Below are positions 1 to 55,681 of a stretch of 55,681 nucleotides of DNA, piece by piece. The DNA lies in the NCBI RefSeq assembly GCF_001427785.1, contig NZ_LMHM01000013.1:355377-411057 (forward strand), given 5' to 3'. The DNA comes from Lysobacter sp. Root690 (lineage in GTDB: Bacteria; Pseudomonadota; Gammaproteobacteria; Xanthomonadales; Xanthomonadaceae). Numbering within the stretch: position 1 is the first letter of the stretch; the number at the start of each line of letters is the position of its first letter. The notes under the pieces are model-generated. The model ran no database searches and had not been told where the DNA came from. It saw nothing but the letters and a program-made list of their open reading frames with translations. The position numbers and the translations under genes are program-made.

Positions 1-60
1 GCCTTATTTTCCGAAGGGGAACATCGACGGCAGTTTCGTGGCGACGGGGAACACAAGCAC

Positions 61-1515
61 TTACTCCGCCTTCTGCGCCGCCACGCGCTTGCGCACCTCT
101 TCCAACATCCCATCCAGCGCCTTGCGGTCATACACCTTGCCGCGCAGCACGAACGTATCGATGCGACGCGTCGCGGCGATGTCGCGCAGCGGGTCGGCAT
201 CGAGCAACACGATATCGGCCGCCTTGCCGGCGGCGAGAGTGCCGTGCAATTTCTCCTGGCCCAGGAAGCGCGCGCCGTTGATCGTCGCGGCCTGCAAGGT
301 CTGCAGCGGGGTCAGGCCGCTCTCGACGAAGCGCTGCATCTCATCGTGCAGCCCCACGCCGGGGTAGTTGAAGGAATTGAGAAAGCCCGCGTCGGTGCCG
401 GCCAGCAAGGTCACGCCCGACTGCTGCAGCAACGGCAGGATCGCGGCATCGCGCTCGTAGCGCTGATGGCGGCGTTCGATCGCGGCTGCGTCGTCCTTGG
501 CCGCGCGCTCCACCCGCCAGGCGTAGGTCGCCTGCAGGCCGGGGCCGATGTATTTCAGATAGTCGTCGCCGCGATGATCGTTGCGATCCAGATATGTGGT
601 CACGAAGCTGCCGTTGAGGGTCGGCGTGACCGCGGTGCCGCGCCGCGCCAGACGCTTGTAAGCGGCGCGCGCGGTTTTTTCGTCGAAGCTGGATTGGATG
701 CGGTTCCAGCCCTCCTTGCTGTCGATCTCGCCGCGCCGGACCATCGCGCCGATCTGCGCTTCCTGGGTGGAACCGGCCTTGTACGCGTAGTCGATGTGTT
801 CGATCGAACTCAGCCCGGCCGCGCTGACCTCGTCGATGGTGAGCGAGAACGGCACGTGCGCCGACACCCGCAGGCCGCGCGCATGCGCCTGCTTGAGCGC
901 GTCCATGAACAACTCGGGCGACAAGGTGTTGTCGGTGATCTTGACGAAGTCGACCCTCCAGCCCTGCAACCGGTCCAGCGCCTTGGCGATCTCTTCATGG
1001 CTGCCGACTTCGATGTCGCCCGGCCAGATCGACTTGTAGCCCTCCAGCTTCGGACCGGAGGTGAAGATGGTCGGGCCGTCGAGCGAGCCTGCGTTGATCG
1101 CGTCGCGCCATTCGAACACGCTCGGGCTCAGGTCGCCGGCGGCGTCGCGCACCGCGGCGATGCCGTGGGCGACGTACAGCGGCAGCAGGTTCTTGTTTTC
1201 CTCGATCAGCTTGTCGCCGCCGCCGAAATGCACATGCATGTCCCACAGCGCCGGAATCGCGTACTTGCCCTGCGCGTCGATGCTGCGCGCGCCCTCGAAG
1301 CGCCTGGCCTTGGCATCGTCGACGATGGCCAGGATGCGCGCGCCCTTGACCGCGATGGTCTGGTTCGCGCGGGTCTTGCCGCTGGTCACGTCGATCACCG
1401 CGGCGTGGCGGATCAGCAGGTCGGCGGTTTCGCCGGCGGCCTGGGCGGTCGTGGCGGCGCAGGCGAGGGCGAGCAGGCTCAGCGCGAGGGCGTGGCGGCG
1501 GTGCGGGGCGATCAT
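61..1515 (-). CDS. Exported metal-dependent amidohydrolase
   Basis: This 484-residue protein begins with a signal peptide (basic start, Leu/Ala-rich core, AQA-type cleavage near residue 27). It then has the layout of the amidohydrolase (imidazolonepropionase/prolidase-like) superfamily. The HVH metal pair lies near residues 94-96, followed by VDFVKITD with the probable carboxylated lysine, a SAHV and an SIEHID histidine, and a late GTDAG aspartate motif. Members hydrolyse C-N bonds in small substrates, often Xaa-Pro or other dipeptides in exported Xanthomonad homologues; the substrate here cannot be read from sequence. The ATG start fits the signal peptide. It is the first gene from the left edge and no operon partner is visible. 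Confidence 0.9.
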   Translation of the reverse strand: MIAPHRRHALALSLLALACAATTAQAAGETADLLIRHAAVIDVTSGKTRANQTIAVKGARILAIVDDAKARRFEGARSIDAQGKYAIPALWDMHVHFGGGDKLIEENKNLLPLYVAHGIAAVRDAAGDLSPSVFEWRDAINAGSLDGPTIFTSGPKLEGYKSIWPGDIEVGSHEEIAKALDRLQGWRVDFVKITDNTLSPELFMDALKQAHARGLRVSAHVPFSLTIDEVSAAGLSSIEHIDYAYKAGSTQEAQIGAMVRRGEIDSKEGWNRIQSSFDEKTARAAYKRLARRGTAVTPTLNGSFVTTYLDRNDHRGDDYLKYIGPGLQATYAWRVERAAKDDAAAIERRHQRYERDAAILPLLQQSGVTLLAGTDAGFLNSFNYPGVGLHDEMQRFVESGLTPLQTLQAATINGARFLGQEKLHGTLAAGKAADIVLLDADPLRDIAATRRIDTFVLRGKVYDRKALDGMLEEVRKRVAAQKAE

Positions 1516-1641
1516 GCGGCGATTCCGATTCGTGGTCCGCAGCGATGATCCGGCGGCGCGGCCGCCCGCGCCAGTCCCGATCGGGCGGGGGAGATGGATC
1601 GGATCAGGGGTTTCGCGCCGGGACGTGCCTGCAGTCCCGAT

Positions 1642-3090
1642 TCAGTGCGGCCTGGCTTGTGCTTGGCTGTCGTCCCCAGGCACCGGCGAGTAGTAATGCG
1701 CGACCTGCTTATGTTTCAGCAAAGCCTCGGGCCGGTACGCGTTCTTGCGATCGCGGATCAATACCTGTGAGGCCTTGAAACGCTCCAGCACGGTCGGATC
1801 CAGTTCGGCCTCGTCCTGAATCTGACGAGGCGCGCTGGACCACTTGAAGCAGCGCATCCACCAGGGGCCTTGTTGCCGTGCGAATACCTCGCAATGCTGC
1901 GGCCCGAGAGGATCCGGGTGCAGGTGCAGTTTGGTCGTGTCCAGCAAAATGGGATGCGGGCCGGCGGTCGCTTCGTCGATCATCCAGCGCAGGGAGATGT
2001 CCGACAGGCGCGACTCCTCTTCCGCGTAGCTGCCGCCGATGTCGGAATGGTTGCCGGCGAACCAGCGCTGGCGGAAGTGTCCGCGCGTATCGTCCTGCCG
2101 GTCTTTATTCACCCGGCTTCCCCAGGTGACGCGTCCAAAGCTGATCCGCGTTTCGTCGATGGCCAGCGCGTGGCGCGCGATGGGAATACGCGGGTCCAGA
2201 AAACGATCGTAGTTCTTCGAGCGCCACAGGGCGAAATGCCACGGCCGGGTCTCGCATCTAACGTCCTTCGACGCCCATCGAAAGGTGATGCGCGCGTAGG
2301 CGAACAGCGCCAGCAAGATGCCGATCGAGAACAAGGACGTCGCCACCACCCACTGCGTTAAATCAAACCAGTAGTGGGCCAATGAACCGAGCGCAATGCC
2401 GACCGCAGCCAGCGCCAATGCACCGATACCCATCAAAGCCAAACGCGCCAGCACGGGCAGACCCAAGGCCGCCACCGAATCGAACACGCCGATGAATTCG
2501 GGATGGACGTCGCCACGGGCGGGGTTGTTTCCGGATCCGTACTTCAATCGAAAACGCCGGGCAATCGCCTCGCGCTGGCGTTCGAATCGCTTGCGCGGGT
2601 GCCCGGCGCCATGCTCGTAGACTTTCACGACCGCCTCGGTGGCGATCGCACGCAGCGCCCGGCCTGTTCTCGGCAGCGGACCACCCTGACCATCGGTGGT
2701 CGGCACGCCGCACAGATTCAATACGTTGGCCAAGGCGCGCACGGTGTAGCCGCCGCGGCTGAATCCGAACAGATAGATCCGGTCGCCCGGTTCGTAGCGC
2801 CTGAGAATGGCCTCGTAGCAATCGATGACGTTGGTGCTGAAGCCCAGGCCGACCGCCAGGCCGGCCCAGGATTTCAATCGTTCCCACAGGCCCAGACTGA
2901 CGTTGCCGGCCGCATTGGACGTTCCGAGACCCGGCTCGTAATAGGCGACCTGTTCGCTGGGATCGATCGGGCTGTCGGGCCCGACTCGACTCGCGCGGAA
3001 CAGTTTGTAGATGTTGCTCAATTGCTGATCCGGCCGCACGCCGCCGATCTGGCCGGTCCCGTCCGCGAATATCAGAATGTTCTTTGGCAT
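1642..3090 (-). CDS. DUF2235 (Tle1-like) alpha/beta hydrolase with membrane segments
   Basis: The 482-residue protein belongs to the DUF2235 family, alpha/beta hydrolases related to type VI secretion phospholipase effectors of the Tle1 type. The FADGTG opening motif is at residues 8-13. A catalytic triad is visible as GFSRG with Ser111, FDSVAALG with Asp204, and NHSDIGGSY with His348. Two hydrophobic segments (about 213-235 and 247-268) suggest membrane insertion. The internal ATG giving MPKNILIF is preferred over an in-frame start 26 residues upstream, because the extra residues are Arg-rich and unlike the family. No VgrG, PAAR or immunity gene adjoins it, so an effector role is not supported by context. 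Confidence 0.85.
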   Translation of the reverse strand: MPKNILIFADGTGQIGGVRPDQQLSNIYKLFRASRVGPDSPIDPSEQVAYYEPGLGTSNAAGNVSLGLWERLKSWAGLAVGLGFSTNVIDCYEAILRRYEPGDRIYLFGFSRGGYTVRALANVLNLCGVPTTDGQGGPLPRTGRALRAIATEAVVKVYEHGAGHPRKRFERQREAIARRFRLKYGSGNNPARGDVHPEFIGVFDSVAALGLPVLARLALMGIGALALAAVGIALGSLAHYWFDLTQWVVATSLFSIGILLALFAYARITFRWASKDVRCETRPWHFALWRSKNYDRFLDPRIPIARHALAIDETRISFGRVTWGSRVNKDRQDDTRGHFRQRWFAGNHSDIGGSYAEEESRLSDISLRWMIDEATAGPHPILLDTTKLHLHPDPLGPQHCEVFARQQGPWWMRCFKWSSAPRQIQDEAELDPTVLERFKASQVLIRDRKNAYRPEALLKHKQVAHYYSPVPGDDSQAQARPH

Positions 3091-3658
3091 GGTCGAATGC
3101 GTGCCTGTGCGGGCTTGGGCTTTTGGGTCGGGTCGACGACGGCTTTCGTTACGCCGACGAGCGCGCATTCACCGCGGAAAGCGCGCTCGCCGATCCGAAT
3201 GCGGGCGCATCCGGATTTCGATGCGTCGCTTCATGCCTTCGCCGGATCGTGATCGCCGATTTCACTCGGACCACATCCATCCAGCCTGGGCCACGCAACG
3301 GATCGCGCGCCCCGGTCGTCGTCGTTCTTTCCCGGGAAACGTCAGGGCGTGGGCCGGCGTGAACTGCCCGAGCGCATGGACGTTGTTTCGCGCGAGCGGC
3401 GTTTCACAGCGATCAAATGCTTCAACGAATTTGCTTGATCGGATCGGCCAACAATCGGCCGCGGAGAGTCGACCGTTGACGCTTCGACGTCAGCGCCTGT
3501 CGCCGGCCAAATCGAACCGTCGGCCACTACCCCGAATCCCCAATCCCGAATCCCCAATAACAAACAAGCCGGCATAAGCCGGCCTGTCTGTATCGCTTCA
3601 ATGTCGCGAGCAACTATCGATCAGCCTTCAAGCCCGATCGATCGCCGCCGCGCGCGGC
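3091..3658. other. Intergenic region with a 14-bp direct repeat
   Basis: I see no convincing gene in these 568 bases; the reading frames here lack start context and family resemblance. Near the right end (3531-3558) the 14-mer CCCGAATCCCCAAT occurs twice in exact tandem, just before the terminator of the M2 peptidase gene. It resembles the GATTCCC heptamer array at 21116-21157, so it may be the same class of short intergenic repeat. Confidence 0.6.
3561..3590 (-). terminator. Rho-independent terminator of the M2 peptidase gene
   Basis: Read on the minus strand, ACAGGCCGGC, a TTAT loop and GCCGGCTTGT form a 10-bp stem with one G-U pair, followed by a T-rich TTGTTATT tract. It lies about 70 bases past the peptidase stop codon. 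Confidence 0.7.
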
Positions 3659-5692
3659 TCAGCCCTGCGCAGGCTTCGCCTTCGCATCGGTCTTCACCGC
3701 CGGCTTGGCCGGCGACAGCGGCGCCGGAGCGCCCGCGGCCGACGCCTGCCAGCCGCAGCTCTTGCCTTCGTTCTGCTGCTTGAGCCAGGTCTGCAGCGGC
3801 GCGAAGTATTCCAGCACCGCGGTGGCGTCCATTTTCTCGCCGCCGGTCAGCTCTTTCATCGTCTGCTGCCACGGCTGGCTCGCGCCCTTGCTCAGCATCG
3901 CCTCGAACTTCGCGCCCGCGGCCTTGTTGCCGTAGAAGCTGCATTCGTACAGCGGGCCCTTGTAACCGGCCGCGTCGCACAGCGACTTGTAGAACTGGAA
4001 CTGCAGGATGTGCGAGAGGAAGTAGCGCGTGTACGGGGTATTGCCCGGCACGTGGTACTTCGCGCCGGCGTCGAAGAACTCCTCGCCGCGCGCCTGCACC
4101 GGCGCCACGCCCTGGTACTTGGCCTTCAGTTCCCACCACGCCTTGTTGTACGCATCGGGCTTGATCGAGCCGTCGAACACGCCCCAGCGCCAGCGGTCGA
4201 TCATCAGGCCGAACGGCAGGAACGAGACCTTCGCCAGCGCCATGCGCATCTGCGCGTTGATCAACGCTTCGTTGCTCTGCTGCTGATTGCCGACCATGCC
4301 GATCGACTGCAGGTACTTGGGCGTCATCGCCAGCACGATGGTGTCGCCGATGGCTTCGTGGAAACCGTCGTGCGCGCCGGTCTGGAACAGCGGCGGCTGC
4401 TTGTTGTAGGCCAGGTAGTAATACACGTGGCCGAGCTCGTGATAGATCGTGGTGAAATCTTCTTCGTTCGGCTTGATGCACATCTTGGTGCGCACGTCGC
4501 CGCCCATGTTCATGTCCCACGCGCTGGCGTGGCAGACCACGTCGCGGTCGCGCGGCTTGACGAACTGGGTCTTGGCCCAATAGCTGTCGGGCAGCTTGGG
4601 CATGCCGAGCGAGACGTAGAAGTCCTGCGCGCGCTCGGTCATCTGCTTAGCGTTGGCCAGGTTGGCGTCGACCTCGGTCTGCGCCTGCTCCAGCGGGCTG
4701 CGATCGCCGCCGGCCTTGGCTTCCTGTGCATCGAGCACCTGCTGGTACTGACGCGCGAGCGCGCCGTTGATGTCCAGGCTGCCGGCCTGCTGCTCGGTGT
4801 ACGGCGCGAGCACGTCCCACAGATTGCCCCAGTCCTGCTGCCACATATTGCCGAGCAGGTGCGCCGGCAGCATGCCGCCGCCGGTCTGGCCCTTGTCGAC
4901 GCCGTACTTCGATTCCAGGCGCGAGCGGGTGTAGCAATGCAGTTGTTCGTACAGCGGTTTGACCTGGCCCCACAGGCGATCGGTCTCGGCGGCGAGTTCG
5001 GCCGGGCTCATGTCGTAGCCCGAGCGCCACAGCTCGCCGGTGTCGGCGTAGCCGAGGTTCTGCGCGCCTTCGTTGACCAGTTCGACGAAGCGTGTGTAGT
5101 CCTTGCGCATCGGCTTGGAAATCGTATGCCAGCCCTTCCAGGCGTCGAGCTGCGCGTCGTAGTCGCGGCTGTTGCGCAGCACGTCCTCCAGATCGCCGAG
5201 CTGACGGCAGTCGGTGTCGCCAGGGCCGCTGCAATAGCTGCCCGAGCCATACATGCCTTCCATGCGGGTGGCGATCTGGGTGAGTTCGGCGAGCTTGGCC
5301 GGGTCTTTCGGCGCCGGCATCGCGGTGCCGATCTTGAGCAACTGGATCGCGCGCGCGGTCGCCGGCGACATCTGCTTGCCTTCGAACTTCTTCGACTGCT
5401 CGATCCAGCTGTTGAGCTGGGTGAGGTAGCGCTCGTTGGCCTTGGCCGACAGCAACTGGCTGTCGTCGTTGATGTAGGTCGACGACAGCCACTGCGCGGC
5501 GGTCATCTCCGGATACATCTTCTTGTACTCGTCGTTGACGCGCGCGATGAACTGGTCCGCGGTCTCGCCCTCGGGCGCGGTGGCCGGAGCGGTGGTGGTG
5601 CTCGAGGAGGGGACGGGTTCCTTCTTGCAGCCGCTCAGGCCGATCACGGCCGCAGCGACGCCGAGCGCCAACAAGGCGCGGACATGTTTCAT
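3659..5692 (-). CDS. M2 family peptidyl-dipeptidase lipoprotein (ACE-like)
   Basis: This 677-residue protein starts with a lipoprotein signal (hydrophobic run, then LSGC lipobox with the cysteine at residue 22), so it is probably anchored in the outer membrane or periplasm. The zinc site HELGH is at residues 418-422, and a downstream HEAIGD motif supplies the glutamate ligand; both are hallmarks of peptidase family M2, the angiotensin-converting enzyme family. These enzymes remove C-terminal dipeptides. The length matches single-domain bacterial members. An in-frame start 25 residues upstream is rejected because it would bury the lipoprotein signal. It is monocistronic, with a terminator downstream and a long AT-rich upstream region. 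Confidence 0.93.
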
Positions 5693-6263
5693 GTGTGCTC
5701 TCTCCGGAAGAAGTGCGGCGCTTCGCGCGCGAGCCAGAAGGCTAGAGGCCGGGTCGGTCCGGCGCAAGCCGGGCTTGATCGGGCCGGTGGGATCGTCCGT
5801 CCGGCAGGTGAACGCTGGAGCGGTCGTGAGGAACTTTTGCGCAAACTCGGCACAGCCGCCGGGCTGAAAACGGTTACGGCGCGGGTAGGGGGCGCCCGGA
5901 TTTGGCCGATTCAGGCGAATTGCGCATTGTGACCCGCGAACGCCGTCGCGGAATTTTGTAAATAATTCGTTACGTGAAAACGCTTAGATTGTTTTATTTT
6001 CGTTATTCACGTGTGCTTTACGCAACGGTGAAGCCCTTTTGCAGCCGTTTGTTCAGTTTCTGATACGGCCACGATCCGGCCTAGCCCGATTCATGTCACA
6101 AAAACAGAATTGATTTGTGACGCGAAAACGGAAAAAGTGACGTCCAACGGCAGCCGTTCATCGGCTGCGCTGCCGGGGCAGGCAGGGCCGATCGGGATAT
6201 CTCTTCGGAGGGCTCCGTTCAGCGCACCCAACTCGGCACGGTCCTGGCTTCAAAAGGTAAGGC
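5693..6263. other. Long AT-rich upstream region between divergent genes
   Basis: No gene is visible in these 571 bases, which separate two divergent genes. The segment at about 5950-6050 is far more AT-rich than the rest of the window. It holds an imperfect inverted repeat (ACGTGAAAACG at 5972-5982 against CGTTATTCACGT at 6001-6012). Both genes are probably transcribed from here, although no single -35/-10 pair stands out. Confidence 0.5.
6095..6121. promoter_or_regulatory. Perfect inverted repeat GTCACAAA-N11-TTTGTGAC
   Basis: Eight-base arms at 6095-6102 and 6114-6121 are exact reverse complements around an 11-base AT-rich spacer. Dyads of this size are typical binding sites for dimeric regulators. 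The half-site resembles the CRP/Clp core TGTGA but in the opposite arrangement, so the factor is unknown. It lies about 140 bases upstream of the plus-strand gene at 6264. Confidence 0.35.
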
Positions 6264-6641
6264 ATGAAACATACGACGGGCACCGCGAACGGCACGCTGC
6301 ACACCGCCACTCTGGCCTCGGCCTTGCCGATGCGCGGGCGCGAAGGCGGGGTCTGCCTGTTCTCGGCCGACCTGAGCTGGGCCCGCGAACAAGCGCCGGC
6401 GACCTCGCGCAGCCTGTTCGCACGGATCCAGATCACCCGTATCGCCCTGTTCGCGTTGCTCGCGCTGGCGGTGGTCGGGGTGGTGATGATGAATGGGCCG
6501 GCCGACGCCGGTCCGAACCGTTCGCTCTCCAAGGCGCTGCCCGATCCGGTCAGCGAAGCCGAGGTCGAATCGGTGGTCGCGAACACGGGTCACCCGGCCG
6601 CGCGCCTGCAGGCGACGGCCGAACGCACGGCGGCGCGCTGA
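6264..6641 (+). CDS. Hypothetical single-pass membrane protein
   Basis: This 125-residue reading frame has GC-rich third positions and an AAGGTAAGG element just before its ATG. The polar N-terminal half is followed by one clear membrane segment near residues 55-75 (alanine-, leucine- and valine-rich, ending VVMMNGP). The last 45 residues are polar and alanine-rich. I recognise no family. Reading frames on the opposite strand over the same bases lack a plausible start. It is flanked by long non-coding stretches and has no operon partner. Existence is likely but unproven. Confidence 0.5.
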   Translation: MKHTTGTANGTLHTATLASALPMRGREGGVCLFSADLSWAREQAPATSRSLFARIQITRIALFALLALAVVGVVMMNGPADAGPNRSLSKALPDPVSEAEVESVVANTGHPAARLQATAERTAAR

Positions 6642-6888
6642 CGCGCGAACCGGCGTACACCCGATACGGAACTCGGTGGGAGTAGGCGCCTGGACGGCGC
6701 AATCAGGGGAAGGGAAGCAAGCAGTACGCTTCAGCAGTACAAGTCGGAGTCCGGTTATGGGGATAATCCGTTCCGCGCAGTTTGAATGGCGTCGGCGCCA
6801 CGGAAGGCGTCGGTGACCGCTGTCTTCCCGGCCCGCATGCGGGCCAGGACCGAGACCGACCTGCCGCCGCGCGCGCAAGGCGCCGGCA

Positions 6889-8574
6889 TTACCAATCCGT
6901 CGGCGCGTAATCCTTGAGGAACTGACCCCATACGTGGGTGCCGGTGTTGATGCCGTGGATGATCGGATCGACGATGCGCGCGGCGCCGTCGACGATGTCC
7001 AGCGGCGGATGGAAGCGCTCCTCGATCACCTTGCGCGCGGCGATCTCGACCGGATCTTCGTCGGTCACCCAGCCGGTATCGACCGAGTTCATATGGATGC
7101 CGTCGCCGTGGTAATCCGCGGCCGAGGTGCGCGTCATCATGTTGAGCGCGGCCTTGGCCATGTTGGTGTGCGGGTGCTTGGTGGTCTTGAAGTTGCGGTA
7201 GAACTGGCCTTCGACCGCCGACACGTTGACGATGTGCTTGTCGCGGCGCGGGCTGTCGCCCTCGGGCACGCGCAGCATCAGCGGCTTCAGCCGCGCATTG
7301 ATGATGAACGGCGCGATCGCGTTGACCAGTTGGGTTTCCAGCAGCTCCACCGACGGCACTTCGTCCATCTGCAGGCGCCAGGAATTGCGCCCGCGCAGGT
7401 CGACCTGCTGCAGGTCCTGATCGAGGCGGCCTTCGGGAAACAGATGCGCCTGGCCGAGCAGTTCGTCGGCCAGCAGCGGCACCTGCGACAGTTCGGCGGC
7501 GCGGGTCAGGCCGGTCGCGTCGATCAGCGAGCGCACGTTGCCCTGCGCCTGCAAGGTGCTGCTTTCGCTCTCGCCGGCATCCGGCAGCAGATCGAACGCG
7601 CGCAGGCCTTCGTAGCGGCCGACCAAGCGGCGCACCTCGTCGGGCATCTCGTGCAGCGCGGAGGTCTCGCCGGCCATCATGTGCGCGTAGAACGCCGGTG
7701 GGCGGCGCACGGTCTGGCAGGCGTTGTTGATGATGAAGTCGAGCCGTTCGCGGGTCGCCAGCAGTTCGCTGCAGAACGCTTCCACGCTCGGGGTGTGGCG
7801 CAGGTCCAGGCCGAACACTTCCAGGCGATGGCCCCAATGGGCGAAGTCGGGCTCTTGCGCGTAACGCAGCGCCGAGTCGCGTGGAAACCTAGTGGTGACG
7901 ATCAACGCGCAACCCGCGCGCAGCAGCTTCAATCCGGCCTGATAACCGATCTTGACCCGGCCACCGGTCAGCAGCGCGACCCGGCCGCTAAGGTCGGCGG
8001 TTTCGGTGCGCTTGAAGTAGTTGAGCTCCGCGCAAGGCGGGCACATCTGGTCGTAGAAGTGATGGACCTGGGTGTATTTCTTCTTGCACACGTAGCAATG
8101 CAGCAGCTCGGGCGACTCGCTGTAAGCGATCGGCTCGGGCGTGTTGTTGCTGGGATCGTGCTGGCCGGCGGGCTGCGGCGGAAAATAGTTCGGCGTGGTG
8201 AATACCGGCTTGCGGCGCAGCGCGCGGATGCCGGTCTGGTTGAGCAGTTCGTCGGCCTTGCGCAGCTTTTCCTGATGGCGGTCGCGCGCCTGCTGCTTGA
8301 GCTGCTTGCGCCGTGCCTTGGGTTCGGGATGGAAGGCCTGGGCGATCGCCTGGTGCAGGCGCGCGCGCTCATCGGCGGGCAGCGCGTCGAGCATCGCGCG
8401 GTCGGCGTTGAGCTGTTCGAGCACGGCGAGCGCGTCGCGGACGCGATCGAGCAGCGGCGCGCGGTCGGTCTGCGCGGCGGCGTCGGCGCCGTCCGGGGCG
8501 TTGTCGGTGGGAGTATTCAAAAGAGGGGGTCCGCGGCGCACGGCGAGGGTGCGCGATTCAATGGGGCTGATCAA
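6889..8574 (-). CDS. SDR-family oxidoreductase with N-terminal four-cysteine motif
   Basis: The C-terminal two thirds of this 561-residue protein is a short-chain dehydrogenase. The nucleotide-binding TGGRVKIG is at residues 203-210, then IINNACQ and, near the end, an NVSAVEG strand, a Y-x-x-x-K-like stretch and SVDTGW. The N-terminal 190 residues are unusual: a charged helical stretch, then CYVC (160-163) and CPPC (178-181), which would make a zinc-ribbon or rubredoxin-like knuckle. The full-length start is TTG at 8574 with no clear ribosome-binding site, and a TTG 18 codons further in is equally possible. Substrate unknown. Confidence 0.85.
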   Translation of the reverse strand: MISPIESRTLAVRRGPPLLNTPTDNAPDGADAAAQTDRAPLLDRVRDALAVLEQLNADRAMLDALPADERARLHQAIAQAFHPEPKARRKQLKQQARDRHQEKLRKADELLNQTGIRALRRKPVFTTPNYFPPQPAGQHDPSNNTPEPIAYSESPELLHCYVCKKKYTQVHHFYDQMCPPCAELNYFKRTETADLSGRVALLTGGRVKIGYQAGLKLLRAGCALIVTTRFPRDSALRYAQEPDFAHWGHRLEVFGLDLRHTPSVEAFCSELLATRERLDFIINNACQTVRRPPAFYAHMMAGETSALHEMPDEVRRLVGRYEGLRAFDLLPDAGESESSTLQAQGNVRSLIDATGLTRAAELSQVPLLADELLGQAHLFPEGRLDQDLQQVDLRGRNSWRLQMDEVPSVELLETQLVNAIAPFIINARLKPLMLRVPEGDSPRRDKHIVNVSAVEGQFYRNFKTTKHPHTNMAKAALNMMTRTSAADYHGDGIHMNSVDTGWVTDEDPVEIAARKVIEERFHPPLDIVDGAARIVDPIIHGINTGTHVWGQFLKDYAPTDW

Positions 8575-8681
8575 AAGGGCGATGCGAAGGCGTGATTCTA
8601 CAGTGCGCGCCCGTGGCCGCCCGCGGACCGCGATGGAGGATGGATCGGGTGGCCGCTGATTCGACCCGCGGCGCCTGGGTC

Positions 8682-9155
8682 TTAAATCGCCAGAACCCGT
8701 TCAGGCAACCGCACCAGCCCGTGCTCGGCCAGCCATTGCCAGGAGGTTTCGGCGTCCTGCTCGACGTAGGCGCGCGCCGAACCCATGCGGAAGCTGTAGC
8801 CCCATTCGTCCATGTCGGCCAGGATGCGGTCGCGGCCGGCGCCGGGCAGGGCGTCGCCGAGCAGGGTCTGCAGCACGCACACCGCGTCTTCTTCCTCGAC
8901 CGAATCGGTGGCGTCGGTATGCACCTGCGCGCGGCGTTCGGGCGGCAGCACGATCAGGTGCGCGGCTTCGTGCAGCAGCGAATGCACCGGCGTGTCGCCG
9001 CGCGCGTACACGGTGCTGCCGATCAGGCCGGCTTCGTTGTCGCCCCAGTAGCTGCCCGGAATCGCCTCGCCGTCGGCGACCCGCTCCAGACGCAGGTCGT
9101 AGCGCGCGAGCAGGGCGGCGGCGTCGTCGAAGGCGATGTCGGACAGGGTGAGCAT
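8682..9155 (-). CDS. Small HExxH (zincin-like) protein
   Basis: This 157-residue protein has a central HEAAH at residues 62-66 preceded by a hydrophobic helix, the signature of zinc metallopeptidases. A cluster of acidic residues at 86-90 (VEEED) could offer the third ligand. No signal peptide or membrane segment is present, so it is probably cytosolic. The tail is tryptophan- and leucine-rich. It resembles conserved hypothetical proteins of Xanthomonads. Proteolytic activity is inferred from the motif only. It lies downstream of the min operon on the same strand, separated by a repeat element. Confidence 0.75.
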   Translation of the reverse strand: MLTLSDIAFDDAAALLARYDLRLERVADGEAIPGSYWGDNEAGLIGSTVYARGDTPVHSLLHEAAHLIVLPPERRAQVHTDATDSVEEEDAVCVLQTLLGDALPGAGRDRILADMDEWGYSFRMGSARAYVEQDAETSWQWLAEHGLVRLPERVLAI

Positions 9156-9171
9156 GGGGCGGGATGTTTTG

Positions 9172-9357
9172 AAGTAGGAGCGAGATAAGTCGCGATGGGT
9201 TGCGACACAGCTCCGCGCGAGCGTAGTGATTGCGTCGGTTGCGCCCTGACAGGCCGCATCGCCTGGCCATTGTGGGCATAGGCTGTTTGCGCGGTGATCA
9301 GCGTGGCGCGGTCGCGGCTCGTGACCGAAGGAAATCCAGTAGGGCGCCGCTCCTACA
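9172..9357. repeat. Repeat region bounded by inverted GTAGGAGC
   Basis: The region starts with AGTAGGAGC and ends with GCTCCTAC, its inverse. Both ends resemble the GTAGGAGCGGC short palindromic repeats scattered through Xanthomonad genomes. The interior has no gene. It separates the HExxH gene from the min operon. Confidence 0.45.
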
Positions 9358-9377
9358 GGCGGATACGAGACAAACAG

Positions 9378-9402
9378 CGGCGGTCGGCGGGCCGACCGCT
9401 TG
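9378..9402 (-). terminator. Hairpin after minE
   Basis: GCGGTCGGC (9380-9388) and GCCGACCGC (9391-9399) form a perfect 9-bp stem directly after the minE stop. Reading on the minus strand, a modest T-containing tail (CTGTTTGTCT) follows. It is the likely end of the minCDE transcript. Confidence 0.45.
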
Positions 9403-9405
9403 CCG

Positions 9406-9675
9406 TCAGGCTTGCGCCTGGTGCGGGGTTTCCGGCAAGGCGACGGAGATATCCAGCACCTTGTTGTCGCCTTCGCCGATCAGATCGACCTTGACCGATT
9501 CGGCGTCGACGTTGACGTACTTGCGGATCACTTCAAGCAGCTCGCGCTGCAGCATCGGCAGATAGTCGGGACCGCCGCCGCGGCCGGCGCGCTCGTGCGC
9601 GACGATGATCCGCAAACGCTCCTTGGCGACGTTGGCGGTGGGTTTCTTGGCCAGCAGGAAGTCGAACAGACCCAT
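9406..9675 (-). CDS. minE: Cell division topological specificity factor MinE
   Basis: MinE (89 residues) stimulates the MinD ATPase at the membrane, driving the pole-to-pole oscillation that keeps the FtsZ ring at midcell. The N-terminus [11 protein letters not shown] is the amphipathic membrane helix. It is followed by the anti-MinCD region with the conserved [11 protein letters not shown] and the dimerising topological domain (LLEVIRKYV and a late VALPE). Length is normal for the family. It is the last gene of minC-minD-minE, starting 4 bases after minD ends, so translation is probably coupled. Confidence 0.97.
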
Positions 9676-9679
9676 GACC

Positions 9680-10489
9680 TCAGCCTCCGAACAGCTTGGT
9701 GAAGAAGCCCTTCTTTTCCACTTGCGTGAAGCGCATCGGTCGGGTGTCGCCGAGCAGGCGGGCGACGGCGTCGTCGTAGGCCTGGGCGGCGTCGGATTCG
9801 GTTTCCAGGATCACCGGCTCGCCCTTGTTGGACGCGTTGAGCACATCGCCGGATTCGGGAATCACGCCGATGGTCTTCAGGCCGAGGATTTCCTCGACGT
9901 CGCCGATGCTGAGCATCTCCTGGTCTTCCACGCGCTTGGGGCTGTAGCGGGTTAGCAGCAGATGCTCCTTGACCTTCTCGCCGTTCTCGGCGCGGCGGGT
10001 CTTGGATGCGAGCAGGCCCAGGATGCGGTCGGAGTCGCGCACCGACGAGACTTCCGGGTTGACCACGACCACCGCCTGATCGGCGAAGTACATGGCCAGG
10101 AACGCGCCTTTTTCGATGCCGGCCGGTGAATCGCAGACGATGTAGTCGAAGCCTTCGGCGGCGATGTCCTCGAGCACCTTCTGCACGCCTTCCTTGGTCA
10201 GCGCGTCTTTGTCGCGCGTCTGCGAGGCGGCCAGGATGAACAGGTTCTCGAAGCGCTTGTCCTTGATCAGCGCCTGCTTGAGGTTGGCTTCGCCGTTGAC
10301 CACGTTGACGAAGTCGTACACCACGCGGCGTTCGCAACCCATGATCAGGTCGAGATTGCGCAGGCCGACGTCGAAGTCGATCACGGCGACCTTGTGGCCG
10401 CGACGGGCGAGGCCGCAAGACAGGCTGGCGCTGGTGGTGGTCTTGCCGACGCCACCCTTGCCCGAAGTGACAACAATTATTTCGGTCAA
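9680..10489 (-). CDS. minD: Septum site-determining ATPase MinD
   Basis: MinD is the membrane-cycling ATPase that recruits MinC and is released by MinE. The deviant Walker A motif GKGGVGKTT lies at about residues 10-18. Other family features are [25 protein letters not shown] and the C-terminal amphipathic membrane-targeting helix (near [11 protein letters not shown]). The chosen start is TTG at 10489, seven bases after a GGAGGA ribosome-binding site. It gives [13 protein letters not shown] and 269 residues, the standard length; longer in-frame extensions run back into minC and are rejected. It sits between minC and minE. Confidence 0.96.
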
Positions 10490-10514
10490 AACACGTTCCT
10501 CCAATGGTGCGGCG

Positions 10515-11318
10515 TCAATCCAGCGCCGCAATTTTGATTTGTTCGTCTTCCAGCCAGATCTGCACGGCCTTGCCGCGCAGCTCCTTCGGGATGTCTTCGA
10601 GCACCTTGTAATGGCCCGCGATCGCGACCAGCTCGGCATGGAACTCGCGGCAGAAGATGCGGGCCTTGGTATTGCCTTGCGCGCCGGCCAGCGCGCGGCC
10701 GCGCAACGGGCCGTAGATGTGCACCGAGCCATCGGCGATGACTTCGGCGCCGGCGCCGACCGTGGTCAGCACGGTCAGGTCGCGGTTATCCGCGTAAATC
10801 TGTTGGCCCGAGCGGACCGGGGCGGACTGGATCAGTCCAACCGAAGTGGACTGAGCCACAGCCGCCGGCGCCGTAGCCGAACGCGACACTTTAGCCGGCT
10901 CCGGCGCGGCTACCGCCGCGGCCTCGCGTCGAGGCGCGGCAGGCGCCACCGCTTCCGGCGTGGTGCCGCCGTCGGCACGTTCGTACGATGCGCGGAATTT
11001 CGCCAGCAACGGCAAGCCCAGCGCCTGCGCCAACCGATCGGTTTCGCTGGTGCCGTAAGCCAACGCCACCGGCAGCACGCCGGCGGCGCGCAGGCCATCG
11101 AGCAGCGCCTGCGCGGTGACCGCGTCCGGGGTCTGGCTCAGGCCGCCGAAGTCGATCACCACCGCGGCGCGGCCGAACATGTTCGGCGCGCGCTGCACGC
11201 GGCTGCGCATTTCTTCGGTCAGGCGTTCGACGTCGAGGGTGCGGATGCGCAGGTTGGCGATGCCGACTTGGCCGATCTTGAGTTCGCCGGCTTGTTCGTA
11301 ATCCACGGCTACGCTCAC
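10515..11318 (-). CDS. minC: Septum formation inhibitor MinC
   Basis: MinC blocks FtsZ polymerisation away from midcell when bound to MinD. The 267-residue protein has the N-terminal FtsZ-inhibiting domain (VDYEQAGELKIGQV onward), an Ala/Pro-rich linker around residues 110-160, and the C-terminal beta-helix domain with VRSGQQIYA and VHIYGPLRGRALAGA. The start is GTG at 11318. This GTGA overlaps the stop of the upstream acetyltransferase gene by 4 bases, which suggests translational coupling. The minD start follows 25 bases after the minC stop. Confidence 0.95.
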   Translation of the reverse strand: MSVAVDYEQAGELKIGQVGIANLRIRTLDVERLTEEMRSRVQRAPNMFGRAAVVIDFGGLSQTPDAVTAQALLDGLRAAGVLPVALAYGTSETDRLAQALGLPLLAKFRASYERADGGTTPEAVAPAAPRREAAAVAAPEPAKVSRSATAPAAVAQSTSVGLIQSAPVRSGQQIYADNRDLTVLTTVGAGAEVIADGSVHIYGPLRGRALAGAQGNTKARIFCREFHAELVAIAGHYKVLEDIPKELRGKAVQIWLEDEQIKIAALD

Positions 11319-11932
11319 GGGCACGTCCCGGTCGGCCGCTGCGCGGCCTGGTCGTGCACGCGCTGCACCGGCACCCGCGGACGGGTCAGCCAGCTGGCCT
11401 CGGGCAGGGCGTCGCCGTAGGTTTCGCGCACCCAGGCGTAGCTGCACAGCGGCTTCATCAGCATCGCCGCGCGCACGCCGGCCTCTTCCATCACGTGCTG
11501 GCCGACCTCACGAAAACCGAAGCTGCCATGGAACAGCAGCGCCGGGTCGTTGCCGCCTTCCAGGAACACCTCGCAGGCCAGCTGCGGATAGCGCAGCTCG
11601 GCATAGCTTTGGGCGTCGGCATAGAACGCGCGGCCGACACCGCCGCCGCGGCGCCGGCTGGCGACGACGATGCGGTCGATATAGAAGAAATCCGGGTGAC
11701 GATCGCGAAACCAGCGGAAATTGCTGCTGTCGTGACCGGTATTCGAGCCCATCCCAATCAAGAAACCGGCCAGGGTCCCGTCGCGCTCGGCGACGCGGAA
11801 ATATTCGGCGCTGTCGAAGAAATGACGCAGACGGACCGCATCCAGCGGCAGGATCGCGGGGCCGGCGGCGTTGTTGAGGGCAAGGACGGAATCCAGCTCG
11901 TGCTCACGCACGTCGCGGACGACGATCGACAT
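11315..11932 (-). CDS. GNAT-family N-acetyltransferase
   Basis: This 205-residue protein shows the GNAT fold: an N-terminal substrate region, then FFYIDRIVVASRRRGGGVGRA, which holds the acetyl-CoA pyrophosphate loop (RRRGGGVGRA), and later LACEVFLEGGNDPALLFHGSFGF, the typical beta5-alpha4 end. The start MSIVVRDV at 11932 has a GGAG just upstream; anything longer runs into the divergent kinase gene. It leads the min operon and its stop overlaps the minC start by 4 bases. Its substrate is unknown, and a link to division is only suggested by position. Confidence 0.88.
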   Translation of the reverse strand: MSIVVRDVREHELDSVLALNNAAGPAILPLDAVRLRHFFDSAEYFRVAERDGTLAGFLIGMGSNTGHDSSNFRWFRDRHPDFFYIDRIVVASRRRGGGVGRAFYADAQSYAELRYPQLACEVFLEGGNDPALLFHGSFGFREVGQHVMEEAGVRAAMLMKPLCSYAWVRETYGDALPEASWLTRPRVPVQRVHDQAAQRPTGTCP

Positions 11933-12073
11933 TCCACGCTCCAAGTATTCAAAAACCGGCACGCGTTCCGTGCCGGCGTCCCGATTATCGCATGGCCGTC
12001 CGCCTGGGGCGAACGGCAAGTGCATGACTTCTGGACGGCTCGGCGGGGGCGCCCATGCCGTTAGCATGCATTC

Positions 12074-13276
12074 ATGCTGGCACGCCTCACTCCTACTCAA
12101 CTCATGCGGTTCGCCGGGCTGTTCACCTGGGGCATGGCGGGGTGCTGGCTGGTGATCATGTGGCTGGAGCCGGAAGCGGCGGCCACCCTGCCGGGCGGCA
12201 GCGAGCACACCTTCTTCCTGCTGATCCTGCGCTGGGTCGCGATCCACCTGGCCTTCGGCGCGGTGTACTGGTGGGCCAGCCGCGGCCTGGGTCAGCGCCG
12301 GCCGGGCCCGACCGATTACGCCATGGTCCTGGTCCTGACCGCCTGCGCGATCGGGGTCGGCTACTACTCCAACAGCGGCATCGGCAGCATCTTGCTGATG
12401 GTCGTGGCCGGGCTGCTGCCGTGGCTGCTGCCGCTGCGGGTCGGCGCGGCCTGGCTGGTGCTGGGCAATCTGTCGATCATCCCGGTGTTCGTGATCGCCA
12501 TCGGCCAGCCGCTGCTGGTCGCGATCGTGCAGTCGCTGGCCTATGCCGGCTTCTCCAGCTTGGTGTTCGTCAGCTCGTTGGTTGCGATGCAACAGGCCCA
12601 GGCCCGCGAGGACCAGCGCCGGCTCAACGCCGAACTGCGCGCGACCCGCGCCCTGCTGGCCGAAAGCGCGCGGATCAACGAGCGCACCCGCATTTCACGC
12701 GAACTGCACGACCTGCTCGGCCACCACCTGACCGCGCTGAGCCTGAACCTGGAGGTCGCCGGCCACCTGTCCGAAGGTCGGGTCAAGGAACACGTGCAGC
12801 AGGCGCATACTCTGGCCAGGCTGCTGCTCACCGACGTGCGCGAGGCGGTCAGCCAATTGCGCGAGAACGGCGCGATCGATCTGGCCCTGGCGCTGCGTCC
12901 GCTGGCCGAAAACGTACCGGCGCTGGACATCCGCATGGACATAGAAACGCCCCTGACCCTGGACGACCCCGAGCGCGCCCATGTGCTGCTGCGCTGCACC
13001 CAGGAGATCATCACCAACACCGTGCGTCATGCCGGCGCGCAGCACTTGTGGATCGACGTGCGCCGCAGCGGCGAACAGATCGTCATGAGCGCGCGCGACG
13101 ACGGCCGCGGCGCCGATCACCTGATCGCCGGCAACGGCTTGCGCGGCATGCGCGAGCGGCTGCAGCAGTACGGCGGACAACTTCTCATCGAAACCCGGGC
13201 CGAGGCGGGCTTTTGCCTGCAGCTGACACTCCCGGCCACCGCGGCCGCCATGGCCCGCGAAGGAGCGCTTGCATGA
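12074..13276 (+). CDS. NarL/DesK-type sensor histidine kinase
   Basis: The 400-residue protein has about six hydrophobic segments in its first 180 residues and no recognisable periplasmic sensor domain. It then has a HisKA_3 dimerisation helix with ELHDLLGHHLTAL, where His212 is the likely phosphorylation site, and a HATPase_c domain with RCTQEIITNTVRHAG (N box) and DDGRGADHL / GNGLRGMRERL (G boxes). This is the layout of intramembrane-sensing DesK-like kinases. Its stop overlaps the start of the response regulator gene (ATGA), so the two form one operon. It diverges from the acetyltransferase-min operon; the signal is unknown. Confidence 0.94.
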   Translation: MLARLTPTQLMRFAGLFTWGMAGCWLVIMWLEPEAAATLPGGSEHTFFLLILRWVAIHLAFGAVYWWASRGLGQRRPGPTDYAMVLVLTACAIGVGYYSNSGIGSILLMVVAGLLPWLLPLRVGAAWLVLGNLSIIPVFVIAIGQPLLVAIVQSLAYAGFSSLVFVSSLVAMQQAQAREDQRRLNAELRATRALLAESARINERTRISRELHDLLGHHLTALSLNLEVAGHLSEGRVKEHVQQAHTLARLLLTDVREAVSQLRENGAIDLALALRPLAENVPALDIRMDIETPLTLDDPERAHVLLRCTQEIITNTVRHAGAQHLWIDVRRSGEQIVMSARDDGRGADHLIAGNGLRGMRERLQQYGGQLLIETRAEAGFCLQLTLPATAAAMAREGALA

Positions 13277-13926
13277 TCCCGAACCCCATCCGCGTATTGC
13301 TGGTCGACGACCAGACCCTGGTCCGGCAGGGGGTGCGCTCGCTGCTCGCCCTGGCCGAGGGCATCGAGGTCGTGGGCGAGGCCAGCGACGGTCGTCAGGC
13401 CGTCGAGGTCATTCCTCAGATCCGTCCGGACGTGGTCCTGATGGACATGCGCATGCCGGTGATGTCCGGCCTGGAGGCCCTGCAGGCGCTGTCGCGCGCG
13501 GGTTACCTGCCGCCGACCATCATCCTGACCACCTTCGACGACGACCAACTGGTGCTGGCCGGGCTCAAGGCCGGCGCCAAGGGCTATCTGCTCAAGGACG
13601 TATCGCTGGCGCAGCTGGTCGGCGCGATCCAGGCGGTGGCCGACGGCGGTTCGCTGGTCCAGCCGGCGGTGACCCAGCGCCTGCTGTCGGGGCTGGAGCA
13701 TATGCGCAACGACTTCGTCAGCCTGGACCGGCCCGATCCGCTGACCGAGCGCGAGACCGAGATCCTGCGGCTGATGGCCGGCGGCTTTTCCAACAAGGAA
13801 ATCGCCAATTCGCTGGGCGTGGCGGAAGGGACGATCAAGAACCACGTCTCCAACATCCTGTCCAAGCTCGGCGTGCGCGACCGCACCCGCGCGGTGCTCA
13901 AGGCGTTCGAGCTGCAACTGGTCTGA
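13273..13926 (+). CDS. NarL/FixJ-family response regulator
   Basis: This 217-residue protein has an N-terminal receiver domain: acidic pair VDDQ, phospho-acceptor Asp58 in LMDMRMP, Thr in ILTTFDDD and Lys in GYLLKD. A C-terminal LuxR-type helix-turn-helix follows (LTERETEILRLMAGG, then EGTIKNHVSNILSKLG). It will be phosphorylated by the kinase encoded immediately upstream, whose gene it overlaps by 4 bases, and then bind DNA as a dimer. Its targets are unknown. Confidence 0.96.
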   Translation: MIPNPIRVLLVDDQTLVRQGVRSLLALAEGIEVVGEASDGRQAVEVIPQIRPDVVLMDMRMPVMSGLEALQALSRAGYLPPTIILTTFDDDQLVLAGLKAGAKGYLLKDVSLAQLVGAIQAVADGGSLVQPAVTQRLLSGLEHMRNDFVSLDRPDPLTERETEILRLMAGGFSNKEIANSLGVAEGTIKNHVSNILSKLGVRDRTRAVLKAFELQLV

Positions 13927-14153
13927 GTCGTTGGGCTGAATCGTCGAGTCGATTCAGGCGCCCCCGGCCCGGCGCGACGCGCCGGGCGTTCGCGTCCACG
14001 CGAGTCGTTCACCTGGATCGGCCGCGCAACTGGCGCATTGCAGGCACCGATCGCGCCCGCGCCGCGCACTCGCGGCCCCCGCCGACTTGTCCGAATTTGC
14101 GCATCCGCATCCGCGCGGCCGTCGCATACCGAGGCGAATGCGCGCGGCAGGCG

Positions 14154-14184
14154 GCGAAAAGCCGGTGATTTCCCGGCTTTTCGC
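14154..14184. terminator. Perfect 12-bp hairpin in the 389-base gap after the response regulator
   Basis: GCGAAAAGCCGG and CCGGCTTTTCGC pair perfectly around a 7-base loop. The A and T runs lie inside the stem, so it could end transcription in either direction. The rest of the gap (13927-14315) shows no gene; the promoter of the following gene probably lies in the AT-richer stretch at 14200-14280. Confidence 0.5.
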
Positions 14185-14315
14185 GACGCGATGGTCCAAG
14201 TGGGCGATTCGGCGAATTTTCTTCGCTGTGACGGCTGTCCTAGCCGGGATTTATCTTGCTACGATTGTGGGTCTGCGCCCCCGGCCCGATCCGGGCCCGG
14301 CCCTGGAGAACCTGA

Positions 14316-15407
14316 ATGACCCGTCTGATCGAGATTCTGATTTCACTGGCGATCGTCGCCGTGCTGTTCCTGGTTGTCGGCATCGTGCTGCCGTCGAGCC
14401 GCCATCTGTCGCACTCGGTTGAGACCAACCGCAAGCTGACCATCGTGTTCGACACGTTGAACAGCATGCGCCGCTTCAAGGATTGGAACCCGCTGGCTCT
14501 GCGCGATCCGAACATGGAGCTCAAGCTGGTCGGCAAGGAAGAGGGCGTCGGCGCCCGTCTGGAGTATTCGTCCAAGGAACGCGGCCTGGGCAACGGCAGC
14601 TGGGAAATCGTCAAGAGCGAGCCGGGCAAGCTGGTCGGCTACAAGATCAGCAGCGTCGAGCGCGGCGACAACAAGCGCTCCGAGTTCACCCTCAAGCCGA
14701 CCGGCAAGAACAACCGCAACGTCGAGATCACCCAGACCTACGACGTCGACTACGGTTGGGACCTGCTGGGTCGCTACTCCGGCCTGTACGTGAGCAGCAA
14801 CGTCGGCGAAGACGTCAAGATGGGCCTGGCGCGACTGAGCAACCTGCTCGCGACCGTGCCGAACTACGACTATTCCAAGCTGGCCGAAACCGATCCGGCC
14901 GGCGCGCCGAAGATCGTCGACCGTCCGGCCGAGAACGTGCTCAGCGTGACCGCCGCGGTCGCGCGCGACAACGACAAGATCAAGGGCCAGATCCACTCCA
15001 ACATGGAATGGATCAAGAAGGTCATCGCCGCCAACGGCCTCGAGGCGGTCGGTCCGGTCCGCATCGTGACCAACGAATTCGGCGCCGAGACCTACTCGTT
15101 CGACGTGGTCCAGCAGGTGCGCAAGATCGGCGACACCAGCACCGAAGCGACCAAGCTCGACGTCAAGATCGACGGCCCGGGCAACCCGGTCAAGGCCGAG
15201 TTGCTGCCGCCGACCAAGGTCGTCGTCTCCTCCAGCAGCGGCCACAACTTCGCGGCGCTGCCGCCGGTGCGCGACGCGGTCCGCGCCTGGGCGCTGACCC
15301 GCGGCTACACCACAACCGATCGCCCGTACGAAGCGTGGAAGGCCGGCATCGACGAAAGCTTCGATCCGGCGCTGGGCAAGTTCGACGTGTACTGGCCGGT
15401 CAAGTAA
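14316..15407 (+). CDS. Membrane-anchored SRPBCC / GyrI-like protein
   Basis: The 363-residue protein has one N-terminal membrane segment (residues about 5-26). A START/SRPBCC-like (polyketide cyclase-type) domain follows, with the typical ETNRKLTIVFDTLNSMRRFKDWNPL opening split over two short motifs. A second C-terminal domain resembles GyrI-like small-molecule-binding folds, with the final LGKFDVYWPVK strand. These families bind hydrophobic ligands, and the role here is unknown. A GGAG element precedes the ATG, and a strong terminator follows, so it is a single-gene unit. Codon use is notably Lys/Asn-rich for this genome, consistent with high expression or a periplasmic domain. Confidence 0.8.
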   Translation: MTRLIEILISLAIVAVLFLVVGIVLPSSRHLSHSVETNRKLTIVFDTLNSMRRFKDWNPLALRDPNMELKLVGKEEGVGARLEYSSKERGLGNGSWEIVKSEPGKLVGYKISSVERGDNKRSEFTLKPTGKNNRNVEITQTYDVDYGWDLLGRYSGLYVSSNVGEDVKMGLARLSNLLATVPNYDYSKLAETDPAGAPKIVDRPAENVLSVTAAVARDNDKIKGQIHSNMEWIKKVIAANGLEAVGPVRIVTNEFGAETYSFDVVQQVRKIGDTSTEATKLDVKIDGPGNPVKAELLPPTKVVVSSSSGHNFAALPPVRDAVRAWALTRGYTTTDRPYEAWKAGIDESFDPALGKFDVYWPVK

Positions 15408-15450
15408 GCCGCGCCACATCGCGACGCCGCCAAGGCGGTGTCGCGTGCGA

Positions 15451-15485
15451 AAACGCGCCGCGGTTTCCGCGGCGCGTTTTTTTTT
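15451..15485 (+). terminator. Strong rho-independent terminator
   Basis: AAACGCGCCGCGG, a TTT loop and CCGCGGCGCGTTT are followed by an unbroken run of T. It lies 44 bases past the SRPBCC gene stop. The remaining bases up to 15781 show no gene. Confidence 0.92.
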
Positions 15486-15781
15486 GGCGCTCGCGTTGCC
15501 GCGCACCGGTCGGGCGATGGATTGCGGGTGATGCGTTGCGTCGCTCGCCTTCGACCGGGAGCGTCGTCGCCCGCATGACCGCCGAAAGGCGGCTGCGTGG
15601 ACTATCGATCTGCAGTCGCAAGAAATGGGGTGATCCGGCCAGCGCTGGCGCGGCGGTTGCTCGTGCGATGCATCGATCGCCACGTTCCTGGCGATTGCAT
15701 GCGACCGGGGATCGCGCCGCGCCGCGGGCCGCGGCCCGGCTGCTATCGTGGCGTTCCACGAATCCCATGGTTTCGACCCGC

Positions 15782-16183
15782 ATGAACCTTCCCGCGCACG
15801 ACGCCCGCGATGGGCGAGCCGCGTTGTTCCCGTTGCCGTTTTCGTCGCGATTTCTCGCCGCCGCCGGGGCCTTGCTGGCCGCGCTCGCGGTCGCCTTGTC
15901 GGCGTACGCCGCGCACGTGGCCGATCCGGCCGGGCAGTCGCGCCTGCAGACCGCCGCGATGTACGCCTTCGGCCATGGCATCGCGTTGGCCGCGCTGGCG
16001 CCGTTGGCGCGTCGCGCCCTGGGCCGTTACGCCTTGATCGCGGTGTTGATCGGCACGTTGGTGTTCGCCGGTGGTCTGGCCTGCGCGTATTTCCTTCATA
16101 CCTCGACCGCTCTGCTGCCGTATGGCGGCAGCCTGATGATCCTGGCGTGGCTGGTCTACGCCATCGATGCCCTGAGGCGCTGA
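15782..16183 (+). CDS. DUF423 family inner-membrane protein
   Basis: This 133-residue protein has four predicted membrane helices and the DUF423 pattern: a first helix ending in ALSAYAAHV, then LQTAAMYAFGHGIALA, LIGTLVFAGGLACAYF and a final LPYGGSLMILAWLVYAI helix. The family (YwdK/YgdD type) has no known function. ATG 15782 is chosen; another ATG five codons upstream is possible. The next gene starts 2 bases after its stop, so the two are probably co-transcribed. Confidence 0.85.
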   Translation: MNLPAHDARDGRAALFPLPFSSRFLAAAGALLAALAVALSAYAAHVADPAGQSRLQTAAMYAFGHGIALAALAPLARRALGRYALIAVLIGTLVFAGGLACAYFLHTSTALLPYGGSLMILAWLVYAIDALRR

Positions 16184-16185
16184 GC

Positions 16186-16875
16186 ATGCCGCGCCAGGTT
16201 CGCGGCTACGACGCGCAGGCCGCTTACGCGCACTTGAGCAAACGCGACCGCAAGCTCGGTGCGTGGATGAAGAAAGTCGACGCGCTCGAAGGCGGCCCGA
16301 TCCCGACCGATCCGCGCTGGCGCAAAACCTTCGATCCGGTCGATGCGCTGGCGCGCGCGATCTTGTTCCAGCAGCTCAGCGGCAAGGCCGCCTCGACCAT
16401 CGTCGGCCGGGTCGAAACCGCGATCGGCGCGAGCCGCCTGCATTACGACACCCTGGGCCGTTGCGACGATGCGACCTTGCGCGGCTGCGGCGTGTCGGGC
16501 AACAAGCTGCTGGCGCTGCGCGATCTGGCCGCGCGCGAATCGCGCGGCGAGATTCCCGATCTGCGGCGCATGGCCGGCATGAACAACGAAGCGATCATCG
16601 CCGCGCTGGTGCCGATCCGCGGCATCGGCCGCTGGACCGTGGAGATGATGCTGATGTTCCGGCTCGGCCGGCCCGACATCCTGCCGGTCGACGATCTCGG
16701 TATTCGCAAGGGTGCGCAGCGCGTCGACAAGCTCGAGGCGATGCCGGCGCCTAAAGCGTTGGCCGAACTCGGCGAGCGCTGGGGGCCGTATCGCAGCTAT
16801 GCCAGCTTGTATCTGTGGCGGATCGCCGATATCAGCGATGGACCGAAGGCGGCGACGAATCGGTCGCAGGATTGA
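16186..16875 (+). CDS. DNA-3-methyladenine glycosylase (AlkA-type, HhH-GPD)
   Basis: The 229-residue protein removes alkylated purines from DNA to start base excision repair. FDPVDALARAILFQQLSGKA opens the family core. A helix-hairpin-helix (PIRGIGRWTVEMM) is followed by the catalytic aspartate region LPVDDLGIRKG. The size fits short AlkA enzymes that lack the N-terminal AlkA domain. The gene starts 2 bases after the DUF423 gene. Confidence 0.93.
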   Translation: MPRQVRGYDAQAAYAHLSKRDRKLGAWMKKVDALEGGPIPTDPRWRKTFDPVDALARAILFQQLSGKAASTIVGRVETAIGASRLHYDTLGRCDDATLRGCGVSGNKLLALRDLAARESRGEIPDLRRMAGMNNEAIIAALVPIRGIGRWTVEMMLMFRLGRPDILPVDDLGIRKGAQRVDKLEAMPAPKALAELGERWGPYRSYASLYLWRIADISDGPKAATNRSQD

Positions 16876-17044
16876 GCGGCGGTTTGTGAGGTGGCTTCGA
16901 ATGGGCTTTGTGCCCAGCGAATGCGTGGCGGCTTGAGCAAGCAGCGCCGGGCCCTCATCGCGATGTCTTCGTCGCGGTGACCATGCAGATCGGATACCCG
17001 GGCGACACGTTGATGCGACGCGCATCGGTGTCGGAACCGGTCGG

Positions 17045-17746
17045 CTAAGCCACGTCCGCGATCAACATCAGCGATACCGGTTGCCCGCTCACCGGGTGCA
17101 CCGGCTCAGCCAACTCGCGCAGTCGCAGTCCGCTGCGTTCGAGCAGCGCGACCCAGCCGCCGATGGTGCGGAAATACCACGGCGCCGGTTCGCCGAACGC
17201 CGCGTCGCAACCGGCCCAGCTGCCGTCGCGCCAACCGTCGATATAGGGCGCCTCGCCGCAGGCTTGCGGCGGATGCAGAGTCTGGATCAGCACATGGCCG
17301 CGCGGGTTCAACATGCCCGGCATCGCGCCCAGCAAGCCGGCCACGCTGTCGTCGCCGAGCAGGGAGAAGTTGCAGATCGCCAGGTCGTAACGCGCGCTCA
17401 GAGCGCCGGCAGCGATGTCTTCGTAACTCAGGCAGTCGTAGCGTGGTTCGGACGCGTCGGCGGTTTGCATGCGGCGGGCGGCGTCGATCAAGTCCGGTAT
17501 CGCATCGACGCCATGCACGTCGATGTTGTGCGCGCACAGCGCGCGGCTCAGCCAGCCTTCGCCGCAACCCAGGTCGAGCACGCTGCGCGGCGCAAGCCGC
17601 AGCGCGGCATCGACGACGGCGCGGTCGGTGACCAGGCGTCGGCTTTCGATCGCCTGCGCGCGCACGGTCTGGGTCCACGGCGCGGCGTTCTCGCGCCAGG
17701 CCTCGAGCACGCGCGCATCGCTGTGGCGGGGTGGAGTGCGGGCCAT
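17045..17746 (-). CDS. Class I SAM-dependent methyltransferase
   Basis: This 233-residue protein has a Rossmann methyltransferase core: motif I VLDLGCGEGWLSRAL, an acidic residue after the second strand (VHGVDAIPD), and YDLAICNFSLLG as the fourth strand. The N-terminal helix EAWRENAAPWTQTVR is typical of small-molecule and quinone-type methyltransferases. The substrate is not readable. Its start lies 3 bases after the stop of the upstream membrane protein gene, indicating an operon. Confidence 0.88.
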   Translation of the reverse strand: MARTPPRHSDARVLEAWRENAAPWTQTVRAQAIESRRLVTDRAVVDAALRLAPRSVLDLGCGEGWLSRALCAHNIDVHGVDAIPDLIDAARRMQTADASEPRYDCLSYEDIAAGALSARYDLAICNFSLLGDDSVAGLLGAMPGMLNPRGHVLIQTLHPPQACGEAPYIDGWRDGSWAGCDAAFGEPAPWYFRTIGGWVALLERSGLRLRELAEPVHPVSGQPVSLMLIADVA

Positions 17747-17749
17747 GGC

Positions 17750-18145
17750 TCAGGCCTCCGCAGCGGCGGGGTCGCGACGACGCGAGGTCGAGTACGCCAG
17801 CCACAGCAGGCCGGCCAGGGCCAGCACCGCGATCGATCCGGGCAGGTACAGCACGAACCAGGCGATCGCGGTGTCGACCTTGCCATAGGTCCAGATCGTG
17901 AATGCCGCGAACAAGCCGTCGGCCAGGATCAGGAACGCCAAGGTGGTGGTGCGGCGCACGCTGGCGAGCAGGCAGGTCAGGGCGATCAAGGCCTGCGGCA
18001 GGCCGATGTAGAAGAAATTCATCGCGCCGGTGTACAGCGATTGCGACAGTCCCTGGCCGTCGGCGATCCACGACTGGCCGAAGAAATACCCGAACGGCAG
18101 CGCGAACAGAATGGCGGCGAGCGGCCAGAACCGGCGGGTGCTCAT
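17750..18145 (-). CDS. Small four-helix membrane protein
   Basis: This 131-residue protein has four hydrophobic segments separated by short loops, beginning with MSTRRFWPLAAILFALPFGY, and a basic C-terminal tail. A good ribosome-binding site (AAGGAG) precedes the ATG. I do not recognise the family with certainty; it looks like conserved uncharacterised membrane proteins of Xanthomonads. It is the first gene of a two-gene unit with the methyltransferase. Confidence 0.7.
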   Translation of the reverse strand: MSTRRFWPLAAILFALPFGYFFGQSWIADGQGLSQSLYTGAMNFFYIGLPQALIALTCLLASVRRTTTLAFLILADGLFAAFTIWTYGKVDTAIAWFVLYLPGSIAVLALAGLLWLAYSTSRRRDPAAAEA

Positions 18146-18425
18146 GCGACGCTCCTTGAGCGGATCGGATTTCGATTGGGTTCGACGACCCCGCCTGGTC
18201 CCGCGGCGGTACGCATGCGATGCGTACTGTTTTGTAGCCAGTGGTGCCACAACGCTGGCTGAGTGGAATGCGTTGGCACACCCGATGCCGCGTCGCTACA
18301 CGAGGGTTTCGAAGTCGCCGCCCGATCCGGCCGCGCCGATCCGCTCAGCCCGTCGTCGCCGCGGACATCGCGGTCAGGCCGGCGCACTCAGGCCCGGATG
18401 CTCAGACCAGCGTGTTCCGGCGAGC

Positions 18426-19229
18426 TCAGGCCGGCGTGCAGCGCCAATGCCAGGGTTCGTAGACGATCCCGTGCGGATTGCCGCGCGGATAACTCATCGC
18501 ATAGCCATAGCCGCCGGCACGCTCGCGCAGCCAGGCGAAGGCCGCGGTGTGTTCGAACGATTCTTCGGCCGGCGGTTCGCCCGGCGTGCCGATGTCCAGC
18601 GCGAGGCCGCTGTGGTGTTCGCTGTAGCCCGGCGCGGCGTTGACGGTGAGGATCTCCTCGACGCTCAGGCCGCGCGCCAGTTTGCGTTCGAAGATGCCCA
18701 GTTGGTAATCGTGACTGCGATAGCCGGAGATCGCGTCGAGCACGATGCCGTCGCGCTGCGCCGCCTCGCGCAGGTGAGTCCAGGCGCGCGCGGCGACCGG
18801 GTGCAGCCACAGCGGGCGGCGGAAGCGGTCGACGCCGGCCAGCGCCAGCCGGTCGGGTTCGGCGACCAGATCCAGGCCGGTGCGATCTTCATAGGCGGCA
18901 CCGTCCAGGCCGAGCGCGTCGAGCCGATGCTCGATCCGGTCCAACGGCAGCTCATGCACGCGGACCAGGCCTTCGCGGCGGTATTCGACGATGCTGTCCA
19001 GGGCGTCGAGCGCGGCGTCGATACCGTCTTCGCGCATCAGTCGGTGGACCAGCGGCAGCAGGCCTTCGGGCAGGTCGGCGGCGAGGAAACGGCCGTCGCG
19101 CTTGCGCCGCAGTACGTGCCGCGCGCGCGCCAGGGCGCGGGCGTCGTGGTTGCTGCGCGCGCGCAGCAGTCCGCCCGGCCACAGTTCGATCTCGGGCGTG
19201 TTGATCAGGACAGTGCCGGGGCCGCGCAT
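18426..19229 (-). CDS. M15 family D-Ala-D-Ala carboxypeptidase-like protein
   Basis: The C-terminal half of this 267-residue protein matches VanY/DacB-type M15 peptidases, which trim stem peptides of peptidoglycan. ISGYRSHDYQ (168-177) precedes the zinc motif SEHHSGLALD, with His205 and Asp212, and the final EPWHW with Glu258 and His261. The N-terminal 130 residues are not part of the catalytic core. No signal peptide is visible, which is odd for a cell-wall enzyme; it may be cytosolic or the real start may differ. It stands alone, downstream of the SPFH operon on the same strand. Confidence 0.88.
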   Translation of the reverse strand: MRGPGTVLINTPEIELWPGGLLRARSNHDARALARARHVLRRKRDGRFLAADLPEGLLPLVHRLMREDGIDAALDALDSIVEYRREGLVRVHELPLDRIEHRLDALGLDGAAYEDRTGLDLVAEPDRLALAGVDRFRRPLWLHPVAARAWTHLREAAQRDGIVLDAISGYRSHDYQLGIFERKLARGLSVEEILTVNAAPGYSEHHSGLALDIGTPGEPPAEESFEHTAAFAWLRERAGGYGYAMSYPRGNPHGIVYEPWHWRCTPA

Positions 19230-19315
19230 GGGCTCAGGTTAACGGCTGCGGCCGCGGCGTGCCACGTTGCCGAGGGCCGGCCGGGCTGAAGCGGGCCGGG
19301 CAGCGCGCGGGCTGG

Positions 19316-19492
19316 TCATGCCGGCTGCTTGAAATACAGGCGGGTGCCGAGGATGCCCGGGTCGTGTTCGACCGCGACCAGTTCCCAGCCCTGTTCGCCG
19401 CGCTGATCGAGTTCGCGCTGGATGCGCTCGCGCATCGGCGCCTCGAACAACTGGTAGGTGAGTTCGGTTACGTGGTGCTTCCATTGGCTCAT
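19316..19492 (-). CDS. Small DUF4177-like protein
   Basis: This 58-residue gene begins [16 protein letters not shown] and contains [20 protein letters not shown] followed by a tail ending TRLYFKQPA. The GWELVAV core preceded by a helix, and the closing aromatic-basic strand, match the DUF4177 pattern (short alpha-beta proteins of unknown role). Its ATG overlaps the stop of the RHH gene by 4 bases (ATGA), so it is the last gene of the SPFH operon and its expression is translationally coupled. Confidence 0.8.
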
Positions 19493-19671
19493 GCGTCGTC
19501 CTCGGGCGTCGGGGTGTCCTGGCGCGGCAGCCGGCCGCTCTTGCGCAGCGCGTCGCGCAGGACATATTCGATCTGCGCGTTGAGCGAGCGCAACTCGTCG
19601 TCGGCCCAGCGCTGCGCGGCGGCGAGCACTTCGGCGTTGATGCGCAGCGGGTAGGCCTTCTTCTCGCTCAC
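19489..19671 (-). CDS. Arc-type ribbon-helix-helix DNA-binding protein
   Basis: This 60-residue protein shows the full Arc/MetJ pattern: a DNA-contacting strand AYPLRIN, helix [15 protein letters not shown], and helix B with [14 protein letters not shown], which closely resembles the Arc-family signature. Such proteins bind tandem half-sites as dimer pairs. The start is GTG at 19671, overlapping the stop of the upstream membrane gene by 4 bases; its own stop overlaps the next ATG by 4. It probably regulates its own operon through the tandem repeat at 20968-20989. Confidence 0.88.
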
Positions 19672-20063
19672 CGGCGGCCGGTCCGCTCGCTGCGAGATCC
19701 GTTCGCCGTGTCGTTGCGCTGCGAGTCGCGATAATCGCGCCGCGCCTTGGCCACCGCCAGCATCAGCGCCACCACCAGGCCGTTGACGGCGATCAGCAGG
19801 GCCACGGTGACGCCGGTGGTGCGGCTGTCGTTGCCGGTCGCCCAGTAATACCCCGGCGCGGCCAGCAGGATCGCGATGGCGATCAGCGCGAGCAGTCGCG
19901 ACAACCGCGCCGCGGTCGCGGCCGGGTCGCGCAGGCGCGAGGCATCGAGCCCGTTGACCAAGTGCAGGTTGCCGCGCGCGACCAGGACCGCGGCGACCAG
20001 GGTCGGCACCGCGCTGATCAGCATGATCGCCGGCAACATCAAAGCGTGGGTGGTCGTGCTCAT
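19668..20063 (-). CDS. Small membrane protein of the SPFH operon
   Basis: This 131-residue protein has three hydrophobic segments (near residues 8-28, 58-75 and 84-105) and a polar basic tail from about residue 106 on. No NfeD signature is present, although NfeD is the usual partner of SPFH proteins. I do not recognise the family. Its gene lies 9 bases after the SPFH gene and overlaps the RHH gene start by 4 bases (GTGA), so it is an integral member of this operon. Confidence 0.75.
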
Positions 20064-20072
20064 GGGCGGGCC

Positions 20073-20939
20073 TCAGTACAGGGTGCCGGCGTTGACGATC
20101 GGCTGGGTGCTGCGGTCGCCGCACAGCACCACCAGCAGATTGCTGACCATCTGCGCCTTGCGCTCCTCGTCGAGCTGCACCACGCCGTTCTTCTGCAATT
20201 CGGCCAGGGCCATTTCGACCATGCCGACCGCGCCGGAGACGATCCGGGTGCGCGCGGCGATCACCGCGTTGGCCTGCTGACGCTGCAGCATGGCGTGGGC
20301 GATTTCCGGCGCGTAGGCGAGGTGACTGATGCGCGCGTCGACCACGTGGATGCCGGCGTCGGCCAGGCGTTCCTGCAGTTCGTCGCGCAGGTGCACGGAA
20401 ATCTCGGCGGCGTGGCTGCGCAGCGACAACTGGCCGTCCTCGTGCTGATCGTAGGGATAGATGGTGGCCATCGCGCGCAGCGCCGACTCGGTCTGGATGT
20501 GGACGAAGGTTTCGTAGTCGTCGACGTTGTAGACCGCTTCGGCCGAATCGACCACTTGCCAGACGATCACCGAGGCGATCTCGATCGGGCTGCCGTCGAG
20601 TTCGTTGACCTTGAGCCGGCCGCTTTCGAAATTGCGCACGCGCTGGCTGACCTTGCGCTTGGCGAACAGCGGGTTGTTCCAGCGCAGGCCGTTTTCCTTG
20701 ACCGTGCCGATGTACTTGCCGAACAGGCTCAGCACCGCGGCCTGGTTGGGTTCGACCATGTACAGGCCCATCAGGCAGAACGCGGCGATCGCGCCGATCA
20801 GCGCCGAGCCGATCATGGCGAAGTAGAGGCCGGGATCGGTGAATCCGGTGGCGAAGCCGTAGGCGCACACGAGCAGGATCAGCAGCAGGCCGATCAGCAC
20901 CGGGATGCCGGACAGGGAGTGGGTCGGGTTTTCTTTCAT
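20073..20939 (-). CDS. SPFH (band 7/stomatin-like) membrane protein
   Basis: The 288-residue protein has two N-terminal membrane segments (about 11-33 and 38-60). The SPFH domain follows: [19 protein letters not shown], then [19 protein letters not shown] and an [20 protein letters not shown] helix-strand pair. It ends in a helical Ala/Glu region ([17 protein letters not shown]). SPFH proteins form large membrane assemblies that organise microdomains and protease partners. It leads a four-gene operon whose downstream genes overlap, and the tandem TTGATATCA element lies 29-50 bases upstream of its start. Confidence 0.93.
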
Positions 20940-20967
20940 GGCGTCGGCTCGGTCGGTGTCTGCGATA

Positions 20968-20989
20968 TTGATATCAGATTGATATCAGG
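20968..20989. promoter_or_regulatory. Tandem operator candidate for the SPFH operon
   Basis: TTGATATCAGA and TTGATATCAGG follow one another with no gap, giving two GATATC palindromes centred 11 bases apart, about one DNA turn. A further partial ATATTG lies on the operon side. The position, 29-50 bases upstream of the first start codon, overlaps the expected promoter. The 11-base spacing is that known for paired Arc-type RHH half-sites, and such a protein is encoded in this operon. Confidence 0.6.
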
Positions 20990-21115
20990 TCTGGGCAGCC
21001 GTTCGTCGGGGCGGTGCGTCGGGCGAGGTAGCACGCCCGGTCTGGCTTGCGCGGTGGTCTGCAAACCCACGGTCAATCCGCCTGCCGGCGCAAACCGCAG
21101 GCGGCGATGCTCCAT

Positions 21116-21157
21116 CCGATTCCCGATTCCCGATTCCCGATTCCCGATTCCCGATTC
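21116..21157. repeat. Six tandem copies of heptamer CCGATTC
   Basis: Six exact 7-base units run head to tail directly after the stop codon of the minus-strand lipoprotein gene (stop at 21164). Similar GATTCCC runs are common between Xanthomonad genes. It lies in non-coding DNA, so changes in copy number would not shift a reading frame. Confidence 0.9.
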
Positions 21158-21163
21158 CCAGCC

Positions 21164-22171
21164 TTACGGCGTAATCCGATAAAGCGGCGCCGGAATGAAT
21201 TCCCCCGTCGTATACAGGCTGCGGCCGTCGGCCGACCAGCCCAGCGCCTCGGCCTGCGGCAGCCACGGCAGATCGCTGACCCGCGGCGCGCCGGCGACCG
21301 CCTGGGCCCAGCTCTGTTGCGGCTGGCGCGGGTACTGCAACAGGTAGCGATACGTCATCACCGCCAGGGTCGTGCCGTCGGGCGAGATGTCGGCCGCGGT
21401 GACTTGGCCTTGCAGCTTGGCCCGGCCGGGATTGGATTTGCGCAGCGCCTCGTCGGCTTGCGGGATACCGGCCAGTTCGCCGAGCCGGGTCGCGGTCTGC
21501 AGCGCGTTGCCGGCCGGCATCAGCGGCAGCGCGAACAGCTCCGGCGGCTGGCGTTTCTTCGAAATCAGCAGCACCTGTTTGCGCGCCACGTCGACCGCCA
21601 CCGCTTCGCAGTCGCGCGCGCCGTCGGGCCAGCGGAACGCGATCGACCAGGCCGGCTTGAGCCGCGCGTTCTCGATCTTGGAAGGCTCTTCGATCACGTG
21701 CAGCTGCAGGCTGCGACGTAGGCCGCCGTTGTCGCCGGTGTCGGCGATCAGCAGGTAGGAGCGGCCGTCGAGTTCGAACGCGGCCATGTCCTCCCAATCG
21801 GTCTTGGTCACGCCCTCGATCCGCAGCGTGGCCAGGCGGTCGCCATTGGTCGCGACCGCGAACAGGCGTTCGGGGTTGCCGCCGTCGTCGTGCATCCACA
21901 GTACGTCCGGATGCCGGCGCGAGGCGGCCAGGCCGCTGATCTCCGACAGTTGCGGGTCCAGCATCATTCCGGCCAGTTCGCTGCTGCCGTGTTCGGGCGG
22001 CGTGTCCGAGCCCGAGCACGCGACCAGCACGGCAGCGCCTAGCAAGCCCGTGAGCCACGCCAGCCGGCGCCGAACGCCGCCCGGCGCGGTGGCGGCGCGG
22101 GCGGTCGGCGGGGCATCCGGCGATGCGAGGGCGACGGCGCGCGCTGCGGGCCGAGGACGGGCAAAGGGCAT
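21164..22171 (-). CDS. Exported lipoprotein, probable beta-propeller
   Basis: This 335-residue protein has a long basic N-terminal stretch, a hydrophobic run and a lipobox (LVACSGS, cysteine near residue 52). The mature part has repeated blade-like strands: LSEISGLAASRRHPDVLWMHDD, KTDWEDMAAFELDGRSYLLIAD and a late ALGWSADGRSLYTTGEF. This resembles secreted phytase/esterase-like propeller proteins (family assignment tentative). The long pre-signal region suggests the true start could be nearer the hydrophobic run. It is monocistronic and divergent from purT. Confidence 0.72.
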   Translation of the reverse strand: MPFARPRPAARAVALASPDAPPTARAATAPGGVRRRLAWLTGLLGAAVLVACSGSDTPPEHGSSELAGMMLDPQLSEISGLAASRRHPDVLWMHDDGGNPERLFAVATNGDRLATLRIEGVTKTDWEDMAAFELDGRSYLLIADTGDNGGLRRSLQLHVIEEPSKIENARLKPAWSIAFRWPDGARDCEAVAVDVARKQVLLISKKRQPPELFALPLMPAGNALQTATRLGELAGIPQADEALRKSNPGRAKLQGQVTAADISPDGTTLAVMTYRYLLQYPRQPQQSWAQAVAGAPRVSDLPWLPQAEALGWSADGRSLYTTGEFIPAPLYRITP

Positions 22172-22275
22172 AGCCACAGCATCGCACGGGCGATGTGTGC
22201 CGCCATAGTCCGCGAACGCCGCCCCGGCGCGGAAAGTTAGACTAGGCTCATCCCACCCCACTTGAGGTTTCGTCC

Positions 22276-23475
22276 ATGACCACGCTTGGTACGCCGCTAT
22301 CCCCGCACGCCTTTCGCGTGCTTCTGCTCGGTTCGGGCGAGCTGGGCAAGGAGGTGGCGATCGAGCTGCAGCGCTTCGGGGTGGAGGTGATCGCGGCCGA
22401 CCGCTACGCCGACGCACCGGCGATGCAGGTCGCCCACCGCAGCCACGTGCTGGACATGCTCGACGGCCAGGCCGTCCGCGCCTTGATCGCGGCCGAGCGG
22501 CCGCATCTGATCGTGCCGGAGATCGAGGCGATCCATACCGAAACCCTGGTCGAACTGGAACGCGAATTCGCCGAGCGCGGCACCGAAACACGGGTGATCC
22601 CGACCGCGCGCGCCGCGCGCCTGACCATGGACCGCGAAGGCATCCGCCGTCTCGCCGCCGAAACCCTGCGACTGCCGACTTCGCCGTACCGCTTCGTCGA
22701 CACCGTCGAGGACTACCGCGCCGCGGTCGCCGAGCTCGGCCTGCCGTGCGTGATCAAGCCGGTGATGTCGTCCTCGGGCAAGGGCCAGAGCCTGGTGCGC
22801 GATCCGGGCGAGATCGACAAGGCCTGGAACTACGCTCAGACCGGCGGCCGCGCCGGCGCCGGCCGGGTCATCGTCGAAGGCTTCATCGATTTCGAATACG
22901 AAATCACCCTGCTGACCGTGCGCCATGCCGGCGGCGTGACCTACTGCGCGCCGATCGGCCACCTGCAGCGCGACGGCGACTACCGCGAAAGCTGGCAGCC
23001 GCAGCCGATGAATCCGGTCGCGCTGGCGCGCGCGCAGCAGATCGCCCGCGCCATCACCGACGATCTGGGCGGTTACGGCGTGTTCGGCGTGGAGTTGTTC
23101 GTCAAGGGCGACGAGGTGTGGTTCAGCGAGGTCTCGCCGCGGCCGCACGACACCGGCCTGGTCACCTTGATCTCGCAGGACCTGAGCGAATTCGCCCTGC
23201 ATGCGCGCGCGATCCTCGGCCTGCCGATTCCGACCATCCGCGAGCACGGCGCGTCGGCCTCGTGCGCGGTGCTCGCCCAAGGTGTCGGCGTGCCGGTGTT
23301 CTCCGGCGTCGATGCGGCGCTGGGGCAGGTCGACACGCAGTTGCGCTTGTTCGGCAAGCCGCGCGTGGAAGGCCAGCGCCGGGTCGCGGTGACCCTGGCC
23401 TTGGGCGCCGACATCGATCAAGCGCGCGCCAAGGCGCGCGAAGCGGCGGCGCAATTGCAAATCGAACTGCGCTGA
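22276..23475 (+). CDS. purT: Formate-dependent phosphoribosylglycinamide formyltransferase
   Basis: PurT (399 residues) makes formyl-GAR from GAR, formate and ATP, the folate-independent third step of purine synthesis. The N-terminal domain has [16 protein letters not shown] (GAR-binding). The ATP-grasp domain has [16 protein letters not shown] and [18 protein letters not shown], and metal-binding [11 protein letters not shown]. Length and motif order match the E. coli enzyme. The start follows a TGAGG element. No other pur gene lies nearby. Confidence 0.97.
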
Positions 23476-23572
23476 GCGCGAGCAGGCGCCGCGATCCTCG
23501 ATTCGCGGCGCGACAGCGTCCGCCGCCGCGCGCGCCGGGCCACACGGTACCGAACCATCCAGGGAAGCGACG

Positions 23573-24007
23573 ATGAACGACACGCAGGGCTACGCGGTAT
23601 TTTTCTTCCCGCAGGCGTTGGAGGTGCTGGGCGATGCGATACGGCCATATCTGCTCGACGGGCCGGCCGGCGCGCACGTGCTGTGCAAGGAAATCGACAC
23701 CGGCGGTGCATTCACCGAAATGACCCTGGAAGGCCGCACCGCCGACGGACACTTCCTGTCGCTGGAGTTGATGGTGCCCGGCAGCATGGTGCGCATGATC
23801 GTCTCGGCGCACGGCGAGGGCTCGTTCGGGTTCGGCGCCAGCCTGCCCAAGCCCGCGCCGAAAGCCGCGCCGAAGAGCGTGCCCGTCACCGCCGCGCCGG
23901 CCTCGGCGCCGAGTCCCGCACCGACGTCCGCGCCGAGTCCCGCGCCGGCGGTGCCGGATGCGCCGGCGACGGTGATCGCGGCGAGCAATCCGAATAAAAC
24001 CGAATAA
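23573..24007 (+). CDS. Hypothetical protein with Pro/Ala-rich tail
   Basis: The first 85 residues form a compact alpha/beta domain (FFFPQALEVLGDAIRPYLLD, then a strand-rich EMTLEGRTADGHFLSLELMV). The remaining 60 residues are a low-complexity Pro-Ala-Ser repeat with SAPSPAPTSAPSPAPAV. No signal peptide or membrane segment is present. A GGGAAG element precedes the ATG. I recognise no family; the tail is probably an unstructured linker or surface region. It lies downstream of purT in the same direction. Confidence 0.6.
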   Translation: MNDTQGYAVFFFPQALEVLGDAIRPYLLDGPAGAHVLCKEIDTGGAFTEMTLEGRTADGHFLSLELMVPGSMVRMIVSAHGEGSFGFGASLPKPAPKAAPKSVPVTAAPASAPSPAPTSAPSPAPAVPDAPATVIAASNPNKTE

Positions 24008-24200
24008 GCCCAGATAAACCCGACTGAGCGGCGTCGCCGCCGAGCCGCCGCGATCGTACCGCCGCGGTCGTACCACGTCGCGCGCGTGCGTCGTTTGCGG
24101 GCGCGGTCGACGCAAACGCGGTAGATTGCGCCGCTTCGGGCAGGACGATCGATTCGGCCCGCACTTCGCCGGCAGGTTGGCGCGGACAAGGAGTCCAGCA

Positions 24201-24578
24201 ATGAACGCTCCAAGCAAGCACGAAGACACCGTCACCCTGTACCGGCCGGTTGGCCCGGAGGAGTTGGCGAAGCTGCGCGACAGCGCATTCAAGCGCTGGC
24301 CGCCGCGTCTGCCCGAGCAGCCGATCTTCTATCCGGTGACCAACGAACAGTACGCGGCCGAGATCGCCGAGCGCTGGAACATCAAGGACAGCGGCTACGG
24401 CGCGGTCACCCGCTTCCAGGTGCGGGCCGCGTTCATGGCCCGCTACCCGATCCAGAAAGTCGGCGGCGCGCATCACACCGAGTGGTGGGTGCCGGCGGAG
24501 GAACTGGAAGCGCTCAACGACGAAATCGTCGGGACGATCGAGGTCATCCGCGAATTCCACGGGCCGGCCGGGGGCTGA
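24201..24578 (+). CDS. ADP-ribosylation/crystallin J1-type small protein
   Basis: This 125-residue protein has the conserved pattern VTLYRPVGPEELAKL, PPRLPEQPIFYPVTNEQYA, DSGYGAVTRFQV and a closing WWVPAEELEALNDEIVG. This is a conserved bacterial family that databases label ADP-ribosylation/crystallin J1; the true activity is not established. The start MNAPSKHE at 24201 has an AAGGAGT site; an upstream in-frame start lacks one. It converges with the SUKH gene. Confidence 0.82.
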   Translation: MNAPSKHEDTVTLYRPVGPEELAKLRDSAFKRWPPRLPEQPIFYPVTNEQYAAEIAERWNIKDSGYGAVTRFQVRAAFMARYPIQKVGGAHHTEWWVPAEELEALNDEIVGTIEVIREFHGPAGG

Positions 24579-24820
24579 GCCGCGTGCGGTGCTGGCGGAT
24601 CGGCGATCGCCGCGTCAGCGTTGCGTATCGGTTCGAGATATCGCTGGGCTTGAGCGGCCCGCCAGGTTCGCACTGACGGTTGGTTTATTCGTCGTCCGCC
24701 GAACTCGGACCCGGCGCGATGCACGGAGCGCGACGAGCTGATCGTGGATGCTTGCCGATGCAGCGCCCATTACCTTGGCGACGACACGCATCCGGCAACG
24801 ATGCGCCAGACGCGCAATCT

Positions 24821-25168
24821 TCAGTCCAGCGGACAACCAGCGTGGAGCCAGCCCGCAAGGTCGTCGCCGACCGCGACGAAGTCGTCCTCGCTCATGCTGC
24901 CGTGACCGACCACGAATACGGTCGGTGGCGCCAGCCCCGCGTGCGCGAGGATCGCGCGGCCGCCGCCATCGTCGCCCACAGTCAGATAGCCCGGGCAATA
25001 AACCTGGGTTTCGTAGCATTGGTTGCGTTCGATCAGCTCGTCGACTGCGTACAAACGGACCGCGCCGATCTCGCCGCCGCCATGACGGGCAATCGCTTCG
25101 CGCAACTGCGTTGCGATCGGCGCGCCGAACCAGTGTTCGACCGCCGCCCAGGAGTCATCCGAGTGCAT
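24821..25168 (-). CDS. SUKH (SMI1/KNR4)-like protein
   Basis: This 115-residue protein has the SUKH pattern: a helical N-terminus, RLYAVDELIERN, then CPGYLTVGDDGGGRAILA and VFVVGHGSMSEDDFVAV. SUKH proteins often act as immunity proteins to secreted toxins or as scaffold partners. Its first 14 bases overlap the end of the ATP-grasp gene, so translation is coupled. No toxin gene lies nearby, so a partner role with the ATP-grasp protein is more natural here. Confidence 0.8.
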   Translation of the reverse strand: MHSDDSWAAVEHWFGAPIATQLREAIARHGGGEIGAVRLYAVDELIERNQCYETQVYCPGYLTVGDDGGGRAILAHAGLAPPTVFVVGHGSMSEDDFVAVGDDLAGWLHAGCPLD

Positions 25169-25991
25169 CGGCTTCGACCGCCGCTGCCGCGCGAGGCGAG
25201 GTGGCGAAATGCGCGGTCACCGCGGCGACGATCTTCTCGATGTCGTGCGCATAGAACCCCGACGAGTTGAAGGTGTTGAACTCGATCACCTTGAGCCCGT
25301 CGTCGGTCTGGGCCACGTCCATCACGCAGGTGCGGTGCGGCAGCCAGCCGTCGGCCAGCGCTTGCGCCTGCTCGTACAGTTCCGGACGCGCGACCGCATT
25401 GGCCATGCGCTGGCCGGCGATGCGGTAGGAGGAGCCGTCCACGACCGTGCCGTCGACGATGAAATACCGCCATTCGGCGTGGATCTTTTGCGGCGGCGCC
25501 ACGATCACTTCGGTGTCGCCGTCGAAGCTGAAGTTGCCCGAATCCACGCTGCTCATCCAACGGCGGATTTCCTTGGCGACCGTGACCGTGCCGTCGAAAT
25601 GCTTGAGGTCGTGCAGCGGGCGCACGAACCAGACGCTGTCGTCGGGCTCGTGCTCCATCGCCGCCATGCACTCGCGCACGCTCATCTGCCGCACGTGCTG
25701 GTTGAGCATGTCGCCGCGGTTGCGATTCCAGCAGTCGACGCGGAAAGTGTCGGGATCGAAGCACAGCCCGGTCCAGCCGCGCTGCACCGCCAGCCGGGTC
25801 AGCTTGGTCGCGCCGTAGGGAATCACCACGCCGTCGATCTGCGGCACGTGGTTGCCCAGTTCGTCGGAGAACGGAATCACCTGGATGTCCTGCACGCGCG
25901 CGCCGGCATCTTCGGCGGCGTTCCACACCCGGCGGATCTGCTCGTCGGCGATGAAGTTGGTCTGGATGGCCCAGGTGACGGAGGTGTACAT
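25155..25991 (-). CDS. DUF4343-type ATP-grasp protein
   Basis: The 278-residue protein belongs to the small ATP-grasp group labelled DUF4343. Central strands end with EWRYFIVDGTVVDGSSYR, and the metal-binding end is VIEFNTFNSSGFYAHDIEKIV, with Glu and Asn ligands. An acidic PDTFRVDCWNRN region precedes it. ATP-grasp enzymes ligate an amine or thiol to an acyl group, commonly on peptides or amino acids; the substrates here are unknown. It is co-transcribed with the overlapping SUKH gene. Confidence 0.85.
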   Translation of the reverse strand: MYTSVTWAIQTNFIADEQIRRVWNAAEDAGARVQDIQVIPFSDELGNHVPQIDGVVIPYGATKLTRLAVQRGWTGLCFDPDTFRVDCWNRNRGDMLNQHVRQMSVRECMAAMEHEPDDSVWFVRPLHDLKHFDGTVTVAKEIRRWMSSVDSGNFSFDGDTEVIVAPPQKIHAEWRYFIVDGTVVDGSSYRIAGQRMANAVARPELYEQAQALADGWLPHRTCVMDVAQTDDGLKVIEFNTFNSSGFYAHDIEKIVAAVTAHFATSPRAAAAVEADALG

Positions 25992-26139
25992 GCGATGGTT
26001 GCCGGTCGGGGTGGGTGCGATGACGCAGGCCCCGATTCTATCGCCCGGATTTCAGCGGCGGGGATGGCGAACGGCGATGACGCATGCGGCGATGACCATC
26101 GCGACAACGCGACAACGCGAAGGACGCGACCGGCGCGTT

Positions 26140-26694
26140 CTACCCGCGCGCGAAGATCAGAAGGTCGCTGCTGGTGGCGATCACCAGGCTCAGTCCGGTG
26201 GCGGAGAAGCCGCAGGCGCGCACGGTCGAGTCCTGATGGATCTTGTGCAGCGGCGCGGGCTTTTCGTACAGATCGCCGAACAGGTGCGAGCCCGGCTCGG
26301 TCAGCACCAGTTCCTGCGCGGGCCAGTCCAGTTCGAGCCGGTGCAAGGCCCAGCCGTCCGCGGTGGCGGTGGCCAGTCCGCCGCCGCCCGCGCCGGCGAT
26401 GCGGATCGCGCGGCCCTGCAAGGGGCCGATGCCTTGCGCTTCCAGGTGGGCGTAGTCTTCTTCGTAATCGCCGCGATCGCGCGCCACGCGCTCGCCGCTG
26501 AGACAATCGAACACGCCGCGCCCCTGACTGGATACGACCAGCAGCAGATCCGAATCGCGGTCGAAGCCCACCGAACTCAATCCGCCGACGGCGACATTCG
26601 CGATCGCTTTCCAGGGAGCGGGCGGTGGAGTCGTTGGCAGCGAACGGATGCGTTCGCGCAGTGTTTCAAGACGTGAAGTATTCAAGGTCGACAT
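26140..26694 (-). CDS. Hypothetical protein, propeller-like strands
   Basis: This 184-residue protein shows alternating strands with VGFDRDSDLLLVVSSQGRGV, HRLELDWPAQELVLTE and ACGFSATGLSLVIATSSDL, a rhythm seen in beta-propeller blades, but too short for a full propeller. No signal peptide is present. It lies upstream of the ATP-grasp gene on the same strand, 148 bases away, so co-transcription is possible but not shown. No family recognised. Confidence 0.6.
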   Translation of the reverse strand: MSTLNTSRLETLRERIRSLPTTPPPAPWKAIANVAVGGLSSVGFDRDSDLLLVVSSQGRGVFDCLSGERVARDRGDYEEDYAHLEAQGIGPLQGRAIRIAGAGGGGLATATADGWALHRLELDWPAQELVLTEPGSHLFGDLYEKPAPLHKIHQDSTVRACGFSATGLSLVIATSSDLLIFARG

Positions 26695-26971
26695 CGGTCA
26701 GGGCGGTGGAATCGTTGCTGGTCCGGTCGCGATGGCGGGCATCGGGCCGGGCGCTTCATCGAATCGTGCGGCGGACGTGAAGCGCGGCGTCGGCGTGGGT
26801 TTCAACTGCTGCGTTGTATAACTCGATCGGCGCGTGCGGATCAGGACAGCGACCCGGCCTGCACAGCATGCCGGTGTCGCGGGCGGAAATCTGAGGCGTG
26901 TGCGTTCGGTTAATGTGATCTTCAGCACCGCGCTTGAGTCGAAGCGGTAGCGATGCCCGCTTGCGCTGTGC

Positions 26972-28198
26972 TCAGTTGCTCAGATCGACCCACACCAGGT
27001 GATGATCGCTGGCTTCGGAAATCTTCGCGTCTTCGCTGCCGGACTTCGGCCAGAACACGCCGGTGTCCTTGACCTGCCAGCCGCGCGAGGGCAGCACGTA
27101 ATCCAGGCGCAGGGTGCCGGCCTTCGGGCCGAAATCGCCGGTGTGCTGGGCGATGTCGCCTTTGCGCGCGAAGCCGTAAAAGCTTGCGCGTTCGGTGGCG
27201 CCTTCGCTGCGCGGTATGTGGCTCGCATCGACGCGCGGGTGATCGAGCAATTGCTTGATCGAGCCCGGCACGCCGTCGCCGTCGATCGGATCGGCATTCA
27301 TGTCGCCGACGATGACGAAGCGCGCATCGTCCGCCAGTCCGCCGCAGCGGCCTTGGTCGTCGCACAGCCACGCCGGCGTGCCGCCGTCGAGGTAGCGCGC
27401 CCACAGTGCGATTTCATCGTGATTGCGCGCGCCGTTGCGATCCTCCGGGCCGTCGAACACCGGTGGGGTCGGATGCGCGGCGAGGAAGTGCAGCACGCCC
27501 AGCGGCGTTTTCACCGGCACGTCCCAATGCGATTTCGACGACAGCCGCATCTGCGGCCACACGCTGTCCGAGTACCAGGCCTTGCCGGTGGCCGGATTAC
27601 GCGGCTGGCGCGCGCCGGGCAGGGCGCTCCACTTGAAGGTCTGGAAGCTGCGCACCGCGGCGGTGTCGATCGGATACCGCGACAGCACCAGCATGCCGTA
27701 CTGGCCCGGATGCAGGCCGTAGCCCCAGGCGTCGTTGCCGCGCGCGCGGTCGGCGCGCTTTGCATCGCCGGATTGGCCGTCGCCGTCCAGGTCCAGCCCG
27801 CTCGGCACGCCGGTGTTGACCGGGGCGAGATAGCGGTAGGGATAGCGCAAAGCTTCGCCGCCGCCGGGCTGGGCGACTTCCAGGTAATTGCGCTGGAACA
27901 GGTCGGCCGCGCGGTGCTGCGCGTCGTAGTCGAATTCGTTGAGCAGGACCAGATCGGGACGCACGCGCTGCAGCACCGCGGCGATCTTGCGCGCGTTGCC
28001 GTCGTCGCCTTGCAGGCGCGCGATCAGGCCGCCGTCGGCGTCGTCGTAGAGCGAGGTGTTATAGGTCGCCACGCGCAACTGCGCGGTCTCGTTCTGAGCC
28101 TTGACCCAGGCCTTGGGATCGCCGTGAACGTTCACTTGCGTGCAGGCCGCGAGCAGGGCCGCGAGGATCGCGGCGACGTAGGGAAGTGGTCTGGACAT
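26972..28198 (-). CDS. Endonuclease/exonuclease/phosphatase-family lipoprotein
   Basis: The 408-residue protein opens with a lipobox signal (LLAACTQ, Cys19) and is therefore exported and membrane-anchored. The EEP catalytic core is visible: RVATYNTSLYDD, LLNEFDYD with the metal-binding glutamate, FVIVGDMNADP with Asp/Asn, and the final SDHHLVWVDL histidine. The family hydrolyses phosphodiester bonds in nucleic acids or phosphoesters in lipids. The acidic insert NTGVPSGLDLDGDGQSGDA resembles a calcium-binding loop. It is monocistronic. Confidence 0.9.
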   Translation of the reverse strand: MSRPLPYVAAILAALLAACTQVNVHGDPKAWVKAQNETAQLRVATYNTSLYDDADGGLIARLQGDDGNARKIAAVLQRVRPDLVLLNEFDYDAQHRAADLFQRNYLEVAQPGGGEALRYPYRYLAPVNTGVPSGLDLDGDGQSGDAKRADRARGNDAWGYGLHPGQYGMLVLSRYPIDTAAVRSFQTFKWSALPGARQPRNPATGKAWYSDSVWPQMRLSSKSHWDVPVKTPLGVLHFLAAHPTPPVFDGPEDRNGARNHDEIALWARYLDGGTPAWLCDDQGRCGGLADDARFVIVGDMNADPIDGDGVPGSIKQLLDHPRVDASHIPRSEGATERASFYGFARKGDIAQHTGDFGPKAGTLRLDYVLPSRGWQVKDTGVFWPKSGSEDAKISEASDHHLVWVDLSN

Positions 28199-28295
28199 GA
28201 GCGCATGATGGCACGGCGCGATTCGGGCTTAGTGACAGTTTCGGGCGGTTACGCGGGCGAGTTATCGGGGGCGTTCGCGGCGAGCCGGGACAAGC

Positions 28296-28373
28296 GCGTC
28301 GGGGTTGAAGCCCATCCCACAAAAAACCTCGTCGCGGCGAAATTTCTTGTCGCGCAGGCTTCAACCCCGACGC
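28296..28373. repeat. Inverted repeat with 17-bp GCGTCGGGGTTGAAGCC arms
   Basis: The arms at 28296-28312 and 28357-28373 are exact reverse complements. The 44-base centre holds a second partial inverted sequence (CGCGGCGA and TTGTCGCG). The GCGTCGGGG-TTGAAGCC motif recurs between genes in Lysobacter-like genomes. It lies between two divergent-free minus-strand genes. Confidence 0.7.
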
Positions 28374-28430
28374 TCTCGATCCGACCTCGATCGATGCCCG
28401 ATCGCTTGCGCGCGACCGAACCCCACAAAC

Positions 28431-28455
28431 AACAACGCCCCGGCAAGCCGGGGCG
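28431..28455 (-). terminator. Terminator of the downstream lipoprotein gene
   Basis: ACGCCCCGGC and GCCGGGGCGT pair perfectly around an AA loop. On the minus strand the stem is followed by a T-rich TGTTGTTTG. It lies 25 bases past the stop of the gene at 28480-28914. Confidence 0.8.
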
Positions 28456-28479
28456 TCGCGTCGAGCCCGAAGGTTCGAA

Positions 28480-28914
28480 TTACAGGGTGCAGCCGAACGA
28501 GGCGTACTGAGCCTTGCTCTGGTCCAGCGCCATCTTGCAGGCGTTGGCCAGCGCTTCCTTGCCCTGCGGCGTGGCGGCGGCCTGGGCCCAGGCATTGCGG
28601 CTCTGGTCCAGACCGGTCTGGAACGCCGCGCGCTGAGCTTCCGGCACCTTGTCGGTGAGGCAGGCGCTGACCTTGGCCAGGTAGTCGTCGCACTCGGCGA
28701 CGCCGACGCTGGCGGCGGCCGGGGCAGCAGCCGGCATGGCCGGATCCATCGGAGCAGCCGGAGCAGCGTCCGGAGCCGGGGTGGCGGCCGGATCGGCAGC
28801 CGGCGCGGCAGCGGCGTCGGCGGCCGGGGCGTCGGCGGGCTTGTCGGCGGGCTTGTTACAGGCGGCCAGGCTCAGGGTGATCGCGGCAGCCAGGAACAGG
28901 GTGTTCAATTTCAT
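28480..28914 (-). CDS. Small exported lipoprotein with Ala/Pro-rich linker
   Basis: This 144-residue protein has a lipobox (LSLAACNK, Cys19), an Ala-Pro-Asp low-complexity stretch of about 50 residues, and a compact C-terminal helical domain with CDDYLAKVSACLTDKVP and CKMALDQSKAQYASFGC. Four cysteines there probably form two disulphides in the periplasm. No family recognised. Its own terminator follows, and it stands alone. Confidence 0.78.
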   Translation of the reverse strand: MKLNTLFLAAAITLSLAACNKPADKPADAPAADAAAAPAADPAATPAPDAAPAAPMDPAMPAAAPAAASVGVAECDDYLAKVSACLTDKVPEAQRAAFQTGLDQSRNAWAQAAATPQGKEALANACKMALDQSKAQYASFGCTL

Positions 28915-29038
28915 TGCGGAAACTCCATGTGGCGTTGAGTGATGAGGGTGGCGGCTCCATGCCAGGCCTGAGCGGCGCCTTCCCGCATGTCGTGACTACG
29001 ACGCGGGTACGAAATACACGACCCGCACGCACAGAGTG

Positions 29039-29782
29039 TTACGAATGTGTAAAAACGCGCCAATCGCGACCATCGAATGCCTCCAACGGTCGGAAACGGC
29101 GTTTGTAATCCATCTTCGGATGGCCGGCGATCCAGTAGCCCAGATACAGATGGCCGCGCCGTTCGCGTCGGGCCCATTCGATCTGGCGCAGGATCGCCAG
29201 CGTGCCGAGGCTGCGATCGGCCAGGTCGGGGTCGTAGAAGGTGTAGACCGCCGACAGGGCGTTGTCGACTACGTCGGTGACCGCGACCGCCAGCAGCTTG
29301 CCGTGGCCGCGCGGCGCCGGTTCGCGCAGCTCGAGGAAGCGGTTCTCGCTCCAGCTGCCGATCAGGAACTGGTCGAACTCGAGCGCGCCGTGGCCGTCCA
29401 TGCCGCCGCCGGCGTGGCGCGAGGCGAGGTAGCGCTTGTACAGCGCGAGTTGTTCCTCGTCGCGTTCGGCCGGGCGCACGCGCATTTCCACCGCGGCGTT
29501 GCGCGCCAGACAGCGGCGCTGGCTGCGGTCGGGCACGAACCGGTCGACCGGGATGCGCACCGCGACGCAGGCGCGGCAGCCGCTGCAATGCGGGCGGTAG
29601 ACGATGTCGCCGGAGCGGCGGAAGCCCCAGCCCAGCGCGTGCGGGTACCACTCGCGCAGGCGCGGATCGCGCGGGTCCAGGACCAGATCGCGGGCGGTGC
29701 GCTCGGGCCAGTAGCCGCAGGCGTGCTCGCCGGTGTGAAACAGGCGGAGATCGTCGCTGTCAGGCTGAGGTTGCGTGCCCAT
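29039..29782 (-). CDS. bpt: Leucyl/aspartyl-tRNA-protein transferase
   Basis: Bpt (247 residues) attaches leucine from Leu-tRNA to proteins with an N-terminal Asp or Glu, marking them for ClpS/ClpAP degradation. It shows the family [15 protein letters not shown] cysteine motif near the middle third, [11 protein letters not shown], and the C-terminal core with [16 protein letters not shown]. The start MGTQPQPD at 29782 gives normal length; the upstream in-frame extension is basic and not family-like. Confidence 0.93.
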
Positions 29783-29985
29783 GGGCGCAGCATAGCGCCG
29801 CGTTCGCCCGCTGCGCAGGCCGGCGTCGGAGTTTTGCGTGGTCGGCGACGGGTTAGCGCCGGCTCGACGCAGATCGGCCGGCTGTCGCGCCGATGAATGT
29901 CCACGCCAGCGTGTCAACCGCCTTACGGCGGGGACGTTGATCCGCTCATCGGCGCCACGGTGGCGCCTGCCGCAGGAGTCAACGC

Positions 29986-30624
29986 ATGACCCGTTCCCCC
30001 CTCTATGTCGCCGCGCTCGCCGCGGCCATGCTCGCCGGCGCGGCCATCGCGGCGCCCCAGACCGACACCGCCGCGCCGCAGCGCCAGCGGATCAAGCTCG
30101 ACGCCAATAACGACGGGGTGATCACCCGCGAGGAAGCGTCCAAGCTGCCGCGCCTGGCCGAGAACTTCGACAAGCTCGACAAGAACCACGACGGCAAACT
30201 CGATGCGAGCGAACGCCCGCAGCGTCGCGGTGGACGCGAACACGGCGGTCGTGGCGGACACGGTGGCCATGGCGGCCCGGCCGCGCTCGACACCGACGGC
30301 GACGGTCGAATCAGTCAGGCCGAAGCGGCGAAGTCGCCGCGCCTGGGCGACAAGTTCGCGCAGATCGATCGCAACCGCGACGGCTACATCGTGCGCAGCG
30401 AGCTGCACGCTTACTTCGAAAGCGAACGGCCCAAGCGCGAAGCCGAACGCGCCAAGCGTTTCGACGAGAAGTTCGCCGCCGCCGATCTCAATCACGACGG
30501 CAAGCTGAGCAAGATCGAAGTCGACGAAAAGATGCCGCGCCTGGCCAAGAGCTTCGCGTTCCTCGACGAGAACCGCGACGGCTTCCTGACCAAGGCCGAT
30601 CTCAAGCCCACGCCGCGTCGTTGA
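29986..30624 (+). CDS. Secreted protein with six EF-hand calcium loops
   Basis: This 212-residue protein has an N-terminal signal peptide ([21 protein letters not shown]). Six EF-hand loops follow, each starting D-x-N/D-x-[62 protein letters not shown] and [12 protein letters not shown]. The loops come in three pairs, with a His/Gly-rich linker ([11 protein letters not shown]) between pairs one and two. It probably binds calcium outside the cytoplasm. The ATG follows a CAGGAGTC site. Confidence 0.9.
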
Positions 30625-31124
30625 GGCAAATGTTCGTTGCGCCGCATCGGAGCCGGGTTCGGTTCCGATGCGGTGCGTGGCGGCCGGGGTGCCGCGTGGT
30701 TCCAGCGCACTGAAACGATCGGCATCGATCGCGCCGCGGATGGATTGAGGCCGGCTCGGTGCATCGCGCGATGCGGTCCGGATCTGGCCGCATGCGACGG
30801 GTAAACCGGACAGGCAAAAATCTGAGTGAATTGTTGTGACTATGTGACTCGATTTATGTGGCTTGGCGTCGAGTCGTTTACAAGCGTTTTGCGCAGCGGT
30901 CGTTTCGCCCCGGATGAATTAGCTGCATGAAATCAGGAGTTTTTTACAGGTGCGTGCTTTTTTAGTAGATCTAACGTGCCTCTTGGAAACATAAACTGCG
31001 CGAAACAATTTTATTTTCGCTGAGGCCGCGCGCAGCCTTCTGTTTTCGAATTTTTAGGATTAGTAAGTAGTGCCATGGCATCCGCGAATCGCGATGCCGA
31101 TACGTCGCATAGGGGGGCGATGCT
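30625..31124. other. Long AT-rich leader upstream of the DUF11 gene
   Basis: Five hundred bases with no gene. A hairpin at 30643-30672 (CGCATCGGAGCC pairing with GGTTCCGATGCG) may end the EF-hand transcript, though it lacks a T tail. From about 30810 the base composition becomes AT-rich. Two TGTGAC half-sites (30835-30840 and 30843-30848) and a GACTCGA/TCGAGTC dyad (30846-30852 with 30869-30875) lie close together. A regulated promoter is likely here. Confidence 0.5.
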
Positions 31125-33419
31125 ATGGCGCTACGGCACCTGTTCAATGCACAGCCGATCGAAGTCGGCGCTTTGCCGGGGTGGCGCCTCCGCCTCGCGG
31201 TCGCGGCTTTCGCGATCGTTGCGACGATGCTGGCGCCGGCCGCGCAGGCCGATCGCGCGTTCGCGCCGCGCTACCAGAACCCGGCCGTCAACGGCGATAT
31301 CACCGGCATCGGCAATATCAACCTGCATTGCGGCGGCAACATCACCTTATGTACGCAGGCGCAGAACGGCAGCGTCACCGTCGTCAATCAGGACCCGGCC
31401 ATCGCCATGGTCTATGTCGATGTCGACAGCGACGCGACCACGTTCAATTCCAGCAGCGCCACGCTCGCGCTGCCGACGGGGTCGACCGTGCTGTTCGCCG
31501 GCCTGTACTGGAGCGGCGTCAGCGCCTCGCTCGCGCGCAACAGCGTGCGTCTGCGCACGCCCGGGTCCGCGCTGTACACCTCGCTCAGCGCCGACGAACT
31601 GTTGACGAATTCGGCCGGCGCGTTCGGCGATGCCGCGTATCAGGGCTTCGACGACGTCACCGCGCTGGTCCAGGCCGCGGGCAACGGCAGTTACACCGTC
31701 GCCAACGTGCAGACCACCCAGCGCGGGATCGGTTCGGCGGGCAGCAGCTGGGCCGGCTGGGCGCTGGTGATCGCCTACCGCGATCCGGCCCAGACCGCGA
31801 CCCGCAACCTCAATATCTACGACGGCCTGCTCAGCGCCAGCGACTCGGCCTTGCCGGTCGACATCGCGTTCAGCGGCTTCGTCACCCCGGCCACCGGGCC
31901 GGTCAACACCACCCTCGGGCTGCTGGGCTGGGACGGCGACGATACCGTCGACGGCGCGGTCGGACTGCAGTACGGCCGCAACGCGGCCACGCTGAGCAAC
32001 GTGTCCAACGCGGCCAATCCGGTCAGCAACTTCTGGAACAGTTCGATCTCCCGCAACGGCGCCGACGTCGGCGCGCGCACGCCGAACTATTTCGACACCC
32101 TGGGCATGGACCTGGATTTCACCCCGCCCAACGTGCCCTTGCCCAACAGCGCGACCTCGGCCTTGATCCGCGCCCGCGGCAGCATCGACGAGGTGTTGAT
32201 CTTCGGCATGATCAGCCGCGCCACCGACGTATCGCGGCCCAATCTCAAGGACCGGCTGCTCAAGAGTTCGGCCGACCTCAACGGCGGCGGCTTGTTGCCG
32301 GGCGAATTGCTCGAATTCACCATCGGCACCACCAACATTGGCAGCGATTCCTCGCTGCAGACCGTGCTGACCGATGCGATCCCGGCCAACACGACCTACG
32401 AGCCGGGCAGTCTGGTCATCGTCAGCGGCGCCAATGCCGGCGCGCTCAGCGACGCGGCCGGAGACGACCAGGCCGAATTCGATGCCGGCAACAGTCGCGT
32501 GGTGTTCCGCCTGGGCACCGGCGCGACCGCCGGCAGCGGCGGCACGATCGCGCCAGGCGAGAGTTTCAGCCTGCGTTTTCGCGTGCGGGTCAATGCCGGC
32601 GTGGCGGCCGGCACGGTGATCAACAACAGCGCGAGCGTGGCGCATCGCGCCGCGACCCTGGGTCAGAACCTGCTCGACGTCAGCGATGCCGATCCCGCCA
32701 CGCCCGGCGATCAACCGACCCGCAACGTGGTCGCGGCCTCGCCGCGGATCGTGCTCAACAAGACCAGCCTGCGCGGCGTCGACAGCTTCGGCTTCGCGCT
32801 GACCAATACCGCGCAGGCCACCGGCAACGTCACCACCCAGGCCGCGGGCACCGCGGTCCAGGTCGACGGCGACGTCAACACCGCCGGCGTGCAGGCCTAC
32901 ACGGTGGTCGCGGCCGGCACCGACGTGACCATCGCCGAGACCGGCGTGCCGGCCGGCTATGCGCTGACCTCGGCGCTGTGCCGCAACGCCGCCAACACCG
33001 CGGTCGGCGCGCTCGCGGGCACGGTCTACACGATTCCCGGCGCCAGCGTGGTCGCCGACGACGTGCTGACCTGCGTCTTCACCAACACTCGCAACCAGGC
33101 GGCGCTGTCGATCGTCAAGAGCGACGCGAGCGCGACCTACACGCCGGGTGGCAGCGCCGTGTACACCCTCACCGTACGCAACGACGGCCCCGATGCGGTG
33201 ACCGGCGCGCTGGTCGAGGACGTGCTGCCCAACGGCGCGACCCTCGCCGCCGCCTGGAGCTGCGCGATCGGCGCCGGCACCGGCGCGTGCAATCCCGCCA
33301 GCGGCGGCGCGGCCGGCGGCGGCGCGGTCAATCTGAGCGTGGATCTGGACAACGGCGCGAGCGCGAGGATCACCGTGCCGGTGAACTTCGCCGCCGCGCC
33401 GGAGGCGTATGTGCCATGA
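31125..33419 (+). CDS. Exported DUF11 surface protein
   Basis: The 764-residue protein has a long signal peptide (hydrophobic run ending APAAQADRAF near residue 45). A large beta-rich region follows, with NPAVNGDITGIGNINLHCGG and WAGWALVIAYRDPAQTATRN. A first conserved-repeat domain begins at about residue 380 (DRLLKSSADLNGGGLLPGE), and a DUF11 domain closes the protein (IVKSDASATYTPGGSAVYT, then NDGPDAVTGALVEDVLPNG). Low-lysine, threonine/asparagine-rich composition fits an extracellular or surface protein. A strong AGGGGGGCG site precedes the ATG. Adhesion or biofilm roles are inferred only. Confidence 0.85.
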   Translation: MALRHLFNAQPIEVGALPGWRLRLAVAAFAIVATMLAPAAQADRAFAPRYQNPAVNGDITGIGNINLHCGGNITLCTQAQNGSVTVVNQDPAIAMVYVDVDSDATTFNSSSATLALPTGSTVLFAGLYWSGVSASLARNSVRLRTPGSALYTSLSADELLTNSAGAFGDAAYQGFDDVTALVQAAGNGSYTVANVQTTQRGIGSAGSSWAGWALVIAYRDPAQTATRNLNIYDGLLSASDSALPVDIAFSGFVTPATGPVNTTLGLLGWDGDDTVDGAVGLQYGRNAATLSNVSNAANPVSNFWNSSISRNGADVGARTPNYFDTLGMDLDFTPPNVPLPNSATSALIRARGSIDEVLIFGMISRATDVSRPNLKDRLLKSSADLNGGGLLPGELLEFTIGTTNIGSDSSLQTVLTDAIPANTTYEPGSLVIVSGANAGALSDAAGDDQAEFDAGNSRVVFRLGTGATAGSGGTIAPGESFSLRFRVRVNAGVAAGTVINNSASVAHRAATLGQNLLDVSDADPATPGDQPTRNVVAASPRIVLNKTSLRGVDSFGFALTNTAQATGNVTTQAAGTAVQVDGDVNTAGVQAYTVVAAGTDVTIAETGVPAGYALTSALCRNAANTAVGALAGTVYTIPGASVVADDVLTCVFTNTRNQAALSIVKSDASATYTPGGSAVYTLTVRNDGPDAVTGALVEDVLPNGATLAAAWSCAIGAGTGACNPASGGAAGGGAVNLSVDLDNGASARITVPVNFAAAPEAYVP

Positions 33420-33424
33420 GCATG

Positions 33425-33514
33425 CGCATGACGCGCGATGCGGCCGGCGATGTCCGCGCGCATGACGCGCGACGCGGAGCGGCAATGCGCACGCGGATCA
33501 CGCGCGATGCGCGG
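33425..33514. repeat. Short degenerate repeat after the DUF11 gene
   Basis: CGCATGACGCGCGATGCGG at 33425-33443 recurs 34 bases later as CGCATGACGCGCGACGCGG, and a weaker third copy (ATCACGCGCGATGCGCGG) lies near 33497. It fills most of the gap before the sigma factor gene. Confidence 0.5.
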
Positions 33515-33579
33515 GGACGATGTTGGCGCGGGGGCGCAGCGGAGCCGCGGCGATCGCTGGTGATCGTTACCGAGAGCGA

Positions 33580-34875
33580 TCAGCCGAAGCGGCCGTCGCG
33601 AAAAAGCACGTACACCACCGAGGCGAGCATCACCAGCGAACTCCAGACCATCGCCTGCGGCCCCAGCACCCAGCGATAGATCAGGCTGCGCTTGGGATCG
33701 CGGCCGGTTTCGCGGCGGATCCGCGCCATCGACGGCGCCAGCGCGCGCGGCACCACGACCAGCCATTGCCACAGGCTCAATACGATCACCGCCAAGGTCA
33801 CCGCGAGCGGCGCGATCCAGCCGCGGCTGACCTCCAGCGTGACCAGGGTGGCCACCGCGAGCAGCGCGCTGGTCACGCTCATGACCGTGATCAGCCGGCC
33901 GATCTCGCGCCGCTCCTGTGGTGTGGCGGCGAAACCGAGCATGTAGCGCGCGATCAGCACCGTGGCGATCAAGCCGCCGACGAAACCGCCGATCACCCCG
34001 CCCAGGGTCTGCGAACTGATCGTCGTCATCCGGATGGCGATCGAGGCGCTGTCCAGCGGCGCGCCGGTCATCGCCTCGGACACCGGCGACAACACCCGTT
34101 CGACCACGAACACCACCACGCTGCCGACCACGCCGCCGGAGGTGCCGGCGGTGCCGAGCCCGCCCAGGCCGAACTTGCCGGCCAGGCCCGAGCCGATCGA
34201 CCCGGCCGCGATCGCCGCGGTGGTGGTGCCGGCCGGCGCGATCACGCCGAGCGCGCTGGCGACCAGGGTGGTGAAACCGACCGTGGGCGCGCTGGCCCGC
34301 GCGAACACCGCGAAGCGATCGAGCAACTCGCTGCGCACCGAGCTGCGCGCGCGCGACAGGCGCTTGCGCACGGCCGCGTCGCTCAGGCCGAGCAGGGCGG
34401 CGACCTGCTGCGAGCTTTGGCCTTCGCGGTAATACAGCAGCAGGACCTCGCGGCTTTCGTCGGGCAGTGCCGAGATCAATTCGGCCGCGACTTGCGCGCG
34501 CTCGGCTTCGATCAGGCGTTCGACCGCGCTGGGTTCGGGATCGGCCGCGGCGGCGATGGCCGCGTCGAAGTCGTCGCTGCCGCGCGGCAGACGCTGGCGC
34601 GCGCGCAGATGATCGTTGGCGAGGTTGCGGGTGATCTGGCGCAGCCACGGCAGGAAGCTTGATGGGTTCTGCAGCTTGCGGATGTTCTGCCAGGCGTTGA
34701 GGAAGGCTTCCTGGGCGATGTCCTCGCTGGCGTGGACGTCGCGCACCATCGCCAGGGCAATGGCGGTGACCGAGTTCTGGCAGGCGCCGACGATGCGCGA
34801 ATACGCGGCGGTATCGCCGCGCGAGGCCGCCGGCAGGTGATGGTCGATCAGGGAATGCAGGGCTTCGGCGTTCAT
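33580..34875 (-). CDS. ECF-type sigma factor fused to a membrane domain
   Basis: The first 185 residues are an extracytoplasmic-function sigma factor: region 2 with HASEDIAQEAFLNAWQNI, FLPWLRQITRNLANDHLRA, and region 4 with LPDESREVLLLYYREGQSS and VAALLGLSDAAVRKRLSRAR. Residues about 195-431 are a C-terminal extension with five or six membrane-type helices, including TLGGVIGGFVGGLIATVLIA. Start MNAEALHS at 34875 is preferred over an upstream in-frame start. Most ECF factors are soluble and paired with a separate anti-sigma gene; none is visible next to this gene. The fused membrane part may tether or gate the factor. Confidence 0.87.
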   Translation of the reverse strand: MNAEALHSLIDHHLPAASRGDTAAYSRIVGACQNSVTAIALAMVRDVHASEDIAQEAFLNAWQNIRKLQNPSSFLPWLRQITRNLANDHLRARQRLPRGSDDFDAAIAAAADPEPSAVERLIEAERAQVAAELISALPDESREVLLLYYREGQSSQQVAALLGLSDAAVRKRLSRARSSVRSELLDRFAVFARASAPTVGFTTLVASALGVIAPAGTTTAAIAAGSIGSGLAGKFGLGGLGTAGTSGGVVGSVVVFVVERVLSPVSEAMTGAPLDSASIAIRMTTISSQTLGGVIGGFVGGLIATVLIARYMLGFAATPQERREIGRLITVMSVTSALLAVATLVTLEVSRGWIAPLAVTLAVIVLSLWQWLVVVPRALAPSMARIRRETGRDPKRSLIYRWVLGPQAMVWSSLVMLASVVYVLFRDGRFG

Positions 34876-35172
34876 CGCCAGGCGCTCGAAAGGGCGGGTG
34901 CGGGAGAGGTGGGGATGCGGCGCGACGGGTAGGCGGGTGTCATGCAAGTGGTCTCGGGACGGCGGCATCCGGCGATGCCTGCAAACCTAGACGTAGCTCG
35001 CCGGGGAATGTGACCGACCGGCGCGGCGGCGGCAAGGGAGCGCCCGAGGGAGCGTTCGGACGGGCGTCGAGCTTCCGCCGTGCGTGTCGCTTGCGCCGAT
35101 GCGTGGATAGGACGAGTCAGAAAGTCGACGCAATGCGATGAGGTCGGTGTAAATCGCGCGGTAATCGAGGAT

Positions 35173-35256
35173 CCGGCGGGCCCCGCCGGTCCGTACCCGT
35201 ATTTCTAATGATCCGTCCGCGCCGATCGGCGCGGACGGCGCGGGCATAGATGCCCG
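35173..35256. promoter_or_regulatory. Three consecutive hairpins in the leader of the next gene
   Basis: The gap 34876-35289 holds no gene. Inside it three dyads stand side by side: CCGGCGGG/CCCGCCGG (35173-35189), a perfect 26-base palindrome with arms CCGTCCGCGCCGA (35213-35238), and GCGGGCATAGATGCCCGC (35239-35256). The last lies 34 bases before the start at 35290. They could be a terminator cluster or an mRNA leader structure; no T run follows any of them. Confidence 0.45.
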
Positions 35257-35289
35257 CGTCTCATTACAGAAGTAGATACGGAGAACTTC

Positions 35290-35922
35290 ATGATTGCAAA
35301 ATCGCTCCTCCCCCTGGCGATGCTGTCGGCGTTGGCGATGGCCCCGCTGTCGGTGGCATGCGCCAACGACGATCCGATTGTCAGAACGGCGAAAACCTCT
35401 TACTCCACCAACCACGAAGGCCCGCTTTACACCCAGCTTCTGGAGCGACCCGATATGGTCGATTCCGAGCAGATCCTCGACACCCACCTGGTGGTCGCCA
35501 ACAACGAACTGGACTGCACCGCCGCGGTGTTCGAACTGATCTCGGATGGATGGGCGTATCCGGCGGAAAAACAGCCGTGGGCGGATGTGTGCGCGCCTTC
35601 GCGCGGTGTCATCAACGAACTGGTGCCTGCTTCCCGCCCGCCCGGGACCATGCCGGGCCTGTGGATCAGCGATATCGCCCGCAAGCCCGATCCGGGGCAG
35701 ACCACGCCGACGACGAAGGGCAAGGTGGTGAGCACCCATCATCTGGGCACCACGGATTTCATGTTCGAAAATCAGATGTCGCCGCACTGGCAATACGACG
35801 CCCAGCCGGAGGACAAAACGCCTTTCGGAACGACAATCCGGACCACTCAAACCAAGGGCACGTTGATTGTCGATGGCAGGATAATCGGTCAACGGTTCGT
35901 CCTTAACCCGTTCGGGAAATAG
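35290..35922 (+). CDS. Secreted hypothetical protein
   Basis: This 210-residue protein has a signal peptide (MIAKSLLPLAMLSALAMAPL, cleavage near VACAND). The mature part has cysteines in LDCTAAVFELISDG and WADVCAPSRG, then a flexible Pro/Thr-rich stretch and closing strands with TKGTLIVDGRIIGQRF. No family recognised. Codon use is less GC-biased than that of its neighbours, which may mean acquisition by transfer. A GGAG site precedes the ATG and a good terminator follows. Confidence 0.72.
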   Translation: MIAKSLLPLAMLSALAMAPLSVACANDDPIVRTAKTSYSTNHEGPLYTQLLERPDMVDSEQILDTHLVVANNELDCTAAVFELISDGWAYPAEKQPWADVCAPSRGVINELVPASRPPGTMPGLWISDIARKPDPGQTTPTTKGKVVSTHHLGTTDFMFENQMSPHWQYDAQPEDKTPFGTTIRTTQTKGTLIVDGRIIGQRFVLNPFGK

Positions 35923-36005
35923 GCCGTGACCGGCGACAACCACCGATCGCGCCAGGGCGGAACAGTGCGCCCGGACAGGGTGTAAACGGCGCAGGATGCG
36001 CCCGC

Positions 36006-36041
36006 AACGGCATGGCGGCGTTGGTCGCCATGCCGTTCTTC
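36006..36041 (+). terminator. Terminator after the secreted hypothetical gene
   Basis: AACGGCATGGCG and CGCCATGCCGTT form a perfect 12-bp stem around an 8-base loop, followed by TCTTC. It lies about 85 bases past the stop at 35922. Confidence 0.65.
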
Positions 36042-36132
36042 AGTGCTGTGGCAGCGGCGCCGCCGTCGCGCTTGCGTGCGCAAGTCCGTCCGCGTGCGCG
36101 AAACCGGATTGCATTCGCGGCGGGTGTCGCGC

Positions 36133-36984
36133 TCAGCCCATCGCGCGCACGGTCTTGACCGTCTTGACCACCGTCCAGTTGCCGTCGACCAGCTTGACCT
36201 CGAGGGTCTTGTAGACCGCCTGCGAGCGGCTGAAGTACGCCGAATACTCGACCGTGCCGGTGCTCGCCGAGGTCGGCCGGAACGCATGCACCTGGATCAG
36301 TTCGGCCGGCGCGCCGTCGAGCGCGTGGCTGCCTTGTTCCTCGTCGGGCACTTCCACGCACTGGCTCGCCGGCAACAGGCGCAGGTTCGAGCGCGCGAGC
36401 GCGGTCAGCAATTTGCGCGAGGCATCGCTGCGGTCCACGCGCAGGCATTGGGTCGGCTGATCGGCCTCGGCCAGCTGTTGCTTGAATACCGCCGCGGCCA
36501 GCCCGGCCGGTATCGCCGCGACGCTGCCATCGAACTTGTGGGTCTGCAGCGCGACCATCGCCGGGTCGACCGCGGGCGCGGCCACCGGGCGATTGCGCAA
36601 GTTATGGAACATCGCCAGGCCCAGCACCACCGCGATGCACAACAGCAGGCCGATCTTGATCCGGAACGCGCGTTTCTGCCCCGGCGTGCGAGTCTGGTCG
36701 ATGCTCGACTGAAAACGGAACGGCGCGTGATGCGATTCTTCGGCGCGGGTGCTGTCGATCAGCCCGGCCTCGCGCAGCAGATCGCGCGCGCGCAACTGAT
36801 CGCTGGACTGCACCACCCACACCGCCGGGCGTTCCTTGGCTTGTTCGGCGTAACTGAAACTCGAACGCCGGTTGCCCTTGTAGGAGCGGTCGTTGGTGAC
36901 CCGCACTTCGATCCCGGCGTCGCGCAACAACTGCGCCACGCCTTCGACGTTTTCCAGTCGCGGACTGCTGAATACCTGCCTCAT
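36133..36984 (-). CDS. DUF2007-domain membrane protein (pathogenicity-like)
   Basis: This 283-residue protein starts with a DUF2007 domain (VFSSPRLENVEGVAQLLRDA and VWVVQSSDQLRARDLLREAG). One membrane segment follows (IKIGLLLCIAVVLGLAMF, about residues 109-126), then a periplasmic domain with CLRVDRSDASRKLL and a closing VKLVDGNWTVVKTVKTVRAMG. Xanthomonad homologues are called pathogenicity-like. Its start lies 1 base after the tesB stop, so it is co-transcribed with tesB. Confidence 0.8.
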   Translation of the reverse strand: MRQVFSSPRLENVEGVAQLLRDAGIEVRVTNDRSYKGNRRSSFSYAEQAKERPAVWVVQSSDQLRARDLLREAGLIDSTRAEESHHAPFRFQSSIDQTRTPGQKRAFRIKIGLLLCIAVVLGLAMFHNLRNRPVAAPAVDPAMVALQTHKFDGSVAAIPAGLAAAVFKQQLAEADQPTQCLRVDRSDASRKLLTALARSNLRLLPASQCVEVPDEEQGSHALDGAPAELIQVHAFRPTSASTGTVEYSAYFSRSQAVYKTLEVKLVDGNWTVVKTVKTVRAMG

Positions 36985-36985
36985 G

Positions 36986-37885
36986 TCATTCCTTCGCCGG
37001 AACCTGCGCGGCGCTGGCGGCATCGCGCACCACGCGGATCAAGCCTTCCTGCGCGCTGCTGGCGACCAATCGTCCCTGCCGATCGAAGATCTGCCCGCGC
37101 GCCAGCCCGCGCGCGCCCTGCGCGCTGGGGCTGTCGATCGAATACAGCAGCCAGTCGTCGGCGCGGAACGGACGGTGAAACCACAAGGCGTGATCCAGCG
37201 AGGCCATCTGCACGTTCGGCTGGTAGTAGCTGATGCCGTGCGGAAACGTCGCGGTGCCGAGCAGATGGAAGTCGGAGGCGTAGGCCAGCAGGGCGCGATG
37301 CAGCTCCGGCGCGTCGCCGACCGGTTCGCTCAGGCGGAACCAGACCTGCTGGAACGGCGGCCGCTTGGGCGGATTGAGTTCGTCGCGCGGATACACATGG
37401 CGGAACTCGAACGGCCCCTGCCGCGACAGCCAGCGCTGAACCTTGGTCGGCAAGGTCGCCATGACCTCGGCCGGCACCGCGGGCGCCGGATCGATGTCCT
37501 CGGGCTTGGGCACTTCCGGCATCGACAGCTGATGCTCGCCGCCGTCCTGGTCTTCGTGGAACGAGGCGGCCAGGAAGAAGATCGGCTGGCCGTGCTGGAT
37601 CGCGGTGACCCGGCGCACCGAGAAACTGCCGCCGTCGCGGGTGCGATCGGCCTGATAGACGATCGGCGCTTCGATATCGCCGGCCTTGAGGAAATACGCG
37701 TGCAGCGAATGCGCCGCGCGCGCGGTGTCGAGGGTGGCCTGCGCGGCCGACAGCGCCTGGCCGAGCACCTGCCCGCCGAACACGTACTTGGTGCCGATAT
37801 CGCGGCTTTGGCCGCGAAACAGGTTGTCCTCCAATCGTTCCAGCGACAGCAGTTCGATCAGTTCGGAGACGGGGGAGGAGGTCAT
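36986..37885 (-). CDS. tesB: Acyl-CoA thioesterase II
   Basis: TesB (299 residues) hydrolyses acyl-CoAs to free fatty acids and CoA. It has two hot-dog domains: FRGQSRDIGTKYVFGGQVLGQAL and SLHAYFLKAGDIEAPIVYQ in the first, and MASLDHALWFHRPFRADDWLLY with the catalytic-loop aspartate and GLARGQIFDRQGRLVAS in the second. Length matches E. coli TesB. It is the first gene of a two-gene operon with the DUF2007 protein. Confidence 0.96.
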   Translation of the reverse strand: MTSSPVSELIELLSLERLEDNLFRGQSRDIGTKYVFGGQVLGQALSAAQATLDTARAAHSLHAYFLKAGDIEAPIVYQADRTRDGGSFSVRRVTAIQHGQPIFFLAASFHEDQDGGEHQLSMPEVPKPEDIDPAPAVPAEVMATLPTKVQRWLSRQGPFEFRHVYPRDELNPPKRPPFQQVWFRLSEPVGDAPELHRALLAYASDFHLLGTATFPHGISYYQPNVQMASLDHALWFHRPFRADDWLLYSIDSPSAQGARGLARGQIFDRQGRLVASSAQEGLIRVVRDAASAAQVPAKE

Positions 37886-37997
37886 CGGCGCGCGGCTTGG
37901 GAGGTCGGGTGGAGTATAGCGGGACGCCCGCCACGGTCCGGGGCGGCGCGGCGGGCCGGTGAGGTTGTGCGCCCACGCCGCGCGGCGCGTCGATACC

Positions 37998-38561
37998 TCA
38001 GCGCGGCAACCGCTCCAGGCCGCATGCCGCCAACACCCGCGGCCACGGAAACCACGGGCCCGGATCGAGCTTGCGCTGCACCAGCACCGAAGGATCGTCG
38101 CTGGCTTCGACCTGAGTGGTGTCCAGGTCCTCGTGCCCGGCGATGTAGCGCAGCGACGGCAGGCGCTGGCGCAGGTCGTTCAACAGCGCCGTCAGCGCCT
38201 CGATCTGCGCCGCGGCGTAGTCCTCGGGCATGGCCTGGCGGCGCGAATCCAGCCAGTGCGGATAACGGCCGATATTGACCAGTTCGATCCCGATCGAACG
38301 CGGGTTGTAGCCGCGTACGTGATGGGCGATGCGGTCCTCGCTCACATAGCGCAGCACCGAGCCGTCGCGGTCGACGTAGTAGTGGCCGCTGTTGCCGGTG
38401 CCCGATTCGGCGTACAGCACCCGCTCGCCGTATTCGCGCGCCGTGGCCAGGTCGGGCAACTCGGTGCAATGGATCACCACCAGGTCGATCGAGCCCGGTT
38501 CGCGCGGCGTCAGCCGGGCTTCGTAGGGCAGGGGCGCGGACGTGAGATTCAGGGGCGACAT
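37998..38561 (-). CDS. AmpD-like N-acetylmuramoyl-L-alanine amidase
   Basis: This 187-residue amidase has the AmpD/Amidase_2 zinc site: VVIHCTE with His31, GHEDLD with His143, and RKLDPGPWFPW with Asp166. SGHYYVDRDGSVLRYV and IGIELVN are also typical. No signal peptide is visible, so a role in cytosolic recycling of muropeptides is likely. Start MSPLNLTS at 38561 gives normal length. It is divergent from the MOSC gene, with starts 40 bases apart. Confidence 0.9.
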   Translation of the reverse strand: MSPLNLTSAPLPYEARLTPREPGSIDLVVIHCTELPDLATAREYGERVLYAESGTGNSGHYYVDRDGSVLRYVSEDRIAHHVRGYNPRSIGIELVNIGRYPHWLDSRRQAMPEDYAAAQIEALTALLNDLRQRLPSLRYIAGHEDLDTTQVEASDDPSVLVQRKLDPGPWFPWPRVLAACGLERLPR

Positions 38562-38601
38562 GCCTGCGGATGCTACCATTCGCCCTCCCACGGAGCCCCC
38601 C

Positions 38602-39114
38602 ATGACCCTGCCGCCCGCCGACTCCGCGCTAGGAAAGCTGATGGCCACGTTGCCGCGGCCCGGCCGGGTCGAATGGATCGGCGTGCGTCCGGCGCGGGCG
38701 GTGCGGATGCAGGCCCTGGACGAGGTCGTCGCGCAGGCCGGCGCGGGCCTGGCCGGCGACCGCTACAAGGGCGGCAGCGGCAAGCGCGGCGTGACCCTGA
38801 TCCAGGCCGAGCATTTGCCGGTGATCGCGGCGCTGTCGGGTCACGAGTCGCTGGAACCCGCGCTCCTGCGCCGCAATATCGTGATCTCCGGGCTGCCGTT
38901 GCTGGCCTTGAAGGATCGTCGCTTCCGCCTTGGCGACGCGCTGCTGGAATGGACCGAGTCCTGCGACCCGTGTTCGATGATGGAAGCCGCGCTCGGCCCG
39001 GGCGGTTTCAACGCGATGCGCGGCCACGGTGGTCTGTGCGCGCGGATTCTCGAGGGCGGCACGATCCGGCTTGGCGATGCGCTGGTGCCGGTGATCGATG
39101 CGGTCGCGGTTTGA
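38602..39114 (+). CDS. MOSC-domain protein
   Basis: This 170-residue protein matches the MOSC (molybdenum cofactor sulfurase C-terminal) domain: AGAGLAGDRYKGGSGKRGVTL near the start, PALLRRNIVISG, LGDALLEWTESCDPC with a conserved cysteine, and RGHGGLCARILEGG. Such proteins carry sulfur or bind molybdenum cofactor for detoxifying reductions, as with YiiM. Start MTLPPADS at 38602. A long repeat region follows. Confidence 0.9.
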   Translation: MTLPPADSALGKLMATLPRPGRVEWIGVRPARAVRMQALDEVVAQAGAGLAGDRYKGGSGKRGVTLIQAEHLPVIAALSGHESLEPALLRRNIVISGLPLLALKDRRFRLGDALLEWTESCDPCSMMEAALGPGGFNAMRGHGGLCARILEGGTIRLGDALVPVIDAVAV

Positions 39115-39313
39115 TTGCGCGATTGGTGCGGATGATCGGGCTTGCGGGTTTCTTTCGCGATCGGTTGCCGCCTCATGATCGCGGGTCGGGCATGACGGTT
39201 TCGGCGCGCGCGCCATGATCGAGGGCGTTGGGATGGATTTCATGCGCGATGGTCGCCATGGCATGTTGTTTGCTGGCGCGATGGGATCCGCGATTGATTC
39301 ACATTGGTTCTTG

Positions 39314-39590
39314 GATGATTGCGCCGGGGCTTGCTTGTTCGGACTTTCGCGGTGATCCGCAATTACTTCAGCTCGGCGCAAAGATGATCACCAGACCAAT
39401 GCACCTCCACGCTCTCGCAGTGATCTGCAATCACTCCATCTCGAATCAAAGATGATCGCTCCAGACCATTGCACCTCCGCACTTCCGCAGTGATCTGCTC
39501 CTACTACACCCCGGCTCAAAGATGATCACGCCAAGTCACTGCATTCCCGGACTTTCGTCGTGATCTGCCACTACTACACCCCGGCTCAAA
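39314..39590. repeat. Four imperfect tandem units of 68-70 bases
   Basis: Units begin at 39314, 39383, 39451 and 39521. Each opens with GATGAT followed by a short, degenerate copy of the next gene's start (compare GATGATCGCCCCAGGACATT at 39591). Each then has a TCGCGGTGATC-like or CGCAGTGATCTGC segment and a GGCTCAAA-like end. A fifth, weaker copy may start near 39131. The last unit runs directly into the alpha/beta hydrolase gene at 39592. Confidence 0.8.
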
Positions 39591-39591
39591 G

Positions 39592-40122
39592 ATGATCGCC
39601 CCAGGACATTGCATTCTGTCTCATGGCTTCGAAAGCGGCCCCGACGCGACCAAGGTCACCGCCCTGGCCGAAGCGGCGCAGCGTCATGGCTGGACTCACG
39701 AGCGTCCCGATTACACCGACCTGGACGCCAAACGCGAAGTCAGCGATCTGGGCGATGTCTACGCGCGCATCGAGCGCCTGCTCGGCTTGGCGCGCAAGGC
39801 AGCCGAGCGCGGGCCGGTGGTGCTCGCCGGGTCGAGCCTGGGCGCCTATATTTCCGGCGCGGTGTCGATGCAGGTCCGGCCCGCCGCGCTGTTCCTGATG
39901 GCGCCGCCGATCGCGATGGGCCCGGCGCCCACGCTGCAGGCCGCCGATGTACCGATCAGCATCATTCACGGCTGGGACGATGAACTGATCCCGGCCGCCG
40001 ATGTCGTCGCCTGGGCCCATCCGCGCCGTGCGCGGTTGCTCCTGGTCGACGACAGCCACCGCCTTACGGCGCACGTGCAGGGCAGCGCCGACGCGTTCGC
40101 GCGCCTGCTCGAAACATTGTGA
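39592..40122 (+). CDS. Small alpha/beta hydrolase
   Basis: This 176-residue protein is a compact serine hydrolase. The nucleophile is Ser82 in AGSSLGAY, the acid is in HGWDDE (Asp129-130), and the histidine is in DDSHRL (His156). It lacks a lid domain and a signal peptide, like YqiA-type esterases. The ATG is the first codon of a degenerate repeat unit, and the ribosome-binding site is weak (GGCTCAAAG). It is followed after 13 bases by rlmKL, probably as an operon. Confidence 0.85.
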
Positions 40123-40135
40123 GTACCGCGCAAGC

Positions 40136-42490
40136 ATGAGCAAGTTCTACGCAAGCTGCGGCAAGGGTCTGGAATACCTGTTGGCCGACGAACTGATCGC
40201 GCTGGGCTGCCAGCGCGCGACCGCCGCCACCGCCGGCGTCAACGTCGAAGGCGAACTCGCCGACGCGCAGCGCGCGGTGCTGTGGTCGCGTCTGGCCAGC
40301 CGGGTGTTGTGGCCGATCGCCGAATTCGATTGTCCCGACGAACACGCCCTGTACGCCGGCGTCGCCGCGCTGGATTGGCCCGCGCACATGGAGAGCGTGC
40401 ATACGCTCGCGGTCGACGCGCACGTGTCGGGCGAGGCGATCACCCACGCGCGTTACGCCGCGCAGCGGGTCAAGGACGGCGTGGTCGACGTGATGCGCGC
40501 GCGCACCGGTTCGCGCCCCGACGTCGATACCGATCAGCCCGATCTGCGTTTGAATCTGGTGATCCGCAAGGGCAAGGCGATCGTCTCGATCGACCTGGGC
40601 GGCGGTTCGCTGCACCGTCGCGGCTGGCGCCAGAAACAGGGCGAAGCGCCGCTGAAGGAAAACCTCGCCGCAGCGGTGTTGCTGCGCGGCGGTTGGCCGA
40701 AGGTGTACGCGAACGGCGGCGGGCTGTTCGACCCGATGTGCGGCAGCGGCACCTTGCTGATCGAAGGCGCGCTGATGGCCGCCGACGTTGCGCCGGGTCT
40801 GCTTCGCCACGGCGCCTTGCCGCCGACGCGCTGGCGTGGGTTCGATTTCGCGCGCTGGCGCGTATTGTGCGAACAGGCGCGCGAGCGCGAAGCCGCGGGC
40901 CTGGCCGCGCTGCGTCCGGTGTTCGCCGGCAGCGATATCGATCCGCATGCGATCCGCGCCGCGCGCGACAACGAGATCGAAGCCGGGTTGGCGGGGGTAA
41001 TCGAGTGGAATGTCGCGGCGGTGGAGTCGTTGCAGGTTGCGCCGGCACGGCTTCAGGCCGGGCAAGTTATCGCCGCGCAGTCTGATGTCCGTCATCCCCG
41101 CGAAGGCGGGGATCCAGAGACTTCAGAGTCAAGTCGCGATAAAGCCCTGGATTCCCGCCTTCGCGGGAATGACGCTCTTGCAGAGCCGATCTCTTCAGGG
41201 ACCAGCGCAAGCCCGGATACGAACGCGAAGAGCGATGCGCAGACTCCGGGCCTGGCCGTCTGCAACCCACCCTACGACGCCCGCCTCGCCGCCGATCCCG
41301 CGCTGTACCGCGCGCTCGGCGAAGCGCTCAAGCGCACCGTGCCGAGCTGGCGCGCCAGCCTGCTGTGCGGCGATCCGGCGCTGGCCCAGGCCACGACCCT
41401 GCGCGCCAGCAAGAAGTACCAGATCTTCAACGGCGCGATCGAATGCGCCCTGATCGTGTGCGAGCCGATCGCGCGCATCGGCCACGCCGAACGCAAGGCG
41501 CAGGCCGAAGACGCCGCGCCGCCGCCGCTGAGCGAAGGCGCGCAGATGGTCGCCAACCGACTGCGCAAGAACCTGCGCAAGCTCAAGAACTGGCGCCAGC
41601 GCGAAGCGATCGATTGCTTCCGAGCCTACGACGCCGATCTGCCCGAGTACTCGGCCGCGATCGACGTCTACACCACCGACGAGCCGCAGCCGCGCACCTA
41701 TCTGCACGTGCAGGAATACGCCGCGCCGTCCGATATCCCTGAAGCCGACCAGCGCCGTCGTCTCAACGAATTGCTCGCGGCCGCGCGCGAGGTGTTCGCG
41801 GTGCCGCGCGAGCGGCTGGCGATCAAGACCCGCGCGCGCGGCAAGGGCGGCAGCAAGTACGGCCAGTTCGATCAGCGCGGCGAATTCATCGTCGTGCGCG
41901 AAGGCGCCGCGCGGCTGCGGGTAAACCCGTTCGATTACCTCGATACTGGCCTGTTCCTCGATCATCGGCCGATGCGCCTGCGCATCGCCGAGGAAGCGCG
42001 CGGCCGCCGTTTCCTCAACCTGTTCGGCTACACCGGCGCGGCCACCGTGCAGGCGGCGGTCGGCGGCGCCAGCGAGACCACCACGGTCGATCTGTCGGCC
42101 ACCTACCTGCAGTGGTGTTCGGACAATCTGCGTGAGAACGGCGTGACCGGTTCGCAGCACCGGCTGGCCCAGGCCGACGCGGTGCAGTGGCTGGAAGCCG
42201 ATCGCGGCCGTTACGACCTGATCTTCTGCGATCCGCCGACCTTCTCCAATTCCGCGCGCGCCGACGACTTCGACATCCAGCGCGAACACGTGCGCCTGCT
42301 GCGCGCCGCGGTCGCGCGCCTGGCCGACAACGGCGTGCTGTATTTTTCCAATAATTTCCGTCGGTTCCGTCTGGACGAAGAGGCGATCGCCCAGTTCGCC
42401 CGCTGCGTGGATATCAGCGCGCAGACGATTCCGCCGGATTTCGAACGCGACGCCCGGATCCACCGCTGCTGGCGGCTGGAGCCGCGTTGA
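40136..42490 (+). CDS. rlmL: Bifunctional 23S rRNA methyltransferase RlmKL
   Basis: This protein (784 residues) methylates 23S rRNA at G2445 (m2G) and G2069 (m7G). It has the N-terminal THUMP domain, an RlmL methylase with [17 protein letters not shown] and CNPPYDARL, and the C-terminal RlmK methylase with [18 protein letters not shown] and [10 protein letters not shown]. It is about 80 residues longer than E. coli RlmKL (702). Part of the excess is a repeat-derived insert at residues about 319-346 (HPREGGDP...DSRLRGND) between the methylase core and Asn377 of NPPY. The reading frame is intact. Start [11 protein letters not shown] at 40136. Confidence 0.96.
41091..41173. repeat. Palindromic repeat inside rlmKL
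   Basis: An 83-base element with arms GTCATCCCCGCGAAGGCGGG (left) and CCCGCCTTCGCGGGAATGAC (right), 27 bases each with two differences. Such GTCATTCCCGCGAA-type repeats are widespread in proteobacterial intergenic DNA. Its translation in this frame gives the well-known signature RHPREGGDP and DSRLRGND. Confidence 0.92.
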
Positions 42491-42548
42491 TGGCATCCCC
42501 TTTTCGTCGTAGCAGCCTCGCGCGTGCGCGTTGCTTGGAGCATCGCGC

Positions 42549-43136
42549 ATGAAGTCGCACCGCAAGCCCGGTACCTGGACCTTCTTCCGTCAGTGGCTCA
42601 AGAACCCGTTGCGGGTGGCGGCGGTAGCGCCGTCCAGCGCCGAACTGGCCGCGGCGATGATTTCCGAACTGCCCGACGACGTGAACCGGGTGATCGAACT
42701 CGGCGGCGGCACCGGCGCGATTACCCGCGCCTTGCTTGATGCCGGCATCCGCGACGAAGACCTGCTGGTGCTCGAACTCAACGAAGAATTGCACGCGCAT
42801 CTGCATCTGCGTTTCCCGCAGGTGCCGGTGGTGCTCGGCGACGCGCGCGAGTTGCCGCAGTTGGCGCGCGACGCCGGTTATCTGCGCGCCGGTCGGGCCG
42901 ACGCGATCGTGTCGGGTCTCGGGTTGCTGACAATGCCGCACCCGCTGCAACGCGACATCCTTGGCGCGGCGTTCGAATGCCTGCGCGAGGACGGCGTGTT
43001 AGTGCAGTTCACCTACGGCCCGGCCGCGCCGGTGGCCGATCCGGTCGCGCGTTCGCTGGGGCTGCAGGTGCGGCGCGGTGATTTCGTATTGCGCAACGTG
43101 CCGCCGGCGACGGTGTATGTGTATACGCGGGTGTAG
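42549..43136 (+). CDS. SAM-dependent phospholipid methyltransferase-like protein
   Basis: This 195-residue protein begins with a basic amphipathic helix (TWTFFRQWLKNPLRVAAVAPSS), typical of PmtA-type phospholipid N-methyltransferases. Motif I VIELGGGTGAITRALLDAG and an acidic VLELNEELHAHL follow. It ends in strands of a small methyltransferase fold. It lies in the same direction as rlmKL, 58 bases downstream. Lipid substrate is inferred. Confidence 0.82.
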   Translation: MKSHRKPGTWTFFRQWLKNPLRVAAVAPSSAELAAAMISELPDDVNRVIELGGGTGAITRALLDAGIRDEDLLVLELNEELHAHLHLRFPQVPVVLGDARELPQLARDAGYLRAGRADAIVSGLGLLTMPHPLQRDILGAAFECLREDGVLVQFTYGPAAPVADPVARSLGLQVRRGDFVLRNVPPATVYVYTRV

Positions 43137-43209
43137 TGCCGGCGTGTACTCCCGGAGGTAGCGCCGAGGTCCGCTCGAGCGATCTTCTGCCGAGCCTCGA
43201 GTGATGCTT

Positions 43210-43314
43210 TCCCTCTCCCGCTTGCGGGAGAGGGGAGGGTGAGGGCGCTTCTGGGCGCTCTGCGCCATCCCGTTTCCCTCACCCCGGCCCTCTCCCGCAA
43301 GCGGGAGAGGGAGA
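43210..43314. repeat. Paired CCCTCTCCCGC palindromic repeat
   Basis: TCCCTCTCCCGCTTGCGGGA (43210 onward) and a second inverted GGCCCTCTCCCGCAAGCGGG (43287 onward) flank a 45-base G-rich core. Such CTCTCCCGC-type units occur singly or as head-to-head pairs in Xanthomonads. It fills the gap 43137-43468, which otherwise holds no gene. Confidence 0.8.
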
Positions 43315-43468
43315 TAAGTAGCCGAGTGAGGCAGTGAAACGCGGGCGGACGATAGTGAGTTATTGTTCTGTTTGTGTGATTGATGATTGCATCCATAGCG
43401 CTATCGTTCCGAAAATGCAGTGCCATCCTATGCCCATCGCCAATCCGGCGTCCCCATAGGAGAGGACC

Positions 43469-44326
43469 ATGGCCACCGCCACCCCCACTTACGCCCGCGT
43501 CGGCCGCAAGCTGCGCGGCCAGCCGACCTCCGACGGCGCCGGGGTCCGCCTGACCCGGGTCATCGGCGGCCCGCAGCTGCCCGACCTCGATCCGTTCCTG
43601 CTGCTCGACGAATTCGGCACCGACAAGCCCGAGGATTACCTCGCCGGTTTCCCGGAGCACCCGCACCGCGGCTTCGAGACCGTCACCTACATGCTCGACG
43701 GCCGCATGCGCCACAAGGACAACCACGGCAACGAAGGCGTGCTGGTCCCCGGCAGCGTGCAATGGATGACCGCCGGCCGCGGCCTGGTGCATTCGGAGAT
43801 GCCCGAGCAGGAACAAGGCCGCATGCGCGGCTTCCAGTTGTGGGTCAACCTGCCGGCGCGCGAGAAGATGACCGAACCGAAGTATCAGGAGTTCGCGCCC
43901 GATCGCATCGTCCAGCTGCAGCCGGCCGACGGCGTGCAGGTCAAGCTGATCGCCGGCCGCATCGGCGACCTGCGCGGGCCGATCGCGCAGCCGGCGACCG
44001 ATCCGGTCTACCTCGACATCGCGCTCGACGCCGGCGCGAGCTGGGAGTACGAATTGCCGGAAGGCCACAACGCCTTCGCGTACGTCTACGAAGGCGGCGT
44101 GCGGATCGGCGACGGCGAGGACGCGCGCGAACTCGATGCGCAGGAACTGGCCGTGCTGTCGGGCGGCAACGTGCTCAAGCTGGGTGACGCGAAGTCGGGC
44201 AGCCGTCTGATCGTGATCGCCGGACGGCCGCTGCGCGAACCGGTCGCGCGCTACGGTCCGTTCGTGATGAACACCAAGCAGGAAGTGATGCAGGCCTTCG
44301 TCGATTTTCAGGAAGGCAAGTTCTGA
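43469..44326 (+). CDS. Pirin family protein
   Basis: The 285-residue bicupin has the pirin motifs: DPFLLLDEFGTDKP, EHPHRGFETVTYMLDG with the metal-binding histidines, GSVQWMTAGRGLVHSEMP, and a C-terminal cupin with GHNAFAYVYEGG. Bacterial pirins have quercetinase or metabolic regulator roles; the substrate is unknown. An AGGAGAGG site precedes the ATG, and a terminator follows the stop. A second pirin gene lies 2.2 kb away on the opposite strand. Confidence 0.94.
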   Translation: MATATPTYARVGRKLRGQPTSDGAGVRLTRVIGGPQLPDLDPFLLLDEFGTDKPEDYLAGFPEHPHRGFETVTYMLDGRMRHKDNHGNEGVLVPGSVQWMTAGRGLVHSEMPEQEQGRMRGFQLWVNLPAREKMTEPKYQEFAPDRIVQLQPADGVQVKLIAGRIGDLRGPIAQPATDPVYLDIALDAGASWEYELPEGHNAFAYVYEGGVRIGDGEDARELDAQELAVLSGGNVLKLGDAKSGSRLIVIAGRPLREPVARYGPFVMNTKQEVMQAFVDFQEGKF

Positions 44327-44355
44327 TCGCGATCTATGCGTGAAGCGGTGACGCA

Positions 44356-44386
44356 AAAGGCCACGTGCGAGCGTGGCCTTTCGTTT
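44356..44386 (+). terminator. Terminator of the pirin gene
   Basis: AAAGGCCACG, a 6-base loop and CGTGGCCTTT are followed by CGTTTTCG. It starts 30 bases past the stop codon. Confidence 0.88.
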
Positions 44387-44583
44387 TCGCGCGCCGGTAT
44401 TCGCATACGCGGCGAGTGTCGTTCTTGCTTGAACGTCGATGTTTCACCAGCGATACGTCCGCAGCCCGCTGGCGCGCGCGTTGTTTTCTATCGGACGCAG
44501 CATCGACGCATGCCCGCGACGATGGGCGCAGACACGCGCGCGGCCGCGCAGGCGGCGGTGGGCGTCACAAGGAGCAACATCGC

Positions 44584-44829
44584 ATGGCTACCAAGCTCGA
44601 TCCCAAGCAGATCACCCTCGTCGCCACGTTCGTATCGGCCGGCGTCGCCAACGGCGCCAGTGGCTGGATGATCGTCGGCGGCAAACTCAAGAAGATCCCG
44701 CCGCGCGGCATCAAGCAGCTGCAGGCGGTGTCGCAGATGCTCAACGCCGCCGACGCGGTCGGCAATGCGCGCCTGGCCGCGCAATTGCAGCAGACCGCGA
44801 TCGAAGTCGCGAACGAGGCGGTGCGTTAG
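44584..44829 (+). CDS. Small hypothetical protein
   Basis: This 81-residue protein starts MATKLDPKQITLVATFVSAG and has a Gly-rich core (GVANGASGWMIVGGKLKKIP) followed by an Ala/Gln-rich helix (LQAVSQMLNAADAVGNARLA). A good AAGGAGC site precedes the ATG. It may be partly membrane-associated, but no firm membrane helix is seen. No family recognised. It is monocistronic and converges with aqpZ. Confidence 0.68.
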   Translation: MATKLDPKQITLVATFVSAGVANGASGWMIVGGKLKKIPPRGIKQLQAVSQMLNAADAVGNARLAAQLQQTAIEVANEAVR

Positions 44830-44989
44830 TCGGTAGCGCATTGACCGGCGACGCGTTGCTGCGTCGACCTCGCGCGCTGGACATTGTTTCGCTGATATCG
44901 TTGCGGCGCAGTCCGCATTCCATCGCGTCCAGACGATCGATGCATGCCCGCGCGGAAGACAATGCGAACGCCGCGTCGCGCCCAAACGA

Positions 44990-45014
44990 AAAGCCGCGCG
45001 GAGGCGCGGCTTTT
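44990..45014. terminator. Bidirectional terminator between the small gene and aqpZ
   Basis: AAAAGCCGCG and CGCGGCTTTT form a perfect stem around a 6-base loop, with TCGTTTTC after it on one side and TCGTTTGG on the other. It can serve both convergent genes. Confidence 0.85.
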
Positions 45015-45035
45015 CGTTTCCCATCAAGCGCGGTT

Positions 45036-45746
45036 TCAGTCCTTGCCGAGCCAGCGATACACCGCGCCGCCAAGCAGGCCGCCGACGATCGGCGCGACCC
45101 AGAACAGCCACAACTGGCTGATCGCCGCGGCGCCCGCGAACAGGGCCACGCCGGTCGAACGCGCGGGATTGACCGAGGTGTTGGTGACCGGAATGCTGAT
45201 CAGGTGGATCAAGGTCAGGCCCAGGCCGATCGCGATCGGCGCGAAGCCGGCCGGCGCGTTCTTGTGGGTGGCGCCGAGGATGATGATCAGGAACATCGCG
45301 GTCATCACCACTTCGGTCAGCAGCGCCGCGGTCAGCGAGTAACCGCCGGGCGACATCAGGTCGTAACCGTTGCTGGCGAAGGTGCCGGCGGCGTTGGGGT
45401 CGATGGCGAAACTGCCGTTGCCGCTGGCGATCTGCAGCAGGATGAATCCGGCGAGGATGCCGCCGAGCACCTGGGCGACGATGTAGGGCAACAGGTCTTT
45501 GGCCGGGAACCGACCGCCGGCCCACAGGCCGAAACTCACCGCCGGATTGAAATGGCCGCCGGAGATGTGGCCGAACGCATACGCGCCGGTCAACACGGTC
45601 AGGCCGAACGCCAGCGCCACGCCGAGCAACCCGATGCCGAGCGGATTGCCCGCGCCGCCGAAGTTGGCCGCCAGCACGGCGCTGCCGCAGCCGCCGAGCA
45701 CCAGCCAGAAGGTACCGATGAACTCCGCACCGAGTCGCTTGATCAT
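45036..45746 (-). CDS. aqpZ: Aquaporin Z
   Basis: AqpZ (236 residues) is the inner-membrane water channel. It has the two half-helix motifs GGHFNPAVS and TSVNPARS with the NPA boxes, six membrane helices, and a narrow selectivity set typical of aquaporins rather than glycerol facilitators. The start [19 protein letters not shown] at 45746 aligns with E. coli AqpZ and has an AAAGGA site 8 bases upstream; a second ATG three codons upstream is less likely. It is monocistronic. Confidence 0.96.
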
Positions 45747-45914
45747 GATCGTCATCCTTTGAGGTAGTGGGGCATGCAGGCCCTGCGGATCGACGATCAG
45801 CCCTGTTCAGTCTTGGAACGGGGCAGTTCGACCCTGTTCAGCCAGGCCATTCTTATGCTGGCCGATTCCTCAAAAATGAGCAATACGTCACAAATACGTA
45901 GCGCGGGCACAGCA

Positions 45915-45945
45915 AAGCGACCGCGCTGAGCCAGCGCGGTCGCTT
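45915..45945 (-). terminator. Hairpin after the exported hypothetical gene
   Basis: AAGCGACCGCGCT and AGCGCGGTCGCTT pair perfectly over 13 bases around a 5-base loop, just past the stop of the gene at 45967. No strong T run follows. Confidence 0.55.
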
Positions 45946-45966
45946 AGTTGGAACGGATTGCCTGAA

Positions 45967-46443
45967 TTACTTGGCGCTCAGTTGTGCGGTTGGAAATCGC
46001 AGGCCCTCGGTCTGGCCGATGACCTCCTTGAGCTGGTCCGGCGACGCCGCCTGCAGCCAGATGTGCGCGATCTTGCCCGACCCGATTTCGATCAGCGTCT
46101 CGCGAACCTGGATATCGGGTTTGCCGGCGAGCTCGCCCCGATACCAATGCATCGCCTTGCCGTCGATCGTGCTGGCTTCGGCACGATCGCTGCGTTTGGG
46201 CGTGAACGGCGATTTGCTGGCGATGTACAGGCCGAAGGCTTCCGAGCCGTCGGCGCGCAGAGCGCGGCAGAAATCCGAATCCGCGCTGGCGCGGTACTCC
46301 CAACGCAAGCCGGTGCTGGCAGGCAACGCCGGGCAATTGCCCGGGTCATCCGCAGCGGCGTCCTGGGCTTTGGCGTTGGCACACAATGCAAACAACAACA
46401 CCAGCCACGGCACAGCGTGCTGGTTCTTTCCCCATGACTTCAC
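45967..46443 (-). CDS. Exported hypothetical protein
   Basis: This 158-residue protein has a signal peptide (AVPWLVLLFALCANAKAQD). The mature part has two cysteines (NCPALP, FCRALR) and strand-rich segments, with WEYRASADSDFCRALRADG and HIWLQAASPDQLKEVIGQ. The start is GTG at 46443 with a GGGGGAAG site. No family recognised. It is monocistronic. Confidence 0.72.
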   Translation of the reverse strand: MKSWGKNQHAVPWLVLLFALCANAKAQDAAADDPGNCPALPASTGLRWEYRASADSDFCRALRADGSEAFGLYIASKSPFTPKRSDRAEASTIDGKAMHWYRGELAGKPDIQVRETLIEIGSGKIAHIWLQAASPDQLKEVIGQTEGLRFPTAQLSAK

Positions 46444-46550
46444 GACACTTCCCCCTGCAACCGGATGTATGGTTAAGCGGTGTTGCGAGTCCTATAGGTT
46501 GTGACCTTAGTCCACTTTGCGGGGATTGACAAACGCCAGATTCGGAAAAG

Positions 46551-47411
46551 TCACCGTTCAGGTAATGGAATGAATTCGTGCTCACCCGGGATGTGACCGA
46601 ATCGTCCCTCGGCCCAGTCCTGCTTGGCCTGTTCGATCCGCTCACGTGAGCTTGAGACGAAGTTCCACCACAGATGACGCGGCCCATCCAGCGGTTCGCC
46701 GCCGAGCAACATGGCCTTGACCGGGGTCTTCGCGCGCAGGCGCGGCCGGGTGCCGGGGTCGAGCACGATCAGGTGTTTTTCCGGCACATCGGCGCCATCC
46801 AGCTGAGCCTGGCCTTCGAGCAGATACAGCGCGCGCTCGGCGTGGCTGTCCTCGATCTCGAGTTCCTTGTCCGGGTCCAGATCGATGGCCACGTACAGCG
46901 TGTCGGCGAATACGCGCACAGGCGATTCCTGGCCGAAGCCGCGGCCGGCGACCACGCGCAACCAGGCACCGTCGCGATGCAACTGCGGCAGGGTCGCGGC
47001 TGGATGATGGTGGAAGGCCGGCGCGGTTTCCTCGAACGAGCGCGGCAGCGCGACCCAGGTCTGCATGCCGTGCAGCGGATGGCCGTCGGCGCGCGGTTTT
47101 TCCGGGGTGCGTTCGGAGTGGGCGATGCCGCGGCCGGCGGTCATCCAGTTGACGTCGCCGGGATGGATGTCCTGCACGCTGCCCAGGGTGTCGCGATGGC
47201 CGATCGAACCGGCCCACAGGAAGGTCACCGTGGCCAGGCCGATATGCGGATGCGGGCGTACGTCGATGCCGTGGCCGGGTTCGAACGCGGCCGGGCCCAT
47301 GTGGTCGACGAACACGAACGGACCGACCGAGCGCGCCTGCACGCTCGGCACGGCGCGACGCACCTGGAACCCGCCCAGGTCGTGGATGCGCGGGGCGATG
47401 ATCGTGGTCAT
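46551..47411 (-). CDS. Pirin family protein (second copy)
   Basis: The 286-residue bicupin has GPFVFVDHMGP, VRPHPHIGLATVTFLWAG with the iron-binding histidines, and GDVNWMTAGRGIAHSERTP, the core pirin signature. It differs enough from the pirin at 43469 to be a distinct subfamily. The N-terminal cupin resembles YhhW-type quercetin 2,3-dioxygenases. Start MTTIIAPR at 47411; a longer in-frame start adds an unlike sequence. Confidence 0.94.
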   Translation of the reverse strand: MTTIIAPRIHDLGGFQVRRAVPSVQARSVGPFVFVDHMGPAAFEPGHGIDVRPHPHIGLATVTFLWAGSIGHRDTLGSVQDIHPGDVNWMTAGRGIAHSERTPEKPRADGHPLHGMQTWVALPRSFEETAPAFHHHPAATLPQLHRDGAWLRVVAGRGFGQESPVRVFADTLYVAIDLDPDKELEIEDSHAERALYLLEGQAQLDGADVPEKHLIVLDPGTRPRLRAKTPVKAMLLGGEPLDGPRHLWWNFVSSSRERIEQAKQDWAEGRFGHIPGEHEFIPLPER

Positions 47412-47644
47412 GGCGGACTCCTGCAGGACTGATACCCGCAGATTGGCATGACTTTTATGCATTCGCGGTGTCGATGCTGCAACTCGGTGTTGCAGTTGCC
47501 GCGCTTGGTCGCGACAGGCGGCGAGGTGCTTGCACCGCATGCGCGATGCGGTGCGATATCGAGCGAAATGGTGCCCATCGCGACAGTTGTCGCCGGCCTC
47601 AGCCAGCTATCGATCCGATGGACGACAAACCCGCGGTCGGCCTA

Positions 47645-48055
47645 TCACTTCGCCTGGAATTGCACCGTCGCATGCGGCGGCTCAGCGAAATCCAGCGCCT
47701 GCAATTCGAACGTCCACGCACCCGCGCTCTTGCTCGGTTCCGCCGGCGTGTTGAACGACACGGTGGTCTGAGTGCCGTCGCTGCCGGTCCATTGGAACTC
47801 CAGGGTCGCATCGCCGGCCCAGATGCATTGCAGGCCCGGCTTGCAGCGCGAATCGGCGGTGACGGCGACGAAACGCAGACGCGAGCGGTCGGGCAGGGTC
47901 ACTTCATCGCCGGGTTGCATCGACAGCGGCTGGCCCGGCCGCGCGCTGTTGCCTGCATTGGGCTTGGCATCGGAGGGACCCGATGGCGCGGCATGCGCGC
48001 AGGCGGTCAGGGCGAACACGCACGACAGCATCGAGGCGACCAACGCGGATTTCAT
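47645..48055 (-). CDS. Exported lipoprotein with CIWAG motif
   Basis: This 136-residue protein has a lipobox signal (VFALTACAH, Cys19). The mature part has LPDRSRLRFVAVTADSRCKP and LQCIWAGDATLEFQW, a conserved cysteine-tryptophan pattern seen in small Xanthomonad exported proteins, and a closing strand ATVQFQAK. Function unknown. It is the first of three exported-protein genes on this strand (with 48157 and 48721), each with its own start region. Confidence 0.75.
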   Translation of the reverse strand: MKSALVASMLSCVFALTACAHAAPSGPSDAKPNAGNSARPGQPLSMQPGDEVTLPDRSRLRFVAVTADSRCKPGLQCIWAGDATLEFQWTGSDGTQTTVSFNTPAEPSKSAGAWTFELQALDFAEPPHATVQFQAK

Positions 48056-48156
48056 GGCGGAACTCCCTGCGGGCGGACAAACGAACGGGCAAGGGCATGC
48101 TCGGCGATCTTCGAGGGCGCGTCCAGCCGCGCGGACCCGGCCTTACGCGCGCCGCG

Positions 48157-48675
48157 TCACTGATCGCGCGACTGACTGTAGCTCGGATGGCCGTCGCGAT
48201 CGAAGTCGATACGCATGCGCCGGTCGAATTCGGTTTCCGTCATAGGAGCCACAGTGCACTGGCAAAGTGCCGCCGCGATGTCGGGCGCGGTATTGCTGTG
48301 GGCGACCACCAGCACGGTGCCGGCGGCGTGCTCGCGTCGCAGGGTCGCGGCGAAATCGGTTGCCGGCTGTTTGGCGTCGTAGGTGACGACCTGCAGACGA
48401 TGCGATTGCGCGGTCGGCTCACCGGTCTGCTGGGTGCGGCGATACGCGGTGGCGTAGACCGCGCGCATCGGCTGGTTTTTCAGCGCGGCGGCGAGGCGTT
48501 GCGCGCGCGCGCGACCGGCTTCGCTCAGGCTGGGATCGCGCGGATCGTCGTTGGCTTTTTCGGCGTGGCGCACGATTACGAAACTCGCGCCCGGCGTCGG
48601 CGTCGGCGGCGCGCTCGCGCAGGCGGCGAGCAAGACGCTCAAGCCCAGGGCGGAAAGACGAGTGATCGGAGCCAT
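48157..48675 (-). CDS. Histidine phosphatase (SixA-like) lipoprotein
   Basis: This 172-residue protein has a lipobox signal (SVLLAACAS, Cys19). The RHG motif of the histidine phosphatase family follows: FVIVRHAEKA with His37, RAQRLAAALKNQPMRAVYAT, and VLVVAHSNTAPD, the second catalytic histidine. Such small phosphatases include SixA and secreted phosphoglycerate mutase-like enzymes. Start MAPITRLS at 48675. Confidence 0.9.
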   Translation of the reverse strand: MAPITRLSALGLSVLLAACASAPPTPTPGASFVIVRHAEKANDDPRDPSLSEAGRARAQRLAAALKNQPMRAVYATAYRRTQQTGEPTAQSHRLQVVTYDAKQPATDFAATLRREHAAGTVLVVAHSNTAPDIAAALCQCTVAPMTETEFDRRMRIDFDRDGHPSYSQSRDQ

Positions 48676-48720
48676 GCTGAAATCCTTGAAACGCTTCGAG
48701 TTGCCGACCATGCGGCCGGC

Positions 48721-49218
48721 CTACTTCAACACATCGGCGCCGGCCTGGGCGATCTCGCCGTCCTGCGCGGCCCGCGCGCCGGACACGCCGATGCCGCCGA
48801 TCACTTGATCGCCGTGCAGCAGGCGCACGCCGCCTTCGATCGGCGTGATCGACGGCAGTCCGAGTACGACGTTGTTGCCTTCGCTGAGCAGCTTTTCATG
48901 GAAGGCGGTGTCGCGGCGGTAGTTGACCGCATGCGTGGCCTTGCCGATGGCGACCTCGACGCTGGAGTTCGGCGTGCCGTCCATGCGCTGGAAGTGCACG
49001 AGCCGGCCGGCGTCGTCGACGATCGCGATCGACACGCTCAAGCCCTGGGCGCGCGCCTTGTCCTCGGCGGCCTGGGCGATCTGCTTGACCGCGGCGAGAT
49101 TGAGGGTGGTGCGTTGGCTCAGTTCGATCTTCATGGCGGCCGTGGCGGCGAGGGCGGGCCCGGACAGCGCCGGCATCAGCAGCGCGAGGGCGAGGAAGCG
49201 TGCGTGGCGAGACGGCAT
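48721..49218 (-). CDS. Secreted GlcG/HbpS-type heme-binding protein
   Basis: This 165-residue protein has a signal peptide ending ALSGPALAATAAM. The HbpS/GlcG domain follows: AEDKARAQGLSVSIAIVDDA, VGDTAVNYRR-like KATHAVNYRRDTAFHEK and the Gly-rich VRLLHGDQVIGGIGVSGARA. The family senses or sequesters heme, or acts in glycolate/cobalamin metabolism. Start MPSRHARF at 49218. Confidence 0.88.
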   Translation of the reverse strand: MPSRHARFLALALLMPALSGPALAATAAMKIELSQRTTLNLAAVKQIAQAAEDKARAQGLSVSIAIVDDAGRLVHFQRMDGTPNSSVEVAIGKATHAVNYRRDTAFHEKLLSEGNNVVLGLPSITPIEGGVRLLHGDQVIGGIGVSGARAAQDGEIAQAGADVLK

Positions 49219-49430
49219 GAGGCGCTCGGCTTGGGAGGGAAGCGGCGATGGTAGGGCGAGTGCGGGGCGGGCGTCAGTGTGGAATGTCAGGGGACGGGGG
49301 CGAGAAGTGAGTGGACAGGAGTGAGGAATGAGTAAGAGCGAAGCGGGCAGATGACACAGCCCCGGGATCGCATCGGCGGGCATGGTGGATATCGCCAATG
49401 CCCCGCACTCGCGAAATTCGCGGCGAACAG

Positions 49431-49573
49431 TTCCCCCCTTTGAAAAAGGGGGGCTAGGGGGATTTGCTTTTCCCGCCAAGTCATCGCAACGAAGCAAAAG
49501 CGAATCCCCCGAGCTATCGATCACGCGGACATCCTGCTGACGCCGGGCGCTCGCCCCCTTTTGCAAAGTGGGC
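49431..49573. repeat. Nested palindromic repeat of CCCCCTTT type
   Basis: TTCCCCCCTTT pairs with AAAGGGGGGCT, and GGGGGATTTGCTTTT (about 49457) pairs with AAAAGCGAATCCCCC near 49496. The right end has GCCCCCTTTTGCAAAGTGGGC. Such elements are frequent in Xanthomonad intergenic DNA. The rest of the gap 49219-49640 has no gene. Confidence 0.7.
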
Positions 49574-49640
49574 ATGGAGTAGCGCGCGGCGCGCGAGGTG
49601 GGCGACGCGATGTCCGGCGCGCGATGTCCGCTGCGCAACC

Positions 49641-52600
49641 TCAGTGCTTGGTGTCGAGCAAGGTCAACAACCCCTTGGCCGCCGCCAGTCGCGCCAGCGC
49701 ATCGGGCAGATCCAACTTGATCTTGAGCTTGTCCGGCCCATCCATCTGATACAGCTTCGGCTGTCCCTGGATCAGCTTGATCACCGACATCGGGTCCACG
49801 TTCGGCCGTTCGACGAACTGCAAGCGGCCGCCCTTTTCGCCCAGGTCGAGTTTGCGGATGCCCAGGTTGGTCGCGATCAGCTTGAGTTCGGCCACCGCGA
49901 ACAGATGCTTGGCCGCGTCGGGCAACAGGCCGAAGCGGTCGATCATCTCGACCTGCAACTCGCGCAGTTCCTCGCTGTCGCGCGCGCCGCTGATGCGCTT
50001 GTACAAGGTCAGGCGGGTGTGGACGTCGGGCAGGTAATCGTCGGGAATCAGCGCCGGAATATGCAGTTCGACTTCGGCGCCGCGCGACTGCGTGGAATCC
50101 AGATCGGGCAGCTTGCCCTGGCGGATCGAGCGCACCGCGCGTTCCAGCAACTCGGTGTAAAGGCTGAAACCGACCTCGGCCATCTGCCCGCTCTGGTCCT
50201 CGCCCAGCAATTCGCCGGCGCCGCGGATTTCCAGATCGTGGGTCGCCAGGGTGAATCCGGCGCCGAGTTCGTCCATCGAGGCGATCGCTTCCAGGCGCTT
50301 CTGCGCGTCGGAGGTGATCGAGCGCTTGTCGGGCACCACCAAGTAGGCATAAGCGCGATGGTGCGAACGGCCGACCCGGCCGCGCAGCTGATGCAACTGG
50401 GCCAAGCCGAACTTGTCCGCGCGGTTCATGATGATGGTGTTGGCGTTCGGGATGTCGATGCCCGACTCGATGATGGTCGTGCACAGCAGCACGTTGAAGC
50501 GCTGCTTGTGGAAGTCGAGCATGACGCTTTCGAGTTCGCGCTCGGCCATCTGGCCGTGGGCGACGCCGATGCGCGCTTCGGGCACGAGTTCCTCGAGTTG
50601 GCGCTTCATGCGGCCGATGCTTTCGACATCGTTGTGCAGGAAGTAAACCTGCCCGCCGCGCGACAGCTCGCGCTGGAAGGCTTCGCGCAACTGCATGTCG
50701 TCCCAGGGCACGACGAAGGTCTGCACGGCGAGACGATGCGCGGGCGGAGTGGCGATGATGCTCAGGTCACGCAGGCCGGCCATGGCCATGTTGAGCGTGC
50801 GCGGGATCGGCGTCGCGGTTAGCGTGAGCAGATGCACGTTCGCGCGCAAGGCCTTCAAGGCTTCCTTCTGGCGCACGCCGAAACGTTGTTCTTCGTCGAC
50901 GATGACCAGGCCGAGATCCTTGAAGCGCACGTCGCCCTGCAACAATCGATGGGTGCCGACCACGACGTCGATCTTGCCCTCGGTCAGCTTCTCCAGTTCG
51001 GCCTTGATTTCCTTGCTGCTCTTGAAGCGCGACAGCACTTCGACCTTGAGCGGCCAATCGGCGAAACGATCGCGGAAATTGCGGTAGTGCTGTTCGGCCA
51101 ACAACGTGGTCGGCACCAGCACCGCGACCTGCTTGCCGGCGGTGGCGGCGACGAAGGCCGCGCGCACCGCGACTTCGGTCTTGCCGAAACCCACGTCGCC
51201 GCAGACCACGCGGTCCATCGGCTGACTGCTGCCGAGGTCGCGGATCACCGCTTCGATCGAAGAGTGCTGATCGGGCGTTTCCTCGAACGGGAAACCGGCC
51301 GCGAACGGCTCGTACATCGAACGGTCGACATCCAGCGCGAGCCCGGCGCGGGCCTGGCGCTTGGCCTGGATTTCCAACAGTTCGGCGGCCACGTCGCGGA
51401 CTTTTTCCGCGGCCTTGCGCTTGGCCTTGGTCCATTGCTCGCCGCCTAGCGAATGCAGCGGCGCGGTTTCCACCGATGCGCCGGAGTAGCGGCTGATCAG
51501 GTGCAGTTGCGCGACCGGCACGTACAGCCGGTCGCCCTTGGCGTATTCGATTTCCAGGTATTCGCCGGGTTGGCCGCCGGCTTCGAGCACGATCAGGCCG
51601 CGATAGCGGCCGACGCCGTGATCCTCGTGGACGATCGGCGCGCCTTCGGACAACTCGCCCAGATCGCGGATGATTGCTTCGGGTTCGCGGCCGACGCGCT
51701 TGCGCCGGCGCGGCTGCGAGGCCCGTTCGGGAAACAGCTGGCGTTCGGTCAGGATCGCCAGCGCCGGTTCGCTGAGCGCGAAGCCGTCGTCGAGCGGCGC
51801 GACCGCGATCGCGAAGCGGCTGGCGCCGTCGCGGAACGATTTCCAGTCGGCGACCACATCGGGTTTCAGCGCCGCAGCCTGCAGCACTTCGAGCAGCGCT
51901 TCGCGGCGGCCGGCGGTGTCGGCGGCGATCAGCACGCGGCCCGGATAACTGCTCAGGAACGACTTCAGCGCTTCGGCCGGCGCGGCGTCGCGCGCGGCGA
52001 CCGGCAAGGTCGGCGCGGGCTGGTCGCCCAGCGCGACGGCCTTAGTGCGTTGCGGATGCTGTTCGCCGCACAGTTCGATGCGCGCGCCTTCATTGAGGCG
52101 TTCGCGCAGGCCGACCGGGGTCAGGTACAGCGAATCGGGCGGCAGCAGCGGGCGTTCGAGATCGTGGCGGCGCTGTTCGTAACGCTCGCCGGTGTGGCTC
52201 CAGAATTGATCGGCCGCGTCCAGCGCGCCGTCGGCGATCACCGGCAGCACCTTGTCGCCGAGGTAATCGAACAAGGTCGCGGTCTGTTCGAAGAACAGCG
52301 GCAAGTAGTACTCGATGCCCGACGGCGCGATGCCGGCCTTCAGATCCTGATACAGCGCGCTGCGCCGGGTATCGAGGTCGAAGCGTTCGCGCAACGCATC
52401 GAGCGCGCGCTTGAGCGAGGCATCGTCAAGCGGCACTTCGCGGCCCGGCAACAGATGCACACGGTCGATCTTGTCGAGCGAGCGTTGCGATTCGGGATCG
52501 AACGCGCGGATGGTGTCGATCTCGTCGTCGAGCATCTCGACTCGGAACGGCGTGTCGGCGCCCATCGGGTAGACGTCGAGCAGGCCGCCGCGCACGGCGA

Positions 52601-53117
52601 AATCGCCTGGATCGAGCACCTGCGGCACGTGCCGGTAACCGGCGGATTCGAGCCGGCGCTTTTCGTTGTCGAGGTCCAGCACCTGACCGACGCGCACGTC
52701 GAAGCTGCCGCCGACGATATGCCGCAACGGCGCCAGCCGCTGCAACAGCGTCTGCACCGGCACCACCACGATGCCGCGCTTGAGCGAGGGCAGGCGGTGC
52801 AGGGCCGACAGACGCTGCGAGACGATGTCCGGGTGCGGACTGAACAAGTCGTAGGGCAGGGTTTCCCAATCCGGGAAGGTCAGGACCGGCAGCGCGCCGT
52901 CGTGACCGGCGTCCGCGCCCAGCAGGGTGCGCAGGTCGGATTCGAGTTGATGCGCGCCGTGGTTGTCGCGCGCGACCGCCAGCAACGGGCCGTCGTAGTC
53001 GGCGCCGGCGCGGGCGATCGCCCAGGCCAGGGCGGAAGGCGAAGCCGGCGCGCGCCACCAGGCGCGCTGCTGGCCGGTTTTAGGCAAAAGGGCAGACACG
53101 TGATTGGGGGAACTCAC
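49641..53117 (-). CDS. mfd: Transcription-repair coupling factor
   Basis: Mfd (1158 residues, E. coli 1148) removes RNA polymerase stalled at DNA damage and recruits UvrA. Domain order is normal: the N-terminal UvrB-homology region (VLTFPDWETLPYDLFSPHPD), the RNAP-interaction domain (EYLEIEYAKGDRLYVPVAQL), helicase motifs (GDVGFGKTEVAVRAAF, VVGTHRLL, IVDEEQRFGVRQ, TATPIPRTLNMA) and the C-terminal TRCF domain with SRGAEVELHIPALIPDDYLP. The start used is GTG at 53117; no good ribosome-binding site is seen there. Confidence 0.97.
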   Translation of the reverse strand: MSSPNHVSALLPKTGQQRAWWRAPASPSALAWAIARAGADYDGPLLAVARDNHGAHQLESDLRTLLGADAGHDGALPVLTFPDWETLPYDLFSPHPDIVSQRLSALHRLPSLKRGIVVVPVQTLLQRLAPLRHIVGGSFDVRVGQVLDLDNEKRRLESAGYRHVPQVLDPGDFAVRGGLLDVYPMGADTPFRVEMLDDEIDTIRAFDPESQRSLDKIDRVHLLPGREVPLDDASLKRALDALRERFDLDTRRSALYQDLKAGIAPSGIEYYLPLFFEQTATLFDYLGDKVLPVIADGALDAADQFWSHTGERYEQRRHDLERPLLPPDSLYLTPVGLRERLNEGARIELCGEQHPQRTKAVALGDQPAPTLPVAARDAAPAEALKSFLSSYPGRVLIAADTAGRREALLEVLQAAALKPDVVADWKSFRDGASRFAIAVAPLDDGFALSEPALAILTERQLFPERASQPRRRKRVGREPEAIIRDLGELSEGAPIVHEDHGVGRYRGLIVLEAGGQPGEYLEIEYAKGDRLYVPVAQLHLISRYSGASVETAPLHSLGGEQWTKAKRKAAEKVRDVAAELLEIQAKRQARAGLALDVDRSMYEPFAAGFPFEETPDQHSSIEAVIRDLGSSQPMDRVVCGDVGFGKTEVAVRAAFVAATAGKQVAVLVPTTLLAEQHYRNFRDRFADWPLKVEVLSRFKSSKEIKAELEKLTEGKIDVVVGTHRLLQGDVRFKDLGLVIVDEEQRFGVRQKEALKALRANVHLLTLTATPIPRTLNMAMAGLRDLSIIATPPAHRLAVQTFVVPWDDMQLREAFQRELSRGGQVYFLHNDVESIGRMKRQLEELVPEARIGVAHGQMAERELESVMLDFHKQRFNVLLCTTIIESGIDIPNANTIIMNRADKFGLAQLHQLRGRVGRSHHRAYAYLVVPDKRSITSDAQKRLEAIASMDELGAGFTLATHDLEIRGAGELLGEDQSGQMAEVGFSLYTELLERAVRSIRQGKLPDLDSTQSRGAEVELHIPALIPDDYLPDVHTRLTLYKRISGARDSEELRELQVEMIDRFGLLPDAAKHLFAVAELKLIATNLGIRKLDLGEKGGRLQFVERPNVDPMSVIKLIQGQPKLYQMDGPDKLKIKLDLPDALARLAAAKGLLTLLDTKH

Positions 53118-53327
53118 AGAGGGCGGCTAGGTTAGCCGCCGGGGGAGATAAGGTCACGTCGCGCGCGCGGGCTTTCGCCTGCATGATGGCGCGGCGCCGA
53201 AGGACGGACCGGAACAGTTCGTCCGGCGCAGGGGCCGGCGCTCACCGAGCCCGGCTCACGCGGGCCGAAGCCGCCATCGCGCGGCATCGGTCTTACGCTC
53301 ATGAAGATCATGGAGGAAAGTGCAGTC

Positions 53328-53618
53328 ATGAAGCTCGATTCGTTGGTTTCGCGGTTCCGCCGGCCGTTGCTGGCGTTGGGTGTTATGAGTGTGGTCGTGG
53401 CGTCGGCGTCGGTGTGGGCTCAACCGCCGCGTCCGCCGACCGCGGTGTCGGTGACCAGCTACTACACCGATGCCTCGCATGCGTATGTGGCCGGGGTGGT
53501 CTTTTACGGGGATTGCCCGGCGATCAGTTCCGGCAGCCTGATCGGCGCGACGACGCCGTATTCGGACACCACCACGGTCATGTGCGACGACGTGGACAGC
53601 GTGCCGCTGCCGTTCTGA
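53328..53618 (+). CDS. Small secreted protein (DUF6289-like)
   Basis: This 96-residue protein has a signal peptide (RRPLLALGVMSVVVASASVWA), then VTSYYTDASHAYVAGVVFYG and a GDC motif. The YY-D-x-S-H...VG...GxC pattern is like DUF6289 secreted peptides of Xanthomonads, though certainty is modest. A GGAGGAA site precedes this ATG; an ATG nine codons upstream lacks one. It converges with a related gene at 53780-54067. Confidence 0.72.
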   Translation: MKLDSLVSRFRRPLLALGVMSVVVASASVWAQPPRPPTAVSVTSYYTDASHAYVAGVVFYGDCPAISSGSLIGATTPYSDTTTVMCDDVDSVPLPF

Positions 53619-53660
53619 CCGGTGTCGCGGTAGTTTCAATGGGGTCGTAGTCGGCCCGTG

Positions 53661-53697
53661 ACAAGGCGCCCGGGAACGGGCGCCTTGTCGTTTTTTC
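53661..53697 (+). terminator. Strong terminator between convergent small genes
   Basis: ACAAGGCGCCCG, a GGAA loop and CGGGCGCCTTGT are followed by CGTTTTTT. It is about 45 bases past the stop at 53618. Confidence 0.93.
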
Positions 53698-53779
53698 GCG
53701 TGGATCCTCGCTGGAGGCGGCGCGGCCGCATCGGGCTTGGCGGTGTTGAATCTGTGGGCCGAGCGCTGTGCTATCGGGC

Positions 53780-54067
53780 TCAGTTCTGGTTGGCGTTGCA
53801 GTTGGCGTAGTGCCAACTGAACTTCGCGGTCTGCTGGCCCCAGTCCAGCGGCCTCGGGCCGGGGCAGCCGGCGCCTTGATAGCGCATGCCGACGACCTTT
53901 TCGATGCCGTCGCGACCGGCCGGGCCATAGTAGGTATAGACCAGCCAGCCGCTACCGGACGGCGGGACCGGCAGGGCCGAACTCGCCACCGAGAACAGTC
54001 CGCCGACCACGATCGTGGCCAGCATGGCGATGCGTTTGAAGCCTGAGCGCTGCGTCGTCGTTTGCAT
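53780..54067 (-). CDS. Small secreted protein, paralog of the 53328 gene
   Basis: This 95-residue protein has a signal peptide (IAMLATIVVGGLFSVASSAL), then GWLVYTYYGPAGRDGIEKVV and GMRYQGAGCPG. The YTYYGPAG...VG...GCPG pattern parallels the YYTDASH...VAG...GDCP pattern of the gene at 53328, although the sequences diverge. An AAGGAGT site precedes the ATG. It converges with its likely paralog. Confidence 0.72.
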   Translation of the reverse strand: MQTTTQRSGFKRIAMLATIVVGGLFSVASSALPVPPSGSGWLVYTYYGPAGRDGIEKVVGMRYQGAGCPGPRPLDWGQQTAKFSWHYANCNANQN

Positions 54068-54327
54068 AGAGACTCCTTGTCGTACGCGGTTGTCGAAGGT
54101 GCGACCGACCGGCATTGCGCCGCAAGACGAATCGCGGCGGCATCCGGCCATGGCGACACCAGCGCAGCCTAGCAGCCAGGCCTGGCTGCTGCGCGCGGGG
54201 CGCGACGTGTCTGGTTTTCCGCGGTGCCTGGCTGCCGATGCAGTGTGAGGGCGTCGGGCCGCGGCGATCGCCGCGGCGGTGACGAAGACGGCGATCAAGC
54301 CCGCGCCGAAGCGCGAGCCGGCCGATC

Positions 54328-54921
54328 TCAGGCGCCGGGCGTAGTCTCGCCGCTGGCGCGGCCGTCGGTGGTGGCCTTAGTGCTGCGCAGGTCCAGCGAC
54401 ACCCGGATCAGCCCCGGCGCGTCCTGCTGGAATTCGCGTTCGAACCCCAGCGACTGGGCCAGCGACAGCATCGGCGTGTTGTGCTCGAACACGTCGCCGT
54501 ACAGGCGGTGCACCTTCTTGCCGCGCGCCCACTTCACCAGCCGGGTCATCAGATAACGGCCCAGGCCCATGTTGGCGATGTAGCGGCTGACCAGGATCGC
54601 GAACTCGGCGTCCTGGGTACGTTCGTCGATCGCGACCCGCGCGACCGCGCCGACCAGGGCCTCGCCCGGCGGCAGCGGCTCCGCCGCGACCAGGGCGAAT
54701 TCGGTGCGCGGATCGATCCGGGTGAAGCGCTCGGCCATGTCCGGGGTGAGTTCCTTGAGCGCATACAGGAAGCGCTGTCGGATTTCGTCGGGCTGGAGCA
54801 GGGCGAAGCCGGCCCGCAGGGGCTCGGCATCCTCCGGCCGGACCGGACGGATCAGAACTTCGCGTCCGTTGGGAAGACGCTGGCGTTCGTGCCAGGGAGG
54901 CAAACGTTCACGCGTGGCCAT
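54328..54921 (-). CDS. GNAT-family N-acetyltransferase
   Basis: This 197-residue protein has the GNAT core: VLIRPVRPEDAEPLRAGFAL, FAILVSRYIANMGLGRYLMTR with the acetyl-CoA-binding Gly residues, and LYGDVFEHNTPMLSLAQSLGF. It resembles acyltransferase domains fused to Pat-type protein acetylases, but here stands alone. Start MATRERLPPW at 54921; an in-frame extension is rich in Pro/Ser and unlikely. Confidence 0.88.
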   Translation of the reverse strand: MATRERLPPWHERQRLPNGREVLIRPVRPEDAEPLRAGFALLQPDEIRQRFLYALKELTPDMAERFTRIDPRTEFALVAAEPLPPGEALVGAVARVAIDERTQDAEFAILVSRYIANMGLGRYLMTRLVKWARGKKVHRLYGDVFEHNTPMLSLAQSLGFEREFQQDAPGLIRVSLDLRSTKATTDGRASGETTPGA

Positions 54922-55681
54922 GGTTGGGATAGTGGCACATTGTGACGAATTTGGCCCTTCATCTTCGTGAGGGGCGCTCGCCGGTGCGGTCGGCGGCGCT
55001 GAGCGCGCTGAATCTCGGCTCATCGGACCTGCGCCGGTGAAGGGTGGGCCGGCGCAGGCTCCAGTACAGCGGTTTCGTTGATGCGATGCACGCTGGAAAT
55101 GAGAATTGCTCGCATGATGGCTGGGTGATGACGGCCTGACAATGCCCCGATGGCCGGCCGAAACGCCAGTGCCCCGCGCGCCGGCCTTCAGCCGGGCGGC
55201 CGCTTCCGGCCGCGCCCGGTGCCGGGTCCTCGCCAGGGCCTTGGGGTTCTGGGCGGGGTCGGCCGGGTCCGGCGGCGGGTGGCGTCGCCCCGTGGTGCCG
55301 ACGGTGAGGCGGCAATCCGACCCGGTCCGCCCGGGTCTGCCGGCCGTGCCGGCGCAGGGCGAAGCGGCACCAATGAAGTGGCGACCGCGTGCGCGGAGTC
55401 TGTGCGACCGCCGCGAGACGAATCGGCAGGCCGGCGTTTCGAAGTGCAGGCTCGATGGCGTGCAAGGCTAGGCGCAACGCAGGTCGGCGAGGTCGGCGCG
55501 CGGACGGTGGCGCGGGCGGCGGTGTATGTCTTGGCGAACAGTATCCACACCGTGCGTTTTGCGATGGCTTTGTCGGCGATGGGCGCGATGTGGGTGCGTC
55601 AGCGATGTCGTGGCGTTGAGTGCGGGGCTGGGTCGCGCGTCGTTTGCACCGGTGGCGCGGTGGGCGGATTGGCGCGGTCGC
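54922..55681. other. Terminal region without a convincing gene
   Basis: In these 760 bases I see no reading frame with a good start and recognisable family. The open frames are Arg/Pro/Gly-rich and look like artefacts of very high GC content. A 10-bp hairpin (CCTGCGCCGG/CCGGCGCAGG at 55028-55058) stands near the left end. The right edge cuts the sequence, so a gene starting just beyond cannot be excluded. Confidence 0.6.

Follow-up and report, generated by a model that had tools for sequence, protein, structure and literature searches.

An in-frame dimer of CGTC-type REPs in rlmKL of Lysobacter sp. Root690, within a loop that appears to have been filled several times in the same frame

The rlmKL gene of Lysobacter sp. 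Root690 contains an inverted dimer of CGTC-type repetitive extragenic palindromic (REP) sequences that is read in frame and is presumably translated. Both the family of the element and this kind of event are known, and what is new is that the same rlmKL loop appears to have been filled several separate times, always in the same frame. We consider it probable that recurrent, tolerated insertions entered a permissive loop and were filtered for one hydrophilic frame. The insertions would then be independent of each other, the protein would be made and working, and the insert would be neutral rather than useful. A preliminary description of this DNA had noticed a palindromic repeat inside the open rlmKL frame. 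The repeat is real, being an inverted pair of CGTC-type REPs at 41090-41174; that description missed the family of the element and the filling of the same loop in other lineages.

The window, which is the whole stretch of DNA that was analysed, comprises 55,681 nt of Lysobacter sp. Root690 (GCF_001427785.1, NZ_LMHM01000013.1, positions 355,377-411,057, forward strand). In this window, rlmKL (40136-42490, plus strand) codes for a bifunctional 23S rRNA methyltransferase of 784 aa, and its frame stays open through the insert. The gene was identified by NCBIfam PRK11783.1 (906 bits, cut-off 466), and its product contains the Pfam domains RlmL_1st, THUMP, UPF0020, and Methyltrans_SAM. E. coli RlmKL (3v97, 3v8v) could be aligned with residues 1-299 and 372-781, on either side of the insert, leaving a linker of 72 residues here versus 9 in E. 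coli. The whole expanded linker (residues 300-371) is encoded at 41033-41248 on the plus strand, and the NPPY motif (residues 377-380; 41264-41275, plus strand) directly follows strand 372-376, with N377, P378, P379, and Y380 invariant in 41 sequences. Compared with the usual 46 residues, the linker segment has 65 more; about 28 of these are encoded by the REP element itself and the remainder is other linker sequence. Two further repeats lie near the gene. A tandem array at 39343-39613 (units of about 70 bp, 3.9 copies, 76% matches) extends to the start of ORF 39592-40122, which precedes rlmKL, and a second palindromic repeat of the CCCTCTCCCGC..GCGGGAGAGGG type (43210-43312, 30-nt arms) comes after ORF 42531-43136; its 24-mer pattern, with at most one mismatch, was found at 108 places in the genome and at none in the control.

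The element was originally described as an 83-base repeat with 27-base arms at 41091-41173. The 83 bp hold when counted from GTC to GAC, whereas the unit measures 85 bp with its C/G tags, and the inverted arms (41090-41117 and 41147-41174) have 28 nt each, are 93% complementary, and are separated by 29 nt. A codon (residue 319, R) begins at position 41090, and CGTCAT, with the CGTC tag, is read both from there and from 41174 on the minus strand. The forward REP arm (41090-41116, plus strand) matches the degenerate consensus at 27/27 positions, is built as ATCCCCGC-GAAG-GCGGGGAT-CCA, with the CGTC tag, an 8-bp stem, a 4-nt loop, and a CCA tail, and reads RHPREGGDP in codon frame 0. The spacer (41117-41147, plus strand) reads 10 residues and the first base of the next codon, and fits the spacer consensus of the same genome. 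The reverse arm (41148-41174, minus strand) also matches at 27/27 positions on its strand, where it is built as ATTCCCGC-GAAG-GCGGGAAT-CCA, and contributes LDSRLRGND to the protein. Each arm is itself a hairpin, the first of the C-G type and the second of the T-A stem type, and RNA of 41090-41174 folds at -59.1 kcal/mol (z -9.3), which was equalled by 0 of 200 shuffles. The core 14-mer CCCGCGAAGGCGGG occurs exactly at two places only in the window, namely the two arms. With two mismatches there were 11 sites versus 13.2 by chance, so that within the window only the exact pair is informative. A comparison of 501 bases (40900-41400) with Rfam gave 10 matches at E <=1, all below the gathering scores and mostly to miRNA families, and these were set aside as generic hairpin matches.

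A search of the genome for the same arms had been proposed, and they turned out to be abundant. With at most one mismatch, CCCGCGAAGGCGGG was found at 207 + 211 sites (3 + 1 for the reversed control) and the 20-mer ATYCCCGCGAANGCGGGRAT at 167 + 179 sites (0 + 0 for the control). Among the loci fetched from this genome, 37 of 39 distinct dimers have the length of 83 bp, and their conserved spacer gives the unit a direction. A sample of 30 half-sites in their order along the contigs and of 30 dimers selected by similarity, the rlmKL copy being one of these dimers, was scored for coding signature on both sides. It was clear only for the rlmKL copy (score 29, all others at most 14), and a second set chosen by the other frame had the same outcome. 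By this rough score, the sampled copies in the genome sit outside genes, with the exception of the one in rlmKL. Since the score is rough (three true rlmKL copies elsewhere obtained 27, 11, and 8, and a fourth, L319, scored best on its opposite strand), the doubtful loci of the genome were scanned with Pfam. Across nine doubtful loci, eight from this genome and one from genome G073, a domain was detected in L027 only, where IMPDH begins at residue 153 of the reading frame and is preceded by the REP; none was found in the other eight. The G073 locus (L325/L337) had a coding-context score of 11 and no Pfam domain. In six other genomes, 29 of 30 fetched loci were tested, several being two frames of one place. 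By position, they included the rlmKL copies of G050, G073, G091, and G140, and one further copy with a clear coding signature, in mfd of G091. This last locus (L317, minus strand) has an in-frame CGTC-REP dimer, again in the hydrophilic frame, within the gene for the transcription-repair coupling factor (TIGR00580, 839.6 bits, cut-off 800).

The gene was found in 193 of 198 family genomes at E <=1e-100, and linkers were read in 120 genomes (the 20 genus members, the best 30 as loci, and 80 places that were fetched, one of them incomplete). The places were taken by rank, apart from the last few, which were hand-picked, and lower-ranked members are therefore under-sampled. The 217 loci gave 214 complete linkers, 166 of which are distinct, meaning that they differ in the linker or in the 60 residues preceding it. 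A carrier was defined by a REP half-site of at least 21/27 in the linker, a threshold set after the gap between 21 and 19 was seen; L123, a truncated gene though showing REP peptides, was left out of the count together with L109 and L179. On this basis, 21 of the 166 distinct orthologues carry a REP in the loop. The maximum in 498 control segments from elsewhere in the same genes was 20/27, and the best non-carrier linkers reached 19 (L074, uncounted) and then at most 18. As had been predicted, the insert is present in only some relatives: 12 of the 20 genomes of the genus carry it and 8 do not. Nine carriers lie beyond the genus, L066 (L. arvi), L067 (Root494), L068, L071, L073, L075, L153, L176, and L189. 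Judged by their spacers, L075 and L176 share one insert, so the nine represent eight lineages, with empty relatives. L071 (L. selenitireducens) has three arms, and L075 shows an insert within the insert, a further 60 nt with small inverted repeats of its own inside the first REP arm, the frame being kept.

The survey also bears on whether the insert is an artefact of assembly or annotation. The window comes from a draft genome of 18 contigs, but the same kind of insert is present in 21 distinct orthologues, including those of single-contig genomes such as G003 and G004, and none of the 20 genus members has a stop codon inside rlmKL. An artefact, including the assembly error that had been named as a possible refutation, is thus extremely improbable. 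The length of the segment differs between the REP-bearing clade and its outside, where 35 of 35 rows have 46-47 residues. Inside the clade, it ranges from 46 to 139 in 75 REP-less rows (median 50) and from 74 to 142 in the 21 carriers, suggesting that the loop became permissive there. Very long linkers at the same place with no detectable REP were seen in L251, L181, L227, and L160, and these are possibly eroded inserts; L251 and L181 score 16, L227 and L160 are outside the best 45 listed, and the control range is not exceeded.

All inserts share one reading. The 20 scored forward arms all begin at a codon boundary in frame 0 (R-H...), a set that does not include the second forward arm of L071, and frame 1, reading LDSRLRGND, is used by each of the 13 scored reverse arms; in L153, forward and reverse arms form one fused hairpin. 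The common reading is RHxREGGxP...LDSRLRGND. In the 83-bp dimers of the window's own genome, the hydrophilic frame is open in 34 of 37 in orientation A and in 37 of 37 in orientation B, the VIPAKAGIQ frame is open in 35 of 37 and 0 of 37, respectively, and the third frame is open in none. Stop codons in the element therefore explain part of the agreement in frame, and the rest may come from the hydrophobic frame being avoided in a loop at the protein surface.

The presence of the insert depended on the number of REPs in the genome. None of 76 genomes below 20 REP sites was a carrier, compared with 20 of 44 at or above this number. By class, carriers were 0/40 (no sites), 0/36 (1-19), 5/16 (20-49), 5/15 (50-99), and 10/13 (at least 100). 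The Mann-Whitney test, in which related genomes are treated as independent, gave p 3e-10 overall and 4e-5 when the window's genus was excluded. An even spread of REPs would put 0.02 of them in the loop over 120 genomes, or 0.18 if noncoding DNA only is considered, by a rough estimate that takes genomes as 4 Mb with 10% noncoding DNA and the target as 30 nt. Compared with 20 carriers and about 9 inferred events, this indicates that the loop has been filled far above an even spread, for which targeting, tolerance of repeated hits, or retention may be responsible. Such an excess might be taken to mean that the insert is useful, as an RNA-contacting or regulatory loop or as an mRNA hairpin that slows translation within the RlmL half, and the very stable hairpin of the window's copy would fit this as well. 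However, neither the peptide nor the full hairpin is kept: 8 of the 12 genus carriers have no second arm reaching 21, the arms of L036 and L040 have amino-acid changes, and L153 retains one fused hairpin. Close relatives also manage without the insert. A useful insert thus seems quite unlikely, and the word 'domesticated', in the sense of useful, finds no support in these results.

The distribution of carriers was examined on a tree of 131 rows with the linker removed, from which 34 REP-negative rows, most of them from Dyella, Rhodanobacter, or Luteibacter, and a single short row were omitted. It is a quick tree with SH-aLRT support only and 34 of its 128 inner branches open, and its makers caution about starred branches in quick trees that contain long rows. 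The REP label requires 9 changes on it, 7 of which are forced by starred branches. No shuffle out of 500 was as low and shuffled labels averaged 19.8 changes, showing that carriers are clustered, as is expected within a genus. An empty root costs 9 changes even when losses count double, while a single gain demands 30 losses, although change counts alone do not discriminate gain from loss. Empty relatives stand beside carriers in the pairs L066/L105, L153/L124, L189/L195, and L067/L168. The direction of the unit also differs. Orientation A was assigned to the window, L032, and L061 (z 18.2, 14.5, and 9.7, against a spacer consensus that includes the window's own copy as 1 of 37), and orientation B to L039 and L040 (z 5.3 and 7.0) and, with weaker signal, to L062, L083, L063, and L041 (z 4.3, 3.9, 3.4, and 3.1). 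Both orientations thus occur within one genus; none was callable for L033, L035, and L036. A search for the exact insertion site and a target duplication found neither, the empty and filled sister pairs being too diverged.

These results have to be weighed against a single insertion at the base of the REP-bearing clade, followed by vertical inheritance, many losses, and refreshment of the arms by gene conversion from genomic REPs. One site and one frame throughout would be equally expected from such an old insertion. The forward arm scores 25-27 of 27 in 11 of 12 genus carriers while alignment of the surrounding linker is poor even for L034 and L035, two carriers with 96% identity in the flanks on either side and with a shared odd forward-arm variant ending in GGAAAT; L075 and L176 have one recognisable insert in common. 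Arm quality shows a non-significant increase with genomic REP number (Spearman 0.52, p 0.08, n 12), and it was therefore rejected as proof of gene conversion. The L034/L035 linker looks as if it had been rapidly replaced. Against an ancestral insertion stand the 30 losses it needs versus 9 changes, the two orientations of the unit within one genus, spacers that differ between lineages, and REP-negative linkers that are mostly short, with a segment median of 50 residues versus 46 outside the clade. We therefore regard an ancestral insertion as doubtful, and prefer recurrent insertion. Recombination between species could also have carried inserts.

In an AlphaFold model based on 41 sequences (mean pLDDT 83.6, pTM 0.57), pLDDT falls below 50 at residues 310-366 and elsewhere at 568-580 and 703-708, and the insert is predicted to be disordered, although the low pLDDT may partly result from the few aligned rows that span it. 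Strand 289-293 precedes the insert and strand 372-376 follows it, indicating that it enters before beta-4. It had been described as lying next to the active site, which holds in sequence, as residues 310-366 run towards strand 372-376 and then NPPY. In the fold, Rossmann methyltransferase topology, rather than measured distances, would place it at the sheet edge remote from the active site. The enzyme had also been called essential-type, which is wrong, because E. coli grows without RlmKL: in Table 1 of PMC7056703, growth of the rlmKL knockout is scored as wild type and reporter expression is lower. Single knockouts of such enzymes are reported to have a minor effect (PMC11194073). These mild effects help explain why the insert is tolerated.

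Taken together, recurrent insertion could proceed as follows. The loop between beta-3 and beta-4 of the RlmL half would accept added residues, and CGTC-REP dimers would have reached this loop of about 10 codons on perhaps 8 to 10 separate occasions in REP-rich Lysobacteraceae genomes. Only copies whose total length preserves the frame and which are read in the hydrophilic frame would survive, and translation would turn them into a disordered loop at the protein surface. This peptide would then be eroded into a long variable linker by point changes and further insertions and by losing its second arm. A bolder reading, which we put forward as a tentative possibility, is that the loop is a true acceptor hotspot, to which CGTC REPs are steered or in which they are retained by benefit; about eight or more colonisations, all in one frame but in either orientation, would have converted a nearly fixed turn into a disordered, rapidly evolving linker made of mobile DNA. 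Intragenic REPs have mostly been catalogued gene by gene. A site that looks repeatedly filled, that is empty in relatives, and whose inserts differ in orientation and in degree of decay amounts to a natural experiment. It can reveal which places CGTC REPs enter, how the reading frame and the position in a loop select among them, at what rate they erode, and whether protein linkers lengthen by a ratchet of mobile palindromes, and it offers places to seek the agent that moves CGTC REPs.

In the openly licensed PMC literature searched, no account was found of one loop being filled repeatedly in a single frame, nor anything for rlmL together with repetitive extragenic palindromic. No paper found for Lysobacter with the same term was evidently about this, the string TCATTCCCGCGAA matched only in work on a Neisseria gonorrhoeae pilus factor, and intragenic CGTC REP elements were found only in PMC3733652 (Di Nocera, De Gregorio, Rocco 2013), the main text of which does not contain the name Lysobacter. 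That paper describes CGTC REPs as well as their dimers and copies that lie in frame inside genes.

Several known systems resemble the rlmKL insert. As in the REPIN/RAYT system (Bertels and Rainey 2011, PMC3116915), two REPs form one unit as an inverted doublet. RAYT genes are, however, flanked by the same REP, whereas the four Y1_Tnp (PF01797) hits in the present genome have no CGTC arm in their 3-kb loci (L140-L143), and a RAYT was rejected as mobiliser. Rickettsia palindromic elements, with which the insert had aptly been compared, also lie in frame inside conserved protein genes and keep the frame open, though in other organisms, the nearest named relatives here being Lysobacter. The analogy is nearly literal, since PMC3733652 places RPE-4 and RPE-6 in the CGTC superfamily and assigns RPE-6 and RPE-4 of R. 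conorii to CGTC-1 and CGTC-4, respectively. Among the genomes covered there, R. conorii has the most intragenic CGTC repeats, whereas the copies sampled from the present genome include no clearly intragenic one besides that in rlmKL.

The element matches CGTC-1 as described in the same paper (PMC3733652), a recognition based on features rather than on a model. The tag of CGTC-1 is CGTC (or TGTC/CCTC), and the window's element has it; also shared are the 8-bp stem whose first two positions are A-T pairs, the 4-nt loop, the CCA tail, dimers whose spacer is conserved, high copy number, the presence of some copies within genes, and no flanking transposase, judged here by Y1 transposases (PF01797) only. 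Many intragenic REPs are reported there in DNA synthesis and repair genes, and the nearest one-site case is that of the recB REPs, which occupy about the same place in X. campestris and X. oryzae. Here, by contrast, one loop of one gene is filled in many lineages and in one frame.
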